Below are positions 1 to 64,000 of a DNA stretch of 64,000 bases, piece after piece. Position numbers and translations under genes: made by a program. Location: contig NZ_KB904653.1 of the NCBI RefSeq assembly GCF_000380165.1, forward strand, positions 1 through 64,000, read 5' to 3'. This DNA comes from Wenjunlia vitaminophila DSM 41686. Its GTDB lineage: Bacteria > Actinomycetota > Actinomycetes > Streptomycetales > Streptomycetaceae. How positions within the stretch are numbered: position 1 is the first letter of the stretch; every line of letters starts with the position of its first letter. The notes below the pieces were generated by a model. That model worked only from the letters and a program-made list of their open reading frames with translations. It did not search any database and was not told the origin of the DNA.

Positions 1-293
1 TGCAGCGGGTGATGGTGGATTCGGGGTTGTTGGATTGGGCGCAGGTGGCGGATCGGATGTCGGTGCGTCCGGCGCGGATTGGTGGTCTTGGGGGGCATGG
101 TCGGCCGGTGGCGGTGGGTGAGCCGGCGAATCTGACGTTGGTGGATCCGGCTTACCGTGGGGTGGTGGATCCCGCGGGGTTGGTCTCGCGTAGTCGGAAC
201 ACCCCGTTCGCGGGGATGGAGCTTCCCGGCCGGGTCGTGGCGACCTTCCTGCGGGGCACACCCACAGTCCTCGACGGCGCCCTCACCGGCTGA
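1..293 (+). CDS. pyrC: dihydroorotase, C-terminal part (gene runs off the window start)
   Basis: Only the last ~97 codons are present; the reading frame begins at base 3. The tail ends in the NTPFAGMELPGR block and a closing LRGTPTVLDG-type strand, typical of type I dihydroorotases. These are cytoplasmic zinc enzymes that interconvert carbamoyl-aspartate and dihydroorotate in pyrimidine synthesis. The metal-binding residues lie upstream, outside the window. The first ~180 bases favour G- and T-ending codons and few C-ending ones, unlike all following genes. Assignment rests on the C-terminal motif only. The gene converges on the suf operon. Confidence 0.85.
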   Translation, partial: QRVMVDSGLLDWAQVADRMSVRPARIGGLGGHGRPVAVGEPANLTLVDPAYRGVVDPAGLVSRSRNTPFAGMELPGRVVATFLRGTPTVLDGALTG

Positions 294-330
294 ACGGCAC
301 AGCGGGCGCGCCGGCCGGGAGCGGGCGTGC

Positions 331-377
331 GAAGAACCGCCCGGCGATCCGTTGACTCGGATGCCGGGCGGCTCTTC
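331..377. terminator. bidirectional terminator between pyrC and sufT
   Basis: Arms 331-345 and 363-377 are complementary over 15 positions with one mismatch. An inner ATCCG/CGGAT stem closes a 6-nt loop. It lies 37 bases after the pyrC stop and 16 bases after the sufT stop, and so fits both convergent transcripts. There is no clear T-tract, as is common in actinomycetes. Confidence 0.75.
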
Positions 378-393
378 GGGCGACGCGGGTGGA

Positions 394-741
394 TCAGACG
401 TTGAAGCCCAGGGCGCGCAGTTGGTCACGCCCCTCGTCGGTGATCTTGTCCGGTCCCCACGGCGGCATCCAGACCCAGTTGATCTTCAGGTCGGCGACCA
501 GGCCCTCGGTGGCCGCCCTGGCCTGGTCCTCGATGACGTCGGTCAGGGGACACGCCGCGGAGGTCAGGGTCATGTCCACGGTGGCGACGTTCGCCTTGTC
601 CACGTGCAGGCCGTAGATCAGGCCGAGGTTCACCACGTCGATGCCGAGCTCCGGGTCCACGACGTCCATCAGGGCGTCGGTCAGCTCCTCGATGGTGGCC
701 GAGCCCTCCGAGGTGCCCTCGATGGTGCTGTTCTCACTCAT
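394..741 (-). CDS. sufT: SufT, DUF59/MIP18-family Fe-S maturation factor
   Basis: 115 aa. It carries the DUF59 core: VVDPELGIDVVNLGLIY near the N-terminus, then TLTSAACPL with the conserved cysteine, then WVWMPPWGPDKI. Family members help Fe-S cluster assembly or transfer in the cytoplasm. The ATG at 741 has an AGGAGGG ribosome-binding site upstream and overlaps the sufU stop by four bases. It is the last gene of the suf operon. The precise biochemical role of SufT is not settled in the family; the family call itself is firm. Confidence 0.92.
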   Translation of the reverse strand: MSENSTIEGTSEGSATIEELTDALMDVVDPELGIDVVNLGLIYGLHVDKANVATVDMTLTSAACPLTDVIEDQARAATEGLVADLKINWVWMPPWGPDKITDEGRDQLRALGFNV

Positions 742-1217
742 GCGGTTCCCTCCTGGGTCGACGTCGTTCCCCCCTGGGACAGCGCCTGGGCCGTCGCGTC
801 CTTCCAGGCCATCCAGCTCAACAGGGCGCACTTCACCCGCGCCGGGTACTTGGAGACACCGGCGAACGCGACCGCGTCCTCCAGCACCTCCTCCATGGCG
901 TCGTCCGGCTCGAGCTTGCCCTTGGACTGCATCAGCTCCAGGAACACCTCCTGGACCCGGCGCGCCTCGTCGATCTCCTTGCCGACGAGGAGCTCGTTGA
1001 GCACCGACGCGCTGGCCTGGCTGATCGAGCAGCCCTGGCCCTCGTAGGACACGTCCTCGATGGTCGTCCCGGCGAGCCGGACCCGCAGGGTGATCTCGTC
1101 GCCGCAGGTCGGGTTCACGTGGTGGACCTCGGCGTCGCCGTCACGCAGCCCTCGCCCGTGCGGGTGCTTGTAGTGGTCCAGGATCACGTCCTGGTACATC
1201 GAATCCAGCTTCACCAT
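738..1217 (-). CDS. sufU: SufU, sulfur-transfer / Fe-S scaffold protein
   Basis: 159 aa, of normal length for actinobacterial SufU. The three ligand cysteines are visible: C38 in NPTCGDE (with D40), C63 in GQGCSIS and C130 in VKCALL. SufU binds zinc and accepts persulfide sulfur from SufS in Gram-positive bacteria. It sits 33 bases downstream of sufS and overlaps sufT by four bases, so the three genes are probably co-translated. The conserved SISQ region follows C63, as expected. Confidence 0.95.
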   Translation of the reverse strand: MVKLDSMYQDVILDHYKHPHGRGLRDGDAEVHHVNPTCGDEITLRVRLAGTTIEDVSYEGQGCSISQASASVLNELLVGKEIDEARRVQEVFLELMQSKGKLEPDDAMEEVLEDAVAFAGVSKYPARVKCALLSWMAWKDATAQALSQGGTTSTQEGTA

Positions 1218-1250
1218 GCCCTCGTCATTCGGTCGCCCTCGTCCGGCCGG

Positions 1251-2507
1251 TCAGCCGAAGAAGTTCCGCACGTGCTCCAGGCCGTCCACCAACGCGTCCA
1301 CGTCGGCCGGCGTGGAGTACAGGTAGAACGACGCCCTGGTGGTCGCGGGAATTCCGTACCGCAGGCAGACCGGACGGGCGCAGTGGTGGCCCACCCGGAC
1401 GGCGATGCCCTGTTCGTCCAGGACCTGGCCCACGTCGTGCGGATGGATGTCGCCCAGGGTGAACGAGATCGCCGCCCCGCGGTCCTCGGCCGTCACCGGG
1501 CCGATGATGCGCAGGTCGGGAACCTGGCACAGCCGGTCCACCGCGTACTGCACGAGGGCGTGCTCGTGCGCCTCGATCCGGTCCATGCCGATGGCGCTGA
1601 GGTAGTCCACCGCCGCGCCGAGACCGACCGCCTGGGCGATGGGTGGGGTGCCGGCCTCGAACTTGTGCGGGGCCGGGGCGTAGGTGGACGAGCTCATGGT
1701 GACCGTTTCGATCATCTCGCCGCCGCCGAGGAAGGGGGGCAGGTCCTCCAGCAGCTCCTGGCGGCCCCACAGCACCCCGATGCCGGTGGGCGCGCACATC
1801 TTGTGCCCGGTGAACGCCACGAAGTCGGCCCCGAGGGCCTGCACGTCCAGCGGCATGTGCGGCGCGGCCTGGGAGGCGTCGATCACCACCAGGGCCCCGA
1901 CCTCCTGGGCCCGGCGGACGATGGTCTCCACCGGGTTGACCGTCCCCAGGATGTTGGAGACCAGCACGAAGGAGACGACCTTGGTGCGCTCGGTGATCAC
2001 CTCGTCGATCCGGGACAGGTCGAGGCGGCCCTCGTCGGTGAGCCCGAACCACTTCAGCTTGGCGCCGGTCCGCTGGGCCAGGAGCTGCCACGGCACGATG
2101 TTGGAGTGGTGCTCCATCTCGGTGATGACGATCTCGGTGTCCCGGTCCACCCGGTACGGTTCGTCGGCCCAGCCCAGCATGTTGGCGACCAGGTTGAGCG
2201 ACTCCGAGGCGTTCTTGGTGAACACGACCTCGTCCCGGCTCGGCGCGTTGACGAACGCGGCGACCCGGTCCCTGGCGCCCTCGTACAGCGCCGTGGCCTC
2301 CTCGGCGAGCGTGTGCACGCCCCGGTGGACGTTGGCGTTGGACTTCTCGTAGTAGTCGTTCAGGGCGTCCAGCACCTGGCGCGGCTTCTGCGAGGTCGCG
2401 GCGTTGTCCAGGTAGACGAGCTTCTTCCCGTCGTGGACCGTGCGGTCGAGCAGCGGGAAGTCCTTGCGGATGGCTTCGGTGTCGAGGAGGCCCGGCAGGT
2501 GAGTCAC
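1251..2507 (-). CDS. sufS: SufS, group II cysteine desulfurase
   Basis: 418 aa. A PLP-dependent enzyme that removes sulfur from cysteine to feed the SufBCD complex. Visible landmarks are YLDNAATSQKP near residue 33, HHSN near 133, the PLP lysine K236 in FTGHKM, and the persulfide cysteine C376 in GHHCARP. The ATG at 2507 overlaps the sufC stop by four bases. No truncation or odd residue was seen. Confidence 0.97.
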   Translation of the reverse strand: MTHLPGLLDTEAIRKDFPLLDRTVHDGKKLVYLDNAATSQKPRQVLDALNDYYEKSNANVHRGVHTLAEEATALYEGARDRVAAFVNAPSRDEVVFTKNASESLNLVANMLGWADEPYRVDRDTEIVITEMEHHSNIVPWQLLAQRTGAKLKWFGLTDEGRLDLSRIDEVITERTKVVSFVLVSNILGTVNPVETIVRRAQEVGALVVIDASQAAPHMPLDVQALGADFVAFTGHKMCAPTGIGVLWGRQELLEDLPPFLGGGEMIETVTMSSSTYAPAPHKFEAGTPPIAQAVGLGAAVDYLSAIGMDRIEAHEHALVQYAVDRLCQVPDLRIIGPVTAEDRGAAISFTLGDIHPHDVGQVLDEQGIAVRVGHHCARPVCLRYGIPATTRASFYLYSTPADVDALVDGLEHVRNFFG

Positions 2508-3268
2508 GCGGAAGCGCCGCCCTTCACGTATGCCTCGTAGCCCTCGTCCTCGAGCTTGTCGGCCAGCTCGGGACCGCCGGACTCGGCGATCCGACCGCGG
2601 GCGAACACGTGGACGTGGTCGGGCTTGATGTACCGCAGGATGCGCGTGTAGTGGGTGATCAGCAGGGTGCCGACCTCGCCGCTCTCCCGGACCCGGTTGA
2701 CGCCCTCGGAGACCACCCGCAGCGCGTCCACGTCGAGGCCGGAGTCGGTCTCGTCGAGGATCGCGACGCGCGGCCTGAGCAGCTCGAGCTGGAGGATCTC
2801 GTGGCGCTTCTTCTCACCGCCGGAGAACCCCTCGTTGACGTTGCGCTCGGCGAAGGAGGGGTCGATGCTGAGGCGCTCCATGGCCTCCTTGACCTCCTTC
2901 ACCCAGGTGCGCAGCTTGGGGGCCTCGCCGCGCACCGCGGTGGCCGAGGTGCGCAGGAAGTTGGAGACCGACACTCCGGGGACCTCGACCGGGTACTGCA
3001 TGGCGAGGAAGACCCCGGCCCGGGCGCGCTCGTCCACGCCCATCGCCAGGACGTCCTCCCCGTCCAGGGTGACGGTGCCGCCGGTGACGGTGTACTTGGG
3101 GTGTCCCGCCAGGGAGTAGGCCAGGGTGGACTTGCCGGAGCCGTTGGGGCCCATGATGGCGTGGGTCTCGCCCTGCTTCACGGTGAGGTCCACGCCGTGC
3201 AGGATCTCCCTGGGGCCGTTCTCGGCCTCGACGGACACGTGCAGGTCACGGATTTCAAGCGTTGCCAT
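2504..3268 (-). CDS. sufC: SufC, ATPase of the Fe-S assembly complex
   Basis: 254 aa. An ABC-type ATPase without a membrane partner; it pairs with SufB and SufD in the SufBC2D scaffold. The Walker A GPNGSGKST spans residues 40-48, the signature FSGGEKKR starts near 148, and Walker B runs as RVAILDETDSGLD near 167-179. The DETDSGLD form is typical of SufC. Only seven bases separate it from the upstream Rieske gene. Confidence 0.97.
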   Translation of the reverse strand: MATLEIRDLHVSVEAENGPREILHGVDLTVKQGETHAIMGPNGSGKSTLAYSLAGHPKYTVTGGTVTLDGEDVLAMGVDERARAGVFLAMQYPVEVPGVSVSNFLRTSATAVRGEAPKLRTWVKEVKEAMERLSIDPSFAERNVNEGFSGGEKKRHEILQLELLRPRVAILDETDSGLDVDALRVVSEGVNRVRESGEVGTLLITHYTRILRYIKPDHVHVFARGRIAESGGPELADKLEDEGYEAYVKGGASA

Positions 3269-3275
3269 GCGTTTC

Positions 3276-3608
3276 TCAGGACTCCTGGTTCACGGAGACG
3301 AGAACGTCGTCCCCTTCGATCTTGACGCGGTACACGGGGACGGGCCGGGTGGCGGGGGGCCCGAGGGGCTTGCCGGTGCGCAGGTCGAACGTGGAGCCGT
3401 GCAGCCAGCACTCGATGGCGCAGCCCTCCACCTCCCCGCCCTCGGACAGGGAGACGTTGGCGTGCGAACAGATGTCGTTGACCGCGAACACCTCACCCTC
3501 GGTGAGCACCAACGCGACCGGGGTGCCCTCGACCTCCACCCGCACCGGGGTGTCGGGTTCCAGCTCGCTCAGCCCGCAGACGCGGGTGAACCCCTGCTCT
3601 GTGGTCAT
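3276..3608 (-). CDS. Rieske-type [2Fe-2S] ferredoxin embedded in the suf operon
   Basis: 110 aa. It shows the Rieske ligands C47-x-H49 (CSH) and C67-x2-H70 (CWLH), with a flat ferredoxin-like fold expected and no transmembrane anchor. It resembles the small ferredoxin subunits of non-heme iron oxygenases. It is translationally coupled to sufD (4-base overlap) and lies just before sufC, a place it often holds in actinobacterial suf operons. An electron-donor role in cluster assembly is inferred from context only. Confidence 0.93.
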   Translation of the reverse strand: MTTEQGFTRVCGLSELEPDTPVRVEVEGTPVALVLTEGEVFAVNDICSHANVSLSEGGEVEGCAIECWLHGSTFDLRTGKPLGPPATRPVPVYRVKIEGDDVLVSVNQES

Positions 3609-4834
3609 GCGACGGACGCCTCCAGCTCGGTGTCGATCCTGGCCAGCAGCCGCTCCTCGACCTCCGCGAGACCGATCTGCTGGACCAGTTCGGCGAAGAA
3701 GCCGCGCACCACCAGGCGCCTGGCCTCCTCGGCCGGGATGCCCCTGGCCATCAGGTAGAAGAGCTGCTCGTCGTCGAACCGGCCGGTGGCCGAGGCGTGC
3801 CCGGCGCCGACGATCTCGCCGGTCTCGATCTCCAGGTTGGGCACCGAGTCGACCCGGGCCCCGTCGGTCAGGACGAGGTTGCGGTTGAGCTCGTAGGTGT
3901 CGGTGCCCTCGGCCGCGGCCCGGATCAGCACGTCGCCGATCCACACCGCGTGCGCGTCCGCGCCCTGCAGCGCGCCCTTGTAGGCCACGTTGGAACGGCA
4001 GTGCGGCACGTCGTGGTCCACGAACAGGCGGTGCTCCTGGTGCTGACCGGCGTCGGTGAGGAACAGCCCGTAGAGCTCGGCCTCGCCACCGGGCCCGGCG
4101 TAGACCACCCGGGGGTGCAGCCGCACCAGGTCCCCGCCGAAGGTGACGACCACGGACTTGAACGACGCGTCCCGCCCCACCAGCGCGGTGTGCTGCCCGG
4201 CGTGGACGGCGCCGTCCGCCCAGTCCTGCACCGACACCACGGTGAGCTTGGCGCCGTCGCCGAGCAGGTACTCGACGTTGCCGGCGAAGGTGACGTCGCC
4301 GGTGTGCTCCAGGACCACCAGGGCCTCGGCGAACGCGCCGACCTCGACGAGCAGGTGGCCGAAGGCGGTGCCCCCGTCGCCGTGGACGCGCACCCTGACC
4401 GGGTCGGCGAGGACCTGCTCCTTGGGCACCGAGACCACGGTCGCCTTCTCGAACGACGAGTACGCCTGGGCGGCCACCCGGTCCACCGGCCTGCCGGCCC
4501 GCCCCAGCCGGGCGTCGTCGCGGCCCACCGTGTCCACGGTCACCCCCTGGGGCGCCTCCACGGTGACCGTGACCTCGCCGCCGGCCCTGGCGGTGCCGTC
4601 GTGCAGGCCGCGCAGCCGCTCCAGCGGGGTGAACCGCCACTCCTCCTCGCGGCCGTGCGGGACCGGGAAGTCGGCCACGTCGTAGGACGCGATCCCCGCC
4701 TCCCGGGCGTCGACGGGCTGCTCGGGGGGCGCGGCGCGTCCGGTGCCCGGGCCGGCCAGCGGCGCACCGGCACCCGCGGTGCCGACCTCGATGGAACCGG
4801 CAGTGGTGCTGCCGGCGGGAGTGTTGTCAGCCAT
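3605..4834 (-). CDS. sufD: SufD, Fe-S cluster assembly scaffold subunit
   Basis: 409 aa. It has the SufB/SufD beta-helix core, with HQEHRLFVDHDVPHCRSNVAYKG in the middle and the C-terminal block around DDEQLFYLMARGIP and EARRLVVRGFF. The ~45-residue Ala/Gly/Pro-rich N-terminus is poorly conserved. The ATG at 4834 follows a 155-bp spacer after sufB, the only large gap in this operon. SufD partners SufB and SufC in the cytoplasmic scaffold. Confidence 0.95.
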   Translation of the reverse strand: MADNTPAGSTTAGSIEVGTAGAGAPLAGPGTGRAAPPEQPVDAREAGIASYDVADFPVPHGREEEWRFTPLERLRGLHDGTARAGGEVTVTVEAPQGVTVDTVGRDDARLGRAGRPVDRVAAQAYSSFEKATVVSVPKEQVLADPVRVRVHGDGGTAFGHLLVEVGAFAEALVVLEHTGDVTFAGNVEYLLGDGAKLTVVSVQDWADGAVHAGQHTALVGRDASFKSVVVTFGGDLVRLHPRVVYAGPGGEAELYGLFLTDAGQHQEHRLFVDHDVPHCRSNVAYKGALQGADAHAVWIGDVLIRAAAEGTDTYELNRNLVLTDGARVDSVPNLEIETGEIVGAGHASATGRFDDEQLFYLMARGIPAEEARRLVVRGFFAELVQQIGLAEVEERLLARIDTELEASVA

Positions 4835-4870
4835 GGCTTAGCTGCTGCTCGCTTTCTGCTGTGGTGTGCT

Positions 4871-4938
4871 CGCCCACCGGCCGCTGCCGGTTGTTCGCCG
4901 GTCGCTGCCGGTTGTTCGCCGGTCGCTGCCGGTGGGCG
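4871..4938. repeat. 21-bp tandem repeat inside an 11-bp inverted repeat, sufB-sufD spacer
   Basis: Two full copies of a 21-bp unit (4882-4902 and 4903-4923) and a 10-base partial copy (4924-4933). They are framed by perfect inverted arms CGCCCACCGGC (4871-4881) and GCCGGTGGGCG (4928-4938). On the suf mRNA this would form a stem with the repeats in the loop. All other junctions in the operon are short or overlapping, so a role in mRNA processing or subunit dosage is possible but unproven. Confidence 0.8.
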
Positions 4939-4989
4939 GACGTGCCTGTCGATCCGGTCGTGCCCGCGTGGTTCCGGTGCCGTCCGGCG

Positions 4990-6402
4990 TCAGCCGACCG
5001 AGCCCTCCATCTGGAGCTCGATCAGCCGGTTCAGCTCGAGCGCGTACTCCATCGGCAGCTCGCGGGCGATCGGCTCGACGAAGCCACGGACGATCATGGC
5101 CATCGCCTCGTCCTCGGACAGGCCACGGCTCATCAGGTAGAAGAGCTGGTCGTCGCTGACCTTGGAGACCGTCGCCTCGTGGCCCATGGACACGTCGTCC
5201 TCGCGGACGTCCACGTACGGGTAGGTGTCGGACCGGGAGATGGTGTCCACCAGCAGGGCGTCGCACAGCACGTTGGACTTGGCGCCGGGGGCGCCCTCGC
5301 CGATCTCGATCAGGCCGCGGTACGAGGTGCGGCCACCGCCCCGGGCCACCGACTTGGAGACGATGTTCGAGGAGGTGTTCGGCGCCATGTGGACCATCTT
5401 GGCGCCCGCGTCCTGGTGCTGGCCCTCCCCCGCGAAGGCGATGGACAGGGTCTCGCCCCTGGCGTGCTCTCCCATCAGGTAGACCGCCGGGTACTTCATC
5501 GTCACCTTGGAGCCGATGTTGCCGTCGATCCACTCCATGGTCGCGCCCTCGTGGGCGACGGCGCGCTTGGTGACCAGGTTGTAGACGTTGTTCGACCAGT
5601 TCTGGATGGTCGTGTACCGGCAGCGGGCGCCCTTCTTGACGATGATCTCGACCACCGCGGAGTGCAGCGAGTCCGACTTGTAGATCGGCGCGGTGCAGCC
5701 CTCGACGTAGTGGACGTAGGCGTCCTCGTCCACGATGATCAGCGTCCGCTCGAACTGGCCCATGTTCTCGGTGTTGATCCGGAAGTACGCCTGGAGCGGG
5801 ATCTCCACGTGGACGCCCTTGGGCACGTAGATGAACGAGCCCCCGGACCACACCGCGGTGTTCAGCGCGGCGAACTTGTTGTCACCCGCCGGGATCACCG
5901 AGCCGAAGTACTCCTGGAAGAGCTCGGGGTGCTCCTTCAGGCCCGTGTCGGTGTCCAGGAAGATGACCCCCTGCTCCTCCAGGTCCTCACGGATCTTGTG
6001 GTAGACGACCTCCGACTCGTACTGGGCGGCCACCCCGGCGACCAGGCGCTGCTTCTCCGCCTCGGGGATGCCCAGCTTGTCGTAGGTGTTCTTGATGTCC
6101 TCGGGCAGCTCCTCCCAGGACGCGGCCTGCTTCTCGGTGGAGCGCACGAAGTACTTGATGTTGTCGAAGTCGATCCCGGACAGGTCGGAGCCCCAGGTCG
6201 GCATCGGCTTGCGACCGAAGAGCCGCAGGCCCTTCAGCCGCCGCTGCAGCATCCACTCGGGCTCGGACTTCTTGGCCGAGATGTCCCGGACGACGTCCTC
6301 GGACAGGCCCCGCCGCGCAGCGGCGCCCGCCACGTCGGAGTCGGCCCAGCCGTACTCGTAGTTGCCCAGCCCCTCGAGCTCCGGGTGAGCGGTCGTGGTC
6401 AT
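4990..6402 (-). CDS. sufB: SufB, Fe-S cluster assembly scaffold
   Basis: 470 aa, full family length. Landmarks include GLNEDVVR-like [14 protein letters not shown] near the start, the central [17 protein letters not shown] block, [18 protein letters not shown] with the conserved cysteine, and the C-terminal [24 protein letters not shown]. SufB carries the nascent cluster in SufBC2D. The ATG at 6402 overlaps the sufR stop by four bases. The next gene, sufD, is separated by a repeat-bearing spacer. Confidence 0.97.
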
Positions 6403-7292
6403 GCGGGGTTCCTCCCGGCCGTGCTTGCGGATGCGGTGTCGGTGTCGGCGGTGGTGCCGTGGGGTGTGTCGGTGACGGGGACGTCGCGCCCCGCGGTCCC
6501 GGGGTGGAGAACCGGCGCGGGCACGAACGTGGTGCAGACGCCGTCGCCGTGCGCGATGGTGGCCAGACGCTGCACATGGGTGCCGAGCACCTGGGAGAAC
6601 GCCTCCGTCTCGGCCTCGCAGAGCTGCGGGAACTGCTCCGCGATGTGCGCCACCGGGCAGTGGTGCTGGCAGAGCTGCTCCCCCGTCGGGCGGGCCCGGC
6701 GCCCGACCACCGCCGGGGCCGGGGCGCTGCGCGCGGTGGCGGCGTAGCCGTCCGCGGTGAGCGCTTCGGCCAGGGCCCTGGCGCGGTGCTCCGGGCCGGC
6801 GGCCTCCACCACCCGCCGGTAGCGCTCCGCCTGGGCGGCGAACCTGGCCCTGGCGAACTCCGCCACCGCGGCGTCGCCGGTCTCGCCACCGCCGGCGATC
6901 TGGGCGATCCAGCGCAGGGCGTCCGCGGCGAGCTGGTCGTAGGCCTGGTAGAAGGCGTCCCGGCCGTCGTCGGTGAGCGCGAACACCTTGGCCGGCCGGC
7001 CACGGCCACGCCCCCCGTACACCCGCTGTTCGCGGGGCTCGACCAGGCCGTCCGCGGCCAGGGCGTCGAGGTGGCGGCGGACGGCCGCCGGGGTCAGCGA
7101 GAGGCGCTTGGCGAGGTCGGCCGCGGTGGACGGCCCGTGGTCCAGGATGGACCTGGCGACCCGGTCGCGGGTGCCGTACGGTGCGTCGCCGCCCTCCGGG
7201 GCGGCGGGCGGCGGGGCCGTCGAAGCGGGCACCACGGAACCGGCGGCCACCTTGGCCGCCGCCGGGTCCTCCACGCCTCGCACGTTTTTCAC
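6399..7292 (-). CDS. sufR: SufR, Fe-S-sensing repressor of the suf operon
   Basis: 297 aa from the GTG at 7292. An N-terminal winged helix (about residues 45-110) contains [19 protein letters not shown]. The C-terminal half bears the cysteines expected to bind a [4Fe-4S] cluster: CQHHC, a third in FPQLCEAE, and one in HGDGVC. An upstream GTG at 7364 would add 24 residues; I prefer 7292 because the promoter elements and operator fall exactly in front of it. It heads the suf operon and probably represses itself. Confidence 0.93.
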
Positions 7293-7328
7293 AACGCCAT
7301 TGTTGCGTAATTCCGCCCGCGGCGACAA
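7292..7328 (-). promoter_or_regulatory. suf operon promoter with CAAC-N6-GTTG SufR operator
   Basis: A perfect CAAC-N6-GTTG inverted repeat lies at 7292-7305. Read leftward, a -35-like TTGTCG (7323-7328) and a -10-like AACAAT (7299-7304) are 18 bases apart. The expected start of transcription falls on the GTG of sufR, so the mRNA would be leaderless. The repeat covers the -10 and the start codon. This is the operator form described for cyanobacterial SufR. Confidence 0.75.
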
Positions 7329-7448
7329 GCCGCGACGGGCGGCGGACAGGGTGGCGCCGATCACTTAGGGTCACCTAACCGGTGCCCGGGCGCCCGGGCG
7401 CGGTCCGGACCCGCCCGGGCCCTGCGCCTGCGGCCCGCCCCGGCCTCC

Positions 7449-7461
7449 TACACTTCGGTAC
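7449..7461 (+). promoter_or_regulatory. leaderless -10 region of the ABC exporter operon
   Basis: TACACT at 7449-7454 is followed by seven bases and then the ATG at 7462. There is no Shine-Dalgarno sequence upstream. This spacing is typical of leaderless actinomycete genes. No convincing -35 was seen. Confidence 0.55.
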
Positions 7462-8388
7462 ATGCAGACAGACGCCGCGGTCGAGGTCGTCGGACTGGTC
7501 AAGCGGTACGGCTCCAAGACAGCGGTGGACGGGCTCGACCTGTCGGTCGCCACCGGCACGGTCACCGCCGTCCTCGGCCCCAACGGGGCCGGCAAGACCA
7601 CCACCATCGAGACCTGCGAGGGCTACCGCAGACCCGACGGCGGCACGGTGCGGGTGCTCGGCCTCGACCCGGTGACGCAGGGCGCGGCGCTGCGCCCGCG
7701 CATCGGGGTGATGCTCCAGTCCGGTGGGGTCTACCCGGGTGTCAGGGCCGAGGAGATGCTGCGCCACACGGCGCGGCTGTACGCCCACCCGGTGGACGTG
7801 GACCTGCTGGCGGACCGGCTCGGTCTCGGCTCCTGCGGGCGCACGCCGTACCGCCGGCTCTCCGGGGGCCAGCAGCAGCGGCTCAGCCTCGCCATGGCCC
7901 TGGTGGGCCGCCCCGAGCTGCTGTTCCTCGACGAGCCCACCGCCGGCCTCGACCCCCAGGCCAGGCAGGCCACCTGGGAGCTGGTCCGGGAGCTGCGGGC
8001 GGACGGGGCCACCGTGGTGCTCACCACCCACCAGATGGACGAGGCCGAGCAGCTCGCCGACGACGTGGCGATCGTGGACCGGGGCCGGGTGATCGCCCGG
8101 GGCAGCCCGGAGGCGCTGTGCGAGGGCGGCGCGGAGAACACCCTGCGGTTCACCGGCCGCCCCGGCCTCGACCTGCTGGCACTGTGCAAGGCGCTGCCGG
8201 CGGACGCCGTGGCCGTGGAGATGACCCCCGGCAGCTACCGGATCGAGGGCAAGGTCGACCCGCAGATGCTGGCGACGGTGGCCTCCTGGTGCGCCCAGCA
8301 CGGGGTGCTGCCGGACCGGATCGCGGTGGAGCGCCGCACCCTGGAGGACGTGTTCTTGGAACTCACCGGACGGGAGCTGCGCGGATGA
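7462..8388 (+). CDS. ABC-2 exporter ATP-binding protein (DrrA-like)
   Basis: 308 aa. Walker A GPNGAGKTT near residue 34, signature LSGGQQQR near 133 and Walker B LLFLDEPTAGLDP near 154 are intact. The C-terminal ~80 residues form the accessory domain seen in daunorubicin-type and heme/multidrug exporters. The stop overlaps the permease ATG by four bases. It lies between the suf and heme A genes, as in other streptomycetes. The exported substrate is unknown. Confidence 0.93.
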   Translation: MQTDAAVEVVGLVKRYGSKTAVDGLDLSVATGTVTAVLGPNGAGKTTTIETCEGYRRPDGGTVRVLGLDPVTQGAALRPRIGVMLQSGGVYPGVRAEEMLRHTARLYAHPVDVDLLADRLGLGSCGRTPYRRLSGGQQQRLSLAMALVGRPELLFLDEPTAGLDPQARQATWELVRELRADGATVVLTTHQMDEAEQLADDVAIVDRGRVIARGSPEALCEGGAENTLRFTGRPGLDLLALCKALPADAVAVEMTPGSYRIEGKVDPQMLATVASWCAQHGVLPDRIAVERRTLEDVFLELTGRELRG

Positions 8389-9155
8389 CCGCGACCGGAA
8401 CCTTCACGCCGGCGCCCGGGACGGCTCCGTTGCCCCGGATGATCGTGGCCCAGACCGTGCTCGAGACCCGCCTGCTGCTCCGCAACGGCGAGCAGCTCCT
8501 GCTGACCGTGATCATTCCGGCGCTGCTGCTCTGGTTGTTCAGCGCGGTGCGGATCGTGGACACCGGCGAGGGGGAGCGCGTGGCCTTCCTCGCCCCCGGC
8601 GTGCTGGCGCTCGCGGTGCTGGCGACGGCGTTCACCGGGCAGGCCATCGCCACCGGGTTCGAGCGGCGCTACGGAGTACTGAAACGTCTCGGCGCGAGTC
8701 CCCTGCCCCGCTGGGCGCTGATGACGGCCAAGACCGGTTCGGTGCTGGCGATCGAGGCGCTCCAGGTGGTGCTGCTGGTGGTGATCGCCCTGGCGCTCGG
8801 CTGGTCCCCCCACGGCAACCCGCTGGTGGTGGCCGTCCTGCTGGTGCTCGGCACCGCGTCGTTCAGCGGGCTGGGCCTGCTGATGGCCGGAACCCTGCGG
8901 GCCGAGGCCACCCTCGCCGCGGCCAACCTGGTCTTCGTCCTGCTGCTGCTGACCGGCGGGGTCCTGGTCCCCCTGGACACGTTCCCCGAGGGCGTGCGCC
9001 CGGTGCTGGAGGCCCTCCCGATCACCGCCCTCGCCGAGGGCCTGCGGGACGTCCTGCGGGACGGGGCCGGCACGCCCTGGCCCGAGCTCGGTGTGCTCGC
9101 GGTCTGGGCGGTGCTCGGGCTCGCCGCGGCGGCGCGTTTCTTCCGGTGGGAGTAG
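8385..9155 (+). CDS. ABC-2 type permease
   Basis: 256 aa with about six hydrophobic helices. The first starts at LLLTVIIPALLLWLF, and the last, LGVLAVWAVLGLAAAARFF, ends at the C-terminus. It has the ABC-2 pattern of a long loop after helix 1 and the conserved P(I/L)TALAEGLRD near the end. It is translationally coupled to the ATPase at 8385. Together they would form a dimeric exporter in the cytoplasmic membrane. The substrate cannot be read from the sequence. Confidence 0.92.
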   Translation: MTATGTFTPAPGTAPLPRMIVAQTVLETRLLLRNGEQLLLTVIIPALLLWLFSAVRIVDTGEGERVAFLAPGVLALAVLATAFTGQAIATGFERRYGVLKRLGASPLPRWALMTAKTGSVLAIEALQVVLLVVIALALGWSPHGNPLVVAVLLVLGTASFSGLGLLMAGTLRAEATLAAANLVFVLLLLTGGVLVPLDTFPEGVRPVLEALPITALAEGLRDVLRDGAGTPWPELGVLAVWAVLGLAAAARFFRWE

Positions 9156-9179
9156 GGGCCGACCCGACCCCGGGCCCCC

Positions 9180-9217
9180 GTGAAAACATTCACAAGCGGC
9201 CGGCTTACGATGGCGAC
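9180..9217 (+). promoter_or_regulatory. ctaA leaderless promoter with Crp-like palindrome
   Basis: CGTGA-AAACAT-TCACA spans 9179-9194, one base off the Crp consensus TGTGA-N6-TCACA; the core GTGA-N6-TCAC is at 9180-9193. A -10-like TACGAT follows at 9206-9211, and the GTG start is seven bases further on. The palindrome overlaps the place of the -35. Confidence 0.6.
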
Positions 9218-10201
9218 GTGCCCAAATCGTGGAACCCCCTGGCGTTGATCGCCCACCGCTGGCAGCCCTCGGCCAAGGTCGTGGAGTGGACGGCGCTGGC
9301 GACGGTGGTGATGGCGGTCGTCATCGTGGTGACCGGCGGCGCGGTGCGGCTCACCGAGTCCGGACTCGGCTGCCCGACCTGGCCGCGGTGCACCGAGGAG
9401 TCGCTGACCCCGACCGGTGAGATGGGCCTGCACGGCGCCATCGAGTTCGGCAACCGGATGCTGACCTACGTCCTGTGTGCCTGCGTGGGCCTGGCCATCA
9501 TCGCCGCCCGCTCCCGCAGCCCCTGGCGGCGCTCGCTCTCCCGACTCGGCTGGGTGCAGTTCTGGGTGATCGCCAGCAACGGCGTCCTCGGCGGCATCAC
9601 CGTGCTGACCGGCCTCAACCCCTACGTGGTCGCCGCGCACTTCCTGGTCACCTCGGTGCTCCTCACCGTCGCCGTGGTGATGTGGAAGCGTTCGACGGAG
9701 GGTGACGGCCCGGTGCGGTGGCTGGTGGACCCGCCGGTCCGCCAGCTCGCCTGGGGCCTGGCGGCGGTGATCGGCGCCCTGCTGGTGGTGGGCACCGTGG
9801 TCACCGGCGCGGGGCCGCACGCCGGGGACGCCAACGAGGTCCACCGGATCGCCCTGGACTGGGAGCGGGTCACCCAGCTCCACGTGGACCTGGCCTTCCT
9901 CGTGCTGGGCCTGACCGTGGCGCTGCTGTTCACGCTGCGCGCGGTACGGGCCCCCGCCGACTGCCGGGCCCGGGTCCGGGACCTGCTGGTGGTGCTGCTC
10001 GCCCAGGGAGTGGTGGGCTTCGTCCAGTACTTCACCCACCTGCCGGAGGTCCTGGTGGGCAGCCACATGCTCGGGTCGGCACTGGTGTGGATCGCCGTGC
10101 TCCGGGTGCTGCTGAGCCTGCGGGAACGGCCCGTGACGGCGGTCGGGCCCGCCCCCGTGGCGCCGGACCGGGAGCAGGAGAAGGTCGCCACCGCGGTGTA
10201 G
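9218..10201 (+). CDS. ctaA: heme A synthase CtaA (COX15 family)
   Basis: 327 aa, eight predicted membrane helices. It oxidises the C8 methyl of heme O to give heme A for aa3-type cytochrome oxidase. Family marks are GGAVRLTESGLGCPTWPRC in the first helix-loop and histidines in ELGN-like HGAIEFGNRM, VAAHF, QLHVDLAF and GSHML. The cysteine pair of the first loop (GCPTWPRC) is present. The GTG at 9218 is chosen over an upstream in-frame GTG because the -10 element sits seven bases before it. Its partner ctaB is 13 kb away here. Confidence 0.95.
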   Translation: MPKSWNPLALIAHRWQPSAKVVEWTALATVVMAVVIVVTGGAVRLTESGLGCPTWPRCTEESLTPTGEMGLHGAIEFGNRMLTYVLCACVGLAIIAARSRSPWRRSLSRLGWVQFWVIASNGVLGGITVLTGLNPYVVAAHFLVTSVLLTVAVVMWKRSTEGDGPVRWLVDPPVRQLAWGLAAVIGALLVVGTVVTGAGPHAGDANEVHRIALDWERVTQLHVDLAFLVLGLTVALLFTLRAVRAPADCRARVRDLLVVLLAQGVVGFVQYFTHLPEVLVGSHMLGSALVWIAVLRVLLSLRERPVTAVGPAPVAPDREQEKVATAV

Positions 10202-10218
10202 GTCCCGACCAGGCCGTC

Positions 10219-10240
10219 CGGAACCCGCCGTCCGGTTCCG
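10219..10240 (+). terminator. possible terminator after ctaA
   Basis: CGGAACC (10219-10225) and GGTTCCG (10234-10240) form a 7-bp stem with an 8-nt loop, 18 bases after the ctaA stop. It is short and has no T-tract. Confidence 0.4.
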
Positions 10241-10364
10241 CCGTCGCGCGGACCGTGCCCGACACCCGCCGCAGGACACGGTGCGGCCAGGCGTCCCCGA
10301 ACACGGCCGGACGGGGGTTCCGCCGTGCCGCGGGCCCGTTTCCGGTCAGGTCCGGTGACGGTTG

Positions 10365-10417
10365 GTGACAGCCCGGTGGCAACGGGGTATCTATCGCCTG
10401 CCCACGCACCCCGTTGC
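10365..10417 (+). promoter_or_regulatory. GH89 promoter with a GCAACGGGGT inverted repeat
   Basis: A -35-like GTGACA (10365-10370) is 17 bases from a TATCTA element (10388-10393). GCAACGGGGT (10379-10388) and ACCCCGTTGC (10408-10417) are a perfect 10-bp inverted repeat with a 19-base spacer. It could be an operator over the -10/+1 region or an mRNA hairpin. The LacI-type motif of the neighbouring genes is absent here. Confidence 0.45.
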
Positions 10418-10461
10418 ACCGCCACCCTCCCGCAATCGACTTCACCGAAGGACGTGGCAAC

Positions 10462-12747
10462 GTGATCCGACGGCGAACCATCCTTGGCACAGCGGCAGGC
10501 GTCACCGCCGCCGGCGGCCTCGGGGGCAGCGCCGCGGCGGCCTCCCAGGCGGGCCGGAACCCGCCGCCGGCAGGGGCACCCGCGGCAGGACCGGACGACA
10601 CCGGCGCGCTGTTCGACCCGTCCCCCGCCCAACAGGCCCTGCTCCGGCTGCTCCCCCACCACGCCGACCAGGTCCGGCTGCGGGCCGCGGAACGGGACCT
10701 CACCCCCGGCGGCCCGGTCGACTGGTTCCGGGTGAGTGGCACCGGTGGGAAGGTCACGGTGGACGGGACCTCTCCCGCCGTGCTGCTCACCGGCGTGCAC
10801 TGGTACCTGAAGTACTCGGCCGGGGTGGACGTCTCCTGGCCGGGGCACAGCCTGGACCGGCTGCCCCGCCGACTGCCGGCGCCGGCCCGGGAGCTGCACC
10901 GGGAGGCGGTGGTCAGGAACCGGTTCGCCCTCAACGACACGCACGAGGGCTACACCGGGCCCTACCGGGACTGGGCCGACTGGGAGCGGGAGATCGACCT
11001 GCTGGCGCTGAACGGGATCAACCAGGTCCTGGTCACCACCGGCCAGGAGGCCGTCTACCACCGTGCCCTGGGCGAGTTCGGGTACTCCGACCAGGAGATG
11101 CGCCGCTGGATCCCGGGCCCCGCGCACCAGCCGTGGTGGCTGCTCCAGAACCTGTCGGAGTTCGGCGGACCGCTGTCCTCCCAGTTGCTGCGGGCCCGGA
11201 TCTCCCTGGGCCGCAAGGTGGTGGAGCGGCTGCGCTCGCTCGGCATGGAGTCCGTGCTCCCCGGGTGGTTCGGCACCGTGCCGGTGGACTTCGCCGAGCG
11301 GAACCCCGGGGCGCACACGGTCCCCCAGGGCGACTGGCTCGGTGCCTTCACCCGACCGCACTGGCTCGATCCCCGCGGCGACCACTTCGCCTCCGTCGGC
11401 GAGGCCTTCTACCGGCACCAGGCCGAACTCTTCGGCGCCGCCGGGCACGTCAAGATGGACCTGCTGCACGAGGGCGGGACCCCCGGGGACGTTCCGGTGC
11501 CGGACGCCGCGCGGGGGGTGATGGCGGCGCTCCAGCGGGCCCGCCCCGGAGCCGTCTGGGTGCTGCTCGGCTGGCAGGCCAACCCCAGGCGCGAGGTGCT
11601 CGAGGCGGTGGACCGCGAGCGGCTGCTGGTGGTGGACGGCCTGTCGGACCGGTACCCGGACCTGGACCGGGAGAAGGCGTGGGTGGGCACCCCGTACGCG
11701 TTCGGCACCATCTACAACTTCGGCGGCCACACCACCGTCGGCGCCAACACCGCGGTGTGGGCGCGCAGGTTCGACGCCTGGCGGACGAGGCCCGGCAGCA
11801 GGCTGACCGGGATCGCGCTGATGCCGGAGGGCATGGGCACCAACCCGGCGGCCAACGACCTGTTCACCGAGCTGGCCTGGCGGCAGGGACCGGTGGACCA
11901 CCGGGCGTGGTTCGCCGAGTGGGCCGACCGCAGGTACGGCGGCGGGGACCGGGCCGCCCGGGCAGCCTGGGAGATCCTGCGGCGCACCGCCTACTCCCTC
12001 GCCGAGGGCAGGTGGAGTGAGGCGCAGGACAGCCTGTTCACCGCCCGGCCGAGTCTGACGGCCACCTCGGCGGCGTCGTGGTCGCCGAAGGAGATGCGGT
12101 ACGACGCGGACGCGTTCGAACCGGCGCTGGGCGAGCTGTTGCGGGTCGCCGCGCCGCAGCGGGCCACCGACGCCTACCGGTTCGACCTGGTGGACGTGGC
12201 CCGGCAGGCCCTGGCCAACCGCAGCCGACTGCTGCTGCCCCGGATCAGGGACGCCCACCGGGGACAGGACCGGGAGACGTTCACCGAACTGACCGGCCAG
12301 TGGTTGACCGCCATGGAGCTCCTGGAGGAGCTGCTCGCCAGCGACCCCCGGTTCCTGCTCGGGCGGTGGCTCCGGGACGCCACCCGGTGGGCCGCCGACG
12401 ACCAGGAGGCGGCGCGGCTGGAGTTCGACGCCCGGTCCATCATCACGGTCTGGGGTCCGCGCCGGGCCGCCGACCCGGGCGGGCTGCGGGACTACGCCAA
12501 CCGTGAGTGGTCGGGGCTGGTCGGGGACTTCTACCTGCCGCGGTGGCGCCGGTACTTCGCGGCCCTGGAGGAGACCGTGGACGAGGGCGCGGAGCCCGAG
12601 CCGATCGACTGGTTCGCCCTGGAGGACGCCTGGACCAGGCGGCGCGGCGGGTACCCGGTGGAGCCGACGGGCGACCCGCACCGGATCGCCGGGCGGGTCT
12701 GGCGGACCCTGCGGGACACCCACCCCGAAGGGGACGGAACGGCCTGA
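10462..12747 (+). CDS. secreted alpha-N-acetylglucosaminidase-like enzyme (GH89, NAGLU family)
   Basis: 761 aa from GTG 10462, with GAAGGA upstream. The N-terminus (IRRRTILG then an Ala/Gly-rich stretch) looks like a Tat signal. The NAGLU N-domain, TIM barrel and helical C-domain are all recognisable: WLLQNLSEFGGPL, the NFGG motif, and FLLGRWLRDATR near the end. The two Glu aligned with the human catalytic pair are present: E337 in LLHEGG and E456 in LMPEGMG. GH89 enzymes remove terminal alpha-linked GlcNAc from glycans. The exact substrate here is not known. Confidence 0.9.
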   Translation: MIRRRTILGTAAGVTAAGGLGGSAAAASQAGRNPPPAGAPAAGPDDTGALFDPSPAQQALLRLLPHHADQVRLRAAERDLTPGGPVDWFRVSGTGGKVTVDGTSPAVLLTGVHWYLKYSAGVDVSWPGHSLDRLPRRLPAPARELHREAVVRNRFALNDTHEGYTGPYRDWADWEREIDLLALNGINQVLVTTGQEAVYHRALGEFGYSDQEMRRWIPGPAHQPWWLLQNLSEFGGPLSSQLLRARISLGRKVVERLRSLGMESVLPGWFGTVPVDFAERNPGAHTVPQGDWLGAFTRPHWLDPRGDHFASVGEAFYRHQAELFGAAGHVKMDLLHEGGTPGDVPVPDAARGVMAALQRARPGAVWVLLGWQANPRREVLEAVDRERLLVVDGLSDRYPDLDREKAWVGTPYAFGTIYNFGGHTTVGANTAVWARRFDAWRTRPGSRLTGIALMPEGMGTNPAANDLFTELAWRQGPVDHRAWFAEWADRRYGGGDRAARAAWEILRRTAYSLAEGRWSEAQDSLFTARPSLTATSAASWSPKEMRYDADAFEPALGELLRVAAPQRATDAYRFDLVDVARQALANRSRLLLPRIRDAHRGQDRETFTELTGQWLTAMELLEELLASDPRFLLGRWLRDATRWAADDQEAARLEFDARSIITVWGPRRAADPGGLRDYANREWSGLVGDFYLPRWRRYFAALEETVDEGAEPEPIDWFALEDAWTRRRGGYPVEPTGDPHRIAGRVWRTLRDTHPEGDGTA

Positions 12748-12769
12748 GTCACGGGCGGCGGGAACGGCG

Positions 12770-12805
12770 ACGGCCCCCGGAGGCGGAGGGATGTCCGGGG
12801 GCCGT
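12770..12805. terminator. bidirectional terminator between two convergent glycosidase genes
   Basis: ACGGCCCCCGGA (12770-12781) pairs perfectly with TCCGGGGGCCGT (12794-12805) around a 12-nt loop. It lies 22 bases after the GH89 stop and 32 bases from the stop of the leftward gene. Confidence 0.85.
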
Positions 12806-12837
12806 GCCGGGGTCGCCGCGTGGCGGCCCCGCCTGGG

Positions 12838-15546
12838 TCAGCTCACCTGGCAGGTGACGCTGTCCTGTTCGTCGGCGTGCTCCTTGCGGGCGAAGACCGA
12901 CGCGTCGTACGGGTAGGCGTAGGCGCACGCCTCGTCCAGGTCGGCCAGGGCCGCCTCGCCGTGGCTGTCCACGCACGACTGGATGCCGGCGGCACCGCCG
13001 GTGTTCCCGGTGGACAGGCAGTACGCGTCGAGGTCGAGCTGACCGAGCTCACGGAACTCGGGGGCCCCGGTCAGCGTCACGGTGACCTGCTTGGTGCCCG
13101 CGGGCAGGGTGACCGTGCCGGCGGCCCGGTCCACCGTCCCGGCGCTGGCCGAGGCGATGTTGTCCTGGAAGAACGGCAGGCTGAACAGCGCCCCTCCCTT
13201 CGGGGCGTCCCCGGTCAGCCGCAGGGTGACCTTGGTGCCCCGGGTGGTGATGGTGGCGCCCATCCGTCCGCCGTCGGCGATCGGGTAGTTGGACACGCGC
13301 ACCGTCTCACCGGCGCGCAGCCACTCGGTGGGCACGCCGCGGCCGACGACCACCTGGCCGGTGGACCGCTCGGCGAGCAGGGAGTCGAGCAGCACCTTGG
13401 TGGCGTTGGCCTGGCCCCAGATGTGCGGGCTGGAGCCGGTGCCGGCGGTCGCGTGGTTGCCGGGGCCCCAGTTGGTGGTGCCTACCGTGCGGATGCCCTC
13501 CCACCAGGAGAACGGTCCGCTCTGGGCGTTGGTGATCATGTACTGGTAGCCGTAGATGCCCTCGGACCGGTACTTCGAGCCGCGCAGCGCCGCCGAGCCG
13601 TAGCCGGCGTTGTACGAGGTGCTGACGCCGGGGTAGCCGCCGAAGGTGTGCGCGGGCAGCCCCTGGAGGTCGGCGAAGCCCTTCTCGTAGGTGGAGTCGA
13701 GCAGGTCGATCAGCGGTCCGTGCTGCTCGCCGTCGAAGAGGTAGCCGTCCCAGGTCCAGCGGCCGAACAGGAACGACGAGGCCCAGTTGGCGTCGTTCAC
13801 GTTGGAGCAGCGGTTCGCGCTGTTCGGCTTGTCCATCGCGCAGGGGATCGTGTCGGTGCCGCTGGCGGCGATGGTGGAGCTCAGGGTGGTGTTGACCGAC
13901 TCCAGCAGCGAGTCGTACTGGTCGGCGGCCCAGGCGGCCTCGGCGTCCTCACCGAGCTCCTCGGCGAGGGAGCGGTAGGAGAGCAGGCCCAGCAGGGCGG
14001 ACTCGTTGTCCACGGTCCAGTAGCCGGTGGCGTCGATGCCGTAGGACTGCTGCATGATGCCGTTGACGCCGGTCCTGGAGGTCTCGATGGCCCGCGCGTT
14101 CTTCCGGATGGTGGCGAAGTGCTCGGCGACGAACTCGGTGTCCCCGGTCTTCATCAGGTACAGCGCCCACGGCCAGCTGTGCTTGTAGATGGCGTCGGGG
14201 AACTGGCCCGAGGTGAGGGTGAGCAGGTAGTCCTTGGCGTGGGTCAGGTCGCCCTGGTTGAGCAGGCTGACCAGGATGCCGATCAGGTCGTGGTCGTAGA
14301 GCCGGTCGTAGCCGTTCTCGCCGACGTTGAGGTTGTCGCCGTCCTTGACGATCTGGGTGGTGATGTAGCCGGACTTGTAGGCGTTGACCAGGCGCTCGTC
14401 GGGGAGGTCCACCTGGGCGAGGCCGGAGAGCCTGGCGTTCCAGTAGGACTTCATGTGCGCGAAGTGCTTGCTGTAGCCGCCGAGCTCGACGAGGTCCTCG
14501 TCGGGGAGCCAGATCGCCACGGGGGTCGGGTGGGCGGCGCCGACGGGCACCATGGCCAGGTTGTCGAGGTTGATGTTGCACGAGTCGCCGTCGGCACACC
14601 CCACCGTCAGCGCGTTGTCCCCGGCGGAGAGCTCCACCTCGGTGGAGGCGGTGGTCCAGGTGTTCCAGTTGGCGGTGGGCGGCAGGGTGATCTGGGTGCT
14701 CCGCCCCCCGGTGGTGACGGAGGCGGTGCGGGTGGTGTGCTGGCCGTCCCCGCCCTTGGCATTGGCGTAGCGCAGGGACACCGCGTACCGGCCGGCGGCG
14801 GGCACGTCCTTCACCGTCAGCGAGACGGCGGCGCCGCTCTTGGTCAGGCCCTCGACCAGGCCGTAGCCGGTGAAGCCGACCTTGTTGCTGTTCTGCAGGG
14901 CCCCGCCGGACAGGTTCATGTCCTCGGCCTCGCAGCCGGCGCCGAACGCGCAGACACCGCGGTTGCTGAGGAACTTGTCGGTGGCGATGACGTAGTCGTG
15001 GTGGACGGTCTCGCCGGGCGCCACCGTGGTGCTCGCCGAGGTCAGCGGCAGCAGCTCGGGGGACGGCTGGGGGTCGAGGGTGTGCGGCACCGTGTCGTGG
15101 TTGTACACGCTGACCCGCGAGTAGACCGCGACGTAGTCCTCGCCGCCGCTGCGGACCCTGTCGGCGAAGTTGGTGATGCTGACGGTGGAGTTGTCCCGTT
15201 CGAAGGTGGTCCGCAGCGCGGGCAGGTAGCCGCCCACGTTGGTCCACTGCAGTTGCTCGGGCTCGTTGTAGATGCCGAAGCCGACCCGGATCCTCTTGCC
15301 GGCGCGGATGTCGAAGCTACCGTCGCGGTGGGCCAGGACGGCGTCGCGGTCGCCTTCCCACCCCAGGACCGCGCTGTCCACCTGCTTGGGGTTGAAAGCG
15401 GCCGCAGCGCTGACGTCGCTGGTCGAGGCGGTGTTCGCGCCGGCCGGTGACGCCTGCAGACCCTGTGCGCCGAGCGTCAGGGCCGGGGCGGTGAGCGCGA
15501 GCAGCCCGCAGAGCAGGGGCGAGCGCCTGAATCGTTGTCTTGCCAC
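12838..15546 (-). CDS. secreted (alpha/alpha)6-type glycosidase-like protein with internal CBM6/35-like module
   Basis: 902 aa from GTG 15546 (AAGGGA upstream). A signal peptide occupies about residues 1-37. A beta-rich N-domain follows to ~200. Residues ~205-336 look like a CBM6/CBM35 module, with the GLVEGL start and the closing NINLDNLAM typical of those folds. The rest (WPWALYLMKTGD, YWTVDNESALLGLLSYR, FGGYPGVSTSYNAGYG) resembles six-hairpin glycosidases. The last ~65 residues carry four cysteines and look like a small C-terminal module seen in secreted streptomycete proteins. I cannot name the GH family or substrate. It is divergent from the sugar importer operon and shares its operator motif. 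Confidence 0.8.
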   Translation of the reverse strand: MARQRFRRSPLLCGLLALTAPALTLGAQGLQASPAGANTASTSDVSAAAAFNPKQVDSAVLGWEGDRDAVLAHRDGSFDIRAGKRIRVGFGIYNEPEQLQWTNVGGYLPALRTTFERDNSTVSITNFADRVRSGGEDYVAVYSRVSVYNHDTVPHTLDPQPSPELLPLTSASTTVAPGETVHHDYVIATDKFLSNRGVCAFGAGCEAEDMNLSGGALQNSNKVGFTGYGLVEGLTKSGAAVSLTVKDVPAAGRYAVSLRYANAKGGDGQHTTRTASVTTGGRSTQITLPPTANWNTWTTASTEVELSAGDNALTVGCADGDSCNINLDNLAMVPVGAAHPTPVAIWLPDEDLVELGGYSKHFAHMKSYWNARLSGLAQVDLPDERLVNAYKSGYITTQIVKDGDNLNVGENGYDRLYDHDLIGILVSLLNQGDLTHAKDYLLTLTSGQFPDAIYKHSWPWALYLMKTGDTEFVAEHFATIRKNARAIETSRTGVNGIMQQSYGIDATGYWTVDNESALLGLLSYRSLAEELGEDAEAAWAADQYDSLLESVNTTLSSTIAASGTDTIPCAMDKPNSANRCSNVNDANWASSFLFGRWTWDGYLFDGEQHGPLIDLLDSTYEKGFADLQGLPAHTFGGYPGVSTSYNAGYGSAALRGSKYRSEGIYGYQYMITNAQSGPFSWWEGIRTVGTTNWGPGNHATAGTGSSPHIWGQANATKVLLDSLLAERSTGQVVVGRGVPTEWLRAGETVRVSNYPIADGGRMGATITTRGTKVTLRLTGDAPKGGALFSLPFFQDNIASASAGTVDRAAGTVTLPAGTKQVTVTLTGAPEFRELGQLDLDAYCLSTGNTGGAAGIQSCVDSHGEAALADLDEACAYAYPYDASVFARKEHADEQDSVTCQVS

Positions 15547-15619
15547 GTGATTATCCCTTTCGTCCCCTTCGGATCGCCGCGGAGGGTGAGGGCTGCGACA
15601 TGCAGCGCAACCGGAAGAT

Positions 15620-15631
15620 ATGAACGATCCA
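15620..15631. promoter_or_regulatory. LacI-type operator, site A (glycosidase gene)
   Basis: ATGAACGATCCA matches the 12-base motif TTGAACGATCAA at ten positions. It lies 74 bases upstream of the leftward glycosidase start, beside a -10-like TATCTT on that strand. Binding is inferred. Confidence 0.55.
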
Positions 15632-15778
15632 ATGGGCTGGGGGGGAGGAAACCAGCGCGTTACATCTGTGTCAAGTACCTACGCTTCGCTCCCGGTTGTC
15701 CGGGGGCCGCTCCGGCCCGGCTCAGGGCATCTGCGACGCAGGTCACAGGGGGAATGGGCGGCCTCGGCCGGACCCAAA

Positions 15779-15790
15779 GGAAACGATCAT
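15779..15790. promoter_or_regulatory. LacI-type operator, site B (upstream of importer promoter)
   Basis: GGAAACGATCAT keeps the AACGATCA core of the motif. It is 50 bases upstream of site C, measured start to start, and flanks the same promoter. That spacing would permit cooperative binding or looping. Confidence 0.45.
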
Positions 15791-15800
15791 TCTCCAGGGG

Positions 15801-15843
15801 TTGACGAAACACCCCTCGAGGCAGCATGTTGAACGATCAAATC
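15801..15843 (+). promoter_or_regulatory. importer operon promoter with LacI-type operator, site C
   Basis: TTGACG (15801-15806) is followed 18 bases later by CATGTT (15825-15830). The operator TTGAACGATCAA (15829-15840) is a near-perfect palindrome around a central CG, as LacI-family sites are, and covers the expected transcription start. The 20 bases 15824-15843 match the site before the lacI gene with one difference. Confidence 0.7.
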
Positions 15844-15918
15844 ACCATGTCATCGGATCGCGAGCCAGAGATGCTCCGCGATTGCGCGTGTGTGGGCTCG
15901 AACAGCAAGGAGGAGCAC

Positions 15919-17277
15919 GTGAGTTCGTCGCAGTTGAGCCGCGCAGGGGGGACCCGCCCGGCGGCCAGGGGTACGCGCCGGGTCAGGGGGACCATGGCGG
16001 TGTCGGTGTCGGCTGCGCTGTTCGCCGCGGTACTCGCCGGGTGCAGCTCGGACTCGTCGTCCGAGGAGCCGGCGGGCGGCCCCGAGAAGTCCGCCGACCG
16101 CGGCCCGATAACCCTGGCCACCGGCAAGGACACCACCGGCACCATCCAGGACCAGCTCGACAGGTGGAACAAGGACCACCCGAAGGAGAAGGTCACGCTC
16201 ATCGAGCTCCCGGAGAGCGCCGACCAGCAGCGTCAGCAGTTCGTGCAGAACGCGCAGACCAAGTCGGACGCCTACACCGTGCTCAACCTCGACCCGGTGC
16301 TGGTGTCGGAGTTCGCCGCCAACCAGTGGATCGACGAGATCCCCGCCGGCGACTTCGCCCTGGACAAGATGCTCCCGTCGGTCGTGGAGACCGGCAAGTA
16401 CTTCGGCAAGCAGTACGCCGTCCCGTTCAACACCAACGCGGGACTGCTCTTCTACCGCAAGGACCTGCTGGACAAGGTCGGCGCCGAGCCGCCCAAGACC
16501 TGGCAGGAGATGAAGGACACCTGCGCCAAGGTCGCCAAGCTCCCCGAGGGCAAGGGAGTGGACTGTTACGCCGGGCAGTTCGACAAGTACGAGGGGCTGA
16601 CGGTCAACTTCTCCGAGGCCGTGACCTCCGCCGGCGGCACCATCGTGGACGAGCAGGGCAAGGCCACGGTGGACACCCCCGAGGCCAAGAAGGGCCTGCA
16701 GTTCCTGGTGGACGGCTTCAAGGACGGCACCTTCCCCAAGTCCTCCATCACCTACCAGGAGGAGGACGGCCGCCGCGCCTTCCAGGCCGGCAAGCTGCTC
16801 TTCCACCGCCAGTGGCCCTACCAGTGGACGCTCGCCAACGCCACGGACGGCTCGAGCAAGGTCGCCGGGAAGTTCGGCATCGCCACGCTGCCGGGCCTCG
16901 ACGGCCCCGGCCGCTCCTCGCTCGGCGGCCTCAACCTGGCCGTCAGCAAGTACGCCAAGAACAAGGCCACCGCGCTGGACTTCATGAAGTACTTCGCCAG
17001 CGAGGAGAACGCCCGCACCAACCTCGAGGTCACCTCCTCCGCCCCGCCGTACGCCGCGCTCTACGACGACCCTGCGCTGCAGAAGAAGTTCCCCTACCTG
17101 GCCACCCTGAAGCAGTCGCTGGACACCGCGCTGTCCCGGCCCCCGGTGGTGCGGTACGGGGACGCCACCGCCGCCATCCAGGAGAGCGCCTCGGCCGCGA
17201 TGAACGGGAAGAAGTCCGTGGACGACGCGCTGGCCGAGATGCAGAAGAACCTCTCCGCCGCGATCGACGAGAAGTAG
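15919..17277 (+). CDS. sugar ABC transporter substrate-binding lipoprotein
   Basis: 452 aa from GTG 15919, which has an ideal AAGGAGG eight bases or so upstream. A long n-region is followed by a hydrophobic stretch and the lipobox LAGC, so it is anchored outside the membrane. The rest is a family 1 solute-binding protein ([31 protein letters not shown]). An in-frame ATG at 15826 lies inside the operator and is unlikely to be used. It captures the glycan product for the two permeases that follow. Confidence 0.93.
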
Positions 17278-17296
17278 ACGGCCGAGGAAGCCTCAC

Positions 17297-18253
17297 GTGT
17301 CTGTCATCACACCGACGCGGCGGTCACCCCGCACCCCCGCGTCCCGGCCCGCCCGCTCCACGCGGCGGGCCGGGACCGGCCGGCTCGCCGCCGCCCTGCT
17401 CTCCCCCACCTTCCTGGTGCTCGGTCTGGTCATCGGGTACCCGGTGGTGGCCGCGCTGCGGCTGTCCTTCCAGGTCTCCTCCGAGTCCATCGACCCGGAG
17501 ACCGGGTTCAAGGTGACCAGGACCTCGTTCGGCCTGGACAACTACTCCACCGTCTTCACCGGGGAGAACTTCCTGCGGCCCTGGTGGAACACCACCTCGT
17601 TCGCGCTGGCCTCGGTCACCCTCGAGGTGCTGATCGGCGTGGCGATGGCGCTGGTGATGCACCGCGCCCTGCGCGGCCGGGCACTGGTCCGCGCCGCCGT
17701 GCTGGTCCCCTGGGCCATCCCCACCGCCATCTCCGGCCTGCTCTGGAAGTGGATCTTCAACAGCGAGGGCGTCGCCAACGACCTGTTGAACTCCAAGATC
17801 CTGTGGAGCACCGACGGGTTCCACGCCTGGGCGTCGGTGGTGATCGCCGACACCTGGAAGACCGCGCCGTTCATCGGGCTGTTGGTCCTCGCCGGACTCC
17901 AGGTGATCCCCGGGGAGCTCTACGAGGCGGCGCGGGTGGACGGCGCCTCGTCCTGGCGGACGTTCTGGCGGATCACGCTCCCGCTGGTCCGGCCCGCCCT
18001 CGTGGTCGCCGTCCTCTTCCGCATCCTCGACGTGCTGCGCATGTTCGACCTGCCGTACCTGCTGGTCGGCCCACGCAAGCACTCGGTGGAGACCCTCTCC
18101 ATGATCGCCTTCCAGGAGATGAGCAATCTCCGGTTCGGCACGGCCGCCGCGTACGCCACCGTGCTGTTCGCCTACGTCGCGGTGGTGGCGTTCGCCTTCG
18201 TCAAGCTGTTCGGCGCCGACCTGATCGGCCGGGGCACCAGGAGTCAGCGATGA
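17297..18253 (+). CDS. sugar ABC transporter permease (MalF type)
   Basis: 318 aa, GTG start with GAGGAA upstream, 19 bases after the binding protein. Six membrane helices are expected. The cytoplasmic EAA loop reads [21 protein letters not shown], which docks to an ATPase. No ATPase gene is present in the operon; such importers often use a shared MsiK-type ATPase encoded elsewhere. It is coupled to the next permease by a 4-base overlap. Confidence 0.94.
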
Positions 18254-19092
18254 GTACCACAGCCCGCACCGGACACGGCCGGAGCTGGGTCCGCCGCATC
18301 GGCATCGCCGCCATCGTGGCGTACTGCCTCGCGCCGTTCTACTGGATGGTGGTGTCCAGCCTGCGCAGGCCCGCCGACCAGTTCTCCAACGCCCTCGTCC
18401 CCAGCCCGGTGTCGTTCGACAACTACGCCGCCGCCTTCGACGAGCGCAACGGATTCGGGCGCGCCCTGTTCAACAGCCTCCTGGTGGCCGGGACGACCAC
18501 CGTGATCACCCTGGTGGTCGCGATCTCGGCCGGCTACGCCGTCGCCCGGTTGGACTTCCGCGGCAAGAGCCTGGTCCTCACCCTGGTGATCGCCTGCTCG
18601 ATGTTCCCGCCGATCACCATGGTGGTGCCGCTGCTCGAGCTGTTCACCGACGCCGGCTGGATCAACACCTACCAGGCGATGATCGTGCCCAGCATGAGCT
18701 TCGCCCTGCCGTTGGCCGTGTGGAACCTCTCCGCCTTCTTCCGGCAGATGCCGGCGGAGCTGGAGAGCGCCGCACAGGTGGACGGGTGCACCCCCGCCCA
18801 GGCGTTCAGGAAGGTCATCCTTCCGCTGGCCGCACCGGGCGTGTTCACCACGGCGATCCTCGTCTTCATCATGTCCTGGAACGAGTTCCTCATCGCCGTC
18901 AGCGTGGTGAACGAGCGGCAGAAGATGACCTCCAACGTCATCGTCGCCCTGTTCACCGGCCAGTACAAGTTCGACCAGCCGTTCGGAACCCAGATGGCAG
19001 CAGGTGTCGTGGTGACCCTGCCGCTGGTCATCGCGGTGCTGGTCTTCCAGCGCCGGATCGTGGACGGGCTCACCGCAGGAGGACTGAAGTAA
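18250..19092 (+). CDS. sugar ABC transporter permease (MalG type)
   Basis: 280 aa, six membrane helices. The EAA loop is [22 protein letters not shown], followed by the MSWNEFL motif typical of MalG-like proteins. The ATG overlaps the previous stop. The TAA stop is directly followed by the GTG of the GH65 gene, so the importer and the enzyme are one transcription unit. Confidence 0.94.
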
Positions 19093-21291
19093 GTGACCAC
19101 CCACCCCAACGAGGCGATCACTGACGAGTGGGTGCTCGCGACCCACGACCCGCTGCGCCGCTACCTGCCGACGTTCACCGGCAACGGCTACCTGGGCGCC
19201 CGGGTGCCGGCCGCGGGGAACGGCTTCGCCGAGAGTCCGATCCGCACCCAGTTCCACGTCGTCGGCCTCTACACCACCCACCCCGGGGAGTGGTCGCGCA
19301 AGGCCACGCTGCCCGCGTGGACGACCCTGGACGTCGGCGACGGCAGCGGGACGTTCAACGGTGCCTTCGGCGCCGAGCCCGACCCCTCCGCCGAGTACCT
19401 GGTGCTCGGCGACTGGGCCGCCGTGGCCACACCGGGCAGCGGCACCGCGCGGGGCATCGACGACTACCGGCAGTCGCTGGACCTGCGCACCGGGGTCATC
19501 AGCACCTCGGCCCGGTGGACCTCGCCGGCGGGACGGGTCACCGACGTGCGGTACGAGGTGCTCACCGACCGGTCACGGCAGCACGTCGGCGCGGTGACCG
19601 TCACGGTCACCCCGCACTGGGACGGGGCGCTCGAGATCACCGACGCCCTCGACCTGCGGGCCGCCAACCGCACGACCGGCACCCGGTACGGCACCGACGG
19701 CGACGTGTTGTGGCTGACCACGGACGCCGAGGGCAGCGGGATCACCGCGGCGCTGGCGTCGGTGCTCCGGGCCCCCGCGGACGCGGCCCCCACGACCGGC
19801 GCCGGGGACGCCGCACGGCGGATCGGCGTCCCGGTGCGGTCGGGCCGCACGTACACCGTCACCAAGTACGTGGGCCTCGCCACCAGCCACGACGCCGCCG
19901 AACCGCTCACCCTGGCCCGCACCGCCGCCGCCGAGGCGGCCCGCGCCGGCCACGGGCAGCTCGTCGAGGACAACCGCCGGGCCTGGTCGCACGAGTGGCG
20001 GGGCGACATCGAGGTGCACGGCGACGACCGGCTCCGCCGCCAGGTGCGCGCCGCCAAGTTCTACCTGCTCACCAGCGTCCGCGACGGCTCACCGTGGTCC
20101 CCGCCCCCCGCCGGCCTGTCCAGCGACGGCTACAACGGGCACGTGTTCTGGGACACCGAGACGTGGGTCTGGCCCAGCCTGCTCGCCCAGCACCCGGAGA
20201 TCGCCGAGAGCGTGCTGGACTACCGGGTGGACCGGCTCGGGGCCGCCCGCGACTACGCCGCGCGGGGAGGGCACGACGGCGTGCGCTTCCCCTGGGAGAG
20301 CGGCCTCGACGGCTCCGAGGACACACCCACCTCGACCCCGTTCGGCGAACACGAGCAGCACATCAACTCGGACGTGGCCCTGGCCTTCTGGCAGTACTGG
20401 CTCGCCACCGGGGACCGCCGGTGGCTGGCCGAGAAGGGCTGGCCGGTGCTGCGCGGGGTCGCCGAGTTCTGGACGAGCCGGGCCACCGCCGACGAGGACG
20501 GCCGCTTCCACATCAACGACGTGATCCCGCCGGACGAGTACGCCGCCCCGAGCGACGACTCCGTCTACACCAACGTCTCCGCCCGGGCCTGCCTGCGGTT
20601 CGCCACCAAGGCGGCGGAGGTGCTCGGCGAGTCGGCGGACCCGAGGTGGGCCCGGGTGGCCGACGGCCTGGTCGTGCTCTTCGACGAGGAGAGCGGGGTG
20701 CACCCGGAGTTCGCCGGCTACGGCGGGGACACCATCAAGCAGGCCGACGTGGTGCTGCTCACCTACCCCTGGGAGGAGCCGCTGCCCGAGGAGGTGGTCC
20801 GGGCCGACCTGGCCTACTACATCGAGCGCACCCACCTGGAGGGTCCCTCGATGACCGACTCCGTGCACTCGATCATCCACGCCCAGCTCGGGGACACCGA
20901 GGCGGCCTTCGAGCACACCCGGCGCAGCGTGGAACCGTTCGCCCGGGAGCCCTTCGAGCAGTTCGCCGAGGCCCGTCAGGGCGGCGCGTTCACCTTCCTC
21001 ACCGGTCACGGGGGGTTCCTGCAGGAGTTCCTCTACGGCTACTCGGGACTGCGCTGGCGGTCCGATCGGCTGCTCCTCGCCCCGATCCTGCCGGCCCAGC
21101 TCACCGGCCTCACCCTGCGCGGACTGCGCTGGCAGGGGCGCGTCGTGGACGTGGACATCCGTCCTGGTGGCACCACGGTCCGGCTGCTCGAGGGCGAGCC
21201 GCTGCCGGTCGAGGCCGCCGGCACCGTCCACCAGGTGCCCACCGGTGGCGAGATCACCGTGCCGACCCGCACCCCGCGGGGGAACGGGTAA
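19093..21291 (+). CDS. cytoplasmic GH65-type glycoside hydrolase/phosphorylase
   Basis: 732 aa, no signal peptide. It has the GH65 layout: beta-sandwich (1-~300), (alpha/alpha)6 barrel with YNGHVFWDTETWVWP and FPWESG, then a short beta-domain. The general-acid Glu is E482 in VIPPDEYA. The SVYTNVSAR continuation resembles acid trehalase / glucosylgalactosyl-hydroxylysine glucosidase / kojibiose hydrolase members more than phosphorylases, so a hydrolase of an imported alpha-glucoside is my reading. It follows the permease gene with no gap. Confidence 0.85.
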   Translation: MTTHPNEAITDEWVLATHDPLRRYLPTFTGNGYLGARVPAAGNGFAESPIRTQFHVVGLYTTHPGEWSRKATLPAWTTLDVGDGSGTFNGAFGAEPDPSAEYLVLGDWAAVATPGSGTARGIDDYRQSLDLRTGVISTSARWTSPAGRVTDVRYEVLTDRSRQHVGAVTVTVTPHWDGALEITDALDLRAANRTTGTRYGTDGDVLWLTTDAEGSGITAALASVLRAPADAAPTTGAGDAARRIGVPVRSGRTYTVTKYVGLATSHDAAEPLTLARTAAAEAARAGHGQLVEDNRRAWSHEWRGDIEVHGDDRLRRQVRAAKFYLLTSVRDGSPWSPPPAGLSSDGYNGHVFWDTETWVWPSLLAQHPEIAESVLDYRVDRLGAARDYAARGGHDGVRFPWESGLDGSEDTPTSTPFGEHEQHINSDVALAFWQYWLATGDRRWLAEKGWPVLRGVAEFWTSRATADEDGRFHINDVIPPDEYAAPSDDSVYTNVSARACLRFATKAAEVLGESADPRWARVADGLVVLFDEESGVHPEFAGYGGDTIKQADVVLLTYPWEEPLPEEVVRADLAYYIERTHLEGPSMTDSVHSIIHAQLGDTEAAFEHTRRSVEPFAREPFEQFAEARQGGAFTFLTGHGGFLQEFLYGYSGLRWRSDRLLLAPILPAQLTGLTLRGLRWQGRVVDVDIRPGGTTVRLLEGEPLPVEAAGTVHQVPTGGEITVPTRTPRGNG

Positions 21292-21297
21292 CGACAC

Positions 21298-21337
21298 CGG
21301 AAGGGGGGTGGCGCCGGCCGGCGCCACCCCCCTTCCG
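21298..21337. terminator. 40-bp perfect palindrome terminator between GH65 and lacI genes
   Basis: The 20 bases 21298-21317 are exactly complementary to 21318-21337 with no spacer. It begins seven bases after the GH65 stop and serves two convergent genes. Confidence 0.9.
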
Positions 21338-21406
21338 CACGTCACCACACCTCGCGGACCGCTGTGCCGCCCGGCGGGGTGGAGCACACCGGGCGGGCGC
21401 GACCGC

Positions 21407-22474
21407 TCAGCGACCGGGGACCGTGCTGGCCCTGGCCACCAGGTCCGGCTCCAACAGCCGGTTCATGGGGGCCGCGGCGGCGTCCTCCGTGTCCCGCCCG
21501 GTCAGGCGCACCAGCTCCGTGATGATCAACTGGCCGACCTCCTCGATCGGCTGACGGAGACTGGTCAGGCCGAGCGCGCTGGCCGCGGGGGTGTCGTCGA
21601 AGCCCACCACGGCGATGTCCCGGCCGAGCAGCAGCCCGCGGTCGCGGACCGCGTGCAGCGCGCCGACCCCGAGGGTGTCGGTGGCCGCGACCACACCCGT
21701 GGGGGGCGAAGGGCGGTCCAGGAGCTCGGACATCAGCCGGGTGCCGCTGGACATCGTGTCCGGCCCCCGGACGTCGAGCCGGTGGCTGCCCGCGAGCAGC
21801 CCGTGCCGGTCCATCGCCTCGAGCCAGCCGCGCGCCCGGGCGTCACCGACGCTGCTCCCCTCGGGCCACCCTATGAAGCCGATCCTGCGGTGTCCCGCGG
21901 CGACGAGGTGGTCCACGGCGATGGCGGTGCCGGCGGAGTTGTCCACGTCGACCCAGCTGTAGCGGTCGGCACCGGCGGCGGTGCGGCCGAACGCGACGAA
22001 CGGGACCCCCGCGGCGGTGAGCCTGTCGGGGCGCGTGTCGTACGGGGTGAGGTCGTAGAGCACCACGCCGCTGACGGTGCCGGTGCGGCACAGGGCGGTG
22101 CACCGGTCGGCCTCCTCCTCGGTGTCGGAGGCGGTGAACACCAGGACGTGGTGGTCGCTGGCCTCGCCGAACTCGGCGAGCGTGTGCAGGAAACGGTCGT
22201 GGATGGAGGCCACGGACTCCTCGGCGACGGGGCGTATCCGGTACCCGATCATCCCCGGGGAGCTGACGCGGAGCCAGCGGGCCACGCGGTTCGGGTGGTA
22301 CCCGAGCTCGCCGATGACCCGTTCCACCCGCTCACGGGTCTCCTGGCGCACCCGGTGCGGGGCGTTGATGACGTTGGACACCGTCTGCCGGGAGACGCCG
22401 GCTGCCTCCGCGACCTGCAGGATCGTCGCGGAGCCGCCCGCGGCGGACCGCGCGCGTCCCGATTCCCGTGCCAA
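21407..22474 (-). CDS. LacI-family repressor of the glycan block
   Basis: 355 aa if the TTG at 22474 is used; this start has GAGGGGG upstream. The LacI helix-turn-helix reads TILQVAEAAGVSRQTVSNVIN, followed by the hinge HPNRVARWLR. The remainder is the periplasmic-binding-type ligand domain (GVVAATDTLGVGALHA, VVGFDDTPAASALGLTSLRQP). An upstream ATG at 22567 would start inside its own operator and is less likely. It most likely controls the importer operon, the secreted glycosidase gene and itself. Confidence 0.9.
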   Translation of the reverse strand: MARESGRARSAAGGSATILQVAEAAGVSRQTVSNVINAPHRVRQETRERVERVIGELGYHPNRVARWLRVSSPGMIGYRIRPVAEESVASIHDRFLHTLAEFGEASDHHVLVFTASDTEEEADRCTALCRTGTVSGVVLYDLTPYDTRPDRLTAAGVPFVAFGRTAAGADRYSWVDVDNSAGTAIAVDHLVAAGHRRIGFIGWPEGSSVGDARARGWLEAMDRHGLLAGSHRLDVRGPDTMSSGTRLMSELLDRPSPPTGVVAATDTLGVGALHAVRDRGLLLGRDIAVVGFDDTPAASALGLTSLRQPIEEVGQLIITELVRLTGRDTEDAAAAPMNRLLEPDLVARASTVPGR

Positions 22475-22549
22475 GCTGGTTCCCCCTCGAGGTGGCGGCC
22501 GTCCCGCGGTGGCGCAGACACCGTTCGATCGTGGATCTCCCTGGATTTC

Positions 22550-22569
22550 GATTTTATCGTTCAACATGC
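22550..22569 (-). promoter_or_regulatory. LacI-type operator, site D (autoregulation)
   Basis: Read leftward, GCATGTTGAACGAT then AAAATC. It differs from the importer site at 15824-15843 at one of 20 positions. It lies 76 bases upstream of the lacI start. Confidence 0.7.
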
Positions 22570-22965
22570 CATTGTCGAACCCGTCCCGGGTAGCAAACCG
22601 GCGGTACCGGGACGGACGCCCCCGCATCGGAGCCAAACTATAGTTCCCAGGCCCCGGCCGGGACCCAGACGACGGGGCGCAGACGACGGGGACCCGGGGC
22701 GCCCGGGCCGGGAGGGCGCGCCTCGGGGCCGGCGCGGTACGCACCGCAGTCGCGGTGGGGCCGCCGGTCGGGGTGGCTCTCGTACGGGCAGCGGTCGGAG
22801 CCGTACGGTCGTCGCACCGTCCCGCTCCTCGCGCGGTCGCCGCCACGCGGTCGGCGCACCTGGCGGGCTCCGGGCCCGCGGTGCTGGACACGCTGCCGGT
22901 CCCGCCGGCGACCGGGCCGACGGGACCGACAGCGTGGGTCTGGGCTCTGGGGACGGACCCTAGGC
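22570..22965. other. gene-free stretch between lacI and a small conserved gene
   Basis: I see no coding sequence with a plausible start, ribosome-binding site and codon pattern. It contains two near-identical copies of CAGACGACGGGG about 14 bases apart (around 22657-22682). It ends in the perfect palindrome CCCTAGGCCTAGGG (22958-22971), which contains the stop codon of the next leftward gene and may act as its terminator core. Confidence 0.5.
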
Positions 22966-23334
22966 CTAGGGCGTGCCGCGCCGGGGCCCCTGGATGCCGG
23001 CCATCCGGCGCCACTCGTAGGGGCCGGTGCGCAGTCGGGCGGCCGGCTCCCCGGAGAACTGGTCGTGGACGGTGACGCCGGCCAGTTCCACGGCCCTGCG
23101 GGCGGTGGGCTGGTCCCGGGCGACCAGGTCGCCCCAGGCGCCGTCAGCGCCCACCAGCACGATGCGGGTGCCGCGCTGGCCCAGGTACTCCAGCGAGCCG
23201 TCCACGGCACCGCCGTGCGCGCCGGCGAAGGAACGGATCTGCCGGGCGAGCCTGGCTGCCCGGCGGGCGGCGCGGCGCTCCGCCCGCTCCACGGCGGGTT
23301 CCCTGGGGGCGTCCTGGGTCTGCGGTGTGGCCAT
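22966..23334 (-). CDS. small conserved actinobacterial protein of unknown function
   Basis: 122 aa, ATG at 23334. The N-terminal ~40 residues are rich in Arg and Ala, probably a charged helix. The C-terminal part (TRIVLVGADGAWGDLV, then RRAVELAGVTVHDQFSGE) has a compact alternating pattern. No signal peptide, membrane helix or known motif was seen. Its place near ctaB suits a vertically inherited streptomycete gene. Function unknown. Confidence 0.65.
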   Translation of the reverse strand: MATPQTQDAPREPAVERAERRAARRAARLARQIRSFAGAHGGAVDGSLEYLGQRGTRIVLVGADGAWGDLVARDQPTARRAVELAGVTVHDQFSGEPAARLRTGPYEWRRMAGIQGPRRGTP

Positions 23335-23423
23335 GCCCTGATGCTACTTGTCGGTAATGGACCCTGGCCAGCGGCCGGGGGTCAGCGGAACAGGGGGAAC
23401 GGGAGGGGGCCCGCGGGCCGACC

Positions 23424-23606
23424 GCTAGGGCCTGTCTGATAAGTAGCGCCGTCCGCCCGGAGGGCGGGGGTCGCGGCGTCCGGTGCGTGCGATCGCAAGG
23501 CGGAGGGTCGTCCTCGTACTGGGCGTACATGGACGATCCCGACAACGCAGCGCGCGTGCGTGCCAAGCGTCACGACCCAGGCGGGATCTATCAGACAGGC
23601 CCTAGC
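23424..23606. mobile_element. 183-bp MITE-like element with perfect 18-bp terminal inverted repeats
   Basis: GCTAGGGCCTGTCTGATA (23424-23441) is exactly mirrored by TATCAGACAGGCCCTAGC (23589-23606). The outer CTAG on each side could be a duplicated target. Inside is a second hairpin: TCGTCC..GTAC and GTAC..GGACGA at 23508-23536 around TGGGC. No transposase frame of useful length is present. The right repeat contains the TAG stop of ctaB. It looks like a non-autonomous insertion-sequence derivative; the family is not certain. Confidence 0.75.
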
Positions 23607-24543
23607 GCAGGAACGGGTCGATGGCCACGGCCACGAAGAGGAGCGTGAGGTAGGTGATCGACCAGTGGAACAGCCGCATCTCCTGGAGCTTGGCCCCGAC
23701 CACGTTCGCCTTGGCGCGGCGCTGGAGGGCGTGTGCCTCCTTCAGCCACAGGGCGCCGAGCGCCACCGCCGTCCCCAGGTAGACCCAGGACATGTCGGCG
23801 AGCGGCCACAGGACCAGGGAGAGCCCCACCATCACCCAGCTGTACAGGACGATCTGGCGGGCCACCACGGTGTTCGAGGCCAGCACCGGCAGCATCGGCA
23901 CGCCGGCCTTCACGTAGTCCTCGCGGACCTTCATCGACAGCGGCCAGTAGTGCGGCGGCGTCCAGAAGAAGACCACCAGGAACAGCACCACGGCCGACCA
24001 GGACAGCGAGTTGGTCACCGCCGACCAACCGATCAGCACCGGCATGCAGCCCGCGATGCCGCCCCACACGATGTTCTGCGCGGTGCGACGTTTCAGCCCG
24101 AGGGTGTAGACGAAGACGTAGAAGAGGATGGCCGCCAGGGACAGGGCGGCGGAGAGCAGGTTCACCAGGACCGCGAACCACACCGTGGAGACCACGGCCA
24201 ACGTGATGCCGAAGACCAGTCCCTCACGGGGAGTGACCATGCCGGTGACGAGGGGGCGCCGCTCGGTGCGCTGCATCAGCCGGTCGATGTCCCGGTCGAT
24301 GTACATGTTGAGCGCGTTGGCGCCGCCCGCGGAGAGGTACCCGCCGACCACCGTGATGAGCACCAGCAGCAGGTCCGGTACGCCCTCCTCGGCCAGGAAC
24401 ATCACCGGAACCGTGCACATGAGCAGCAGTTCGATGATGCGTGGCTTGGTCAGCGCGACGAAGGCCCTGACCCGGGCACCCACCGGCCGGTGCGTCGGGC
24501 TGGTTCCGATGGCCCCCGCGGGCCGGGACTCGACCGCCGTCAC
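23602..24543 (-). CDS. ctaB: protoheme IX farnesyltransferase (heme O synthase)
   Basis: 313 aa. A UbiA-family membrane enzyme with about nine helices that adds a farnesyl group to heme B, giving the CtaA substrate. The prenyl-diphosphate motif [12 protein letters not shown] and second motif (YTLGLKRRT) are intact, as is FFWTPPHYW. The GTG at 24543 is chosen because AGGGG lies five bases before it and the protein then begins TAVESRPAG, the usual streptomycete N-terminus. The TAG stop lies within the repeat element next door. Confidence 0.95.
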
Positions 24544-24879
24544 GAACACCCCTGAAGAGAAAAGACATGCAGGGCCCCAGGGACACCAGGTGCACGTCCG
24601 GGGAGGTCCTTGCGCGTACCACGCCACTCTAGACGCACGGCGGGGACCGTCCGCGCTGGGGGTCGCCCGTGTTATCCGGAAGGCGTTCGAGTGGCCGGCG
24701 CGCCGACACGGAGGTGGCACAGGAGGGCCGGAACGGTGCGGACCGGGCAGAGTCCCCCACACCGACCGGGACCGCGATGGACATCGAAAGAACGGACGGG
24801 GGGCTGCGGGTAGGCTCGTCATCGCCCGGTTTGCACCCGCCCTCAGTGGCGTTGACAGCGAGAGGAGCCCTGACTCAGG
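24544..24879. promoter_or_regulatory. divergent promoter region between ctaB and tkt
   Basis: 336 bp without a gene. A -10-like TAGAGT on the left-going strand (24626-24631) may serve ctaB. On the other strand TAGGCT (24811-24816) may serve tkt, giving a leader of about 60 nt. Neither has a good -35. A TTGACA at 24852-24857 is too close to the tkt start to be its -35. Confidence 0.35.
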
Positions 24880-26973
24880 GTGAGCACCACGTCGACCCCC
24901 ACAGCCTTCGAGTGGACCGAACTGGACCAGCGTGCGGTGGACACCGCGCGGGTCCTGGCCATGGATTCCGTGCAGAAGGTGGGCAACGGTCATCCCGGCA
25001 CCGCGATGAGCCTGGCACCCGTCGCCTACCTGCTGTTCCAGCGCCTGATGCGGCACGACCCCACCGCCCCGGAGTGGATCGCCCGCGACCGGTTCGTGCT
25101 GTCCCCCGGGCACACCAGCCTGACCCTCTACATCCAGCTCTACCTGTCCGGGTACGGCATGGAGCTGGATGACCTGAAGGCGTTCCGCACCTGGGGCAGC
25201 CGCACTCCGGGCCACCCGGAGCACGGTCACACCGTCGGCGTGGAGACCACCACGGGACCGCTCGGCCAGGGCATCGCCAACGCCGTCGGCATGGCCATGG
25301 CGTCACGCTACGAACGTGGTCTGTTCGACCCGGAGGCCGCCGCTGGCGAGTCCCCGTTCGACCACACCATCTGGGCCATCGTCTCGGACGGCGACCTGGA
25401 GGAGGGCGTGTCCGCGGAGGCGAGTTCGCTGGCCGGGCACCTGAAGCTGGGCAACCTGGTCGCGCTGTACGACGACAACCACATCTCCATCGAGGGCGAC
25501 ACCGCCACCGCGTTCAGCGAGGACGTGGGCAAGCGCTACGAGGCGTACGGCTGGCACGTCCAGCGGGTGGACCAGAGCGCGGACGGCGACCTGGACGTCG
25601 CCGCGCTGCACCGGGCACTGCTGGCCGCCAAGGCCGAGACCGACCGGCCGTCGCTGGTGATCGCACGCACCATCATCGCCTGGCCGGCGCCGAACGCGCA
25701 GAACACCGAGGCGGCGCACGGAGCGGCGCTGGGCGAGGAGGAGGTCGCGGCGACCAAGCGGGTCCTCGGTTTCGACCCCGCCCAGCACTTCGAGGTCACC
25801 GAGGAGGTGCTGGCGCACGCCCGTGGTGTGCTGGACCGCGGGCGCAGGGCTCACGCCGCGTGGGAGGGGGCCTTCGCCCGGTGGCGCGCCGCCAACCCGG
25901 AGCGTGCCGCGGAGTTCGACCGGATCAGCGCCGGTCGCCTGCCCGACGGCTGGGACAAGGTGCTGCCGGAGTTCCCGGCCGGCAAGACCGTGGCGACCCG
26001 CAAGGCGTCCGGGGAGACGCTGAAGGCCCTGGGCGCGGTGGTCCCCGAACTGTGGGGCGGCTCCGCCGACCTGGCCGGGTCGAACAACACCACGATCGAC
26101 TCCGCCTCGTCGTTCCTGCCCGCGGACAACCCGCTGCCCGGCGCCAACCCCTACGGGCGCACCATCCACTTCGGCATCCGCGAGCACGCCATGGGCTCCA
26201 CCATGAACGGCATCGCGCTGCACGGCAGGACCCGGGTGTACGGCGGCACCTTCCTGGTCTTCTCCGACTACATGCGCCCGGCGGTCCGGCTGGCGGCGCT
26301 GATGCGGCTGCCGGTGACGTACGTGTGGACCCACGACTCCATCGGTCTCGGCGAGGACGGCCCCACCCACCAGCCGGTCGAGCACCTGGCCACCCTGCGG
26401 GCCATTCCCGGCCTCAGCGTGGTCCGCCCGGCCGACGCCAACGAGACCGCGGTGGCCTGGCGGACCGTGCTGGAGCGCCAGCACACCTCCGCCTCGGGCC
26501 CCGTCGCCCTGGCGCTGACCCGGCAGAACGTGCCGACCTGGGACCGCGAGCGGTACGGCTCGGCCGACGGCACCGCCCGGGGTGGCTACGTCCTCGCCGA
26601 GGCGTCCTCCGGCGCGCCCCGCCTGATCCTCATCGGGACCGGCTCCGAGGTGCAGCTCGCCATGGAGGCGCGGGAGCGGCTCGAGGCCGAGGGCGTGCCC
26701 ACCCGGGTGGTGTCCATGCCGTCGGTCGAGTGGTTCCGCGAGCAGGACCTGGCGTACCAGGAGACGGTGCTGCCCCCGAACGTGCGGGCCCGGGTGTCCG
26801 TGGAGGCGGGAATCAGCCTGGGTTGGCGCGAGTTCGTCGGAGAGGCGGGTTGCTCGGTGAGCCTGGAGCACTTCGGGGCGTCCGCCGACTACAAGGTGCT
26901 GTACGAGCAGTTCGGGATCACCACGGACGCCGTGGTCAAGGCGGCCCACGAGTCGCTCACCACCGTCGGCTGA
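24880..26973 (+). CDS. tkt: transketolase
   Basis: 697 aa. A thiamine-diphosphate enzyme that moves two-carbon units between pentose phosphates and glycolytic sugars. The ThDP/metal motif reads [10 protein letters not shown] then DDNHISIEG. The catalytic-Glu region is [13 protein letters not shown], and the pyrimidine domain has [19 protein letters not shown]. The GTG start has GAGAGGAG about 13 bases upstream, a rather long gap. It starts the tkt-tal-zwf-opcA-pgl series. Confidence 0.97.
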
Positions 26974-27021
26974 GGGTCGTTGACCGGCGCTGCACTTCCC
27001 ACCGCAAGGAGAGACAACCTG

Positions 27022-28164
27022 ATGACGGACGCACTGAAGCGCCTCAGCGACGAGGGCGTGGCGATCTGGCTGGACGACCTGAGCCGCCGCCGGATCACCT
27101 CGGGCAACCTCGCTGAACTCGTCGACAGCCGGCAGGTCGTGGGGGTGACGACCAACCCCACGATCTTCCAGAAGGCGATCGGGGGCGGCGACGGCTACCA
27201 CACGCAGTTGCGTGACCTCGCGGTGCGCGGGGTGACCGTGGACGAGGCGGTGCGCATGATCACCACCTCCGACGTGCGGGACGCGGCCGACGTGCTGCGC
27301 CCGTTGTACGACGCCACCGAGGGGCACGACGGCCGGGTCTCCATCGAGGTGGACCCCCGGCTCGCCCACCGCACCGACGCCACCATCGCCGAGGCCAAGC
27401 AACTGTGGTGGCTGGTGGACCGGCCGAACCTGTTCATCAAGATCCCGGCCACCCTGGGCGGGCTGCCGGCGATCAGCGAGGTCATCGCCCGGGGCATCAG
27501 CGTCAACGTCACGCTGATCTTCTCCCTGGACCGCTACCGCGAGGTGATGGACGCCTATCTGGAAGGTCTGGAGAAGGCGAGGTCCGCGGGGCTCGACCTG
27601 TCCGCCATCGAGTCCGTGGCCTCGTTCTTCGTCTCCCGGGTGGACACCGAGATCGACAAGCGGCTGGACGCGCTGGGCACCGACGAGGCCAGGGCGCTGC
27701 GCGGCCGGGCAGCCGTGGCCAACGCCAGGCTCGCCTACCAGGCGTACGAGGAGGTCTTCGGCTCCCTCGACGGCACTGTTCCCCCGTCCGAGCGCTGGGC
27801 GGCGCTGGAGCGGGCCGGCGCCAACCGGCAGCGCCCGCTGTGGGCGTCCACGGGGGTCAAGGACCCCGCCTACAAGGACACCCTCTACGTGGACGAGCTG
27901 GTGGTGGCCGGCACCGTCAACACCATGCCGGAGGCCACCCTGGAGGCGACCGCCGACCACGGCGAGGTCACCGGGGACACCGTGCGCGGCACTTACGAGC
28001 AGGCCAGGGCCGACCTCGAGGCGCTCGCGAGCCTGGGCGTCTCCTATGACGACGTGGTGCGGTTGCTCGAGGAGGAGGGCGTGGAGAAGTTCGAGGGCTC
28101 GTGGAACGAGCTGCTCGCCTCCGTCGGCCAGGCACTGCGGGACCACCTGCCCAAGGAGGACTGA
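27022..28164 (+). CDS. tal: transaldolase
   Basis: 380 aa, the long actinobacterial form. Marks are [13 protein letters not shown] near the start and the Schiff-base lysine in [24 protein letters not shown] and ASFFVSRVD follow further on. The ATG at 27022 has AAGGAGAG upstream and is 48 bases after tkt. It exchanges three-carbon units in the pentose phosphate route. Confidence 0.97.
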
Positions 28165-28167
28165 ACG

Positions 28168-28227
28168 ATGGCGGCCCTGACCGAGCCGGCGCACGCGCCG
28201 TCGTCGCCCCCCGCCGCGGGAGCGTGA
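28168..28227 (+). CDS. candidate 19-aa mini-ORF between tal and zwf
   Basis: ATG GCG ... TGA encodes MAALTEPAHAPSSPPAAGA. It has an ideal AAGGAGGA (28153-28160) seven bases before the ATG, within the end of tal. Its stop is three bases before the zwf GTG, and zwf itself lacks a good ribosome-binding site. A leader peptide that couples zwf translation to tal, or the stub of a lost gene, would both fit. Expression is unproven. Confidence 0.45.
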   Translation: MAALTEPAHAPSSPPAAGA

Positions 28228-28230
28228 ACG

Positions 28231-29751
28231 GTGCACACCAATCCCCTGCGCACCCCGCAGGACCGACGGCTTCCGCGCATCGCGGGGCCGTCGGGTCTGG
28301 TGATCTTCGGCGTCACCGGCGACCTGTCGCGCAAGAAGTTGATGCCCGCGGTCTACGACCTGGCCAACCGGGGGCTGCTGCCGCCGGGCTTCTCACTGGT
28401 CGGCTTCGCCCGACGGGACTGGGAGGACGAGGACTTCACCCAGGTCGTCCACGACGCGGTGAAGAGCTACGCCCGCACCCCCTTCCGTGAGGAGGTGTGG
28501 GCGCAGCTCGCCGAGGGTTTCCGGTTCGTCCAGGGCGACTTCGACGACGACGACGCCTTCGACCAGCTCCGCGAGACCGTGGACGAGCTGGACAAGGCCC
28601 GTGGCACCGGCGGGAACTTCGCGTTCTACCTCTCGGTGCCGCCGCGGTTCTTCCCCAAGGTGGTGCAGCAGCTCAAGGCCCACCGGCTCTCCGAGGGCCC
28701 CACCGGCTCGTGGCGGCGCGCGGTCATCGAGAAGCCGTTCGGCCACGACCTGGCCAGCGCCCGGGAGCTCAACCGGATCGTCTACGAGGTGTTCCCCCCG
28801 CACGAGGTCTTCCGGATCGACCACTACCTGGGCAAGGAGACCGTCCAGAACATCCTGGCCCTGCGGTTCGCCAACAGCATGTTCGAGCCGCTGTGGAACC
28901 GGTCGTTCGTGGACCACGTGCAGATCACCATGGCCGAGGACATCGGCATCGGGGGGCGGGCCGGCTACTACGACGGCATCGGAGCCGCCCGGGACGTCAT
29001 CCAGAACCACCTGCTCCAACTGCTGGCGCTGACCGCCATGGAGGAGCCGGTCTCCTTCGACGCCGACGCCCTGGTCACCGAGAAGATCAAGGTGTTGTCC
29101 TCGGTCCGGCTGCCCGGGGACCTGTCCGTGGCCACCGTCCGCGGCCAGTACACCCACGGGTGGCAGGGCGGCGAGGAGGTCCGGGGGTACCTCGAGGAGG
29201 ACGGGATCCCGCCGGACTCCACGACCGACACCTATGCCGCGATCAAGCTCGAGATCGACAACCGGCGGTGGGCCGGGGTGCCGTTCTACCTGCGCGCCGG
29301 CAAGCGGCTCGGGCGCCGGGTCACCGAGGTGGCCCTGATCTTCCAGCGCGCCCCGCACCTGCCGTTCGACACCACCGCCACGGCCGAACTCGGGCAGAAC
29401 GCCCTGGTCGTCCGGGTGCAGCCGGACGAGGGGGTCACCGTGAGGTTCGGCTCGAAGGTGCCCGGCACGGCGATGGAGGTGCGGGACGTCTCCATGGACT
29501 TCGCGTACGGCGAGTCGTTCACCGAGTCCAGCCCCGAGGCGTACGAGCGGCTACTCCTCGACGTGCTGCTCGGCGAGACCAACCTCTTCCCGCGACACCA
29601 GGAGGTCGAGCTGTCCTGGAAGATCCTTGACCCGATCGAGCGGTACTGGGAGGGGAACGGGAAGCCCGAGCCCTACGTCTCGGGCACCTGGGGCCCGGCC
29701 GCCGCCGACCGGATGCTCGCCCACGACGGACGGAGCTGGCGCCGGCCATGA
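28231..29751 (+). CDS. zwf: glucose-6-phosphate 1-dehydrogenase
   Basis: 506 aa. The Rossmann motif [14 protein letters not shown] is near residue 29. The substrate motif [13 protein letters not shown] has the expected His and Lys. It oxidises glucose-6-phosphate to the lactone and makes NADPH. The GTG at 28231 has no clear Shine-Dalgarno sequence; the preceding mini-ORF ends three bases before it, so coupling is likely. The stop overlaps opcA by four bases. Confidence 0.97.
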
Positions 29752-31028
29752 ACACCGACCTGACCAACACCACCTCGAGCCAGATCAACGCCACCCTGGT
29801 CGAGGCCCGCCGCGCCGTGGGCTCCCCCGCCGTCGGCATGGTGCTGACCCTGGTGATCGTCACCGACGAGGGGAACCACTACGACGCCCTGAAGGCCGCC
29901 AGCCAGGCCTCCAAGGAACACCCCTCGCGCATCCTGGTGGTCATCCGCCGTCCCGGCCGTTCCCCGCGGGCCCGCGCCGAGGCCCGGCTCGACGCCGAGG
30001 TCCGGGTGGGCGGGGAGACCGGCACCGGGGAGACGGTGCTGCTGCGGCTCCACGGGGAGCTGGCCCACCACGCCCAGTCCGTGGTGGTGCCGCTGCTGCT
30101 GCCGGACGCCCCGGTGGTCGTCTGGTGGCCGGAGGAGTCCCCGCAGGTGCCCGCGGAGGACCCGCTGGGCGCGCTGGCCCAGCGCCGGGTGACCGACGCC
30201 GCGTCCTGCGAGGACCCGGTCCAGGCGCTCACCCAGCGGGCCGAGACCTACTCCCCGGGCGACACCGACCTGGCCTGGACCCGGATCACCGCCTGGCGCA
30301 GCGTGCTGGCCGCCGCGCTGGACCAGCAGCACTCCACGATCACCGGCGCCCTGGTCGAGGGCGAGGCGTACAACCCCAGCTCCGAGCTGCTGGCCCTGTG
30401 GCTGGCCGAACGGCTGCGGGTACCGGTGGAGCGGACCGTCACCGAGGGCCCCGGTCTGACCGCCGTGCGGCTGCACACCGAGAACGGCCTGATCTGCCTG
30501 GACCGGGCGGACGGCTCGCTGGCGAAGCTCGCCATGCCGGGCCAGCCGGACCGCAACGTGGCCCTCAAGCGCCGGGAGACCAGCGAGCTGATCGCGGAGG
30601 AGCTGCGCCGTCTGGACCCGGACGAGAGCTACGCCGCGGCGATCAGGTTCGGGGTGGGCCAGCTCCGGATCCACAACCCGACCGAGGACCACGTGGTGCC
30701 GCCGAAGCCCCCCGCGGCGCCGGGTGGTCCGACCCGAGGGGCGAGGCCCGAGGACGTGGGCCGGCCGGGACAGGGATCGGTCGGCACGCAGAGCCAGGCG
30801 CCGGCCGACCTCGATCCGGGGTCCGCCGCGGAGCCGCCCCCGGCGGCGTCGGTCACCGAGTCGGAGCCGGGACCCGAACCCGAACCCGGACCCGAACCGG
30901 GGCCCAAGGGGCCCACAGGCTCCAAGGGGTCCCAGGGGGCCGAGCCCGGGGCCGACACCACGGGCGGGACCAAGCCCAGGACCCGGCCCGGCAAACGGGC
31001 CGCCTCGCCGCGCAGGACCACCCGGTGA
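29748..31028 (+). CDS. opcA: OpcA, glucose-6-phosphate dehydrogenase assembly protein, with long C-terminal tail
   Basis: 426 aa. The first ~320 residues are a standard OpcA ([38 protein letters not shown]-like block). OpcA promotes Zwf assembly or activity. The remaining ~105 residues are low complexity: a Glu-Pro-Gly run (repeats of PGPEPE) followed by a short collagen-like Gly-X-Y stretch and a basic end. It overlaps both zwf and pgl, which supports one operon. Confidence 0.94.
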
Positions 31029-31804
31029 GCGTTCCCCAGGTGGTGGTGCACCGGGACGCCGAGCTGCTGGCGACGGCGGTCGCCGCACGACTGATCACCA
31101 GGATCGTGGACGCCCAGGCGACGGGGGCCGCGGTGCACGTGGTCCTCACCGGGGGCCGCAACGGCAACGCGCTGCTGGAGGCGATCGCCGGGTCCCCCGC
31201 CCGGGACGCCGTCGACTGGCCACGGCTGAACCTGTGGTGGGGGGACGAGCGGTACCTCCCCGACGGCCACCCCGACCGCAACCACACCCAGGCCAGGGCC
31301 GCCCTGCTGGACTCCGTCCCGGTCGATCCGGCACGGGTGCACCCCGTGCCGGCGTCCGACACCCAGGGCAACGGCCCGGAGGCCGCCGCCGCCAGCTACG
31401 CCGAGGAACTGGCCCGGGCGGCCGGCCCCGGGGACCGCGGCGGCGTGCCCTCGTTCGACGTGCTGCTCCTCGGGGTGGGACCGGACACCCATGTGGCGTC
31501 CCTCTTCCCCGAGCACCCCGGGGTACGGGAGACCGAACGCACCGTGGTGGCGGTCCGCGGCGCTCCCAAGCCCCCGCCAACCCGGATCTCGATGACCCTG
31601 CCTGCGATCCGGGCGGCCCGCGAGGTCTGGCTGCTGGCTGCCGGAGCGGAGAAGGCGGAGGCGGTGGCGCTGGCGTTGGGCGGCGCGGGGGAGCTACAGG
31701 CTCCGGCGGCCGGCGCCCAGGGGCGTCGGCGCACCCTGTGGCTGCTCGACCGGGCGGCCGCGGCGGCGATCCCCCAGCAGCTCTACCCTCCGGCGTCGCC
31801 GTAA
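31025..31804 (+). CDS. pgl: 6-phosphogluconolactonase
   Basis: 259 aa. It has the LTGGRNGNALLEAI start motif, the WWGDERYLPDGHPDRN active-site block and LLGVGPDTHVASLFPEH. It hydrolyses 6-phosphogluconolactone, the Zwf product. The GTG overlaps the opcA stop by four bases. It ends the rightward pentose phosphate operon. Confidence 0.96.
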   Translation: MSVPQVVVHRDAELLATAVAARLITRIVDAQATGAAVHVVLTGGRNGNALLEAIAGSPARDAVDWPRLNLWWGDERYLPDGHPDRNHTQARAALLDSVPVDPARVHPVPASDTQGNGPEAAAASYAEELARAAGPGDRGGVPSFDVLLLGVGPDTHVASLFPEHPGVRETERTVVAVRGAPKPPPTRISMTLPAIRAAREVWLLAAGAEKAEAVALALGGAGELQAPAAGAQGRRRTLWLLDRAAAAAIPQQLYPPASP

Positions 31805-31946
31805 CCCCGTGTGTGACACCGGACGGCGTGGCCGTGGCCCGTGACCGTGCGGCCGCGAACGCCGGAGTGGTCAGGCCGACTGCGAACGGCGGAGCACGCG
31901 GCGGTGGCGGCACCAGCGCGCGGGCGTGCCCGTGCGGCGCAGGAAC

Positions 31947-31968
31947 CCGGCCCCGTTGACGGGGCCGG
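31947..31968. terminator. terminator region between pgl and rbpA
   Basis: CCGGCCCCGT (31947-31956) and ACGGGGCCGG (31959-31968) form a tight 10-bp hairpin. A second perfect palindrome, GCCGGCCCGGGCCGGC, follows at 31997-32012. Both lie in the 252-bp gap between convergent genes; nothing else coding was seen there. Confidence 0.75.
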
Positions 31969-32056
31969 ACGGCCGCGCCGGCCCCCGGAGGGACGTGCCG
32001 GCCCGGGCCGGCCGCGAACGCGCGTCAGCGGTGCCGGGCGGCCGTCGCGGCCGGGG

Positions 32057-32392
32057 TCAGATCTCGCCCCGGAGCTTGGCCAGGGCCTCGGCGAGGATCG
32101 CCTCGCCGTCCGCGTCGCTGCGACGCTCGCGCACATAGGCCAGATGGGTCTTGTACGGCTCGGTGCGCGGCGGTGCCGGCGGGCTCTCCTGGTCCTGGCC
32201 AGCCGGGAACCCGCAGCGGGGGCAGTCCCAGGTGTCCGGGATCTGCGCGTCGCTGGCGAAGCTCGGCTGCGTCTCATGCCCGTTCGAGCACCAGAAGGAG
32301 ACCCGCAGGCGCGGTGCTGACTCTCCGCGCTCTGCTTCCCCCATCGGCCCCGCACCGACCCGACTACCCCGGATCGCGTTGCCACTTGCCAC
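32057..32392 (-). CDS. rbpA: RbpA, RNA polymerase-binding transcription activator
   Basis: 111 aa from GTG 32392, with GGGAG upstream. The sequence is very close to streptomycete RbpA: FWCSNGHETQP, then TWDCPRCGFPAGQD with the CxxC pair, then the C-terminal sigma-interaction domain ending EALAKLRGEI. It binds RNA polymerase with the principal sigma factor and stabilises open complexes. In S. coelicolor the gene responds to the disulfide-stress sigma factor SigR, but I do not see a clear GGAAT-N18-GTT promoter here. Confidence 0.97.
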   Translation of the reverse strand: MASGNAIRGSRVGAGPMGEAERGESAPRLRVSFWCSNGHETQPSFASDAQIPDTWDCPRCGFPAGQDQESPPAPPRTEPYKTHLAYVRERRSDADGEAILAEALAKLRGEI

Positions 32393-32627
32393 GGTCGTAA
32401 CTCCCTGCGTGATGGTGCTGCGCCGCCGAGCCCCGGTGGGACCGGCACCTGCATGGAAGCGCACGGGTGTACGGCGTCCAACCCGGCCGGCGTCCGCCGA
32501 CAACACCCCGGTACGCCTCGCCGCCCATGATAAGCCGCGGAAACGACGGTCTTTCAGCTTTCCACAGGCGGCGACGAGTTCGTCGCCCAACCCACGAGGA
32601 CCGGTGTTCCCCGGCCCGCCCGCGCCA

Positions 32628-32861
32628 CTACTCGAACTTCAGCAGCAGCCCGAGGATGACGATGATCGCGAACCAGATGAGACCGATCACCACGGTGATC
32701 CGGTCCAGGTTGCGCTCGGCCACCGAGGAACCACCGACGGAGGACTGCATCCCACCGCCGAACATGTCGGAGAGGCCACCGCCCTTGCCCTTGTGCATGA
32801 GCACCAGCAGCATCGCGAGCAGGCTGAAGATGATGAGGGCGATCGAGAACCCCAGGATCAC
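32628..32861 (-). CDS. secG: SecG preprotein translocase subunit
   Basis: 77 aa from GTG 32861. Two membrane helices (residues ~2-20 and ~55-75) flank the cytoplasmic HKGKGGGLSDMFGGG loop typical of SecG. It joins SecY and SecE in the export channel. It sits downstream of tpiA, the usual streptomycete place. Its ribosome-binding site is weak. Confidence 0.95.
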   Translation of the reverse strand: MILGFSIALIIFSLLAMLLVLMHKGKGGGLSDMFGGGMQSSVGGSSVAERNLDRITVVIGLIWFAIIVILGLLLKFE

Positions 32862-32967
32862 GGCTGGTCCAACTCTCTAGTGTGTCGGCGTGGGCGCACC
32901 GGGCCCTTCCCCGGTGGGGACCGGAGCGGCAGGTGAGCCCCGGTCCCCGGCAAGGGTACGTCGTACT

Positions 32968-33756
32968 CTACGACGCGTCCCGCTCGTGGTAGCGCACGAT
33001 CTTGACGAACTCCTCCGGATCCAGCGACGCCCCACCGATCAGCGCCCCGTCCACATCGGGCTGCGCCATGATCGAGGCCACGTTGCCGGACTTCACCGAG
33101 CCGCCGTACTGGATTCGCACCTGGTCGGCGAGGTCCTGATCGTACAGCTCGGCCAGCCGGCCGCGGATCGCCGCGCACACCTCCTGGGCGTCCTCGGGGG
33201 TGGCCACCTCCCCGGTGCCGATCGCCCACACCGGCTCGTAGGCGATCACCACGGACTCGGCGTCCTTGGCCGGGACGCCGGCGAGCGCGCCGTCCACCTG
33301 GGCGAGGGTGTGCCTCACCTGGTCCCCGGCCCTGCGCACCTCCAGGCCCTCGCCGACGCACAGGATGGGGGTGAGGCCGTGCCGGTAGGCCGCCTTGACC
33401 TTGGCGTTGACCACCGGCTCGCTCTCCGCGTGGTACTGCCGCCGCTCGGAGTGGCCGACCACCACGTAGGTGCAGTTGAGCTTGGCCAGCATCGCCCCGG
33501 AGACCTCACCGGTGTAGGCGCCGCCGTCGTGCTCGGACAGGTCCTGGGCGCCGTACCGGATGCGCAGCTTGTCGCCGTCCACCAGGGTCTGCACCGAGCG
33601 CAGGTCCACGAACGGGGGCAGCACCGCGACCTCGACGGCCGCGTAGTCCTTCTCGGTCAACGCGAAGGCGAGCTTCTGCACCTGGGCGATGGCCTCGAGG
33701 TGGTTGAGGTTCATCTTCCAGTTGCCCGCCATCAGCGGGGTGCGGGTGACGGCCAT
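32968..33756 (-). CDS. tpiA: triosephosphate isomerase
   Basis: 262 aa. Active-site marks are NWKMN near residue 12, [10 protein letters not shown] with the electrophilic His, and [13 protein letters not shown] with the catalytic Glu. [11 protein letters not shown] and [10 protein letters not shown] bind phosphate. It interconverts the two triose phosphates. It starts two bases after the pgk stop. Confidence 0.97.
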
Positions 33757-33758
33757 CG

Positions 33759-34979
33759 TCAGTCCTCCAGTGCGGCCAGGCCGGGGAGCGTCTTGCCCTC
33801 GAGGTACTCGAGGCTGGCGCCGCCACCGGTCGAGATGTGTCCGAACGACGCCTCGTCGAAGCCGAGGATGCGCACGGCTGCGGCGGAGTCGCCGCCCCCC
33901 ACCACGGTGAAGGCGGGGGTGTCGACCAGCGCCTGGGCCACCGCGCGGGTGCCGTCGGCGTAGTCGGGGTGCTCGAAGACGCCCATCGGGCCGTTCCAGA
34001 ACACCGTGGCGGCGTCGCTGAGCCTGCTGGCGAAGAGCTCGGCGGTCCGCGGGCCGATGTCCAGACCCATCACGTCGTCCGGGATGGCGTCGGCGTCCAC
34101 GGTGACCGGGTGGGTGGGGCCGGGGTCCGCCAGGTCCGGGAAGGCCGGGGCCCCCACCACGTCGACCGGCAGCACGAACTCCACGCCCTTGTCCTTCGCC
34201 CGGGCCAGGTAGTCGCGGACGGCGGGGAGCTGGTCGGTCTGGAGCAGGCTCCGGCCCACCTCCAGGCCGGTGGCGGCGAGGAAGGTGTAGGCCATGCCCC
34301 CGCCGATCAGGATGCGGTCGGCCCGGTCCAGCAGGTTGTCGATCACCGCGAGCTTGTCGGAGACCTTGGCGCCGCCGAGCACCACCGCGTAGGGGCGGGA
34401 CACGTCGTCGGTCAGCTTCCGCAGCACCGCGACCTCGGTGGCGATCAGCCCTCCGGCGGCGTGCGGCAGCCGGGCCGGCAGGTCGTACACCGAGGCGTGC
34501 CTGCGGTGCACCGCGCCGAACCCGTCGCCCACGTAGCAGTCGGCCAGGGCGGCGAGCTGGTCGGCGAACGCGCCCCGCTCCGCGTCGTCCTTGGCGGTCT
34601 CCCCGGGGTTGAACCGGAGGTTCTCCAGCAACGCCACGCTGCCGGGGGCGAGGTCGGCGACGGTCTTGTTCGCCTGCGGGCCCACGGTGTCCCCGGCGAA
34701 GGCCACCGGGGCGTCGAGCAGTTCGCCGAGCCGCCCGGCGACCGGGGCGAGCGAGAACCGCGGGTCGGGCGCGCCCTTGGGACGGCCCAGGTGGGAGGCG
34801 ACGATGACCTTGGCGCCGCGCTGTGCCAGGGCGGCGATGGTCGGGACGGCGGCCCTGATCCGGCCGTCGTCGGTGATCCGGAGATCCCCCTCGTCGGGGG
34901 AACCGGCCAGCGGGACGTTGAGGTCGGCGCGGACGAACACCCGCGCGCCGGCGACGTCCAGGTCGTCGATGGTCTTCAT
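33759..34979 (-). CDS. pgk: phosphoglycerate kinase
   Basis: 406 aa, two-domain enzyme. Visible are [11 protein letters not shown] at the start, [32 protein letters not shown] and the C-terminal GGGDSAAAV nucleotide site. It makes ATP from 1,3-bisphosphoglycerate. A nested hairpin lies between it and the upstream gap gene. Confidence 0.97.
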
Positions 34980-35027
34980 GTGCAGGTCACACCTTCGGGC
35001 TGGTTGGCTCTGGCGGGCCGGACGTCA

Positions 35028-35070
35028 GGCAGGGCCCGCACGGCGTGTCCGAAGCCGTACGAGCCCTGCC
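35028..35070 (-). terminator. nested hairpin between gap and pgk (partial terminator)
   Basis: Outer arms GGCAGGGC (35028-35035) and GCCCTGCC (35063-35070) enclose an inner ACGGC/GCCGT stem. It starts 28 bases after the gap stop. It may end part of the transcripts or protect the gap mRNA, so that gap is expressed above pgk-tpiA-secG. Confidence 0.6.
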
Positions 35071-35097
35071 GTGCACAGCTCACCGCTGGCGGTTGGG

Positions 35098-36168
<1,071 letters not shown>

Positions 36169-36171
36169 TTA

Positions 36172-36194
36172 TGACCCTACCTCGCCAGGGGTCA
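36172..36194. promoter_or_regulatory. TGACCC-N11-GGGTCA inverted repeat at the gap promoter
   Basis: Perfect 6-base arms at 36172-36177 and 36189-36194. On the gap strand the repeat overlaps a TAGGGT -10-like element about 75 bases upstream of the start codon. It may be an operator. No known regulator is assigned. Confidence 0.45.
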
Positions 36195-36233
36195 CGGGGG
36201 GACATCAGACTCCCGCCCACGCACGGAGAATGG

Positions 36234-36266
36234 GACGGCCCCGTCCACCATGTGGACGGGGCCGTC
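36234..36266 (-). terminator. terminator of the M14 peptidase gene
   Basis: GACGGCCCCGTCCAC (36234-36248) pairs perfectly with GTGGACGGGGCCGTC (36252-36266) around a 3-nt loop. It is 74 bases after the peptidase stop and isolates it from gap. Confidence 0.88.
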
Positions 36267-36340
36267 GGTGTCGGCCGACCTGGCGGGACCCCGCTCCGTG
36301 GCCGCGACGAGCGCGGACGGCGGTCATCCCGCCCGCCGGA

Positions 36341-39292
36341 TCACCTCCGGTCGGACAGGTGGTCCAGCGCGGCGTCGATCAGGCGGGCCCGCTGGCCGGC
36401 GTCGGACACGTGCTCCAGGCCGAAGCCCAGCAGCACCGTGTCCTCGGTGGTCACCGCGGCCGAGGAGTGCGCGAGCAGCTGCGAGCGCGCCCAGTCCACC
36501 GTGTTGCCCTGGCTTCCCTCGGGCGCGCCGTTGACCGTCCAGGGACCGAGGCCGGTCTCGAAGCCCTCGACCTGCTGGTCCTGCCCGCCGACGACCAGCC
36601 GGGCGTCGTCCGCGAACACGCCCCAGCCACCGGTGCCCGGGTCGGAGACGTAGGACAGCGAGAGCTCCACCGTGCGACCCGCGTAGCCGCTCAGGTCGAA
36701 GGTGACCTCCTGCCAGCCGTTCGAGGAACCGGTGAACCGGTTCCAGCTCCCCGTGGTGCCCTCGGCGGTGCAGCCGGTCTCACCGACCGTCAGGTAGTGG
36801 CGCAGGAACGGGTGCTCCACGGCGTAGAAGCCGTCCTCGCACTCCTCGGGGACCTGGTTGCTGGTGGCCCCGTTGGCCTCGGGCAGCGTGGTCCAGTCGT
36901 CCTGGCCGGGGGTGCGCGCCTCGAGGACCACGTTGTCGTAGCCCTCCTCGACGTCGTAGCTGAGCGCGAACCTCAGGCTCGGCGTGCTGTCGGCGGAGAC
37001 ACCGGTCAGGTCCACGGTGCGGGAGAGCCGGTTCCAGGCGCTGTCGCTGTGCTTGGCCGCGGCGAACCACTCGCCCGCGTACGGCTCGAACGGCGTCCGC
37101 ACTCCGGGGTAGTCGCCGGCGGCGGCGCTGGCGAACTGCGGGAACTCGTCAGCGGGGAGGGTGTCCGAGGTGACCGTGTAGGCCCCGGCCTCCTCCAACG
37201 GGTTCCCCGGGGCGTCGCCGAGGCCGGCGTCGGCGTCGGCGAGCCCACCGCTCGCCGCGAACGCCGAGGTGCCGTGGAGCGAGGCACGGGTGTCCGCGCC
37301 CAGGTAGTACTGGCTGAAGTCGTTCGTCTTGGCGCGGCCCACCACGGAGTCACCGCCGGCGTGTTCACCCGCCTGGACGAGCTTGCCGCCCTCGTTGAGG
37401 TAGGCGCGCACGGCGAGGGTGGTCGCGCCGCCCGGCGCCTCGGCGCCGGTGTACCAGACGACGGAGGAGAAGTGCTCCAGGGTGCCCAGCGCGTGCGGCG
37501 CGCCCTGGGTGGCCACGTCCCAGACGGCGGCGCGGTGCCCGCTGGCCCGCAGCGCCTGGACGTACGTCGAGGCGTGGGCCGCGGCGCTGTCCCCGCCCTC
37601 CTCCGCGACCACCAGGGTGTCCGCCCTGGCCCGTTCGGCGACGGTGTAGGTGAAGGGCTCGCTCGAGGTCCGCTCGCCGTCGGCGGTGCGCCCGCTGAAC
37701 CACACGGTGACCTTCGCGCCCACCGGGGCGCGGTCCACCTGGGCCCGGTACTCGTCGAAGAAGAGGTTGTCCTCCGCGCCGAACCGCTCGCCGCCGCGCC
37801 ACGCCCTCAGCGGCGCCGTGTGGACGCGTCCGCCGTCGATCCGGTAGTTCAGCCGCTTGCCGCGGACGCTCTTGCGGGCGGTGACGGAGACCGTCTGGTC
37901 CGCCCCGTTGGCGTAGGAGGTGCCGAAGGCGTCGGGGACGAAGTCCGGCGCCTCGATCCCCACCGGTGACACCGGCTGGTCCGGGTGGACCGCGGACTTC
38001 GCCACGGCCAGCGCGAACGGGATGTTCTTGGCGAACTCCTGCTGCACCAGCTTCTCGTCGTCCGGGAAGATGAAGCTGCTCAGGCAGTCCTCCGGCCGCC
38101 ACTCGTCGTTCGGATCGACCCGCGAGGCGGTGGCACAGGTGGACATCTCCGGGGTGAACATCGCCATGCCGTTGACGTTGGAGGCGTGTCCGTCGGCCTC
38201 GCCGTTGGTGGAGTACAGCTCGGACGAGAGCTGCGGGCGGTACCCGGGGATCGCGGAGTTCTGCGGGGTCCCGGCCAGGGACCGGTAGACCACGTCGTCG
38301 GGGGTGGGGGTGGCCACCTGCCAACCCACGCCGTACAGCAGCAGCTGGGCCGCCGAGTGGTAGTTGATCCCGTACTCGAAGCCGATCCGCTTCTCGAACG
38401 CGTCCAGGACCTTGGTCTCGGGTTCCGACCCGGCGGAGGGGCCGCGGTAGGTCTCCGAGGCCGGGTCCGGCGAGGAACCCTCGTTGTCGTAGCCCCAGCG
38501 GAAGGCGAAGTTGCGGTTCAGGTCAACGCCGTCGCCGTCGGTGATCTTGCCGTCGCCGTTGTTGTCCCGCAGGTTCTTGCGCCAGAGCCGGTTGGCCGGA
38601 TCGGCGTGGGTGTAGTCGTAGCCGTCCGGGTTGGCGGACAGCACGAACCACAGTTCGGTGCTGTCCACGATCTGGGTGACGTCCTTGTTGGTGCCGTACC
38701 CGTCGAGGTAGTAGTGCATCAGCCGGCGGGTCATCTCCGGGGTGATCCACTCACGGGCGTGCTGGTTGGACATGTACAGCACGGCCGGCTTCTTGCCGTC
38801 CCTGACCCGACGGGCGTCCTTGCTGACCTTGACGGCCAGGATGTCCTGCCCGTTGAGGGTCTTGCCGATGCTCACCACCTTGGTGAGGTCCGGGTGTGCC
38901 CTGCCGGTCTCCAGGATCTCCTCCCGGAGCCCGCCGGGACCGCTGTACGGCCGGAACACGCCGTCCCCCGCGGCCTTCACCCGGTTGGTGGCGGCCGAGG
39001 TCAGCCGGCGTTCCTCGAGCCGGATGCCCTTGGCCTGGAGCGCGTCCGCCTGGGCCGGGGTCAGGTTCACCTCGACCGTGGCGGTGCCCCTGGCCGGCAC
39101 CCGCTCGCTGAGCTCGTGTCCGTCGATGCCCGCGGCGAGCAGCAACGGCACCTGGTCCCGGGAGACGTCGGCGGTCCACACCGACAGCCCGCCCGCCCGC
39201 GACGCATCCTCCGCGTGCGCCGCGGGCAGGGCCGAGGTCACCCCCAGGACCAGCGCGGCCGCCGCCACCAGTGTGGTGGTTCTTCGCCTCAT
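36341..39292 (-). CDS. secreted M14 zinc carboxypeptidase with C-terminal MAM/immune-inhibitor-like region
   Basis: 983 aa. A signal peptide ends near AHA (residue 27). A propeptide-like region runs to ~115. The M14 domain follows, with zinc ligands H178 and E181 (QHARE), H312 (NYHSA) and the catalytic E382 (FTPEMS). The region after ~430 holds beta-rich domains. One is an AEDNLFFDE-type Ig-like part; the later part resembles the immune inhibitor A accessory region (DLTGVSADSTPSLRFALSYDVE, WGVFADDARL). It would cleave C-terminal residues from extracellular peptides. It stands alone between gap and whiA with its own terminator and upstream repeats. Confidence 0.92.
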   Translation of the reverse strand: MRRRTTTLVAAAALVLGVTSALPAAHAEDASRAGGLSVWTADVSRDQVPLLLAAGIDGHELSERVPARGTATVEVNLTPAQADALQAKGIRLEERRLTSAATNRVKAAGDGVFRPYSGPGGLREEILETGRAHPDLTKVVSIGKTLNGQDILAVKVSKDARRVRDGKKPAVLYMSNQHAREWITPEMTRRLMHYYLDGYGTNKDVTQIVDSTELWFVLSANPDGYDYTHADPANRLWRKNLRDNNGDGKITDGDGVDLNRNFAFRWGYDNEGSSPDPASETYRGPSAGSEPETKVLDAFEKRIGFEYGINYHSAAQLLLYGVGWQVATPTPDDVVYRSLAGTPQNSAIPGYRPQLSSELYSTNGEADGHASNVNGMAMFTPEMSTCATASRVDPNDEWRPEDCLSSFIFPDDEKLVQQEFAKNIPFALAVAKSAVHPDQPVSPVGIEAPDFVPDAFGTSYANGADQTVSVTARKSVRGKRLNYRIDGGRVHTAPLRAWRGGERFGAEDNLFFDEYRAQVDRAPVGAKVTVWFSGRTADGERTSSEPFTYTVAERARADTLVVAEEGGDSAAAHASTYVQALRASGHRAAVWDVATQGAPHALGTLEHFSSVVWYTGAEAPGGATTLAVRAYLNEGGKLVQAGEHAGGDSVVGRAKTNDFSQYYLGADTRASLHGTSAFAASGGLADADAGLGDAPGNPLEEAGAYTVTSDTLPADEFPQFASAAAGDYPGVRTPFEPYAGEWFAAAKHSDSAWNRLSRTVDLTGVSADSTPSLRFALSYDVEEGYDNVVLEARTPGQDDWTTLPEANGATSNQVPEECEDGFYAVEHPFLRHYLTVGETGCTAEGTTGSWNRFTGSSNGWQEVTFDLSGYAGRTVELSLSYVSDPGTGGWGVFADDARLVVGGQDQQVEGFETGLGPWTVNGAPEGSQGNTVDWARSQLLAHSSAAVTTEDTVLLGFGLEHVSDAGQRARLIDAALDHLSDRR

Positions 39293-39338
39293 GAGCCCCC
39301 CTCAGTTCGCCCTGACTCGTGTTGATTCACTGCCAGTT

Positions 39339-39371
39339 CACCGTCTTTCGAACTTGGTCCACCGTCTTTCG
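39339..39371. promoter_or_regulatory. 21-bp-spaced direct repeats upstream of the M14 peptidase gene
   Basis: CACCGTCTTTCG occurs at 39339-39350 and again at 39360-39371, start to start 21 bases. The identity extends to a following (G)AAC. Two helical turns place both copies on the same DNA face. They lie 47-79 bases upstream of the start codon. A regulator site is inferred. Confidence 0.6.
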
Positions 39372-39490
39372 GAACCACGGACGACAGCCTCTGACCGAGA
39401 TCATGACCCTGTCAATCACCTCGACCGGTGATGTCTCGTAACGAATTGCCCACGGGCGGAGGGCGACCCGCGCCCACGCGGAAACGCCAC

Positions 39491-39520
39491 CGCCGCCGGA
39501 CGGCGGACCGTCCGGCGGCG
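39491..39520 (-). terminator. terminator after whiA
   Basis: CGCCGCCGGACGG (39491-39503) pairs perfectly with CCGTCCGGCGGCG (39508-39520) around CGGA. It is 13 bases beyond the whiA stop. Confidence 0.85.
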
Positions 39521-39533
39521 GGCAGGAGCCGGG

Positions 39534-40514
39534 TCAGCCGACCACCATCTCCTCGGTGAGACTGGCCTCGGTGCCGGGGAGGCCGAGTTCGCCGGCGCGC
39601 TTGTCGGCCATCGCCAACAGGCGGCGGATGCGGCCGGCCACCGCGTCCTTGGTCAGCGGAGGATCAGCGAGCGAACCCAGTTCCTCCAGCGACGCCTGCT
39701 TGTGCTCCATCCGCAGCCGGCCGGCCGCGGCGAGGTGCTCCGGGACGTCGTCGCCGAGGATCTCCAGCGCGCGCTGGACCCGGGCGCCGGCGGCCACCGC
39801 AGCCCGGGCCGAACGGCGCAGGTTGGCGTCGTCGAAGTTGGCCAGGCGGTTGGCGGTCGCCCGCACCTCGCGGCGCATCCGGCGCTCCTCCCAGGCCAGC
39901 ACCGACTCGTGGGCGCCCAGCCGGGTCAGCAGCGCCCCGATGGCGTCACCGTCCCGCACGACCACGCGGTCCACCCCGCGGACCTCGCGGGCCTTGGCCG
40001 CGATGCCGAGTCTCCTGGCGGCACCCACCAGTGCGAGCGCGGCCTCCGGGCCGGGACAGGTCACCTCGAGCGACGACGAGCGACCGGGCTCGGTCAGCGA
40101 GCCGTGAGCCAGGAACGCGCCCCGCCAGGCGGCCTCCGCGTCGCAGGTCGCCCCGGACACCACCTGCGGGGGCAGGCCGCGGATCGGCCGCCCCCGGCCG
40201 TCCACCAGGCCCGTCTGCCGGGCGAGCTGGTCGCCCCCGGCCACCACCCGCACCACGTACCTGCTGCCCCGCCGCAGTCCGCCCGGGGCCATCACCACGA
40301 GATCGGAGGTGTGCCCGAACACCTCGAGGATGTCCTTGCGCAACCGGCGGGCCGCAATCCCGGTGTCCAGCTCCGCCTCGATCACGATGCGGCCGCTCAC
40401 CAGGTGCAGTCCGCCCGCGAAGCGCAGGATCGCCGAGACCTCCGCCTTGCGGCAGCAGGTCCGGGTGACGGGGAGCCGGCTGATCTCGTCCTTCACCGCT
40501 GCCGTCATCGCCAT
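39534..40514 (-). CDS. whiA: WhiA sporulation/cell-division regulator
   Basis: 326 aa. The N-terminal LAGLIDADG-like domain reads [22 protein letters not shown] and [28 protein letters not shown]. The C-terminal helix-turn-helix includes [26 protein letters not shown]. WhiA works with WhiB to trigger sporulation septation in streptomycetes. The ATG at 40514 has GGAAGG eight bases upstream; a second ATG at 40508 is possible. It is coupled to yvcK by a short overlap. Confidence 0.97.
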
Positions 40515-41644
40515 GGCCCGATCCTTCCATGCATCCGGAAAATCCGGTCGTACGCGGCGGCCAACAGCTCCGGGTCGTGTCGCGCGCTGATGCTCTCCCC
40601 TTCCAGGGGGGGCGCCGCGACCGGGGCCAGTTCCACCCTGCCCCGCAGCGCGCCCGCGGCCCGCTGCAGGCTGTCCCGGTCCGGTACCGCCGCCTCGTCG
40701 GCCAGGACCACGTCGATCGCCAACTCGGGCGCGTGCCGGGCGAGCACCTCGAGGTGGCGCTGGGGGGAGAACCCCGCGGTCTCCCCCGGCTGGGGCGCCA
40801 GGTTCAGGGCGAGGACCCGACGCGCCCTGGTGCGTATGAGGGCGTCGAGCAACTCGGGTACCAGCAGGTGCGGGAGGACGCTGCTGAACCAGGAGCCGGG
40901 CCCCAGCACCACCCAGTCCGCGTCGAGCACCGCCGCCACCGCCTCGGGCACGGCAGGTGGGTCGGCCGGGTCCAGGCGCACCTCGAGGACCTCGCCGGGG
41001 GTGAGCGCCACCGTCGCCTGTCCGCGGACGGTGCTGACCGCGTCGGGCAGCAGTTGGTCGTGCCCGCGCACCACGGCCTCCAGGGCCAGCGGCACCGCGG
41101 ACATCGGCAGCACCCGGCCGTGCGCCCCGAGCAGCCTCCCCACCAGGTCCAACGCCGCCACGTGGTCCTCGAGCTGTTCCCACAGGGCCACGATCAGCAG
41201 GTTCCCCACGGCGTGGCCGTGCAGTTCGCCCTTGCTGGTGAAGCGGTGCTGGATCACCTCGGACCAGGTGCGGCCCCACTCGTCGTCCCCGCACAGCGCG
41301 GCCAACGCCTTCCGCAGGTCCCCGGGGGGCAGCACGCCCAGCTCGTCCCGCAGCCGCCCGCTGGAACCGCCGTCGTCGGCGACGGTCACCACCGCGGTCA
41401 GGTCCCCGGTGATCCGGCGCAGCGCGGCCAGGGACGCGGACAGGCCCTGCCCGCCCCCGAGGGCGACCACCTTGGGCTGGACGCCGCTGCGGCGACCGGT
41501 GAGCCGTGGGACACGTGAGCGGACCCGTCGGGAGGCCCGCTCGCCCGGATCCGGCCAACCGCCGTTCCCCTTGCGGCCCTTGCCGTTCCCCCGGAGGGGA
41601 CGGCTGCCCCGCAGGGGGGAGCCGTCCCGGGTCGGGCGGGTCAT
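40505..41644 (-). CDS. yvcK: YvcK/CofD-like gluconeogenesis factor
   Basis: 379 aa. It has [18 protein letters not shown], the [14 protein letters not shown] loop, GNLLIVALW and [17 protein letters not shown], typical of the CofD-related YvcK group. These proteins bind UDP-sugars and affect central carbon balance and cell shape. The start at 41644 overlaps the rapZ stop; it gives an Arg/Gly-rich N-terminal extension of about 55 residues before the conserved core. No clear better start was seen. Confidence 0.94.
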
Positions 41645-42531
41645 TCGCGCCCCATGTCGCGGTGGACCACCACCGTCTCCACGCCGTCGGCCATGAGTCT
41701 GCGGGACAGGCCCTCCGACATCGCGACGCTGCGGTGCTTGCCCCCGGTGCAGCCCACCGCGATCGTCACGTACCGCTTGCCCTCCCTGCGGTAACCCGCG
41801 GCGACGATGCGCAGCAGCTCGGCGTAGCGGTCGAGGAACTCCTTGGCGCCCGGCTGGTCGAAGACGTAGCGGGAGACCTCGTCGTCCAGGCCGGTGTGCG
41901 GGCGCAGCTCGGGCACCCAGTGCGGGTTGGGCAGGAAACGGCAGTCCACGACGAGGTCGGCGTCGACGGGCAGCCCGTACTTGAAGCCGAACGACATCAC
42001 CGTGGCCCGCAGCTCCGGCTCCTCGCCCCCGGCGAACTGGGCGTCCATCTTGGCCCGCAGCTCGTGCACGTTGAGCGCGGAGGTGTCTATCACCAGGTCG
42101 GCCTCGCCGCGCAGTTCGCGCAGCAGGTCGCGTTCCCTGGCGATGCCGTCCACGATCCGGCCGTCGCCCTGCAACGGGTGCGGGCGGCGCACGCTCTCGA
42201 ACCGGCGCACCAGGGCCTCGTCCGACGCCTCGAGGAACAGCACCCGGTGCCTCACCCCGCCGCTCGCGAGGTCGGCCAGGGACTGGCGGAGGTTGTCGAA
42301 GAAGCGGCGCCCCCGCACGTCCACCACCACCGCTATCCGCGGCACCGCGCCCTGGGAGCGGGCTCCGAGGTCCACCATGGTGGGGATCAGCGCGGGCGGC
42401 AGGTTGTCCACCACGAACCAGCCGAGGTCCTCGAGGCACTTGGCCGCGGTGCTGCGGCCGGCCCCGGACATCCCGGAGATCACCACGAGCTGGGGGATGG
42501 GCTCGTTCCCGTTGCCCTCGGCGGTACTCAC
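41641..42531 (-). CDS. rapZ: RapZ-type nucleotide-binding protein (YvcJ family)
   Basis: 296 aa from GTG 42531, which has AGGAG eight bases upstream. The P-loop reads [15 protein letters not shown]. The C-terminal domain has [27 protein letters not shown] and [13 protein letters not shown]. Family members bind GTP or RNA and control amino-sugar or competence genes in other bacteria. Other in-frame starts exist: GTG at 42564, with GGGGGAG upstream, and an ATG at 42600 that would overlap uvrC by 53 bases. Start choice is uncertain; the family is not. Confidence 0.94.
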
Positions 42532-42547
42532 GTCGTCGTCTCCTGGC

Positions 42548-44638
42548 TCACTCACTGCGCTCACGTCCTGCTCCCCCGTCTGGTGGCGTTCCCTGGTCAT
42601 CTTCGATGATCTCGCCGGTTGCGGTGTTCACCGCCGGGGTGGCGGGCGCGGCCCCGGCGAGCGCGGCCAGCACCGACTCGGCGGTGCGGCGGCCTATTCC
42701 GGGGACCTCGCAGATCTCCTCGACCGAGGCGGTGCGGAGTTTCCGCACCGAGCCGAAGTGCTTGAGCAGTGCCTTGCGGCGGGTCTCCCCCAGCCCGGGG
42801 ACGGTGTCCAGGACGCCCGCCGTCATCGCCTTGGAGCGCTTGCCGCGCTGGTACGTGATGGCGAAACGGTGCGCCTCGTCGCGGACCCGCTGGAGCAGGT
42901 AGAGGCCCTCGCTGCTGCGGGGCAGCACCACCGGGTCGTCCTGGTCGGGCAGCCAGACCTCCTCCAGTCGCTTGGCCAGGCCGCACAACGCCACGTCGTC
43001 GATGCCCAGTTCGTCGAGGGCGGCCTTGGCCGCGGCGACCTGGGGCTGCCCGCCGTCCACCACGACCAGTTGCGGGGGGTAGGCGAACCTGCGGGGACGA
43101 CCGGTGTCCGGATCGATCGGCCCCGACGGCCCCGCCGGCCCCCCGGCCGTGCGGTCGTCGGGCTGGGCCAGGCCAACGGCCACGGCCCTGGGGTCGGGGC
43201 CCGTGCCGTCACCGCCACCGGTCCACTCGTCGGTGCCCTCCTGCTCCTGGAGGTACCGCCGGAACCTGCGGCTGACCACCTCGTGCATGGACCGCACGTC
43301 GTCCTGCCCGCGGAAGCCCTTGATCTGGAACCGCCGGTACTCGCTCTTGCGGGCCAGACCGTCCTCGAACACCACCATGGACGCGACCACGTCGTCCCCC
43401 TGGAGGTGCGAGATGTCGAAGCACTCGATGCGCAGCGGTGCGGTGTCCAGGCCCAGTGCCTCGGCGATCTCCTCCAGGGCGCGGGAGCGGGTGGTGAGGT
43501 CCGAGGCCCGCCGCGTCTTGTGCAGGGCCAGGGCCTGCTGGGCGTTGCGCTCGACGGTGCGCATCAGGTCCTTCTTGTCCCCGCGCTGGGGGACGCGCAG
43601 CGCGACCCGGGCGCCGCGGCGCCCGGACACCCACTGGGTGAGCGGCTCCGCCGGGTCGGGCAGCGCGGGAACCAGCACCTCGCGGGGCACCGCGTCGCCG
43701 CTCTCCTCGCCGTAGAGCTGCTGGAGCGCGTGTTCGACCAGGCCCGCGGTGTCCACCGCCTCCACCTTGTCGGTGACCCAGCCGCGTTGGCCGCGCACCC
43801 GCCCCCCGCGGACGTGGAAGATCTGGACCGCGGCCTCCAGCTCGTCCTGGGCCACCGCGATCACGTCGGCGTCGGTGGCGTCGGTGAAGACCACCGCGTT
43901 CTTCTCCATGGCCCGTTTGAGGGCCTCGATGTCGTCCCGCAGCCGGGCCGCCCGCTCGTACTCCATGGCCGCGGCGGCGTCCTTCATCTGCTGTTCGAGG
44001 CGGCGCAGGTAGGTGCCGGTGCGGCCGGCCATGAAGTCGCAGAACTCCTCGGCGAGCGCCCGGTGGTCCGCGGCGTCGATCCGCCCCACGCAGGGGGCCG
44101 AGCACTTGTCGATGTAACCGAGCAGACAGGGGCGGCCGATCTGCTGGGAGCGCCGGAACACCCCGGAGGAGCAGGTGCGGACGGGGAAGACCCGCAGCAG
44201 CAGGTCCACGGTCTCCCTGATGGCCCAGGCGTGGGCGTAGGGGCCGAAGTACCGCACGCCCTTCCTCTTCGGACCCCGCATCACCTGGACCCGCGGGAAC
44301 TCCTCGTTGAGGGTGACGGCGAGCGCCGGATAGCTCTTGTCGTCGCGGTACTTGACGTTGAACCGGGGGTCGAACTCCTTGATCCAGGAGTACTCCAGTT
44401 GCAGCGCCTCCACCTCGGTGCCGACCACGGTCCACTCCACCGAGGCCGCCGTGGTGACCATCGTCCTGGTGCGGGGGTGCAGGTTCGCCAGGTCCTGGAA
44501 GTAGGAGGACAGGCGTTGCCGCAGGCTCTTGGCCTTGCCGACGTAGACCACCCGGCCGTGCGCGTCGCGGAAACGGTAGACGCCGGGAGAGTCGGGGATC
44601 TCCCCGGGCCTGGGTCGGTAGGTGGAGGGGTCGGCCAT
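42548..44638 (-). CDS. uvrC: UvrC, excinuclease ABC subunit C
   Basis: 696 aa. The N-terminal GIY-YIG nuclease ([19 protein letters not shown]) makes the 3' cut. A UVR domain follows ([24 protein letters not shown] region). The RNase H-like nuclease ([23 protein letters not shown]) makes the 5' cut, and the C-terminal helix-hairpin-helix binds DNA. A Pro/Gly-rich insertion of about 35 residues ([11 protein letters not shown] to [12 protein letters not shown]) splits the catalytic region; such inserts are common in streptomycete UvrC. Confidence 0.97.
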
Positions 44639-44703
44639 GCCCCCACCCTACTGACTGGCGGGGACAGTCAGGCCCGTTGCGCGACGCGTCGGGGCGCTGG
44701 GTA

Positions 44704-44750
44704 CGCGTCCGCCCCGACCGGTGCGGTTGGGACCAGTCGGGGCGGACGCG
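44704..44750 (-). terminator. terminator after uvrA
   Basis: CGCGTCCGCCCCGAC (44704-44718) pairs perfectly with GTCGGGGCGGACGCG (44736-44750) around a 17-nt loop. It starts five bases beyond the uvrA stop and separates uvrA from uvrC. Confidence 0.88.
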
Positions 44751-44755
44751 GCCAG

Positions 44756-47602
44756 TCAGACGCCGGTCGGCAGGATGTCCCTGAGGAACTTCCCGGTGTG
44801 GCTCGACGGGACCGCCGCGATCTGCTCGGGCGTGCCCTCGGCCACCACCAGGCCGCCACCGCTGCCACCCTCGGGGCCCATGTCCACCACCCAGTCGGCT
44901 GTCTTGATCACATCGAGGTTGTGCTCGATCACGATGACCGTGTTGCCCTTGTCGACCAGACCGGTGAGGACCTTGATCAGCTTGCTGATGTCCTCGAAGT
45001 GGAGTCCGGTGGTGGGCTCGTCGAGCACGTAGACGGTGCGCCCGGTCGAACGCTTCTGGAGCTCCGACGCCAGCTTGACCCGCTGCGCCTCACCGCCCGA
45101 GAGGGTCGGGGCCGACTGGCCGAGCCGGACGTAGCCGAGTCCGACCTCGTTCAGGGTGCGCAGGTGGCGCGCGATGGCCGGGACCGCCTCGAAGAAGCCC
45201 AGCGCCTCCTCGATCGGCATGTCCAGCACCTCGGCGATCGACTTGCCCTTGTAGTGGACCTCCAGCGTCTCCCGGTTGTAGCGGGCGCCGTGGCAGACCT
45301 CGCAGGGCACGTAGACGTCCGGCAGGAAGTTCATCTCGATCTTGATGGTGCCGTCGCCCGAGCAGTTCTCGCACCGCCCGCCCTTGACGTTGAACGAGAA
45401 CCGGCCCGGCTGGTAGCCGCGGACCTTGGCCTCGGTGGTCTCCGCGAACAGTCGGCGGACGTGGTCGAAGACCCCGGTGTAGGTCGCCGGGTTGGACCGC
45501 GGGGTCCGACCGATCGGCGACTGGTCCACGTGGACCACCTTGTCCACCAGGTCGTCGCCGTCCACCCTGGTGTGCCGCCCGGGCACCGCCCTGGCTCCGT
45601 TGAGCTCCCGCGCCAGGTGGGTGTACAGGATGTCGTTGACCAGCGTGGACTTACCGGACCCGGAGACGCCGGTGACCGCGGTGAGCAACCCGATCGGGAA
45701 GGAGACGGTGATGTCCCGCAGGTTGTGCTCCCGGGCCCCGCGGACGGTGAGCTGGCGCTTGGCCTGCCGGGGGCGGCGCTCGGTCGGGGTGGGGATGCTC
45801 CTGCGGCCGGACAGGTAGGCGCCGGTGAGCGACCTGTCGTTGCCCAGCAGCTCCTCGAGGTGACCGGAGTGCACCACCTCGCCGCCGTGCTCGCCGGCGC
45901 CGGGGCCGATGTCCACCACCCAGTCGGCGGTGCGGATGGTGTCCTCGTCGTGCTCCACCACGATCAGCGTGTTGCCCAGGTCACGCAGCCGGACCAGGGT
46001 CTCGATCAGCCGGTGGTTGTCCCGTTGGTGCAGGCCGATCGACGGTTCGTCCAGCACGTACAGCACGCCGACCAGGCCGGAACCGATCTGGGTGGCCAGC
46101 CTGATCCGCTGGGCCTCGCCACCGGAGAGGGTGCCTGCGGCGCGGTTCAGCGAGAGGTAGTCCAGACCGACGTCCACCAGGAACCGCAGGCGCTCGTTGA
46201 CCTCCTTGAGCACCCGCTCGGCGATGGTCTTCTCCCGGGCGGTCAGCTTCATCCCGCGCAGGAACTCGGCGCAGTCACTGATCGACATCGCGGAGACGTC
46301 GGCGATGGACCTGCCGTGCACCGTGACCGCGAGGACCACCGGCTTGAGCCGGCTGCCCCGACAGGCCGGGCAGGGCACCTCGCGCATGTAGCCCTCGAAC
46401 CGCTCCCGGCTGCTGTCGCTCTCCGCCTCGGCGTGCCGCCGCTTGACGAAGGGGATGGCGCCCTCGAACGTCGTGGTGTAGGCGCGCTCGCGTCCGTAGC
46501 GGTTCCGGTACCGCACCTCGATCTGGGTGGAGTGACCGTGCAGCAGCGCCTTCCTGGCCCGCGCCGGCAGCCCCGCCCAGGGGATGTCGGTGCGGAAGCC
46601 GAGCTCGTCGGCGAGGGCGCCGACGAGCCGGGCGAAGTAGTCCCTGGTGTGGCCGAGGGACCAGGGGCCGATCGCCCCCTCGTCCAGGGACTTCTCCTCG
46701 TCGGTGACGATCAGCTCGGGATCGACCTCCATCCGGGTGCCGATGCCGGTGCACTCCGGGCAGGCGCCGAACGGTGAGTTGAACGAGAACGAGCGCGGCT
46801 CCAGCTCCTCGAAGGACAGGTCGTCGTACGGGCAGTACAGGTGCTCGGAGAACATCCGCTCCCGCTGCGGGTCGTCCTCGGGCAGGTCCACGAAGTCCAG
46901 CACCACCATGCCGCCGGAGAGCGAGAGCGCGGTCTCCACCGAGTCCGTCAGCCGGCGCTTGGCCGACTCCTTGACGGTGAGCCGGTCCACCACCACCTCG
47001 ATGGTGTGCTTCTCCTGCTTCTTCAGCTTGGGCGGGTCGGTGAGCTGGACGGTCGCCCCGTCCACCCGGGCCCGGCTGTAGCCCTTGGTCTGGAGCTCGG
47101 CGAAGAGGTCCACGAACTCGCCCTTGCGGGCGCGCACCAGCGGACTCAGCACCTGGAAGCGGCTGCCCTCCTCCAGCTCGAGCACGCGGTCCACGATGGC
47201 CTGCGGGCTCTGCCGGGCGATCGGGCGCCCGCACTGCGGACAGTGCGGCTTGCCGATCCGGGCGAAGAGCAGCCGCAGGTAGTCGTAGACCTCGGTGATG
47301 GTGCCGACCGTGGAGCGCGGGTTGCGGGAGGTGGACTTCTGGTCGATGGAGACCGCGGGGGACAGTCCCTCGATGAAGTCCACGTCGGGCTTGTCCATCT
47401 GGCCGAGGAACTGCCGTGCGTAGGACGACAGCGACTCAACGTAGCGGCGCTGCCCCTCGGCGAAGATCGTGTCGAAGGCCAACGAGGACTTGCCCGATCC
47501 GGAGAGCCCCGTGAAGACGACCAGGGAGTCGCGGGGGAGGTCGAGCGAGACGTTCTTGAGGTTGTGCTCGCGAGCGCCACGAACGGTGAGGCGGTCGGCC
47601 AC
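44756..47602 (-). CDS. uvrA: UvrA, excinuclease ABC subunit A
   Basis: 948 aa from GTG 47602. Two ABC modules: Walker [13 protein letters not shown] near the start and [13 protein letters not shown] near 640, each with an LSGGEAQR signature. Zinc-binding CPQC, CPAC and CENC pairs are present. UvrA finds bulky DNA lesions and loads UvrB. It lacks the Lys/Ala-rich C-terminal tail seen in S. coelicolor UvrA. A longer frame to 47719 is not supported by homology. A possible LexA site lies upstream. Confidence 0.97.
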
Positions 47603-47763
47603 GCTGATGCGCCTTTCTGCCGGGAGGGACGAGCCCTCAAGCCATGCTAAACGGGGTCGGTTCCGGTTTTCCTCCCGCGCCGGAACTCGTCGGGGCCCAC
47701 CGGCCCTCCCATCATCCACCCGCCACGCGGCAGCACGACCAGCCCCGGTCGGCGCCTCGAGCC

Positions 47764-47779
47764 TAGTACAAACTTTCGA
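47764..47779 (-). promoter_or_regulatory. possible LexA (SOS) box before uvrA
   Basis: Read leftward, TCGAAA-GTTT-GTACTA matches the actinobacterial SOS consensus TCGAAC-N4-GTTCGA at 9 of 12 positions. A -10-like TAGGCT follows it closely. It is ~160 bases before the uvrA start. The 315-bp gap 47603-47917 holds no gene. The rightward promoter there is unclear. Confidence 0.4.
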
Positions 47780-47917
47780 TTACTGACGGGGCGCCCCCGC
47801 CCGGGACGGTCCGCGCGCACCGGGTTCCGGAGCGCTAGCGTGTCGGTGTCCCGCTCGTTGAACGTCCCGCTCGTCGAGGTCCCGCCGGGACCGGGGACGA
47901 GCGAACCAGGAGGGTAC

Positions 47918-48649
47918 GTGACACGTCTGACACTCGACCCCCACCAGGACCTCTCCGCCGTCTCCACCGCGACGACAGAGTTCCTCGAGGCGGCCCGGGG
48001 GCTCGACCACGCCGCCGTCACGGAGCCGTCCCGGCTGCCCAACTGGACCCGGGGCCACGTGCTGAGCCACCTCGCCCGCCAGGCCGACTCCCTGGTCAAC
48101 CTGCTCACCTGGGCGAGAACCGGCGAGGAGACCCCGCAGTACCCCAGCGCGCGGGCCCGTGACGCGGACATCGACAAGGGGGCGGGGCGCCCCGCACGGG
48201 AACAGCTCGCCGACCTCCGGGAGAGCGCGGACCGGTTCGCCGGGGCGGCGCGGGCCATGCCCGAACAGTGCTGGGCGAACCAGGTGGTGCTGCGCTCGGG
48301 GAAGGTCGTGGCGGCGGCCGAACTGCCCTGGCGACGACTGGTCGAGCTGCTGTTCCACCGGGTGGACCTCGGCATCGGCTACACCGTCGAGCAGTTTCCC
48401 GCCGACTTCACCGACCGGGCCCTGGCCGCGTTGGTCAGCGGGCTGCACGCCCGGGAGGGCGTCGCGGCGGTCCGGCTCCACGACCCGGCGAGCGACGAGC
48501 GCTGGGACATCGGGGCGGCGGCCGAGCCGGAGGCCACCGTCAGCGGGACCAGGGCCGCCCTGCTCGGCTGGGTGTCCGGGCGCACCGCGGGCGAGGGGTT
48601 GTCGAACACCCCGTCCGGGACCCTGCCCAGGCTGCCGCCGCTGGGCTGA
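47918..48649 (+). CDS. maleylpyruvate isomerase-type mycothiol-dependent protein (DinB-like fold)
   Basis: 243 aa from GTG 47918, with AGGAGGG upstream. The N-terminal four-helix part contains PSRLPNWTRGHVLSHLARQADSL, the metal-site region of the MDMPI/DinB superfamily. HRVDLGIGY gives a further His. The small C-terminal domain (GLSNTPSGTLPRLPPLG end) fits the family. Enzymes of this group use mycothiol as a cofactor; the substrate here is unknown. It is followed by an MBL-fold gene on the same strand, a pairing that suggests thiol chemistry. Confidence 0.85.
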   Translation: MTRLTLDPHQDLSAVSTATTEFLEAARGLDHAAVTEPSRLPNWTRGHVLSHLARQADSLVNLLTWARTGEETPQYPSARARDADIDKGAGRPAREQLADLRESADRFAGAARAMPEQCWANQVVLRSGKVVAAAELPWRRLVELLFHRVDLGIGYTVEQFPADFTDRALAALVSGLHAREGVAAVRLHDPASDERWDIGAAAEPEATVSGTRAALLGWVSGRTAGEGLSNTPSGTLPRLPPLG

Positions 48650-48755
48650 CGGGTGCCCGTGGGACCACCGCGGCTGGTGGGGACTGGCTCCGGTCGCGGT
48701 CGGGCCGGAAGACTGTGCCGCCTCGGACCTCCAACGACCAACGAAGGGAACCGCG

Positions 48756-49412
48756 ATGGCGTACCACGGACAGGTGACGGTCGGCGGGCCGCCGGACGTG
48801 CACGAGCTGACCCATCTGATCATCAGCAAGGTCGCGGTGGGCCCGATGGACAACAACGCCTACCTGCTGCGTTGCCGTCAGACCGGCGAGCAGCTCCTGA
48901 TCGACGCGGCGGAGGAGCCGCAGACGTTGCTCAACCTGATCGGGCCCTCCGGCCTCGCCTCGGTGCTCACCACCCATCGGCACGGGGACCACTGGCAGGC
49001 CCTGGCCGCCGTGGTGGCGGCGACCGGGGCCCGGACCCTGGCCGGCCGCCACGACATCGCGGGCATCCCGGTCGCCACCGACGTGCCGCTGGACGACGGT
49101 GACGAGGTGCGCGTCGGGGAGGTGGCACTCACCGCCCGCCACCTGGTGGGCCACACTCCGGGCAGCATCGCCCTGGTCTACGACGACCCGAGCGGCCATC
49201 CGCACGTGTTCACCGGCGACTGCCTGTTCCCCGGCGGGGTGGGCAACACCCACCAGGACCCGCAGGCCTTCACCCAACTCCTGCACGACGTGGAGACCAA
49301 GATCTTCGATCGACTGCCGGACGAGACCTGGGTCTACCCGGGCCACGGCGACGACACCACGTTGGGTGACGAGCGCCCGCACCTGTCGGAGTGGCGGGCA
49401 CGCGGCTGGTGA
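48756..49412 (+). CDS. metallo-beta-lactamase-fold hydrolase (glyoxalase II-like)
   Basis: 218 aa, ATG at 48756 with GAAGGGAA upstream. The metal motif is THRHGDHWQ (HxHxDH with R in place of the usual second-position residue), followed by H in GHTPGS, D in FTGDCLFPGGVG and H in YPGHGDDT. The layout is that of glyoxalase II and thiol-ester hydrolases. Together with the preceding mycothiol-type gene it may act in thiol-dependent detoxification, which is inference from context. Confidence 0.9.
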   Translation: MAYHGQVTVGGPPDVHELTHLIISKVAVGPMDNNAYLLRCRQTGEQLLIDAAEEPQTLLNLIGPSGLASVLTTHRHGDHWQALAAVVAATGARTLAGRHDIAGIPVATDVPLDDGDEVRVGEVALTARHLVGHTPGSIALVYDDPSGHPHVFTGDCLFPGGVGNTHQDPQAFTQLLHDVETKIFDRLPDETWVYPGHGDDTTLGDERPHLSEWRARGW

Positions 49413-49449
49413 GCACCGCGGTGTGCACCCCGGCCCCGATGCGCTCGGC

Positions 49450-49480
49450 CCCGACCCGACCCGTGCCGGGTCGGGTCGGG
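49450..49480. terminator. bidirectional terminator between MBL gene and terC
   Basis: CCCGACCCGACCCG (49450-49463) pairs perfectly with CGGGTCGGGTCGGG (49467-49480) around TGC. It lies between two convergent genes. Confidence 0.88.
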
Positions 49481-49502
49481 TCGGGGGTGCCGCAGGAGGC
49501 GG

Positions 49503-50528
49503 TCAGTTCACCCGCTGCGGCTCGTCCTGGGGGCCGTGCGGATCGCTCTCCGCGTGCTCCCCGGCGGAGCCTTCGACCTCGGCGCCCGGCTGCCGTCGGG
49601 CGGCGCGCAGGCTGGTCACCGTGGTGACGGCGAGCACCGTGACGATGAAGCCCAGGGAGACCGGGATGCTGATGTGCGGCACGTGCACCCCGGAGCCGTG
49701 CAGGGCCTCGAGCACCAGCTTCACCCCGATGAAGCCGAGGATCACCGACAACCCGTAGGACAGGTGCACCAGCTTCTTGAGCAGCCCGCCGATGAGGAAG
49801 TAGAGCTGCCGCAGGCCCATCAGCGCGAAGGCGTTGGCGGTGAAGACGATGTACGGGTCCTGGGTGAGACCGAAGATCGCCGGGATGGAGTCCAGGGCGA
49901 ACAGCACGTCGGTGGTGCCGATGGCCAGCATCACCACCAGCATCGGGGTGATCAGTCGCCTGCCGTTCTCCCGGACGACCAGCGCGGTACCCCGGTAGCC
50001 ATCGGTCGCGGGGACGCGCTTCCCGACCGCCTTCAGCAGGCGGTTCTCCTCGAACTCGGTCTCCTCCTCGTCCGCCCTCGCCTCCTGCACCAGCTTCCAG
50101 GCCGTGTAGATCAGGAACGCCCCGAAGAGGTAGAAGACCGCGGAGAAGGTGCTGACGAGCGCGGCGCCGGCGGCGATGAACCCGGCCCGCAGCACCAGGG
50201 CGATCAGCACACCCACCAACAGCACCCGCTGCTGGTAGCGCGGCGGCACCGCGAACTTCGCCATGATCAGCACGAAGACGAACAGGTTGTCCACGCTGAG
50301 GGACTTCTCGGTGACGAATCCGGCGAAGAACTCGCCGGCCGGCTCTCCTCCGGCGAACACCGCGAGGCCGGCGCCGAACAGCAGCGCCAGGGAGATCCAG
50401 ACCACCGTCCACGTCCCGGCCTCCTTCAGGGAGACCTCGTGGGGTTTGCGGCCGATGAGGAAGTCGATCGAAATCAGGGCGGCGAGACCGAGAACGGTCG
50501 CGAGCCAAAGGGTCAGGGAGACATCCAC
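49503..50528 (-). CDS. TerC-family integral membrane protein (probable Mn2+ exporter)
   Basis: 341 aa from GTG 50528 with GGAGGA upstream; eight or nine membrane helices. The TerC metal-site motifs are seen: EKSLSVDNLFVFV and, symmetrically, GTTDVLFALDSIPAIF. The charged loop near residues 150-165 and a polar C-terminal tail are normal. Relatives such as Alx and YkoY export manganese. The upstream yybP-ykoY element supports a Mn2+ role here. Confidence 0.93.
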   Translation of the reverse strand: MDVSLTLWLATVLGLAALISIDFLIGRKPHEVSLKEAGTWTVVWISLALLFGAGLAVFAGGEPAGEFFAGFVTEKSLSVDNLFVFVLIMAKFAVPPRYQQRVLLVGVLIALVLRAGFIAAGAALVSTFSAVFYLFGAFLIYTAWKLVQEARADEEETEFEENRLLKAVGKRVPATDGYRGTALVVRENGRRLITPMLVVMLAIGTTDVLFALDSIPAIFGLTQDPYIVFTANAFALMGLRQLYFLIGGLLKKLVHLSYGLSVILGFIGVKLVLEALHGSGVHVPHISIPVSLGFIVTVLAVTTVTSLRAARRQPGAEVEGSAGEHAESDPHGPQDEPQRVN

Positions 50529-50529
50529 C

Positions 50530-50714
50530 GTGGTTCGTCCTCCGGCAGTGCGGGCGTTGACAACGTCAGCGGGATCCCGGTGGGGGATCGCTGCCGGAGG
50601 TCTCTTCCACCCGGTGCGTGGCGCACGGGCCGGGGCCCGGGCCCGCCAGGTCCGACCGGACCTGGACGCGCCGTGATGACGGGCTCACCGCTTAAAGGAG
50701 TACTCCCCTCCGCG
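50530..50714 (-). ncRNA. yybP-ykoY manganese riboswitch in the terC leader
   Basis: Read leftward, the leader holds GGGGAGTA (from 50708), then CCCGTCATCACGG (50671-50683 region), a perfect hairpin at 50646-50665, and TTGTCAACGCC near 50552-50562. These match the conserved blocks of the yybP-ykoY class. CCTCCGGCAG (50591-50600 on the + strand reads as its complement) can pair with CTGCCGGAGG, which contains the ribosome-binding site (50539-50548). So Mn2+ binding could free translation. Known members sense Mn2+. Confidence 0.8.
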
Positions 50715-50720
50715 TAAAGA

Positions 50721-50749
50721 ACAGTACATGAACACCAAGAGCAGGTAAA
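50721..50749 (-). promoter_or_regulatory. promoter of the terC riboswitch transcript
   Basis: Read leftward, TTTACC (50744-50749), 17 bases, TACTGT (50721-50726). The expected start of transcription is near 50714, just before the GGGGAGTA block. The rest of the gap to 50863 shows no gene. Confidence 0.7.
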
Positions 50750-50863
50750 GCCCCTTCGGGCGAGAGCGTCCCCCGGGCCCCGACGCAACGATGCCGGGAC
50801 CCTGGACACCGCAAAGGGCGTCCGGGCCCCGGCACCGTGAAGCGCGGCCGGGTCGTGGCGGGG

Positions 50864-52855
50864 CTACCCGCCGCTTCCCCACGCCCGCCGGGCGGCGCTC
50901 ACCCGCTCCCCCACCTGGTGCAGCACCAGGCTGTCCGGCGGCGGGAGCTGCGGGGAGAACGTCCAGGCGTGCCCCACCCACGGGTCGGCGAGGTGGTCGT
51001 CCGGGGTCGGGGTGAGCCTCAGCAGGGACCGCCACAGCGGGTCCAGGACCGGCCCGTAGGCCCGGGCGTCCTCCCGGTCGGCCACCATCATCAGGTGCAC
51101 GCCCACCGAGGGACCCTCGTCAGCGAGGTATCGCAACTGGGTCACCGAGCGGTCGTCGAAGCCGTAGGGGAAGTCGTTGACGATGAGGAGCTGCTCGCTG
51201 AGGTCCAGGTGCTGCGGCAGCGCGTCCGAGGCCCCGCCGCGCACCGCCATCTGCACCAGGTCCACCCGCTGGATCAACTTGGCGATCATGGAGCTGACGC
51301 CACCGGCTCCGGTGGCCACCGGGTCCTTCAGCGCGCCGCTGTGCACCAGCGGCGCCAGGGCCGCGGCCCCCGAGCCGGCCGGGTCGATGACGTTGACCGT
51401 GAAGTCGCTGGCCGGGTAGGCCGCCAGCATCCGGGTGGCCAGCGCCACCCCGACCTCCATCGCCAGCTTCCTGGCCTGGTCCGAGTCGACCGTCATGGGG
51501 GTGTTCGGGGAGCGCCCGCTGTCGATCCACAGGCCGCGCTCGAGCGGCAGCCGCACCAGCATGGGGATGCGGAGCTCAGGGTGTTCCGGGAGGTGGAGGT
51601 CTCCCAGGCGCACCGCCATCGGCGTCTCCATGGGCACCTGGTACCCGTGCCACACCGCGCTGTCCCAGGCGGCGAACGCCGGCGGCAGGGCGGGCTCGAC
51701 CACCGCGGCCTCGGCCGCGAGCTGGGCGATGTCCCGGTCGAGGCTGGCCTTGGCCTGGTCGACCAGCGCGCTGTGCCTGGCCCGGGCCGAGGAACGGGCG
51801 GCGTCGGCTGCGGCACCGACCCTGGCGGCCGGGTCGGACAGCGCCCGGTCCAGCTCCTGGTCCATCCGGGAGTCCGCGAAGTCCACCGCGCTGCGGTAGG
51901 CGGCGGTGGTCCTGGCCAGGTCCTCGAACATGCCCCAGACCTGGTTGTACAGCCGCTCCTCCATCGTCCAGCCGGACGCGTTGCCGGCGACCGGCCGCGA
52001 GGGGTCGGCCGCGGTGGGCGCCGGCTCGGGCGGGGCGGGCGGAGCGGCGGACCGCCGGTTGGGGTGCTGGTAGTTCAACCGTCCGCCCGCGCCCTGGGCC
52101 GGCGGCTGCGTGCGGTTCTGGGCGCCGGGGCCCGGGGTGCCCGGGCCCTGGGTGCCCGGGCCCGACCCGGGGGGCGGGCCCGGGGGCGTCGCCGGGGCCG
52201 GGTGCGGCGGCTGTCCCGCCGCGGCGGTGTTGCCACCCACGGTGGCGGCCCGGCGCGTCCGGTCGCCCTCCGCGCGCGGCGGCGGGGGCGCCACCGAGCG
52301 GGCAAGGCCGCTGGCGACCGCCTCGTTGATCGCCGCAGCCATCTCCGCCGCCCCGGGCAGCCCCTGGTCCTGGAGCATGGCCGCGAGGCCACCGGCGTAG
52401 CCCTGCCCGACCGCGCGGACCTTCCAGCTCCCCTTGCGCAGGTACAGCTCGACCGCCACGACCGCCGACTCCGCGTCCAGGTCGGTGATGGTGTAGGTCG
52501 CGATCTCGGTGCCGTCGAGGCCGGTGATCGCCACGAATGGCGCGGCCACGGCACCGAAGGTCCGCGGCGCGCCGTCCACCACGGGCAGGGCCAACAGCAC
52601 GTTCACCCAGTGCACGTCCCCGGGGAGGGCACCGAGGTCCACCGCGAGGCGGTGGTCCGCGGCGGCCTGGCGGGACACTTCGAGGCCGGGGAGCTTGGGC
52701 GAGGCGGGATGGGCCACCCAGGCCGAGTCCCGTACCTTGCCCTGGGCGTCGCCGAGAGTCACACCGGCAATGACCGGCCTCCCGGCGGACACTCGCACTT
52801 CCAGGCGGTTGTCCGGGAGTGGGTGGTTCTGCCCCCGGACCAACTCGGCGCTCAT
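50864..52855 (-). CDS. TerD-domain protein fused to a large C-terminal domain
   Basis: 663 aa. Residues ~1-190 are a TerD-like calcium-binding beta-sandwich (LPGDVHWVNVLLALP, SAVVAVELYLRKGSWKVRAVGQGY). A Pro/Gly-rich linker covers ~195-300. The C-terminal ~360 residues contain a helical part and an alpha/beta part with TVNVIDPAGSGAAALAPL, LLIVNDFPYGFDD and VGVHLMMVADRED. These look like strands of an FtsK/HerA-type ATPase, but no Walker A lysine is visible. It is 56 bases after the stand-alone terD gene. A role in stress or tellurite-type defence is inferred. Confidence 0.8.
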   Translation of the reverse strand: MSAELVRGQNHPLPDNRLEVRVSAGRPVIAGVTLGDAQGKVRDSAWVAHPASPKLPGLEVSRQAAADHRLAVDLGALPGDVHWVNVLLALPVVDGAPRTFGAVAAPFVAITGLDGTEIATYTITDLDAESAVVAVELYLRKGSWKVRAVGQGYAGGLAAMLQDQGLPGAAEMAAAINEAVASGLARSVAPPPPRAEGDRTRRAATVGGNTAAAGQPPHPAPATPPGPPPGSGPGTQGPGTPGPGAQNRTQPPAQGAGGRLNYQHPNRRSAAPPAPPEPAPTAADPSRPVAGNASGWTMEERLYNQVWGMFEDLARTTAAYRSAVDFADSRMDQELDRALSDPAARVGAAADAARSSARARHSALVDQAKASLDRDIAQLAAEAAVVEPALPPAFAAWDSAVWHGYQVPMETPMAVRLGDLHLPEHPELRIPMLVRLPLERGLWIDSGRSPNTPMTVDSDQARKLAMEVGVALATRMLAAYPASDFTVNVIDPAGSGAAALAPLVHSGALKDPVATGAGGVSSMIAKLIQRVDLVQMAVRGGASDALPQHLDLSEQLLIVNDFPYGFDDRSVTQLRYLADEGPSVGVHLMMVADREDARAYGPVLDPLWRSLLRLTPTPDDHLADPWVGHAWTFSPQLPPPDSLVLHQVGERVSAARRAWGSGG

Positions 52856-52911
52856 CGCTGGTCCCCCTCGATCCTTCTCATGACTGGGTGGTGCGTGCTG
52901 TCGGGGCGGTC

Positions 52912-53490
52912 CTACAGGTGCGCGGCGATCGCCGGCATCAGGTCCTGGAAGGTACGGCCACTCGTCGGGGAGCCGATCGCTGCCATCTGCCAGCCGTTGC
53001 CCGCCCGGTACACCTTCGCCATGACCTGGGCGGTGTACTGACCGCCACCGGTGAGGGTGTAGCGGGCCAGCTCCTGCCCGTTGCTCTCGTCCACGAGCCG
53101 GCAGAAGGCGTCCTGGACCTCCTGGAAGGTCTGGCCGGTGAAGGAGTTCACCGTGAAGACGATCTGGCTGATGTGCACCGGCACCCGCTGCAGGTCCACG
53201 AGGATCGACTCGTCGTCACCGCCGCCCCCGGCCCCACCGACCAGGTTGTCCCCGGTGTGCCGCACCGATCCGTCGTCGCTCACCAGGTGCTGGAAGAACA
53301 CCACGTCCACCGGCTGGCGGTCCGCGAACAGCACCGCGGACGCGTCCAGGTCGATCTCGCGGGTCCGGCTACCGAACAGCCCGCGGCGCGGCGCGGCCTT
53401 CCAGCCCAGCCCCATCCGCACCACGCTGAGCGCGCCACCGTCGGACTTCTGCAGGCTGATCGACTGGCCCTTGGCCAGGTTCACCGTCAC
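52912..53490 (-). CDS. TerD-family stress protein
   Basis: 192 aa from GTG 53490, with GAGGAGG eight bases upstream. It has the TerD core: SLGLGWK-like RMGLGWKAAP near residue 30, DLDASAVLFA, then VVFFQHL, GDDESILVDLQRVP and the final GNGWQMAAIGSPTSGRTFQDLMPAI. Family proteins bind Ca2+ and form part of tellurium and phage/colicin resistance clusters. The TerD-fusion gene follows on the same strand, so they are probably one operon. Confidence 0.93.
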   Translation of the reverse strand: MTVNLAKGQSISLQKSDGGALSVVRMGLGWKAAPRRGLFGSRTREIDLDASAVLFADRQPVDVVFFQHLVSDDGSVRHTGDNLVGGAGGGGDDESILVDLQRVPVHISQIVFTVNSFTGQTFQEVQDAFCRLVDESNGQELARYTLTGGGQYTAQVMAKVYRAGNGWQMAAIGSPTSGRTFQDLMPAIAAHL

Positions 53491-53578
53491 GTGCTGTGCC
53501 TCCTCGAGAGTGCCACCATCGTTCAAACCGCGGCGGCGCTCCGCTCCTTGGCGGGACGACCGCGGCTCTGCAGCACCC

Positions 53579-53591
53579 TACGCACTGCGTA
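53579..53591. promoter_or_regulatory. TACGCA-C-TGCGTA palindrome before terD
   Basis: A perfect 13-base palindrome, 89 bases upstream of the terD start. On the terD strand TAGGGT follows it closely and could be a -10. It may be an operator; no regulator is assigned. Confidence 0.45.
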
Positions 53592-53672
53592 CGACACCTC
53601 TGCCGGCCGGGTCGGCAATTGTGGCGCGGTTGAGACACAGCGGGGCCGCGGCGGCGCCCCGGCCGGCCGGGA

Positions 53673-55829
53673 TCAGGCCATCCCGGCCTCCCGCATCTGC
53701 CGCAGCTCCTTCTTCAGCTCGCCCACCTCGTCCCGGAGCCGCGCCGCGACCTCGAACTGGAGCTCCGCCGCGGCGCTGTGCATCTGCTCGGTCAGCTCCC
53801 CGATCAGCTCCGCCAGCTCGGTCGCCGGCAGGCTGCCCCCTGCCCCGCCCTCGCGGGCGGCCTTGGCCCCGAGCCCCGGCACCGGCGCCTTCCCCCGGGA
53901 CTGGCGACGCCCCGAGCCGAGCAGCTCCACGGTGTCCGCGTCCTCCCGGACGATCGAGTCCAGGATGTCGCCGATCCGCTTCCGCAACGGCTGCGGGTCG
54001 ATGCCGTGCTCGGTGTTGTAGGCGACCTGCTTCTCGCGCCGGCGGTTGGTCTCCTCGATGGCCTTGTGCATCGCGGGGGTGATCCGGTCCGCGTACATGT
54101 GGACCTCCCCCGAGACGTTGCGCGCCGCCCGGCCGATGGTCTGGATCAGGGAGGTGCCGGAGCGCAGGAACCCCTCCTTGTCCGCGTCGAGGATGGCCAC
54201 CAACGACACCTCGGGCAGGTCCAGCCCCTCCCGCAGCAGGTTGATCCCCACCAGGACGTCGTACTCGCCGGCCCGGAGCTCCCGCAGCAGCTCGACCCGG
54301 CGCAGGGTGTCGATGTCGCTGTGCAGGTACCGGACGCGGATGCCCAGCTCCAGCATGTAGTCCGTGAGGTCCTCGGCCATCTTCTTGGTGAGCGTGGTGA
54401 CCAGGACCCGGCCCTCCTTGGTCTCGAAGGACGCCGCTCCCCGCGCCGCGCCCTGCGAACGCTCCCAGTACGCGGCGTCGGTCCGCAGCCGCACCTCGTG
54501 CACCAGGTCGTCGATCTGCCCCTCGGTGGGCTTGACGATCACCTCGGGGTCCACCAGGCCGGTGGGGCGGATGATCTGCTCCACCTGGCCGTCGCCGCGG
54601 GAGAGCTCGTACGGCCCCGGGGTCGCCGACAGGTACACCGTCTGGTCGGTCCGCTCCAGGAACTCCTCCCACTTCAGCGGGCGGTTGTCCAGCGCGGACG
54701 GCAGCCGGAACCCGTGGTCGATCAGGGTGCGCTTGCGGGAGGCGTCGCCCTCGTACATCGAGCCGATCTGCGGGACGGTGACGTGTGACTCGTCGATGAC
54801 GAGCAGGAAGTCCTCGGGGAAGTAGTCCAGCAGGGTGTTCGGGGCGGTGCCGGCCTCACGGCCGTCGATGTGCCGGGAGTAGTTCTCGATGCCGGAGCAG
54901 GTCCCGATCTGCCGCATCATCTCGATGTCGTAGGTGGTGCGCATCCGCAGCCGCTGCGCCTCGAGCAGCTTGTTCCGCTTCTCCATCCCGGCCAGCGTCT
55001 CGTCGAGCTCCGCCTCGATCCCGGCGATCGCCCGCTCCATCCGCTCGGGGCCGGCCACGTAGTGCGAGGCGGGGAACACGTACAGCTCCCGGTCCTCGGT
55101 GATCACTTCACCGGTGAGCGGGTGCAGCGTGGACAGCGCCTCGATCTCGTCCCCGAACATCTCGATCCGGACGGCGAGCTCCTCGTACACCGGGAAGATC
55201 TCGATGGTGTCGCCGCGCACCCGGAACGTGCCCCGGGTGAACGCCATGTCGTTGCGCGTGTACTGCACGTCCACGAACTTGCGCAGGAGGGCGTCCCGCT
55301 CGATCTCCTGGCCCACCGAGAGCGGCACCATCCGGTCCACGTACTCCTGGGGCGTGCCCAGGCCGTAGATGCAGGACACCGACGCCACCACGATCACGTC
55401 CCGCCGGGTGAGCAGGGAGTTGGTGGTGGAGTGCCGCAGCCGCTCCACCTCGTCGTTGATGGAGGAGTCCTTCTCGATGTACGTGTCCGTCTGCGGGACG
55501 TAGGCCTCGGGCTGGTAGTAGTCGTAGTACGAGACGAAGTACTCGACGGCGTTGTGCGGGAGCAGCTCGCGGAACTCGTTGGCGAGTTGCGCGGCCAGGG
55601 TCTTGTTGGGCGCCATCACCAGGGTGGGGCGCTGGAGCCGCTCCACCATCCACGCGGTGGTCGCCGACTTGCCGGTTCCCGTGGCGCCGAGGAGGACCAC
55701 GTCCTTCTCCCCCGCGCGGATGCGGCGCTCCAGCTCGTCGATGGCCTGGGGCTGGTCTCCGGAGGGCTGGTAGGGGCTGACGACCTGGAAGGGCGCCACC
55801 TTGCGCTGGATGTCTGTGGTGGGTCGCAC
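53673..55829 (-). CDS. uvrB: UvrB, excinuclease ABC subunit B
   Basis: 718 aa from GTG 55829. Walker A is [13 protein letters not shown]. The lesion-binding beta-hairpin is [21 protein letters not shown]. Helicase motifs [18 protein letters not shown] and GRAARN are intact, and the C-terminal UVR motif ([23 protein letters not shown]) contacts UvrC. About 20 extra residues ([20 protein letters not shown]) sit before [12 protein letters not shown] longer start at 55868 would overlap the coaE stop by four bases; the homologous N-terminus favours 55829. Confidence 0.97.
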
Positions 55830-55864
55830 GCCTCCACGGTACGTCCCCGGACCGACAACGGCGG

Positions 55865-56473
55865 TCACTCCCCGTCGGCCGCGGCCCTCGCCCGCAGTTC
55901 CTCCCACACCGCCCGCACCTGCGGTTCGAGGGCCGTGAGGGGCCCGTTGTTGTCGATGACGTAGTCGGCGATCGCCAGCCGGTCCTCCCGGCTGGCCTGG
56001 GCGGCCATCCTGGCCCTGGCGTCGGGCTCGGGCATGCCGCGCAGCCGGGTGAGCCGGTCGAGCTGGGTCTGGGGGGAGGCGTCCACCACCACGACGGCGT
56101 CGTACAGCGGGGCGAGGTTGTTCTCGGTGAGGAGGGGGACGTCGTGCACCACCACCGCGTGCGGGTCGGCGGCTGCCTCCAGCGCGGCGGAGCGGGCGCG
56201 GACCCGCGGGTGGACGATGGCGTTGAGCGCGGCCAGCCGGTCGGGGTCGGCGAAGACGACGGAACCGAGCCTGGGGCGGTCCAGCGAGCCGTCGGGGAGC
56301 AGCACCTGCTCACCGAACTCGGCGACGACCTCCGAGAGGCCCTCGGTGCCGGGGGCGACGACCTCGCGGGCGATCACGTCGGAGTCGATCAGGATCGCCC
56401 CGTAGGAGACGAGGAGCCTGGAGACCTCGCTCTTTCCCGCACCGATCCCGCCAGTGAGTCCGATCTTGAGCAT
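55865..56473 (-). CDS. coaE: dephospho-CoA kinase
   Basis: 202 aa. The P-loop is [14 protein letters not shown] at the N-terminus, followed by [25 protein letters not shown] and [15 protein letters not shown]. It phosphorylates dephospho-CoA in the last step of CoA synthesis. It lies directly upstream of uvrB and the two are probably co-transcribed. Confidence 0.96.
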
Positions 56474-56514
56474 CCGCCCAGCCTAGACCCGGCTCGCCGG
56501 TTCGGGCAGGAGGC

Positions 56515-57450
56515 TCAACCGGCGTCGTTCTCCCGTTCCGCGAGGAACTGCTCGAAGCGGGCGGCGAGTTCGTCGGCCGAGGGCAGGTCCGCCGGGTCGG
56601 GGGCCAGGTCCCCACGGGCCCTGGGGCCGGCGATGGCGTCGTAGCGGTTCTCCATGATCTGGATCTCCGAGGTGAGCCCACCGTCGTCCACCGCGATCTG
56701 GCGGTCGATCTCCGCCCTGATCTTCTCGCTGTTCTCCAGCAGCGCCGGCGCGGGCAGCACCAGGCCGGTGGCGGAGGTGATGGCCTCCAGGGCGGCGATG
56801 GCCGACGGCGGGTAGGTGGCGTTGGCCAGGTAGTGCGGCACGTGCACGGCGAGGCCGAGGACGTCGTGGCCGGCCTCGGTGAGACGGTACTCAAGCAGCG
56901 ACTGGGCGCTGCCGGGCACCTCGGCCTCGTCGAAGAGGGTCGGGTAGCCGGCGATCAGGTCGGACCGGTTGCCGTGGGCGGTGATGCCGGTGGGGCGGGT
57001 GTGCGGGACCCCCATGGGGATGCCGTGGAAGTTCACCGTCATCCGCACGCCGAGGCGTTCCACCAGACCCCGTACCGCGGCGGTGAAGCGCTCCCACTCC
57101 ACGTCCGGCTCGGGGCCGCTCAGCAGCAGGAACGGGGTCCCGGTGGCGTCGTCCACCAGCCGCAGCTCCAACGTGGGGGCGTCGTACGTCGCCCAGTGGT
57201 CCCGGCGGAAGACCATGGAGGGTCGCCGGGCCCGGTAGTCGACGAGCCGGTCCACGTCGAAGCGGGCGACCGTGGCGTTCAGGAAGGTGCTGAGGATGTG
57301 CTCGACCACCTGCTGTCCGGCCTTGCCCGCGTCGATGAAGCCGTCCAGGTGGTAGAGGAGCACCAGCCCGTCGGACTCGGCGGAGCCCGACATGTCCGCC
57401 GCCTGCAGTCCCTCCGGGTCGAACTCGTACAGATCTCCTGAATCCCGCAC
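56515..57450 (-). CDS. PAC2-family protein (proteasome assembly chaperone 2-like)
   Basis: 311 aa from GTG 57450, chosen because AAGGAG lies nine bases upstream. PAC2 marks are [17 protein letters not shown] near the start, [11 protein letters not shown] in the middle, and [17 protein letters not shown] towards the end. Actinobacterial members are cytoplasmic and widespread; their exact function is unknown. It lies between coaE and the glucarate dehydratase-like gene on the same strand. Confidence 0.9.
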
Positions 57451-57519
57451 GTCAACCATCTCCTTCTCGACCTCCGCGCACAACACATAGCGCGGTGCGA
57501 GCATTCCCCGCCACCCGCA

Positions 57520-58797
57520 TCATGAGAAGCGCGGTTGTTTACCGGTCCAGTCCGGGTGGACAACGCGCATGGCGGCCACGTCGTCACGTCGGCGGACACC
57601 GCACCGCTCGTACTGGGCGTGGAGCCTGGCCAGGGCCTCGTGGTCGAGGGAGACACCGAGGCCGGGGCCGGTGGGGACGGCCAGGGCACCGTCACAGAAC
57701 GTCAGTTCGCCCGGTGCGATGACGTCCTCCCGCTGCCACGGCCTGTGCGTGTCACAGGCGTAGGTGAGGGAGGGGATCGCCGCGGCCACGTGGGTCATCG
57801 CGGCGAGGCTGACGCCCAGGTGGGTGTTGGAGTGCATGGACATCCCCAGGCCGAAGGTCTCGCAGACCGCCGCGAGCCGCTGGGTCGCCCGCAACCCGCC
57901 CCAGAAGTGATGGTCCGACAGCACGACGCGCACCGCGCCCTGCTCGATGCCTGGTGGCAGTTCCTCCATGCTGGTCACGCACATGTTGGTGGCCAACGGA
58001 AGGTCCGTGGCGCGGGCCACCTCCGCCATCTGGGGTATGCCGCCCACCGGGTCCTCCAGGTACTCCAGCACCCCGGACAGCCGTTCCGCGACCCGCAGGG
58101 CGACGGGCACGCTCCAGTTGGCGTTGGGGTCGATCCGCAGGGGGCGGCCGGGGAACGCCTCCCGCAGCGCGAACACCGTCTCCACTTCCTGGTCCGGCGG
58201 GAGGACGCCTCCCTTGAGCTTGAGGGAACCGAACCCGTAGCGGTCCACCATCCTCCTCGCCTGGGCGACGATGCCGTCGGGGTCCAGTGCCTCGCCCCAG
58301 TCGTCCTCCGGGTAGCCGGGGGCCACCGGATGCCCCGCCCAGCGGTAGAAGAGGTAGGCGCTGAAGGGCACCTCGGTGCGCGCCGGCCCGCCGAGCAGGT
58401 CCACCACCGGGCGGCCGACCGCCTTGCCCTGGAGGTCCAGGCAGGGCACCTCGAACGCCGCCACCGTCGCGGCCACGGCCTTGCCCTGGCTGCCCGCACC
58501 GACCAGGGGGGTCAGCACCTCGGTGGGCACGGCGGCGCCCAGCGCCCCGACGACCCGGCGGTGCAGGCTGTTGAGGTCGAAGACGTCGAGGCCGATCAGG
58601 GCGGGGGCCGCGCGGTGCAGGCGCTCCAGGGTGGGGTCGTCGCCGTACGCCTCACCGATGCCGGTGAGGCCGGCGTCGGTCTCCACCTCGAGCACCGAGC
58701 GCAGGGCGTAGGGCTGGTGCACCCCGATCGCGGTGAGCAGGGGTGGGTCCTGCACGGCGACCGGGGTGATCCGGACGCCGGTGATCTTCAGGCTCAT
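57520..58797 (-). CDS. glucarate dehydratase-like enolase-superfamily enzyme
   Basis: 425 aa, ATG at 58797 with AGGAG upstream. The enolase-superfamily acid/base set is visible: K193-x-K195 in KLKGG, metal ligands D223 (with N225), E248 and N271, then D295 and H322 of the His-Asp dyad (MHSNTHLGVS). The order and wording match D-glucarate/galactarate dehydratases, which dehydrate aldaric acids to keto-deoxy products. No other aldarate genes are nearby, so it appears as a lone enzyme. Confidence 0.9.
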   Translation of the reverse strand: MSLKITGVRITPVAVQDPPLLTAIGVHQPYALRSVLEVETDAGLTGIGEAYGDDPTLERLHRAAPALIGLDVFDLNSLHRRVVGALGAAVPTEVLTPLVGAGSQGKAVAATVAAFEVPCLDLQGKAVGRPVVDLLGGPARTEVPFSAYLFYRWAGHPVAPGYPEDDWGEALDPDGIVAQARRMVDRYGFGSLKLKGGVLPPDQEVETVFALREAFPGRPLRIDPNANWSVPVALRVAERLSGVLEYLEDPVGGIPQMAEVARATDLPLATNMCVTSMEELPPGIEQGAVRVVLSDHHFWGGLRATQRLAAVCETFGLGMSMHSNTHLGVSLAAMTHVAAAIPSLTYACDTHRPWQREDVIAPGELTFCDGALAVPTGPGLGVSLDHEALARLHAQYERCGVRRRDDVAAMRVVHPDWTGKQPRFS

Positions 58798-59046
58798 GAC
58801 GGCTCCTGGGACACGGGCTTGGTGATCTCGGTCGGGGGCCGGGCGCCGGAGGTGGACGCGGTGGCCCGGCGCCGCCGTCGAGCGGGCCGGGCGGACGGGC
58901 ACTCCGGCGGCCCGGGAGTTCACATATGGAGATGACGTCTAATAGATGGAACGATGCGACCCTAGGGTCCCACCCCTGCCACGTCAAGATCGCACCGTCG
59001 CCGTCCGCGCCCCCGCGACCAGCCGAACCCGCCCCGAGCATGCGGA
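58798..59046. promoter_or_regulatory. AT-richer control region upstream of the dehydratase gene
   Basis: The stretch ~58920-58957 is the least GC-rich intergenic DNA here. On the gene's strand it holds TATTAG and CATATG, possible -10 elements, and two copies of CATCT 14 bases apart. GACCCTAGGGTC (58958-58969) is a perfect palindrome beside it. No gene is present in the 354-bp gap to rpsA. Confidence 0.4.
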
Positions 59047-59080
59047 AGGCCCGCCTCCCGTCGGTACGGGAGGCGGGCCT
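59047..59080 (-). terminator. terminator after rpsA
   Basis: AGGCCCGCCTCCCGT (59047-59061) pairs perfectly with ACGGGAGGCGGGCCT (59066-59080) around CGGT, 71 bases beyond the rpsA stop. Confidence 0.88.
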
Positions 59081-59151
59081 GGTGTCCGTGCGGAGCCAGT
59101 TGGTCCCTCGGTGGGCGCTGCCGGGCCCACGGGCCCGGCAGCGCGCCGCAA

Positions 59152-60636
59152 CTAGCTCTGGCCGCCGGCCAGCTTCTCGCGGAGCGCGGCCAGCGCCTCG
59201 TCCGAGGCCAGGGCGCCGGAGTTGTCCTCCGAGGCCGAGGAGTACGAACCACCGGAGGACGGAGCCGGGGCACCAGCCTCGGCCGCGGCCTCGGCGTCCG
59301 CCTCGCGGGCCTTGGTGACCTGCGCCTGGTGCTGCTCGAAGCGCTGCTGCGCCTCGGCGTACTGGCGCTCCCACTCCTCGCGCTGCTTCTCGTACCCGGG
59401 CAGCCAGTCGTTGGCCTCGGGGTCGAAGCCCTCGGGGTAGATGTAGTTGCCCTGGTCGTCGTAGGACGCGGCCATCCCGTACAGGGTCGGGTCGAACTCG
59501 ACCGCGGACGGGTCGGCACCGAAGGCCTCGTTCGCCTGCTTCAGCGACAGGCTGATCCGACGACGCTCGAGGTCGATGTCGATGACCTTGACGAAGATCT
59601 CGTCGTTGACCTGGACGACCTGCTCCGGAATCTCCACGTGGCGCTCGGCGAGCTCGGAGATGTGGACCAGGCCCTCGATGCCCTCGTCCACCCGGACGAA
59701 CGCACCGAACGGCACCAGCTTGGTGACCTTGCCCGGGACGACCTGGCCGATCTGGTGCGTCCTGGCGAACTGCTGCCACGGGTCCTCCTGCGTCGCCTTC
59801 AGCGACAGGGAGACCCGCTCGCGGTCCATGTCCACGTCGAGGACCTCGACGGTGACCTCCTGGCCCACCTCGACGACCTCGGACGGGTGGTCGATGTGCT
59901 TCCAGGACAGCTCGGAGACGTGCACCAGACCGTCGACGCCGCCGAGGTCGACGAACGCGCCGAAGTTGACGATCGAGGAGACGACACCGGAGCGCACCTG
60001 GCCCTTCTGGAGGGTGGTGAGGAAGGTCTGACGGACCTCGCTCTGGGTCTGCTCCAGCCAGGCACGGCGGGAAAGGACCACGTTGTTGCGGTTCTTGTCC
60101 AGCTCAATGATCTTGGCCTCGAGCTCCTTGCCCACGTAGGGCTGGAGGTCGCGGACCCGGCGCATCTCCACCAGGGAGGCCGGGAGGAAGCCGCGCAGGC
60201 CGATGTCGAGGATCAGGCCGCCCTTGACGACCTCGATGACGGTACCGGTGACGATGCCGTCCTCTTCCTTGATCTTCTCGATCGTGCCCCAGGCGCGCTC
60301 GTACTGGGCGCGCTTCTTGGACAGGATCAGCCGACCCTCCTTGTCCTCCTTCTGGAGGACAAGCGCCTCGATCTCGTCGCCCACGGCAACGACCTCGTTG
60401 GGGTCGACGTCGTGCTTGATCGACAGCTCGCGGGAAGGGATGACGCCTTCGGTCTTGTAACCAATGTCGAGCAGGACCTCGTCCCGGTCGACCTTCACGA
60501 TGACGCCGTCGACGATGTCGCCGTCGTTGAAGTACTTGATCGTTTCGTCGATCGCGGCGAGGAAGGCTTCCTCGGAACCGATGTCGTTGACCGCCACCTG
60601 CGGGGTGGTTCGAGTGGCCTCGGTGCTGCTCGTCAT
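59152..60636 (-). CDS. rpsA: 30S ribosomal protein S1
   Basis: 494 aa. Four S1 RNA-binding repeats are seen, starting near residues 38, 124, 211 and 296 (for example GDIVDGVIVKVD, GIVTGTVIEVVKGGL, GQVRSGVVSSIVNFGAF, GQVVPGKVTKLVPFGAF). A Gln/Glu/Ala-rich acidic C-terminal tail of about 100 residues follows, normal for actinobacteria. S1 aids mRNA binding to the 30S subunit. Its leader can hide the ribosome-binding site. Confidence 0.98.
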   Translation of the reverse strand: MTSSTEATRTTPQVAVNDIGSEEAFLAAIDETIKYFNDGDIVDGVIVKVDRDEVLLDIGYKTEGVIPSRELSIKHDVDPNEVVAVGDEIEALVLQKEDKEGRLILSKKRAQYERAWGTIEKIKEEDGIVTGTVIEVVKGGLILDIGLRGFLPASLVEMRRVRDLQPYVGKELEAKIIELDKNRNNVVLSRRAWLEQTQSEVRQTFLTTLQKGQVRSGVVSSIVNFGAFVDLGGVDGLVHVSELSWKHIDHPSEVVEVGQEVTVEVLDVDMDRERVSLSLKATQEDPWQQFARTHQIGQVVPGKVTKLVPFGAFVRVDEGIEGLVHISELAERHVEIPEQVVQVNDEIFVKVIDIDLERRRISLSLKQANEAFGADPSAVEFDPTLYGMAASYDDQGNYIYPEGFDPEANDWLPGYEKQREEWERQYAEAQQRFEQHQAQVTKAREADAEAAAEAGAPAPSSGGSYSSASEDNSGALASDEALAALREKLAGGQS

Positions 60637-60645
60637 GTGGGAAAG

Positions 60646-60690
60646 GGCTCCGGTACGGACAAAAGTCGTAGGTACTGCTACGCCGGAGCC
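60646..60690 (-). promoter_or_regulatory. rpsA: rpsA leader hairpin that sequesters the ribosome-binding site
   Basis: On the mRNA, GGCUCCGG (60683-60690) pairs perfectly with CCGGAGCC (60646-60653). An inner CGUAG/CUACG hairpin (60667-60682) is nested inside. The only Shine-Dalgarno sequence, GGAG, is part of the 3' arm, 11 bases before the AUG. This would allow translational control, for example by S1 itself. Confidence 0.65.
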
Positions 60691-60827
60691 TTAACCGCAC
60701 TGCCGAAGCCGGACAGCCAAGAGGCGAGGGACCAAAGTCCGGAACCGCCCCCACAACCGAGGGGTCTACAACAGATGCGAGCGCAACCTGCTCCGTCTGA
60801 GGCGCGCAGGCCCGCAGCGCAACTTGT

Positions 60828-60856
60828 AGCATACGGGGGCAGCCGAGCAGGGTCAA
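60828..60856 (-). promoter_or_regulatory. rpsA promoter, near-consensus
   Basis: Read leftward, TTGACC (60851-60856), 17 bases, TATGCT (60828-60833). This is a good principal-sigma promoter. The start of transcription would be near 60821, giving a leader of ~185 nt. The rest of the 323-bp gap to the methyltransferase holds no gene. Confidence 0.85.
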
Positions 60857-60959
60857 TGCGTCAAGAGGCACGCCTGGGCACGGAACCCGCCATACCGGGC
60901 ACACGACCCTCGGTACCGGGCGGTCACCTGCCCACAGGTCAAGACCACAGACTACGACG

Positions 60960-61781
60960 ATGGGCGCGATGAACCAAGAACCCGAGCCAGAGGCTACCCG
61001 GCGCAGGTCCTCGCCTGCGGAGAGCAGTCGGGCGAACCGCCGTTGGTGGGATCGTAACGCCGACGAGTACCAGGCCGAGCACGGGGAGTTCCTCGGCGAC
61101 GACCGTTTCGTGTGGTGCCCCGAGGGGCTCGACGAGGAACGGGCGCGACTGCTCGGCACCGCCGCCGAGCTGCGGGGCAGGACCGTCCTCGAGGTGGGCG
61201 CGGGCGCCGCGCAGTGCTCCCGCTGGCTCGCCCGGCAGGGCGCGCGCCCGGTGGCCGTGGACCTGTCCCACCGACAGTTGCGGCACGCGGTGCGGATCGA
61301 CGCCGGGGCGCCGTCGTTCCCCCTGGTCCAGGCGGACGCCACGGCGCTGCCCTTCCGCTCCGGCTCGTTCGACCTGGCCTGCTCCGCCTACGGGGCGGTG
61401 CCGTTCGTCGCCGACAGCGCCCGGGTGATGCGCGAGGTCCGACGGGTGCTGCGCCCGTCGGGGAAGTGGGTGTTCTCGGTGACCCACCCGGTGCGCTGGG
61501 CGTTCCCCGACGAGCCGGGCCCGGTCGGGTTGACCGCGCAGAACTCCTACTTCGACCGCCGTCCGTACGTGGAGCAGGACGCCGAGGGGCGGGCAGAGTA
61601 CGTGGAGCACCACCGCACGCTCGGTGACCGGGTGCGGGAGCTCGTCACGGCCGGGTTCAGGCTGGTGGACCTGGTGGAACCCGAGTGGCCTGCTGACCTG
61701 GACCGGGAATGGGGCGCCTGGAGCCCGCTGCGGGGACGGCTGATCCCGGGAACGGCCATCTTCGTCTGCGTCAGCGACTGA
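60960..61781 (+). CDS. class I SAM-dependent methyltransferase
   Basis: 273 aa from ATG 60960. SAM motif I is VLEVGAGAAQCSRWLA; DLSHRQL and LVQADATALPFRSGSFDLACSAYGAVPFV follow. The C-terminal WSPLRGRLIPGTAIFV is typical of a conserved streptomycete methyltransferase beside rpsA. A -10-like TACGAC (60953-60958) lies so close that a leaderless start at the second ATG, 60969, may be correct. The substrate is unknown. Confidence 0.88.
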   Translation: MGAMNQEPEPEATRRRSSPAESSRANRRWWDRNADEYQAEHGEFLGDDRFVWCPEGLDEERARLLGTAAELRGRTVLEVGAGAAQCSRWLARQGARPVAVDLSHRQLRHAVRIDAGAPSFPLVQADATALPFRSGSFDLACSAYGAVPFVADSARVMREVRRVLRPSGKWVFSVTHPVRWAFPDEPGPVGLTAQNSYFDRRPYVEQDAEGRAEYVEHHRTLGDRVRELVTAGFRLVDLVEPEWPADLDREWGAWSPLRGRLIPGTAIFVCVSD

Positions 61782-61800
61782 GCCGCCGGGCCCGGAACGG

Positions 61801-61839
61801 TCGCGGGCCCCGCGCCGGCGTCGGCAGCGGGGCCCGCGA
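61801..61839. terminator. bidirectional terminator between methyltransferase and transglycosylase genes
   Basis: TCGCGGGCCCCGC (61801-61813) pairs perfectly with GCGGGGCCCGCGA (61827-61839) around a 13-nt loop. Confidence 0.85.
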
Positions 61840-61853
61840 GGAGACCTGGTGGG

Positions 61854-63176
61854 TCACGGGGTGGGCAGCGGGATCAGCCCACCGCTCGGCTCGGACGAGT
61901 CCGAGCCCTCCTCCGGCTCCTCCGCGCAGGGGTCGGCGGAGGAACTGGAGGTGGCGTCGGTCCCGCTGCTCGAACTCGTCGAGCTGCTGGAGCCGGAGTC
62001 GGTGCTGGAACTGGAGGAGCTGCCCGAGTCGGTGGGGGTCGCCGAGTCGGTGTCACTGGGAGAGGGCGAGCAGCTCGGCGACTCGCTCGGCGACTCCGAC
62101 GGGGACTCGCTGGGGGACTCGCTCGGCGACGCGGACCCCGTGTCAGTCGGGGACGGCTTGGGGCTGAGGGTGCCACCGCCGGTGACGGTCGGCTTCGGCT
62201 TCGGCTTGACGGTGCCTCCGGCGCTCGAGCTCGCCGTGGGCGAGGTGCTGGGACGCGTGGTCATGTCCCGGTCCCGGCCGCTGTCCTTGCCCTTCTCCTT
62301 GCCGCCGTCCGTGCTCCTGTCCCTGGGCGCCGGGGAGTCCGGGGACTCGGGCGTCGGGTTACCCGGACGGTCCGGCACCGCGTGGGCTCCGCCCTTGAAG
62401 TACTCGAACCACGACGTGACCGTGTTCAGGTAGTCCAGGGAGTGGTTGTAACCGAGGATCGCGGTGTCCCGGTCGTCCTGGCCCGACAGGTCCCTGTCCC
62501 CCGCGCACAGGTAGCCGCCGGCGGACAGGGCGGCGTCGAAGATGTTGTTCGGGTCGCTCCTGCCGTCGGCGTTGCCGTCCGCGCCCCAACGCGCCCAGGT
62601 GGACGGGATGAACTGCATGGGTCCCACGGCGCGGTCATGCGTGGTGTCGCCGTCGTACCGGCCGCCGTCGGTGTCCGGGATGTTGGCGAAGCCGTCCCCG
62701 TTGAGCTGGGGACCGAGGATCGGCGACAGGGTGGTGCCGTCCTCGTCCACGTTGCCGCCCCGGGCCTGGTTGGACTCCACCTGGCCGATCGCGGCGAGCA
62801 GTTGCCAGGGCAGGTGGCACCCGGGATCGCTCCGGGACAGCGCCTTCTCGGCCTTGATGTAGGCCGCCAGGACCGTCGCGGGTATGCCCCCACCGGTCGT
62901 CGGGACGGCGACACGGGGCGACGACGGGGTGGAGTCGGTCGGCGTGCTGGATCCGGTCGGCGTGTCGCCGGGCCGGTCCGTCGGGGGCAACTGGGTGTAG
63001 TAGGGGGAGTCACCGGAGACCGGGGGACCGGGAGGCGGGGTGAGCCGGTCCTCGTCGGCGGCCAGGGGAGCGGCCAGGCCGGGGGCCTGGGAGGCGGTCA
63101 GTGCCGCCATGGCCGCCGCCGCGATCGCGGTCCCCAACATTCCCCGGTGCATCCGGCCGAGCCGCCGTGGCGCCAT
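61854..63176 (-). CDS. secreted lytic murein transglycosylase with Ser/Pro-rich tail
   Basis: 440 aa from ATG 63176, with GGAGGGG upstream. A signal peptide covers about residues 1-36. A Pro/Thr-rich spacer follows. The SLT-type catalytic domain (~95-280) has the catalytic Glu in AAIGQVESN, then AVGPMQFIPSTWARWG and ILGYNHSLDYLNTV. The last ~150 residues are low complexity, with four tandem SESP units and long serine runs. It would cleave peptidoglycan glycan strands outside the membrane; the tail may span or bind the wall. Confidence 0.92.
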   Translation of the reverse strand: MAPRRLGRMHRGMLGTAIAAAAMAALTASQAPGLAAPLAADEDRLTPPPGPPVSGDSPYYTQLPPTDRPGDTPTGSSTPTDSTPSSPRVAVPTTGGGIPATVLAAYIKAEKALSRSDPGCHLPWQLLAAIGQVESNQARGGNVDEDGTTLSPILGPQLNGDGFANIPDTDGGRYDGDTTHDRAVGPMQFIPSTWARWGADGNADGRSDPNNIFDAALSAGGYLCAGDRDLSGQDDRDTAILGYNHSLDYLNTVTSWFEYFKGGAHAVPDRPGNPTPESPDSPAPRDRSTDGGKEKGKDSGRDRDMTTRPSTSPTASSSAGGTVKPKPKPTVTGGGTLSPKPSPTDTGSASPSESPSESPSESPSESPSCSPSPSDTDSATPTDSGSSSSSSTDSGSSSSTSSSSGTDATSSSSADPCAEEPEEGSDSSEPSGGLIPLPTP

Positions 63177-63402
63177 GAGTCCCCTCCCGCGTTGGTTTCT
63201 CCGCCGCCGGGCGCGGTCCTGAACGGGCGTTCGCGCACCGGCAACCCGAGACCCTACGACAACTGTCCCGGGTTCCTCTACCGCGCCACGGCCACCGCCA
63301 GTGAGGAAGCGGTGAAGAAACCCGCAGGCCACACCGGGTTCCGGGCGATCAGAAACGGTAGGCTACGGAAGAGTTCCCGGTCCCGGCGGGGGGTGTGCCC
63401 AG

Positions 63403-64000
63403 GTGCCGTTCACCGTGAGCCACGCGGCGGCGGTCCTGCCCCTGGTCCGGGCGGACGGGACGGGACGCGGGCCCCTGCTCGCCTCGGCGCTCGTGGCCGG
63501 CTCCTTCGCCCCGGACGTGCCGTTCTACGCCGACACCCTGGTCGGCGGCGTGTACGGGTTCGGCTCCTTCACCCACACGCCGTGGGGTCTGCTGACCGTG
63601 GACGTGCTGCTCACCGCCGCGTTGCTGGCCCTGTGGTGGCTGCTGCGGGAGCCGCTGCTGGCCCTGGTGCCGGGGCGGTACCGGGGAGGGGTGGCGGCGT
63701 ACCTGATCGGAACCGGCTGGCGGCAACGGTCCTGGCCCGCCCTGGCCGGGGCGTTCTGGCTGTCCGCGGTCGTCGGCGCGGCCACCCACGTGGGGTGGGA
63801 CTCGTTCACCCACGAGGGCAGGGCCGGGGTGCGCGCGTTCCCGACGCTCGAGCGGACGGCGGTCGGCCACCCGCTGCACCGGTGGGCGCAGTACGGGGGG
63901 TCGGCCCTGGCCCTGGGGCTGATCGCGTGGTGCGGGGCGCGCGCGGTGCGCCGGCTGTCGCAGACCCCGGTCCCTGAGCGGGTGCCCCGGCTCTCCCCCG
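63403..64000 (+). CDS. DUF4184-family membrane protein (runs off the window end)
   Basis: The first 199 codons are present. GTG at 63403 gives the typical DUF4184 start PFTVSHAAAVLPL, followed by ASALVAGSFAPDVPFY and FTHTPWGLLTVDV. At least four hydrophobic helices are seen, with HVGWDSFTHEGRAG in a loop. The His and Asp residues recall the metal-dependent YdjM-like hydrolases, but the function of DUF4184 is unknown. A GGGGGG run lies eight bases upstream of the start. Confidence 0.88.
   Translation, partial: MPFTVSHAAAVLPLVRADGTGRGPLLASALVAGSFAPDVPFYADTLVGGVYGFGSFTHTPWGLLTVDVLLTAALLALWWLLREPLLALVPGRYRGGVAAYLIGTGWRQRSWPALAGAFWLSAVVGAATHVGWDSFTHEGRAGVRAFPTLERTAVGHPLHRWAQYGGSALALGLIAWCGARAVRRLSQTPVPERVPRLSP

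Follow-up and report, generated by a model that had tools for sequence, protein, structure and literature searches.

The terC locus and its leader

In the 64-kb stretch of DNA that was analysed (the window, to whose positions all coordinates refer), the minus strand carries a terC gene preceded by a leader RNA spanning approximately 50714-50529. The product of terC matched Pfam PF03741 (E=5.6e-52) and is 86% identical to the TerC protein of W. tyrosinilytica, the closest named relative, so that the genome most likely belongs to Wenjunlia (Streptomycetaceae) and not to Streptomyces itself. Two TerD-domain genes lie upstream on the same strand, and a gene-like frame was found beyond terC on the opposite strand, indicating that terC probably stands alone. 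Read along the minus strand, the region comprises TTTACC, 17 nt, TACTGT, a segment opening with GCGGAGGGGAGUACUCC that starts at most 8 nt further on, GUCAUCA, GGAAGAGACCUCCGGCAG, CUGCCGGAGG and the GTG start codon. The features are listed in this order, with (-) denoting the minus strand.

50864-52855 and 52912-53526, (-): two TerD-domain genes, upstream of terC
50721..50749, (-): putative promoter; -35 TTTACC 50749-50744, 17-nt spacer, -10 TACTGT 50726-50721
50594..50713, (-): predicted aptamer domain, alx-like, without P2 hairpin; from covariance models R1, R2 and R3
50707..50712, (-): P1.1 5′ strand CGGAGG, a hexamer identical to that of the ribosome-binding site
50701..50706, (-): L1 5′ strand GGAGUA, invariant in 47/47 leaders and also present in E. 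coli alx and mntP
50697..50700, (-): P1.2 5′ strand CUCC; partner GGAA 50608-50605, the outer C-A being non-standard
50691..50696, (-): six-nt linker replacing the P2 hairpin of other members, likewise in E. coli alx
50686..50690, (-): P3.1 5′ strand CGGUG; partner CCCCG 50635-50631, one U unpaired
50672..50683, (-): L3 5′ strand CCCGUCAUCACG, with GUCA and ACG invariant in 47/47 leaders
50641..50671, (-): P3.2 extended hairpin, a predicted fold that covaries in relatives
50637..50640, (-): L3 3′ strand CCGG, from the leader alignment and the alignment to E. coli alx
50610..50629, (-): P4 hairpin closed by CCC/GGG, from the leader alignment and covariation analysis
50608-50591, (-): GGAAGAGACCUCCGGCAG, read from the minus-strand sequence
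50601..50604, (-): L1 3′ strand GAGA, part of a GAGACC motif common to E. coli alx and mntP
50591..50600, (-): putative switch strand CCUCCGGCAG, i.e. the P1.1 3′ half (50600-50595) and the anti-ribosome-binding-site strand
50539..50548, (-): CUGCCGGAGG, with the ribosome-binding site GGAGG (50543-50539) within the sequestering helix
49503..50528, (-): terC, GTG start at 50528, 341 aa, downstream of the leader

The promoter that an initial annotation had placed at the terC leader could be found as TTTACC-17-TACTGT. The pattern TTTAC.-17/18-TA[CT]..T recurred in 67 of the 79 related leaders, as against 0.03% of shuffled sequences; a strict sigma-70 scan of the window did not list the terC-leader promoter. 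Transcription presumably starts near 50714, immediately 5′ of P1.1. A CTTGGT-like motif was also observed in the spacer between the -35 and -10 elements (50743-50727); it is conserved across relatives, including some without an aptamer, and is possibly the site of a regulator.

Two of the sequence blocks that the same annotation had assigned to the yybP-ykoY class, leaving their strand unstated, are both present on the minus strand: GGGGAGTA at 50708-50701 and GTCATCA (GUCAUCA in the RNA) at 50680-50674, inside L3. The combined pattern gave a single match in the 6.4-Mb genome. A perfect 10-bp helix burying the terC ribosome-binding site could likewise be observed, formed by CCUCCGGCAG and CUGCCGGAGG and covering GGAGG, so that the presence of these leader elements is confirmed. 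GTCAACG (50561-50555), which had been taken for a second class block, falls within the expression platform and has GTAAACG as its counterpart in the sister species, indicating that it is not an aptamer element. It sits between the arms of the ribosome-binding-site helix, is not conserved, and was rejected as a part of the aptamer.

Conservation of the leader and covariance models

The same leader was found at 80 of 110 terC loci, 79 of them with GGGGAGTA and the 3′ part and one with GGGAGTA. In 47 non-redundant aptamers, L1 (GGAGUA/GAGA) and L3 (GUCA..ACG) were invariant or nearly so, and the P1.1 5′ strand read CGGAGG in 46 and UGGAGG in one. For the covariation test the structure was set by hand (P1.1, P1.2, P3.1, P3.2 and P4); 94.5% of its pairs were standard, and 10 of the 22 pairs showed changes on both sides. 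None of 500 shuffles, which ignore relatedness, reached this level of covariation, and pairing dropped to 35-56% when the structure was slid. Covariation fell mostly in the P3 helices, with covarying pairs in P3.1 among relatives, and P1.1 was near-constant; it supports the helices predicted for the aptamer. Within the genus P3.1 is weakened, by the unpaired U in the window and by a C-A mismatch in W. tyrosinilytica. The ribosome-binding-site helix showed no variation at all in 7 of its 10 pairs, and MFE folding of the window alone gave z = -1.5.

Three covariance models were used. R1 was built from 47 terC leaders, including those of the window and the sister species but no E. coli sequence, and R2 from 44 terC leaders of other genera, the genus of the window being left out. 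R3 comprised 17 leaders that had been found through sub-threshold RF00080 matches, mostly ahead of GDT1 genes and also of other transporters; none came from the terC leader set or from the genome of the window. By the tool's own statement the E-values of the models are rough, and the argument rests on score gaps. R1 scored the window at 73.7 bits with the window copy in its training set, and R2 at 71.6 bits (E=3.8e-13), the next best match within the window reaching 17.0 bits. In E. coli, R1 matched the alx leader at 38.7 bits (E=8e-7), followed by a next best score of 10.7, and showed a weak match of 10.2 bits to mntP; on RF00080 sub-threshold loci of other Actinobacteria it scored 39-49 bits. 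R3 gave similar scores for mntP, alx and the window (36.6, 35.8 and 35.3 bits), and in the whole genome it returned two matches at E<=1, namely a GDT1 leader on contig C16 (78 bits) and the terC leader (E=1.9e-4). Separately built models therefore join the window to alx and mntP, and membership in the yybP-ykoY class, as initially proposed, is supported by all three models and by the covariation. Matches of R1 (terC-type) occurred in 101 of 150 family genomes and matches of R3 (GDT1-type) in 100 of 101 Streptomycetaceae genomes.

A search against RF00080 (Rfam 15), the check that had been suggested for this leader, gave no match in the window or the leader at gathering or permissive thresholds, and no usable match in ten relatives. 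In the whole genome (6.43 Mb, 111 contigs) just a fragment of 9.9 bits was obtained, elsewhere, and a scan of 150 genomes of the family and 297 of the class yielded nothing above the gathering cut-off (45 bits). Yet the E. coli K-12 alx leader was also without a match at E<=10, and the E. coli K-12 mntP leader scored 41.6 bits, below the cut-off. Since the model misses the verified member alx and scores mntP below its cut-off, the 45-bit threshold does not define the class, and the non-match is not valid as a refutation. The likely cause of this blind spot is that the model expects a P2 hairpin, which is absent in alx and in the streptomycete leaders. Sub-threshold RF00080 matches in Streptomycetaceae had appeared noise-like at first, but those examined turned out in the main to precede GDT1 genes and to belong to the same class. 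Absence of a match to RF00080 (Rfam 15) is thus not absence of the element, as alx and all Streptomycetaceae leaders tested were missed at the cut-off. The interest of the locus is moderate, chiefly because the present Rfam model overlooks an entire lineage.

Relation to known manganese riboswitches

The class is already known, and the streptomycete terC leader is an added member in the alx-like form. As in E. coli alx, the predicted structure contains P1.1, P1.2, P4 and an L1 internal loop in which GGGGAGUA (50708-50701) faces GAGA (50604-50601) of the GAGACC motif above P1.1, and lacks a P2 hairpin. The GAGACC motif is also found in the X. oryzae construct (PMC6754395). Both leaders have a P3 with CGUCANUACG and CCGG; in the window the GUCA-bearing L3 (50683-50672, CCGG 50640-50637) lies between P3.1 and P3.2 and aligns to the L3 of alx, whose 5′ strand reads CGUCAUUACG. 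By homology, L3 may be taken as a metal-site loop. A TerC protein is encoded downstream in both cases, that of the window being 39% identical to E. coli Alx. Unlike alx, the leader of the window is GC-rich, the 3′ strand of its P1.1 is itself the anti-ribosome-binding-site strand and the 5′ strand copies the hexamer of the ribosome-binding site, whereas P3.1 is longer in alx. E. coli mntP shares the loops and the logic of P1.1 with the window, but it has a P2 hairpin, another spacing in L3 and a different gene, encoding MntP. E. coli alx and mntP are verified members of the class, and both respond to Mn2+ (PMC9603457).

The aptamers of L. lactis and X. oryzae, which are known from crystal structures, resemble the window in the P1.1 switch helix, the L1/L3 metal-site loops, P3 and P4, but they form a four-way junction with P2. 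Since P2 is absent from the terC leader, which has the six-nt linker (50696-50691) instead, this leader falls outside the four-way-junction form known from crystals. The yybP-ykoY element of L. lactis acts as a transcriptional antiterminator (PMC11087558), in contrast to the translational output proposed here. Among Actinobacteria, the C. glutamicum terC (cg2157) leader gave a 49-bit RF00080 match in an older Rfam release and has an RNA-seq-mapped leader transcript (PMC3890552); by its published description it can be likened to the window as an actinobacterial terC leader. Actinobacterial GDT1 leaders, including the one on contig C16, belong to the same class by R1 and R3 and are mostly without P2, but their L3 reads GUCGACAUACUGG and they precede another gene family. 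Within the literature searched, no report of a manganese riboswitch at a terC leader in Streptomyces was found.

Predicted switch, alternatives and target genes

The leader very probably represents a manganese riboswitch of the yybP-ykoY class in the P2-less, alx-like form that acts on translation. CCUCCG (50600-50595) is common to P1.1 (50712-50707/50600-50595) and to the helix over the ribosome-binding site, so that the two helices are mutually exclusive; the 3′ strand of P1.1 is also part of the expression platform. Two partners are available to CCUCCGGCAG, CGGAGG at the 5′ end (P1.1, 6 bp) and CUGCCGGAGG (10 bp), and only one of them can be paired at a time. This shared strand supports the anatomy for translational control of terC that had been proposed initially. 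A helix of 7-10 bp over the ribosome-binding site was present in 33 of 33 leaders checked. Computed without ligand, the off state had an advantage of about 7 kcal/mol in the window, and 77 of 79 leaders favoured it. The ribosome-binding site had a mean unpaired probability of 0.02 in 68 aptamer-bearing leaders, compared with 0.45 in 10 aptamer-less leaders; the aptamer-less relatives represent a natural control.

In the proposed mechanism, the transcript would begin at its first helix, P1.1. At low manganese the 10-bp helix would prevail and terC would remain untranslated. At high manganese, docking of L1 and L3 would stabilise P1.1, and the ribosome-binding site would become free and TerC could be made, which in turn would lower free manganese or load exported enzymes. 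Mn2+ is known to work in this class by stabilising P1.1, as established for L. lactis and X. oryzae (PMC6754395, PMC11087558). The model places the off state far below the on state in energy, so that reaching the on state would call for tertiary contacts or for folding that proceeds co-transcriptionally. By analogy with alx, the terC leader may also respond to alkaline pH.

A group of terC loci (L008, L010, L020, L031 and others) was observed in which the promoter and the ribosome-binding site are retained and the whole aptamer is gone, so that the leader measures about 25 nt. In further loci (L037 from S. noursei, L069, L007 and L011/L042) the aptamer is partly deleted and the region of the ribosome-binding-site helix is retained; these leaders are possible locked states.

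Several points count against the reading as a manganese riboswitch, i.e. the lack of a match to RF00080, the absence of P2, and hence of the four-way junction seen in the crystal structures, the one unpaired or mismatched position that weakens P3.1 in the genus, and the size of the modelled gap to the off state. The same sensor might act on transcription instead of translation, through Rho-dependent or pausing-linked attenuation. Untranslated leaders can serve as Rho targets, and this output, although improbable, would agree with S. coelicolor RNA-seq data, in which a yybP element ahead of SCO2347 was read as attenuation (PMC4681348). A terminator scan of the leader, however, found no terminator-like site, the leader being without an intrinsic terminator, while in every leader examined it is the ribosome-binding site itself that the switch strand can pair with, and ribosome-binding sites are more exposed in the aptamer-less relatives. 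It is quite improbable that the leader, as an RNA of this class, takes alkaline pH or a divalent metal other than Mn2+ as its main signal and Mn2+ as a secondary one. The closest verified relative, alx, does answer to alkaline pH and to Mn2+ alike, both being required for full activation (PMC9603457), and the terC-type L3, CGUCANNACG, differs in detail from GUCAACAUAC of mntP. But alx and mntP both answer to Mn2+ (PMC9603457), and the genes downstream of the leaders in relatives encode Mn/cation transporters.

The 10-bp helix is the most striking single feature by eye, and it could be imagined as nothing more than a hairpin that covers the ribosome-binding site, giving constitutive damping or acting as an RNA thermometer with no metal sensor. 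The upstream 120 nt are, however, conserved, covarying and homologous to alx, a GC-rich helix of 10 bp should stay closed at growth temperature, and species without the aptamer have mostly lost the sequestration too, which makes such a hairpin very unlikely. Chance resemblance, to which the silence of RF00080 might point, has a negligible probability and is refuted by the conservation and the model results: R2, with the genus left out, still reached E=3.8e-13, the motif pattern occurs only once in 6.4 Mb, and 80 of 110 terC loci are alike.

With regard to the manganese riboswitch and its targets, the TerC protein had initially been called an exporter. Efflux activity has indeed been reported for TerC proteins, but this is only part of their reported roles, which also include the metalation of exported enzymes (PMC10550928). 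These roles, Mn2+ export and the loading of exported enzymes, matter where many enzymes are secreted. The initial suggestion that the neighbouring ter genes are tied to metal stress found no support; the switch lies behind its own promoter after the TerD-domain genes and would thus act on terC alone and not on them. Leaders of this type are located upstream of genes for Mn/cation homeostasis, TerC in the window and transporters in relatives. Among 51 candidate frames 3′ of related leaders, to which one locus may supply more than one frame, 16 encoded TerC, 9 GDT1, 4 an E1-E2 P-type ATPase and 4 a Na/Ca exchanger; all four are gene kinds that are controlled by the manganese riboswitch class elsewhere.

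A broader proposal can be put forward tentatively, although we lean against it as a whole: a P2-less three-helix subclass, with alx as its type, would prevail in Actinobacteria and be near-universal in Streptomycetaceae genomes while remaining invisible to Rfam. In this subclass the terC transcript would open with the same hexamer as that in the ribosome-binding site, one strand choosing between two identical partners, and the missing arm may alter the response to metal or pH.

Related leaders could also be observed ahead of Na/Ca exchangers and P-type ATPases in other Actinobacteria (L126, L146, L163 and others). The genome of the window itself contains a second manganese-riboswitch-like leader (L182:1232-1340, corresponding to C16:109878-109986), which is missed by RF00080 and lies ahead of a GDT1 gene (PF01169).
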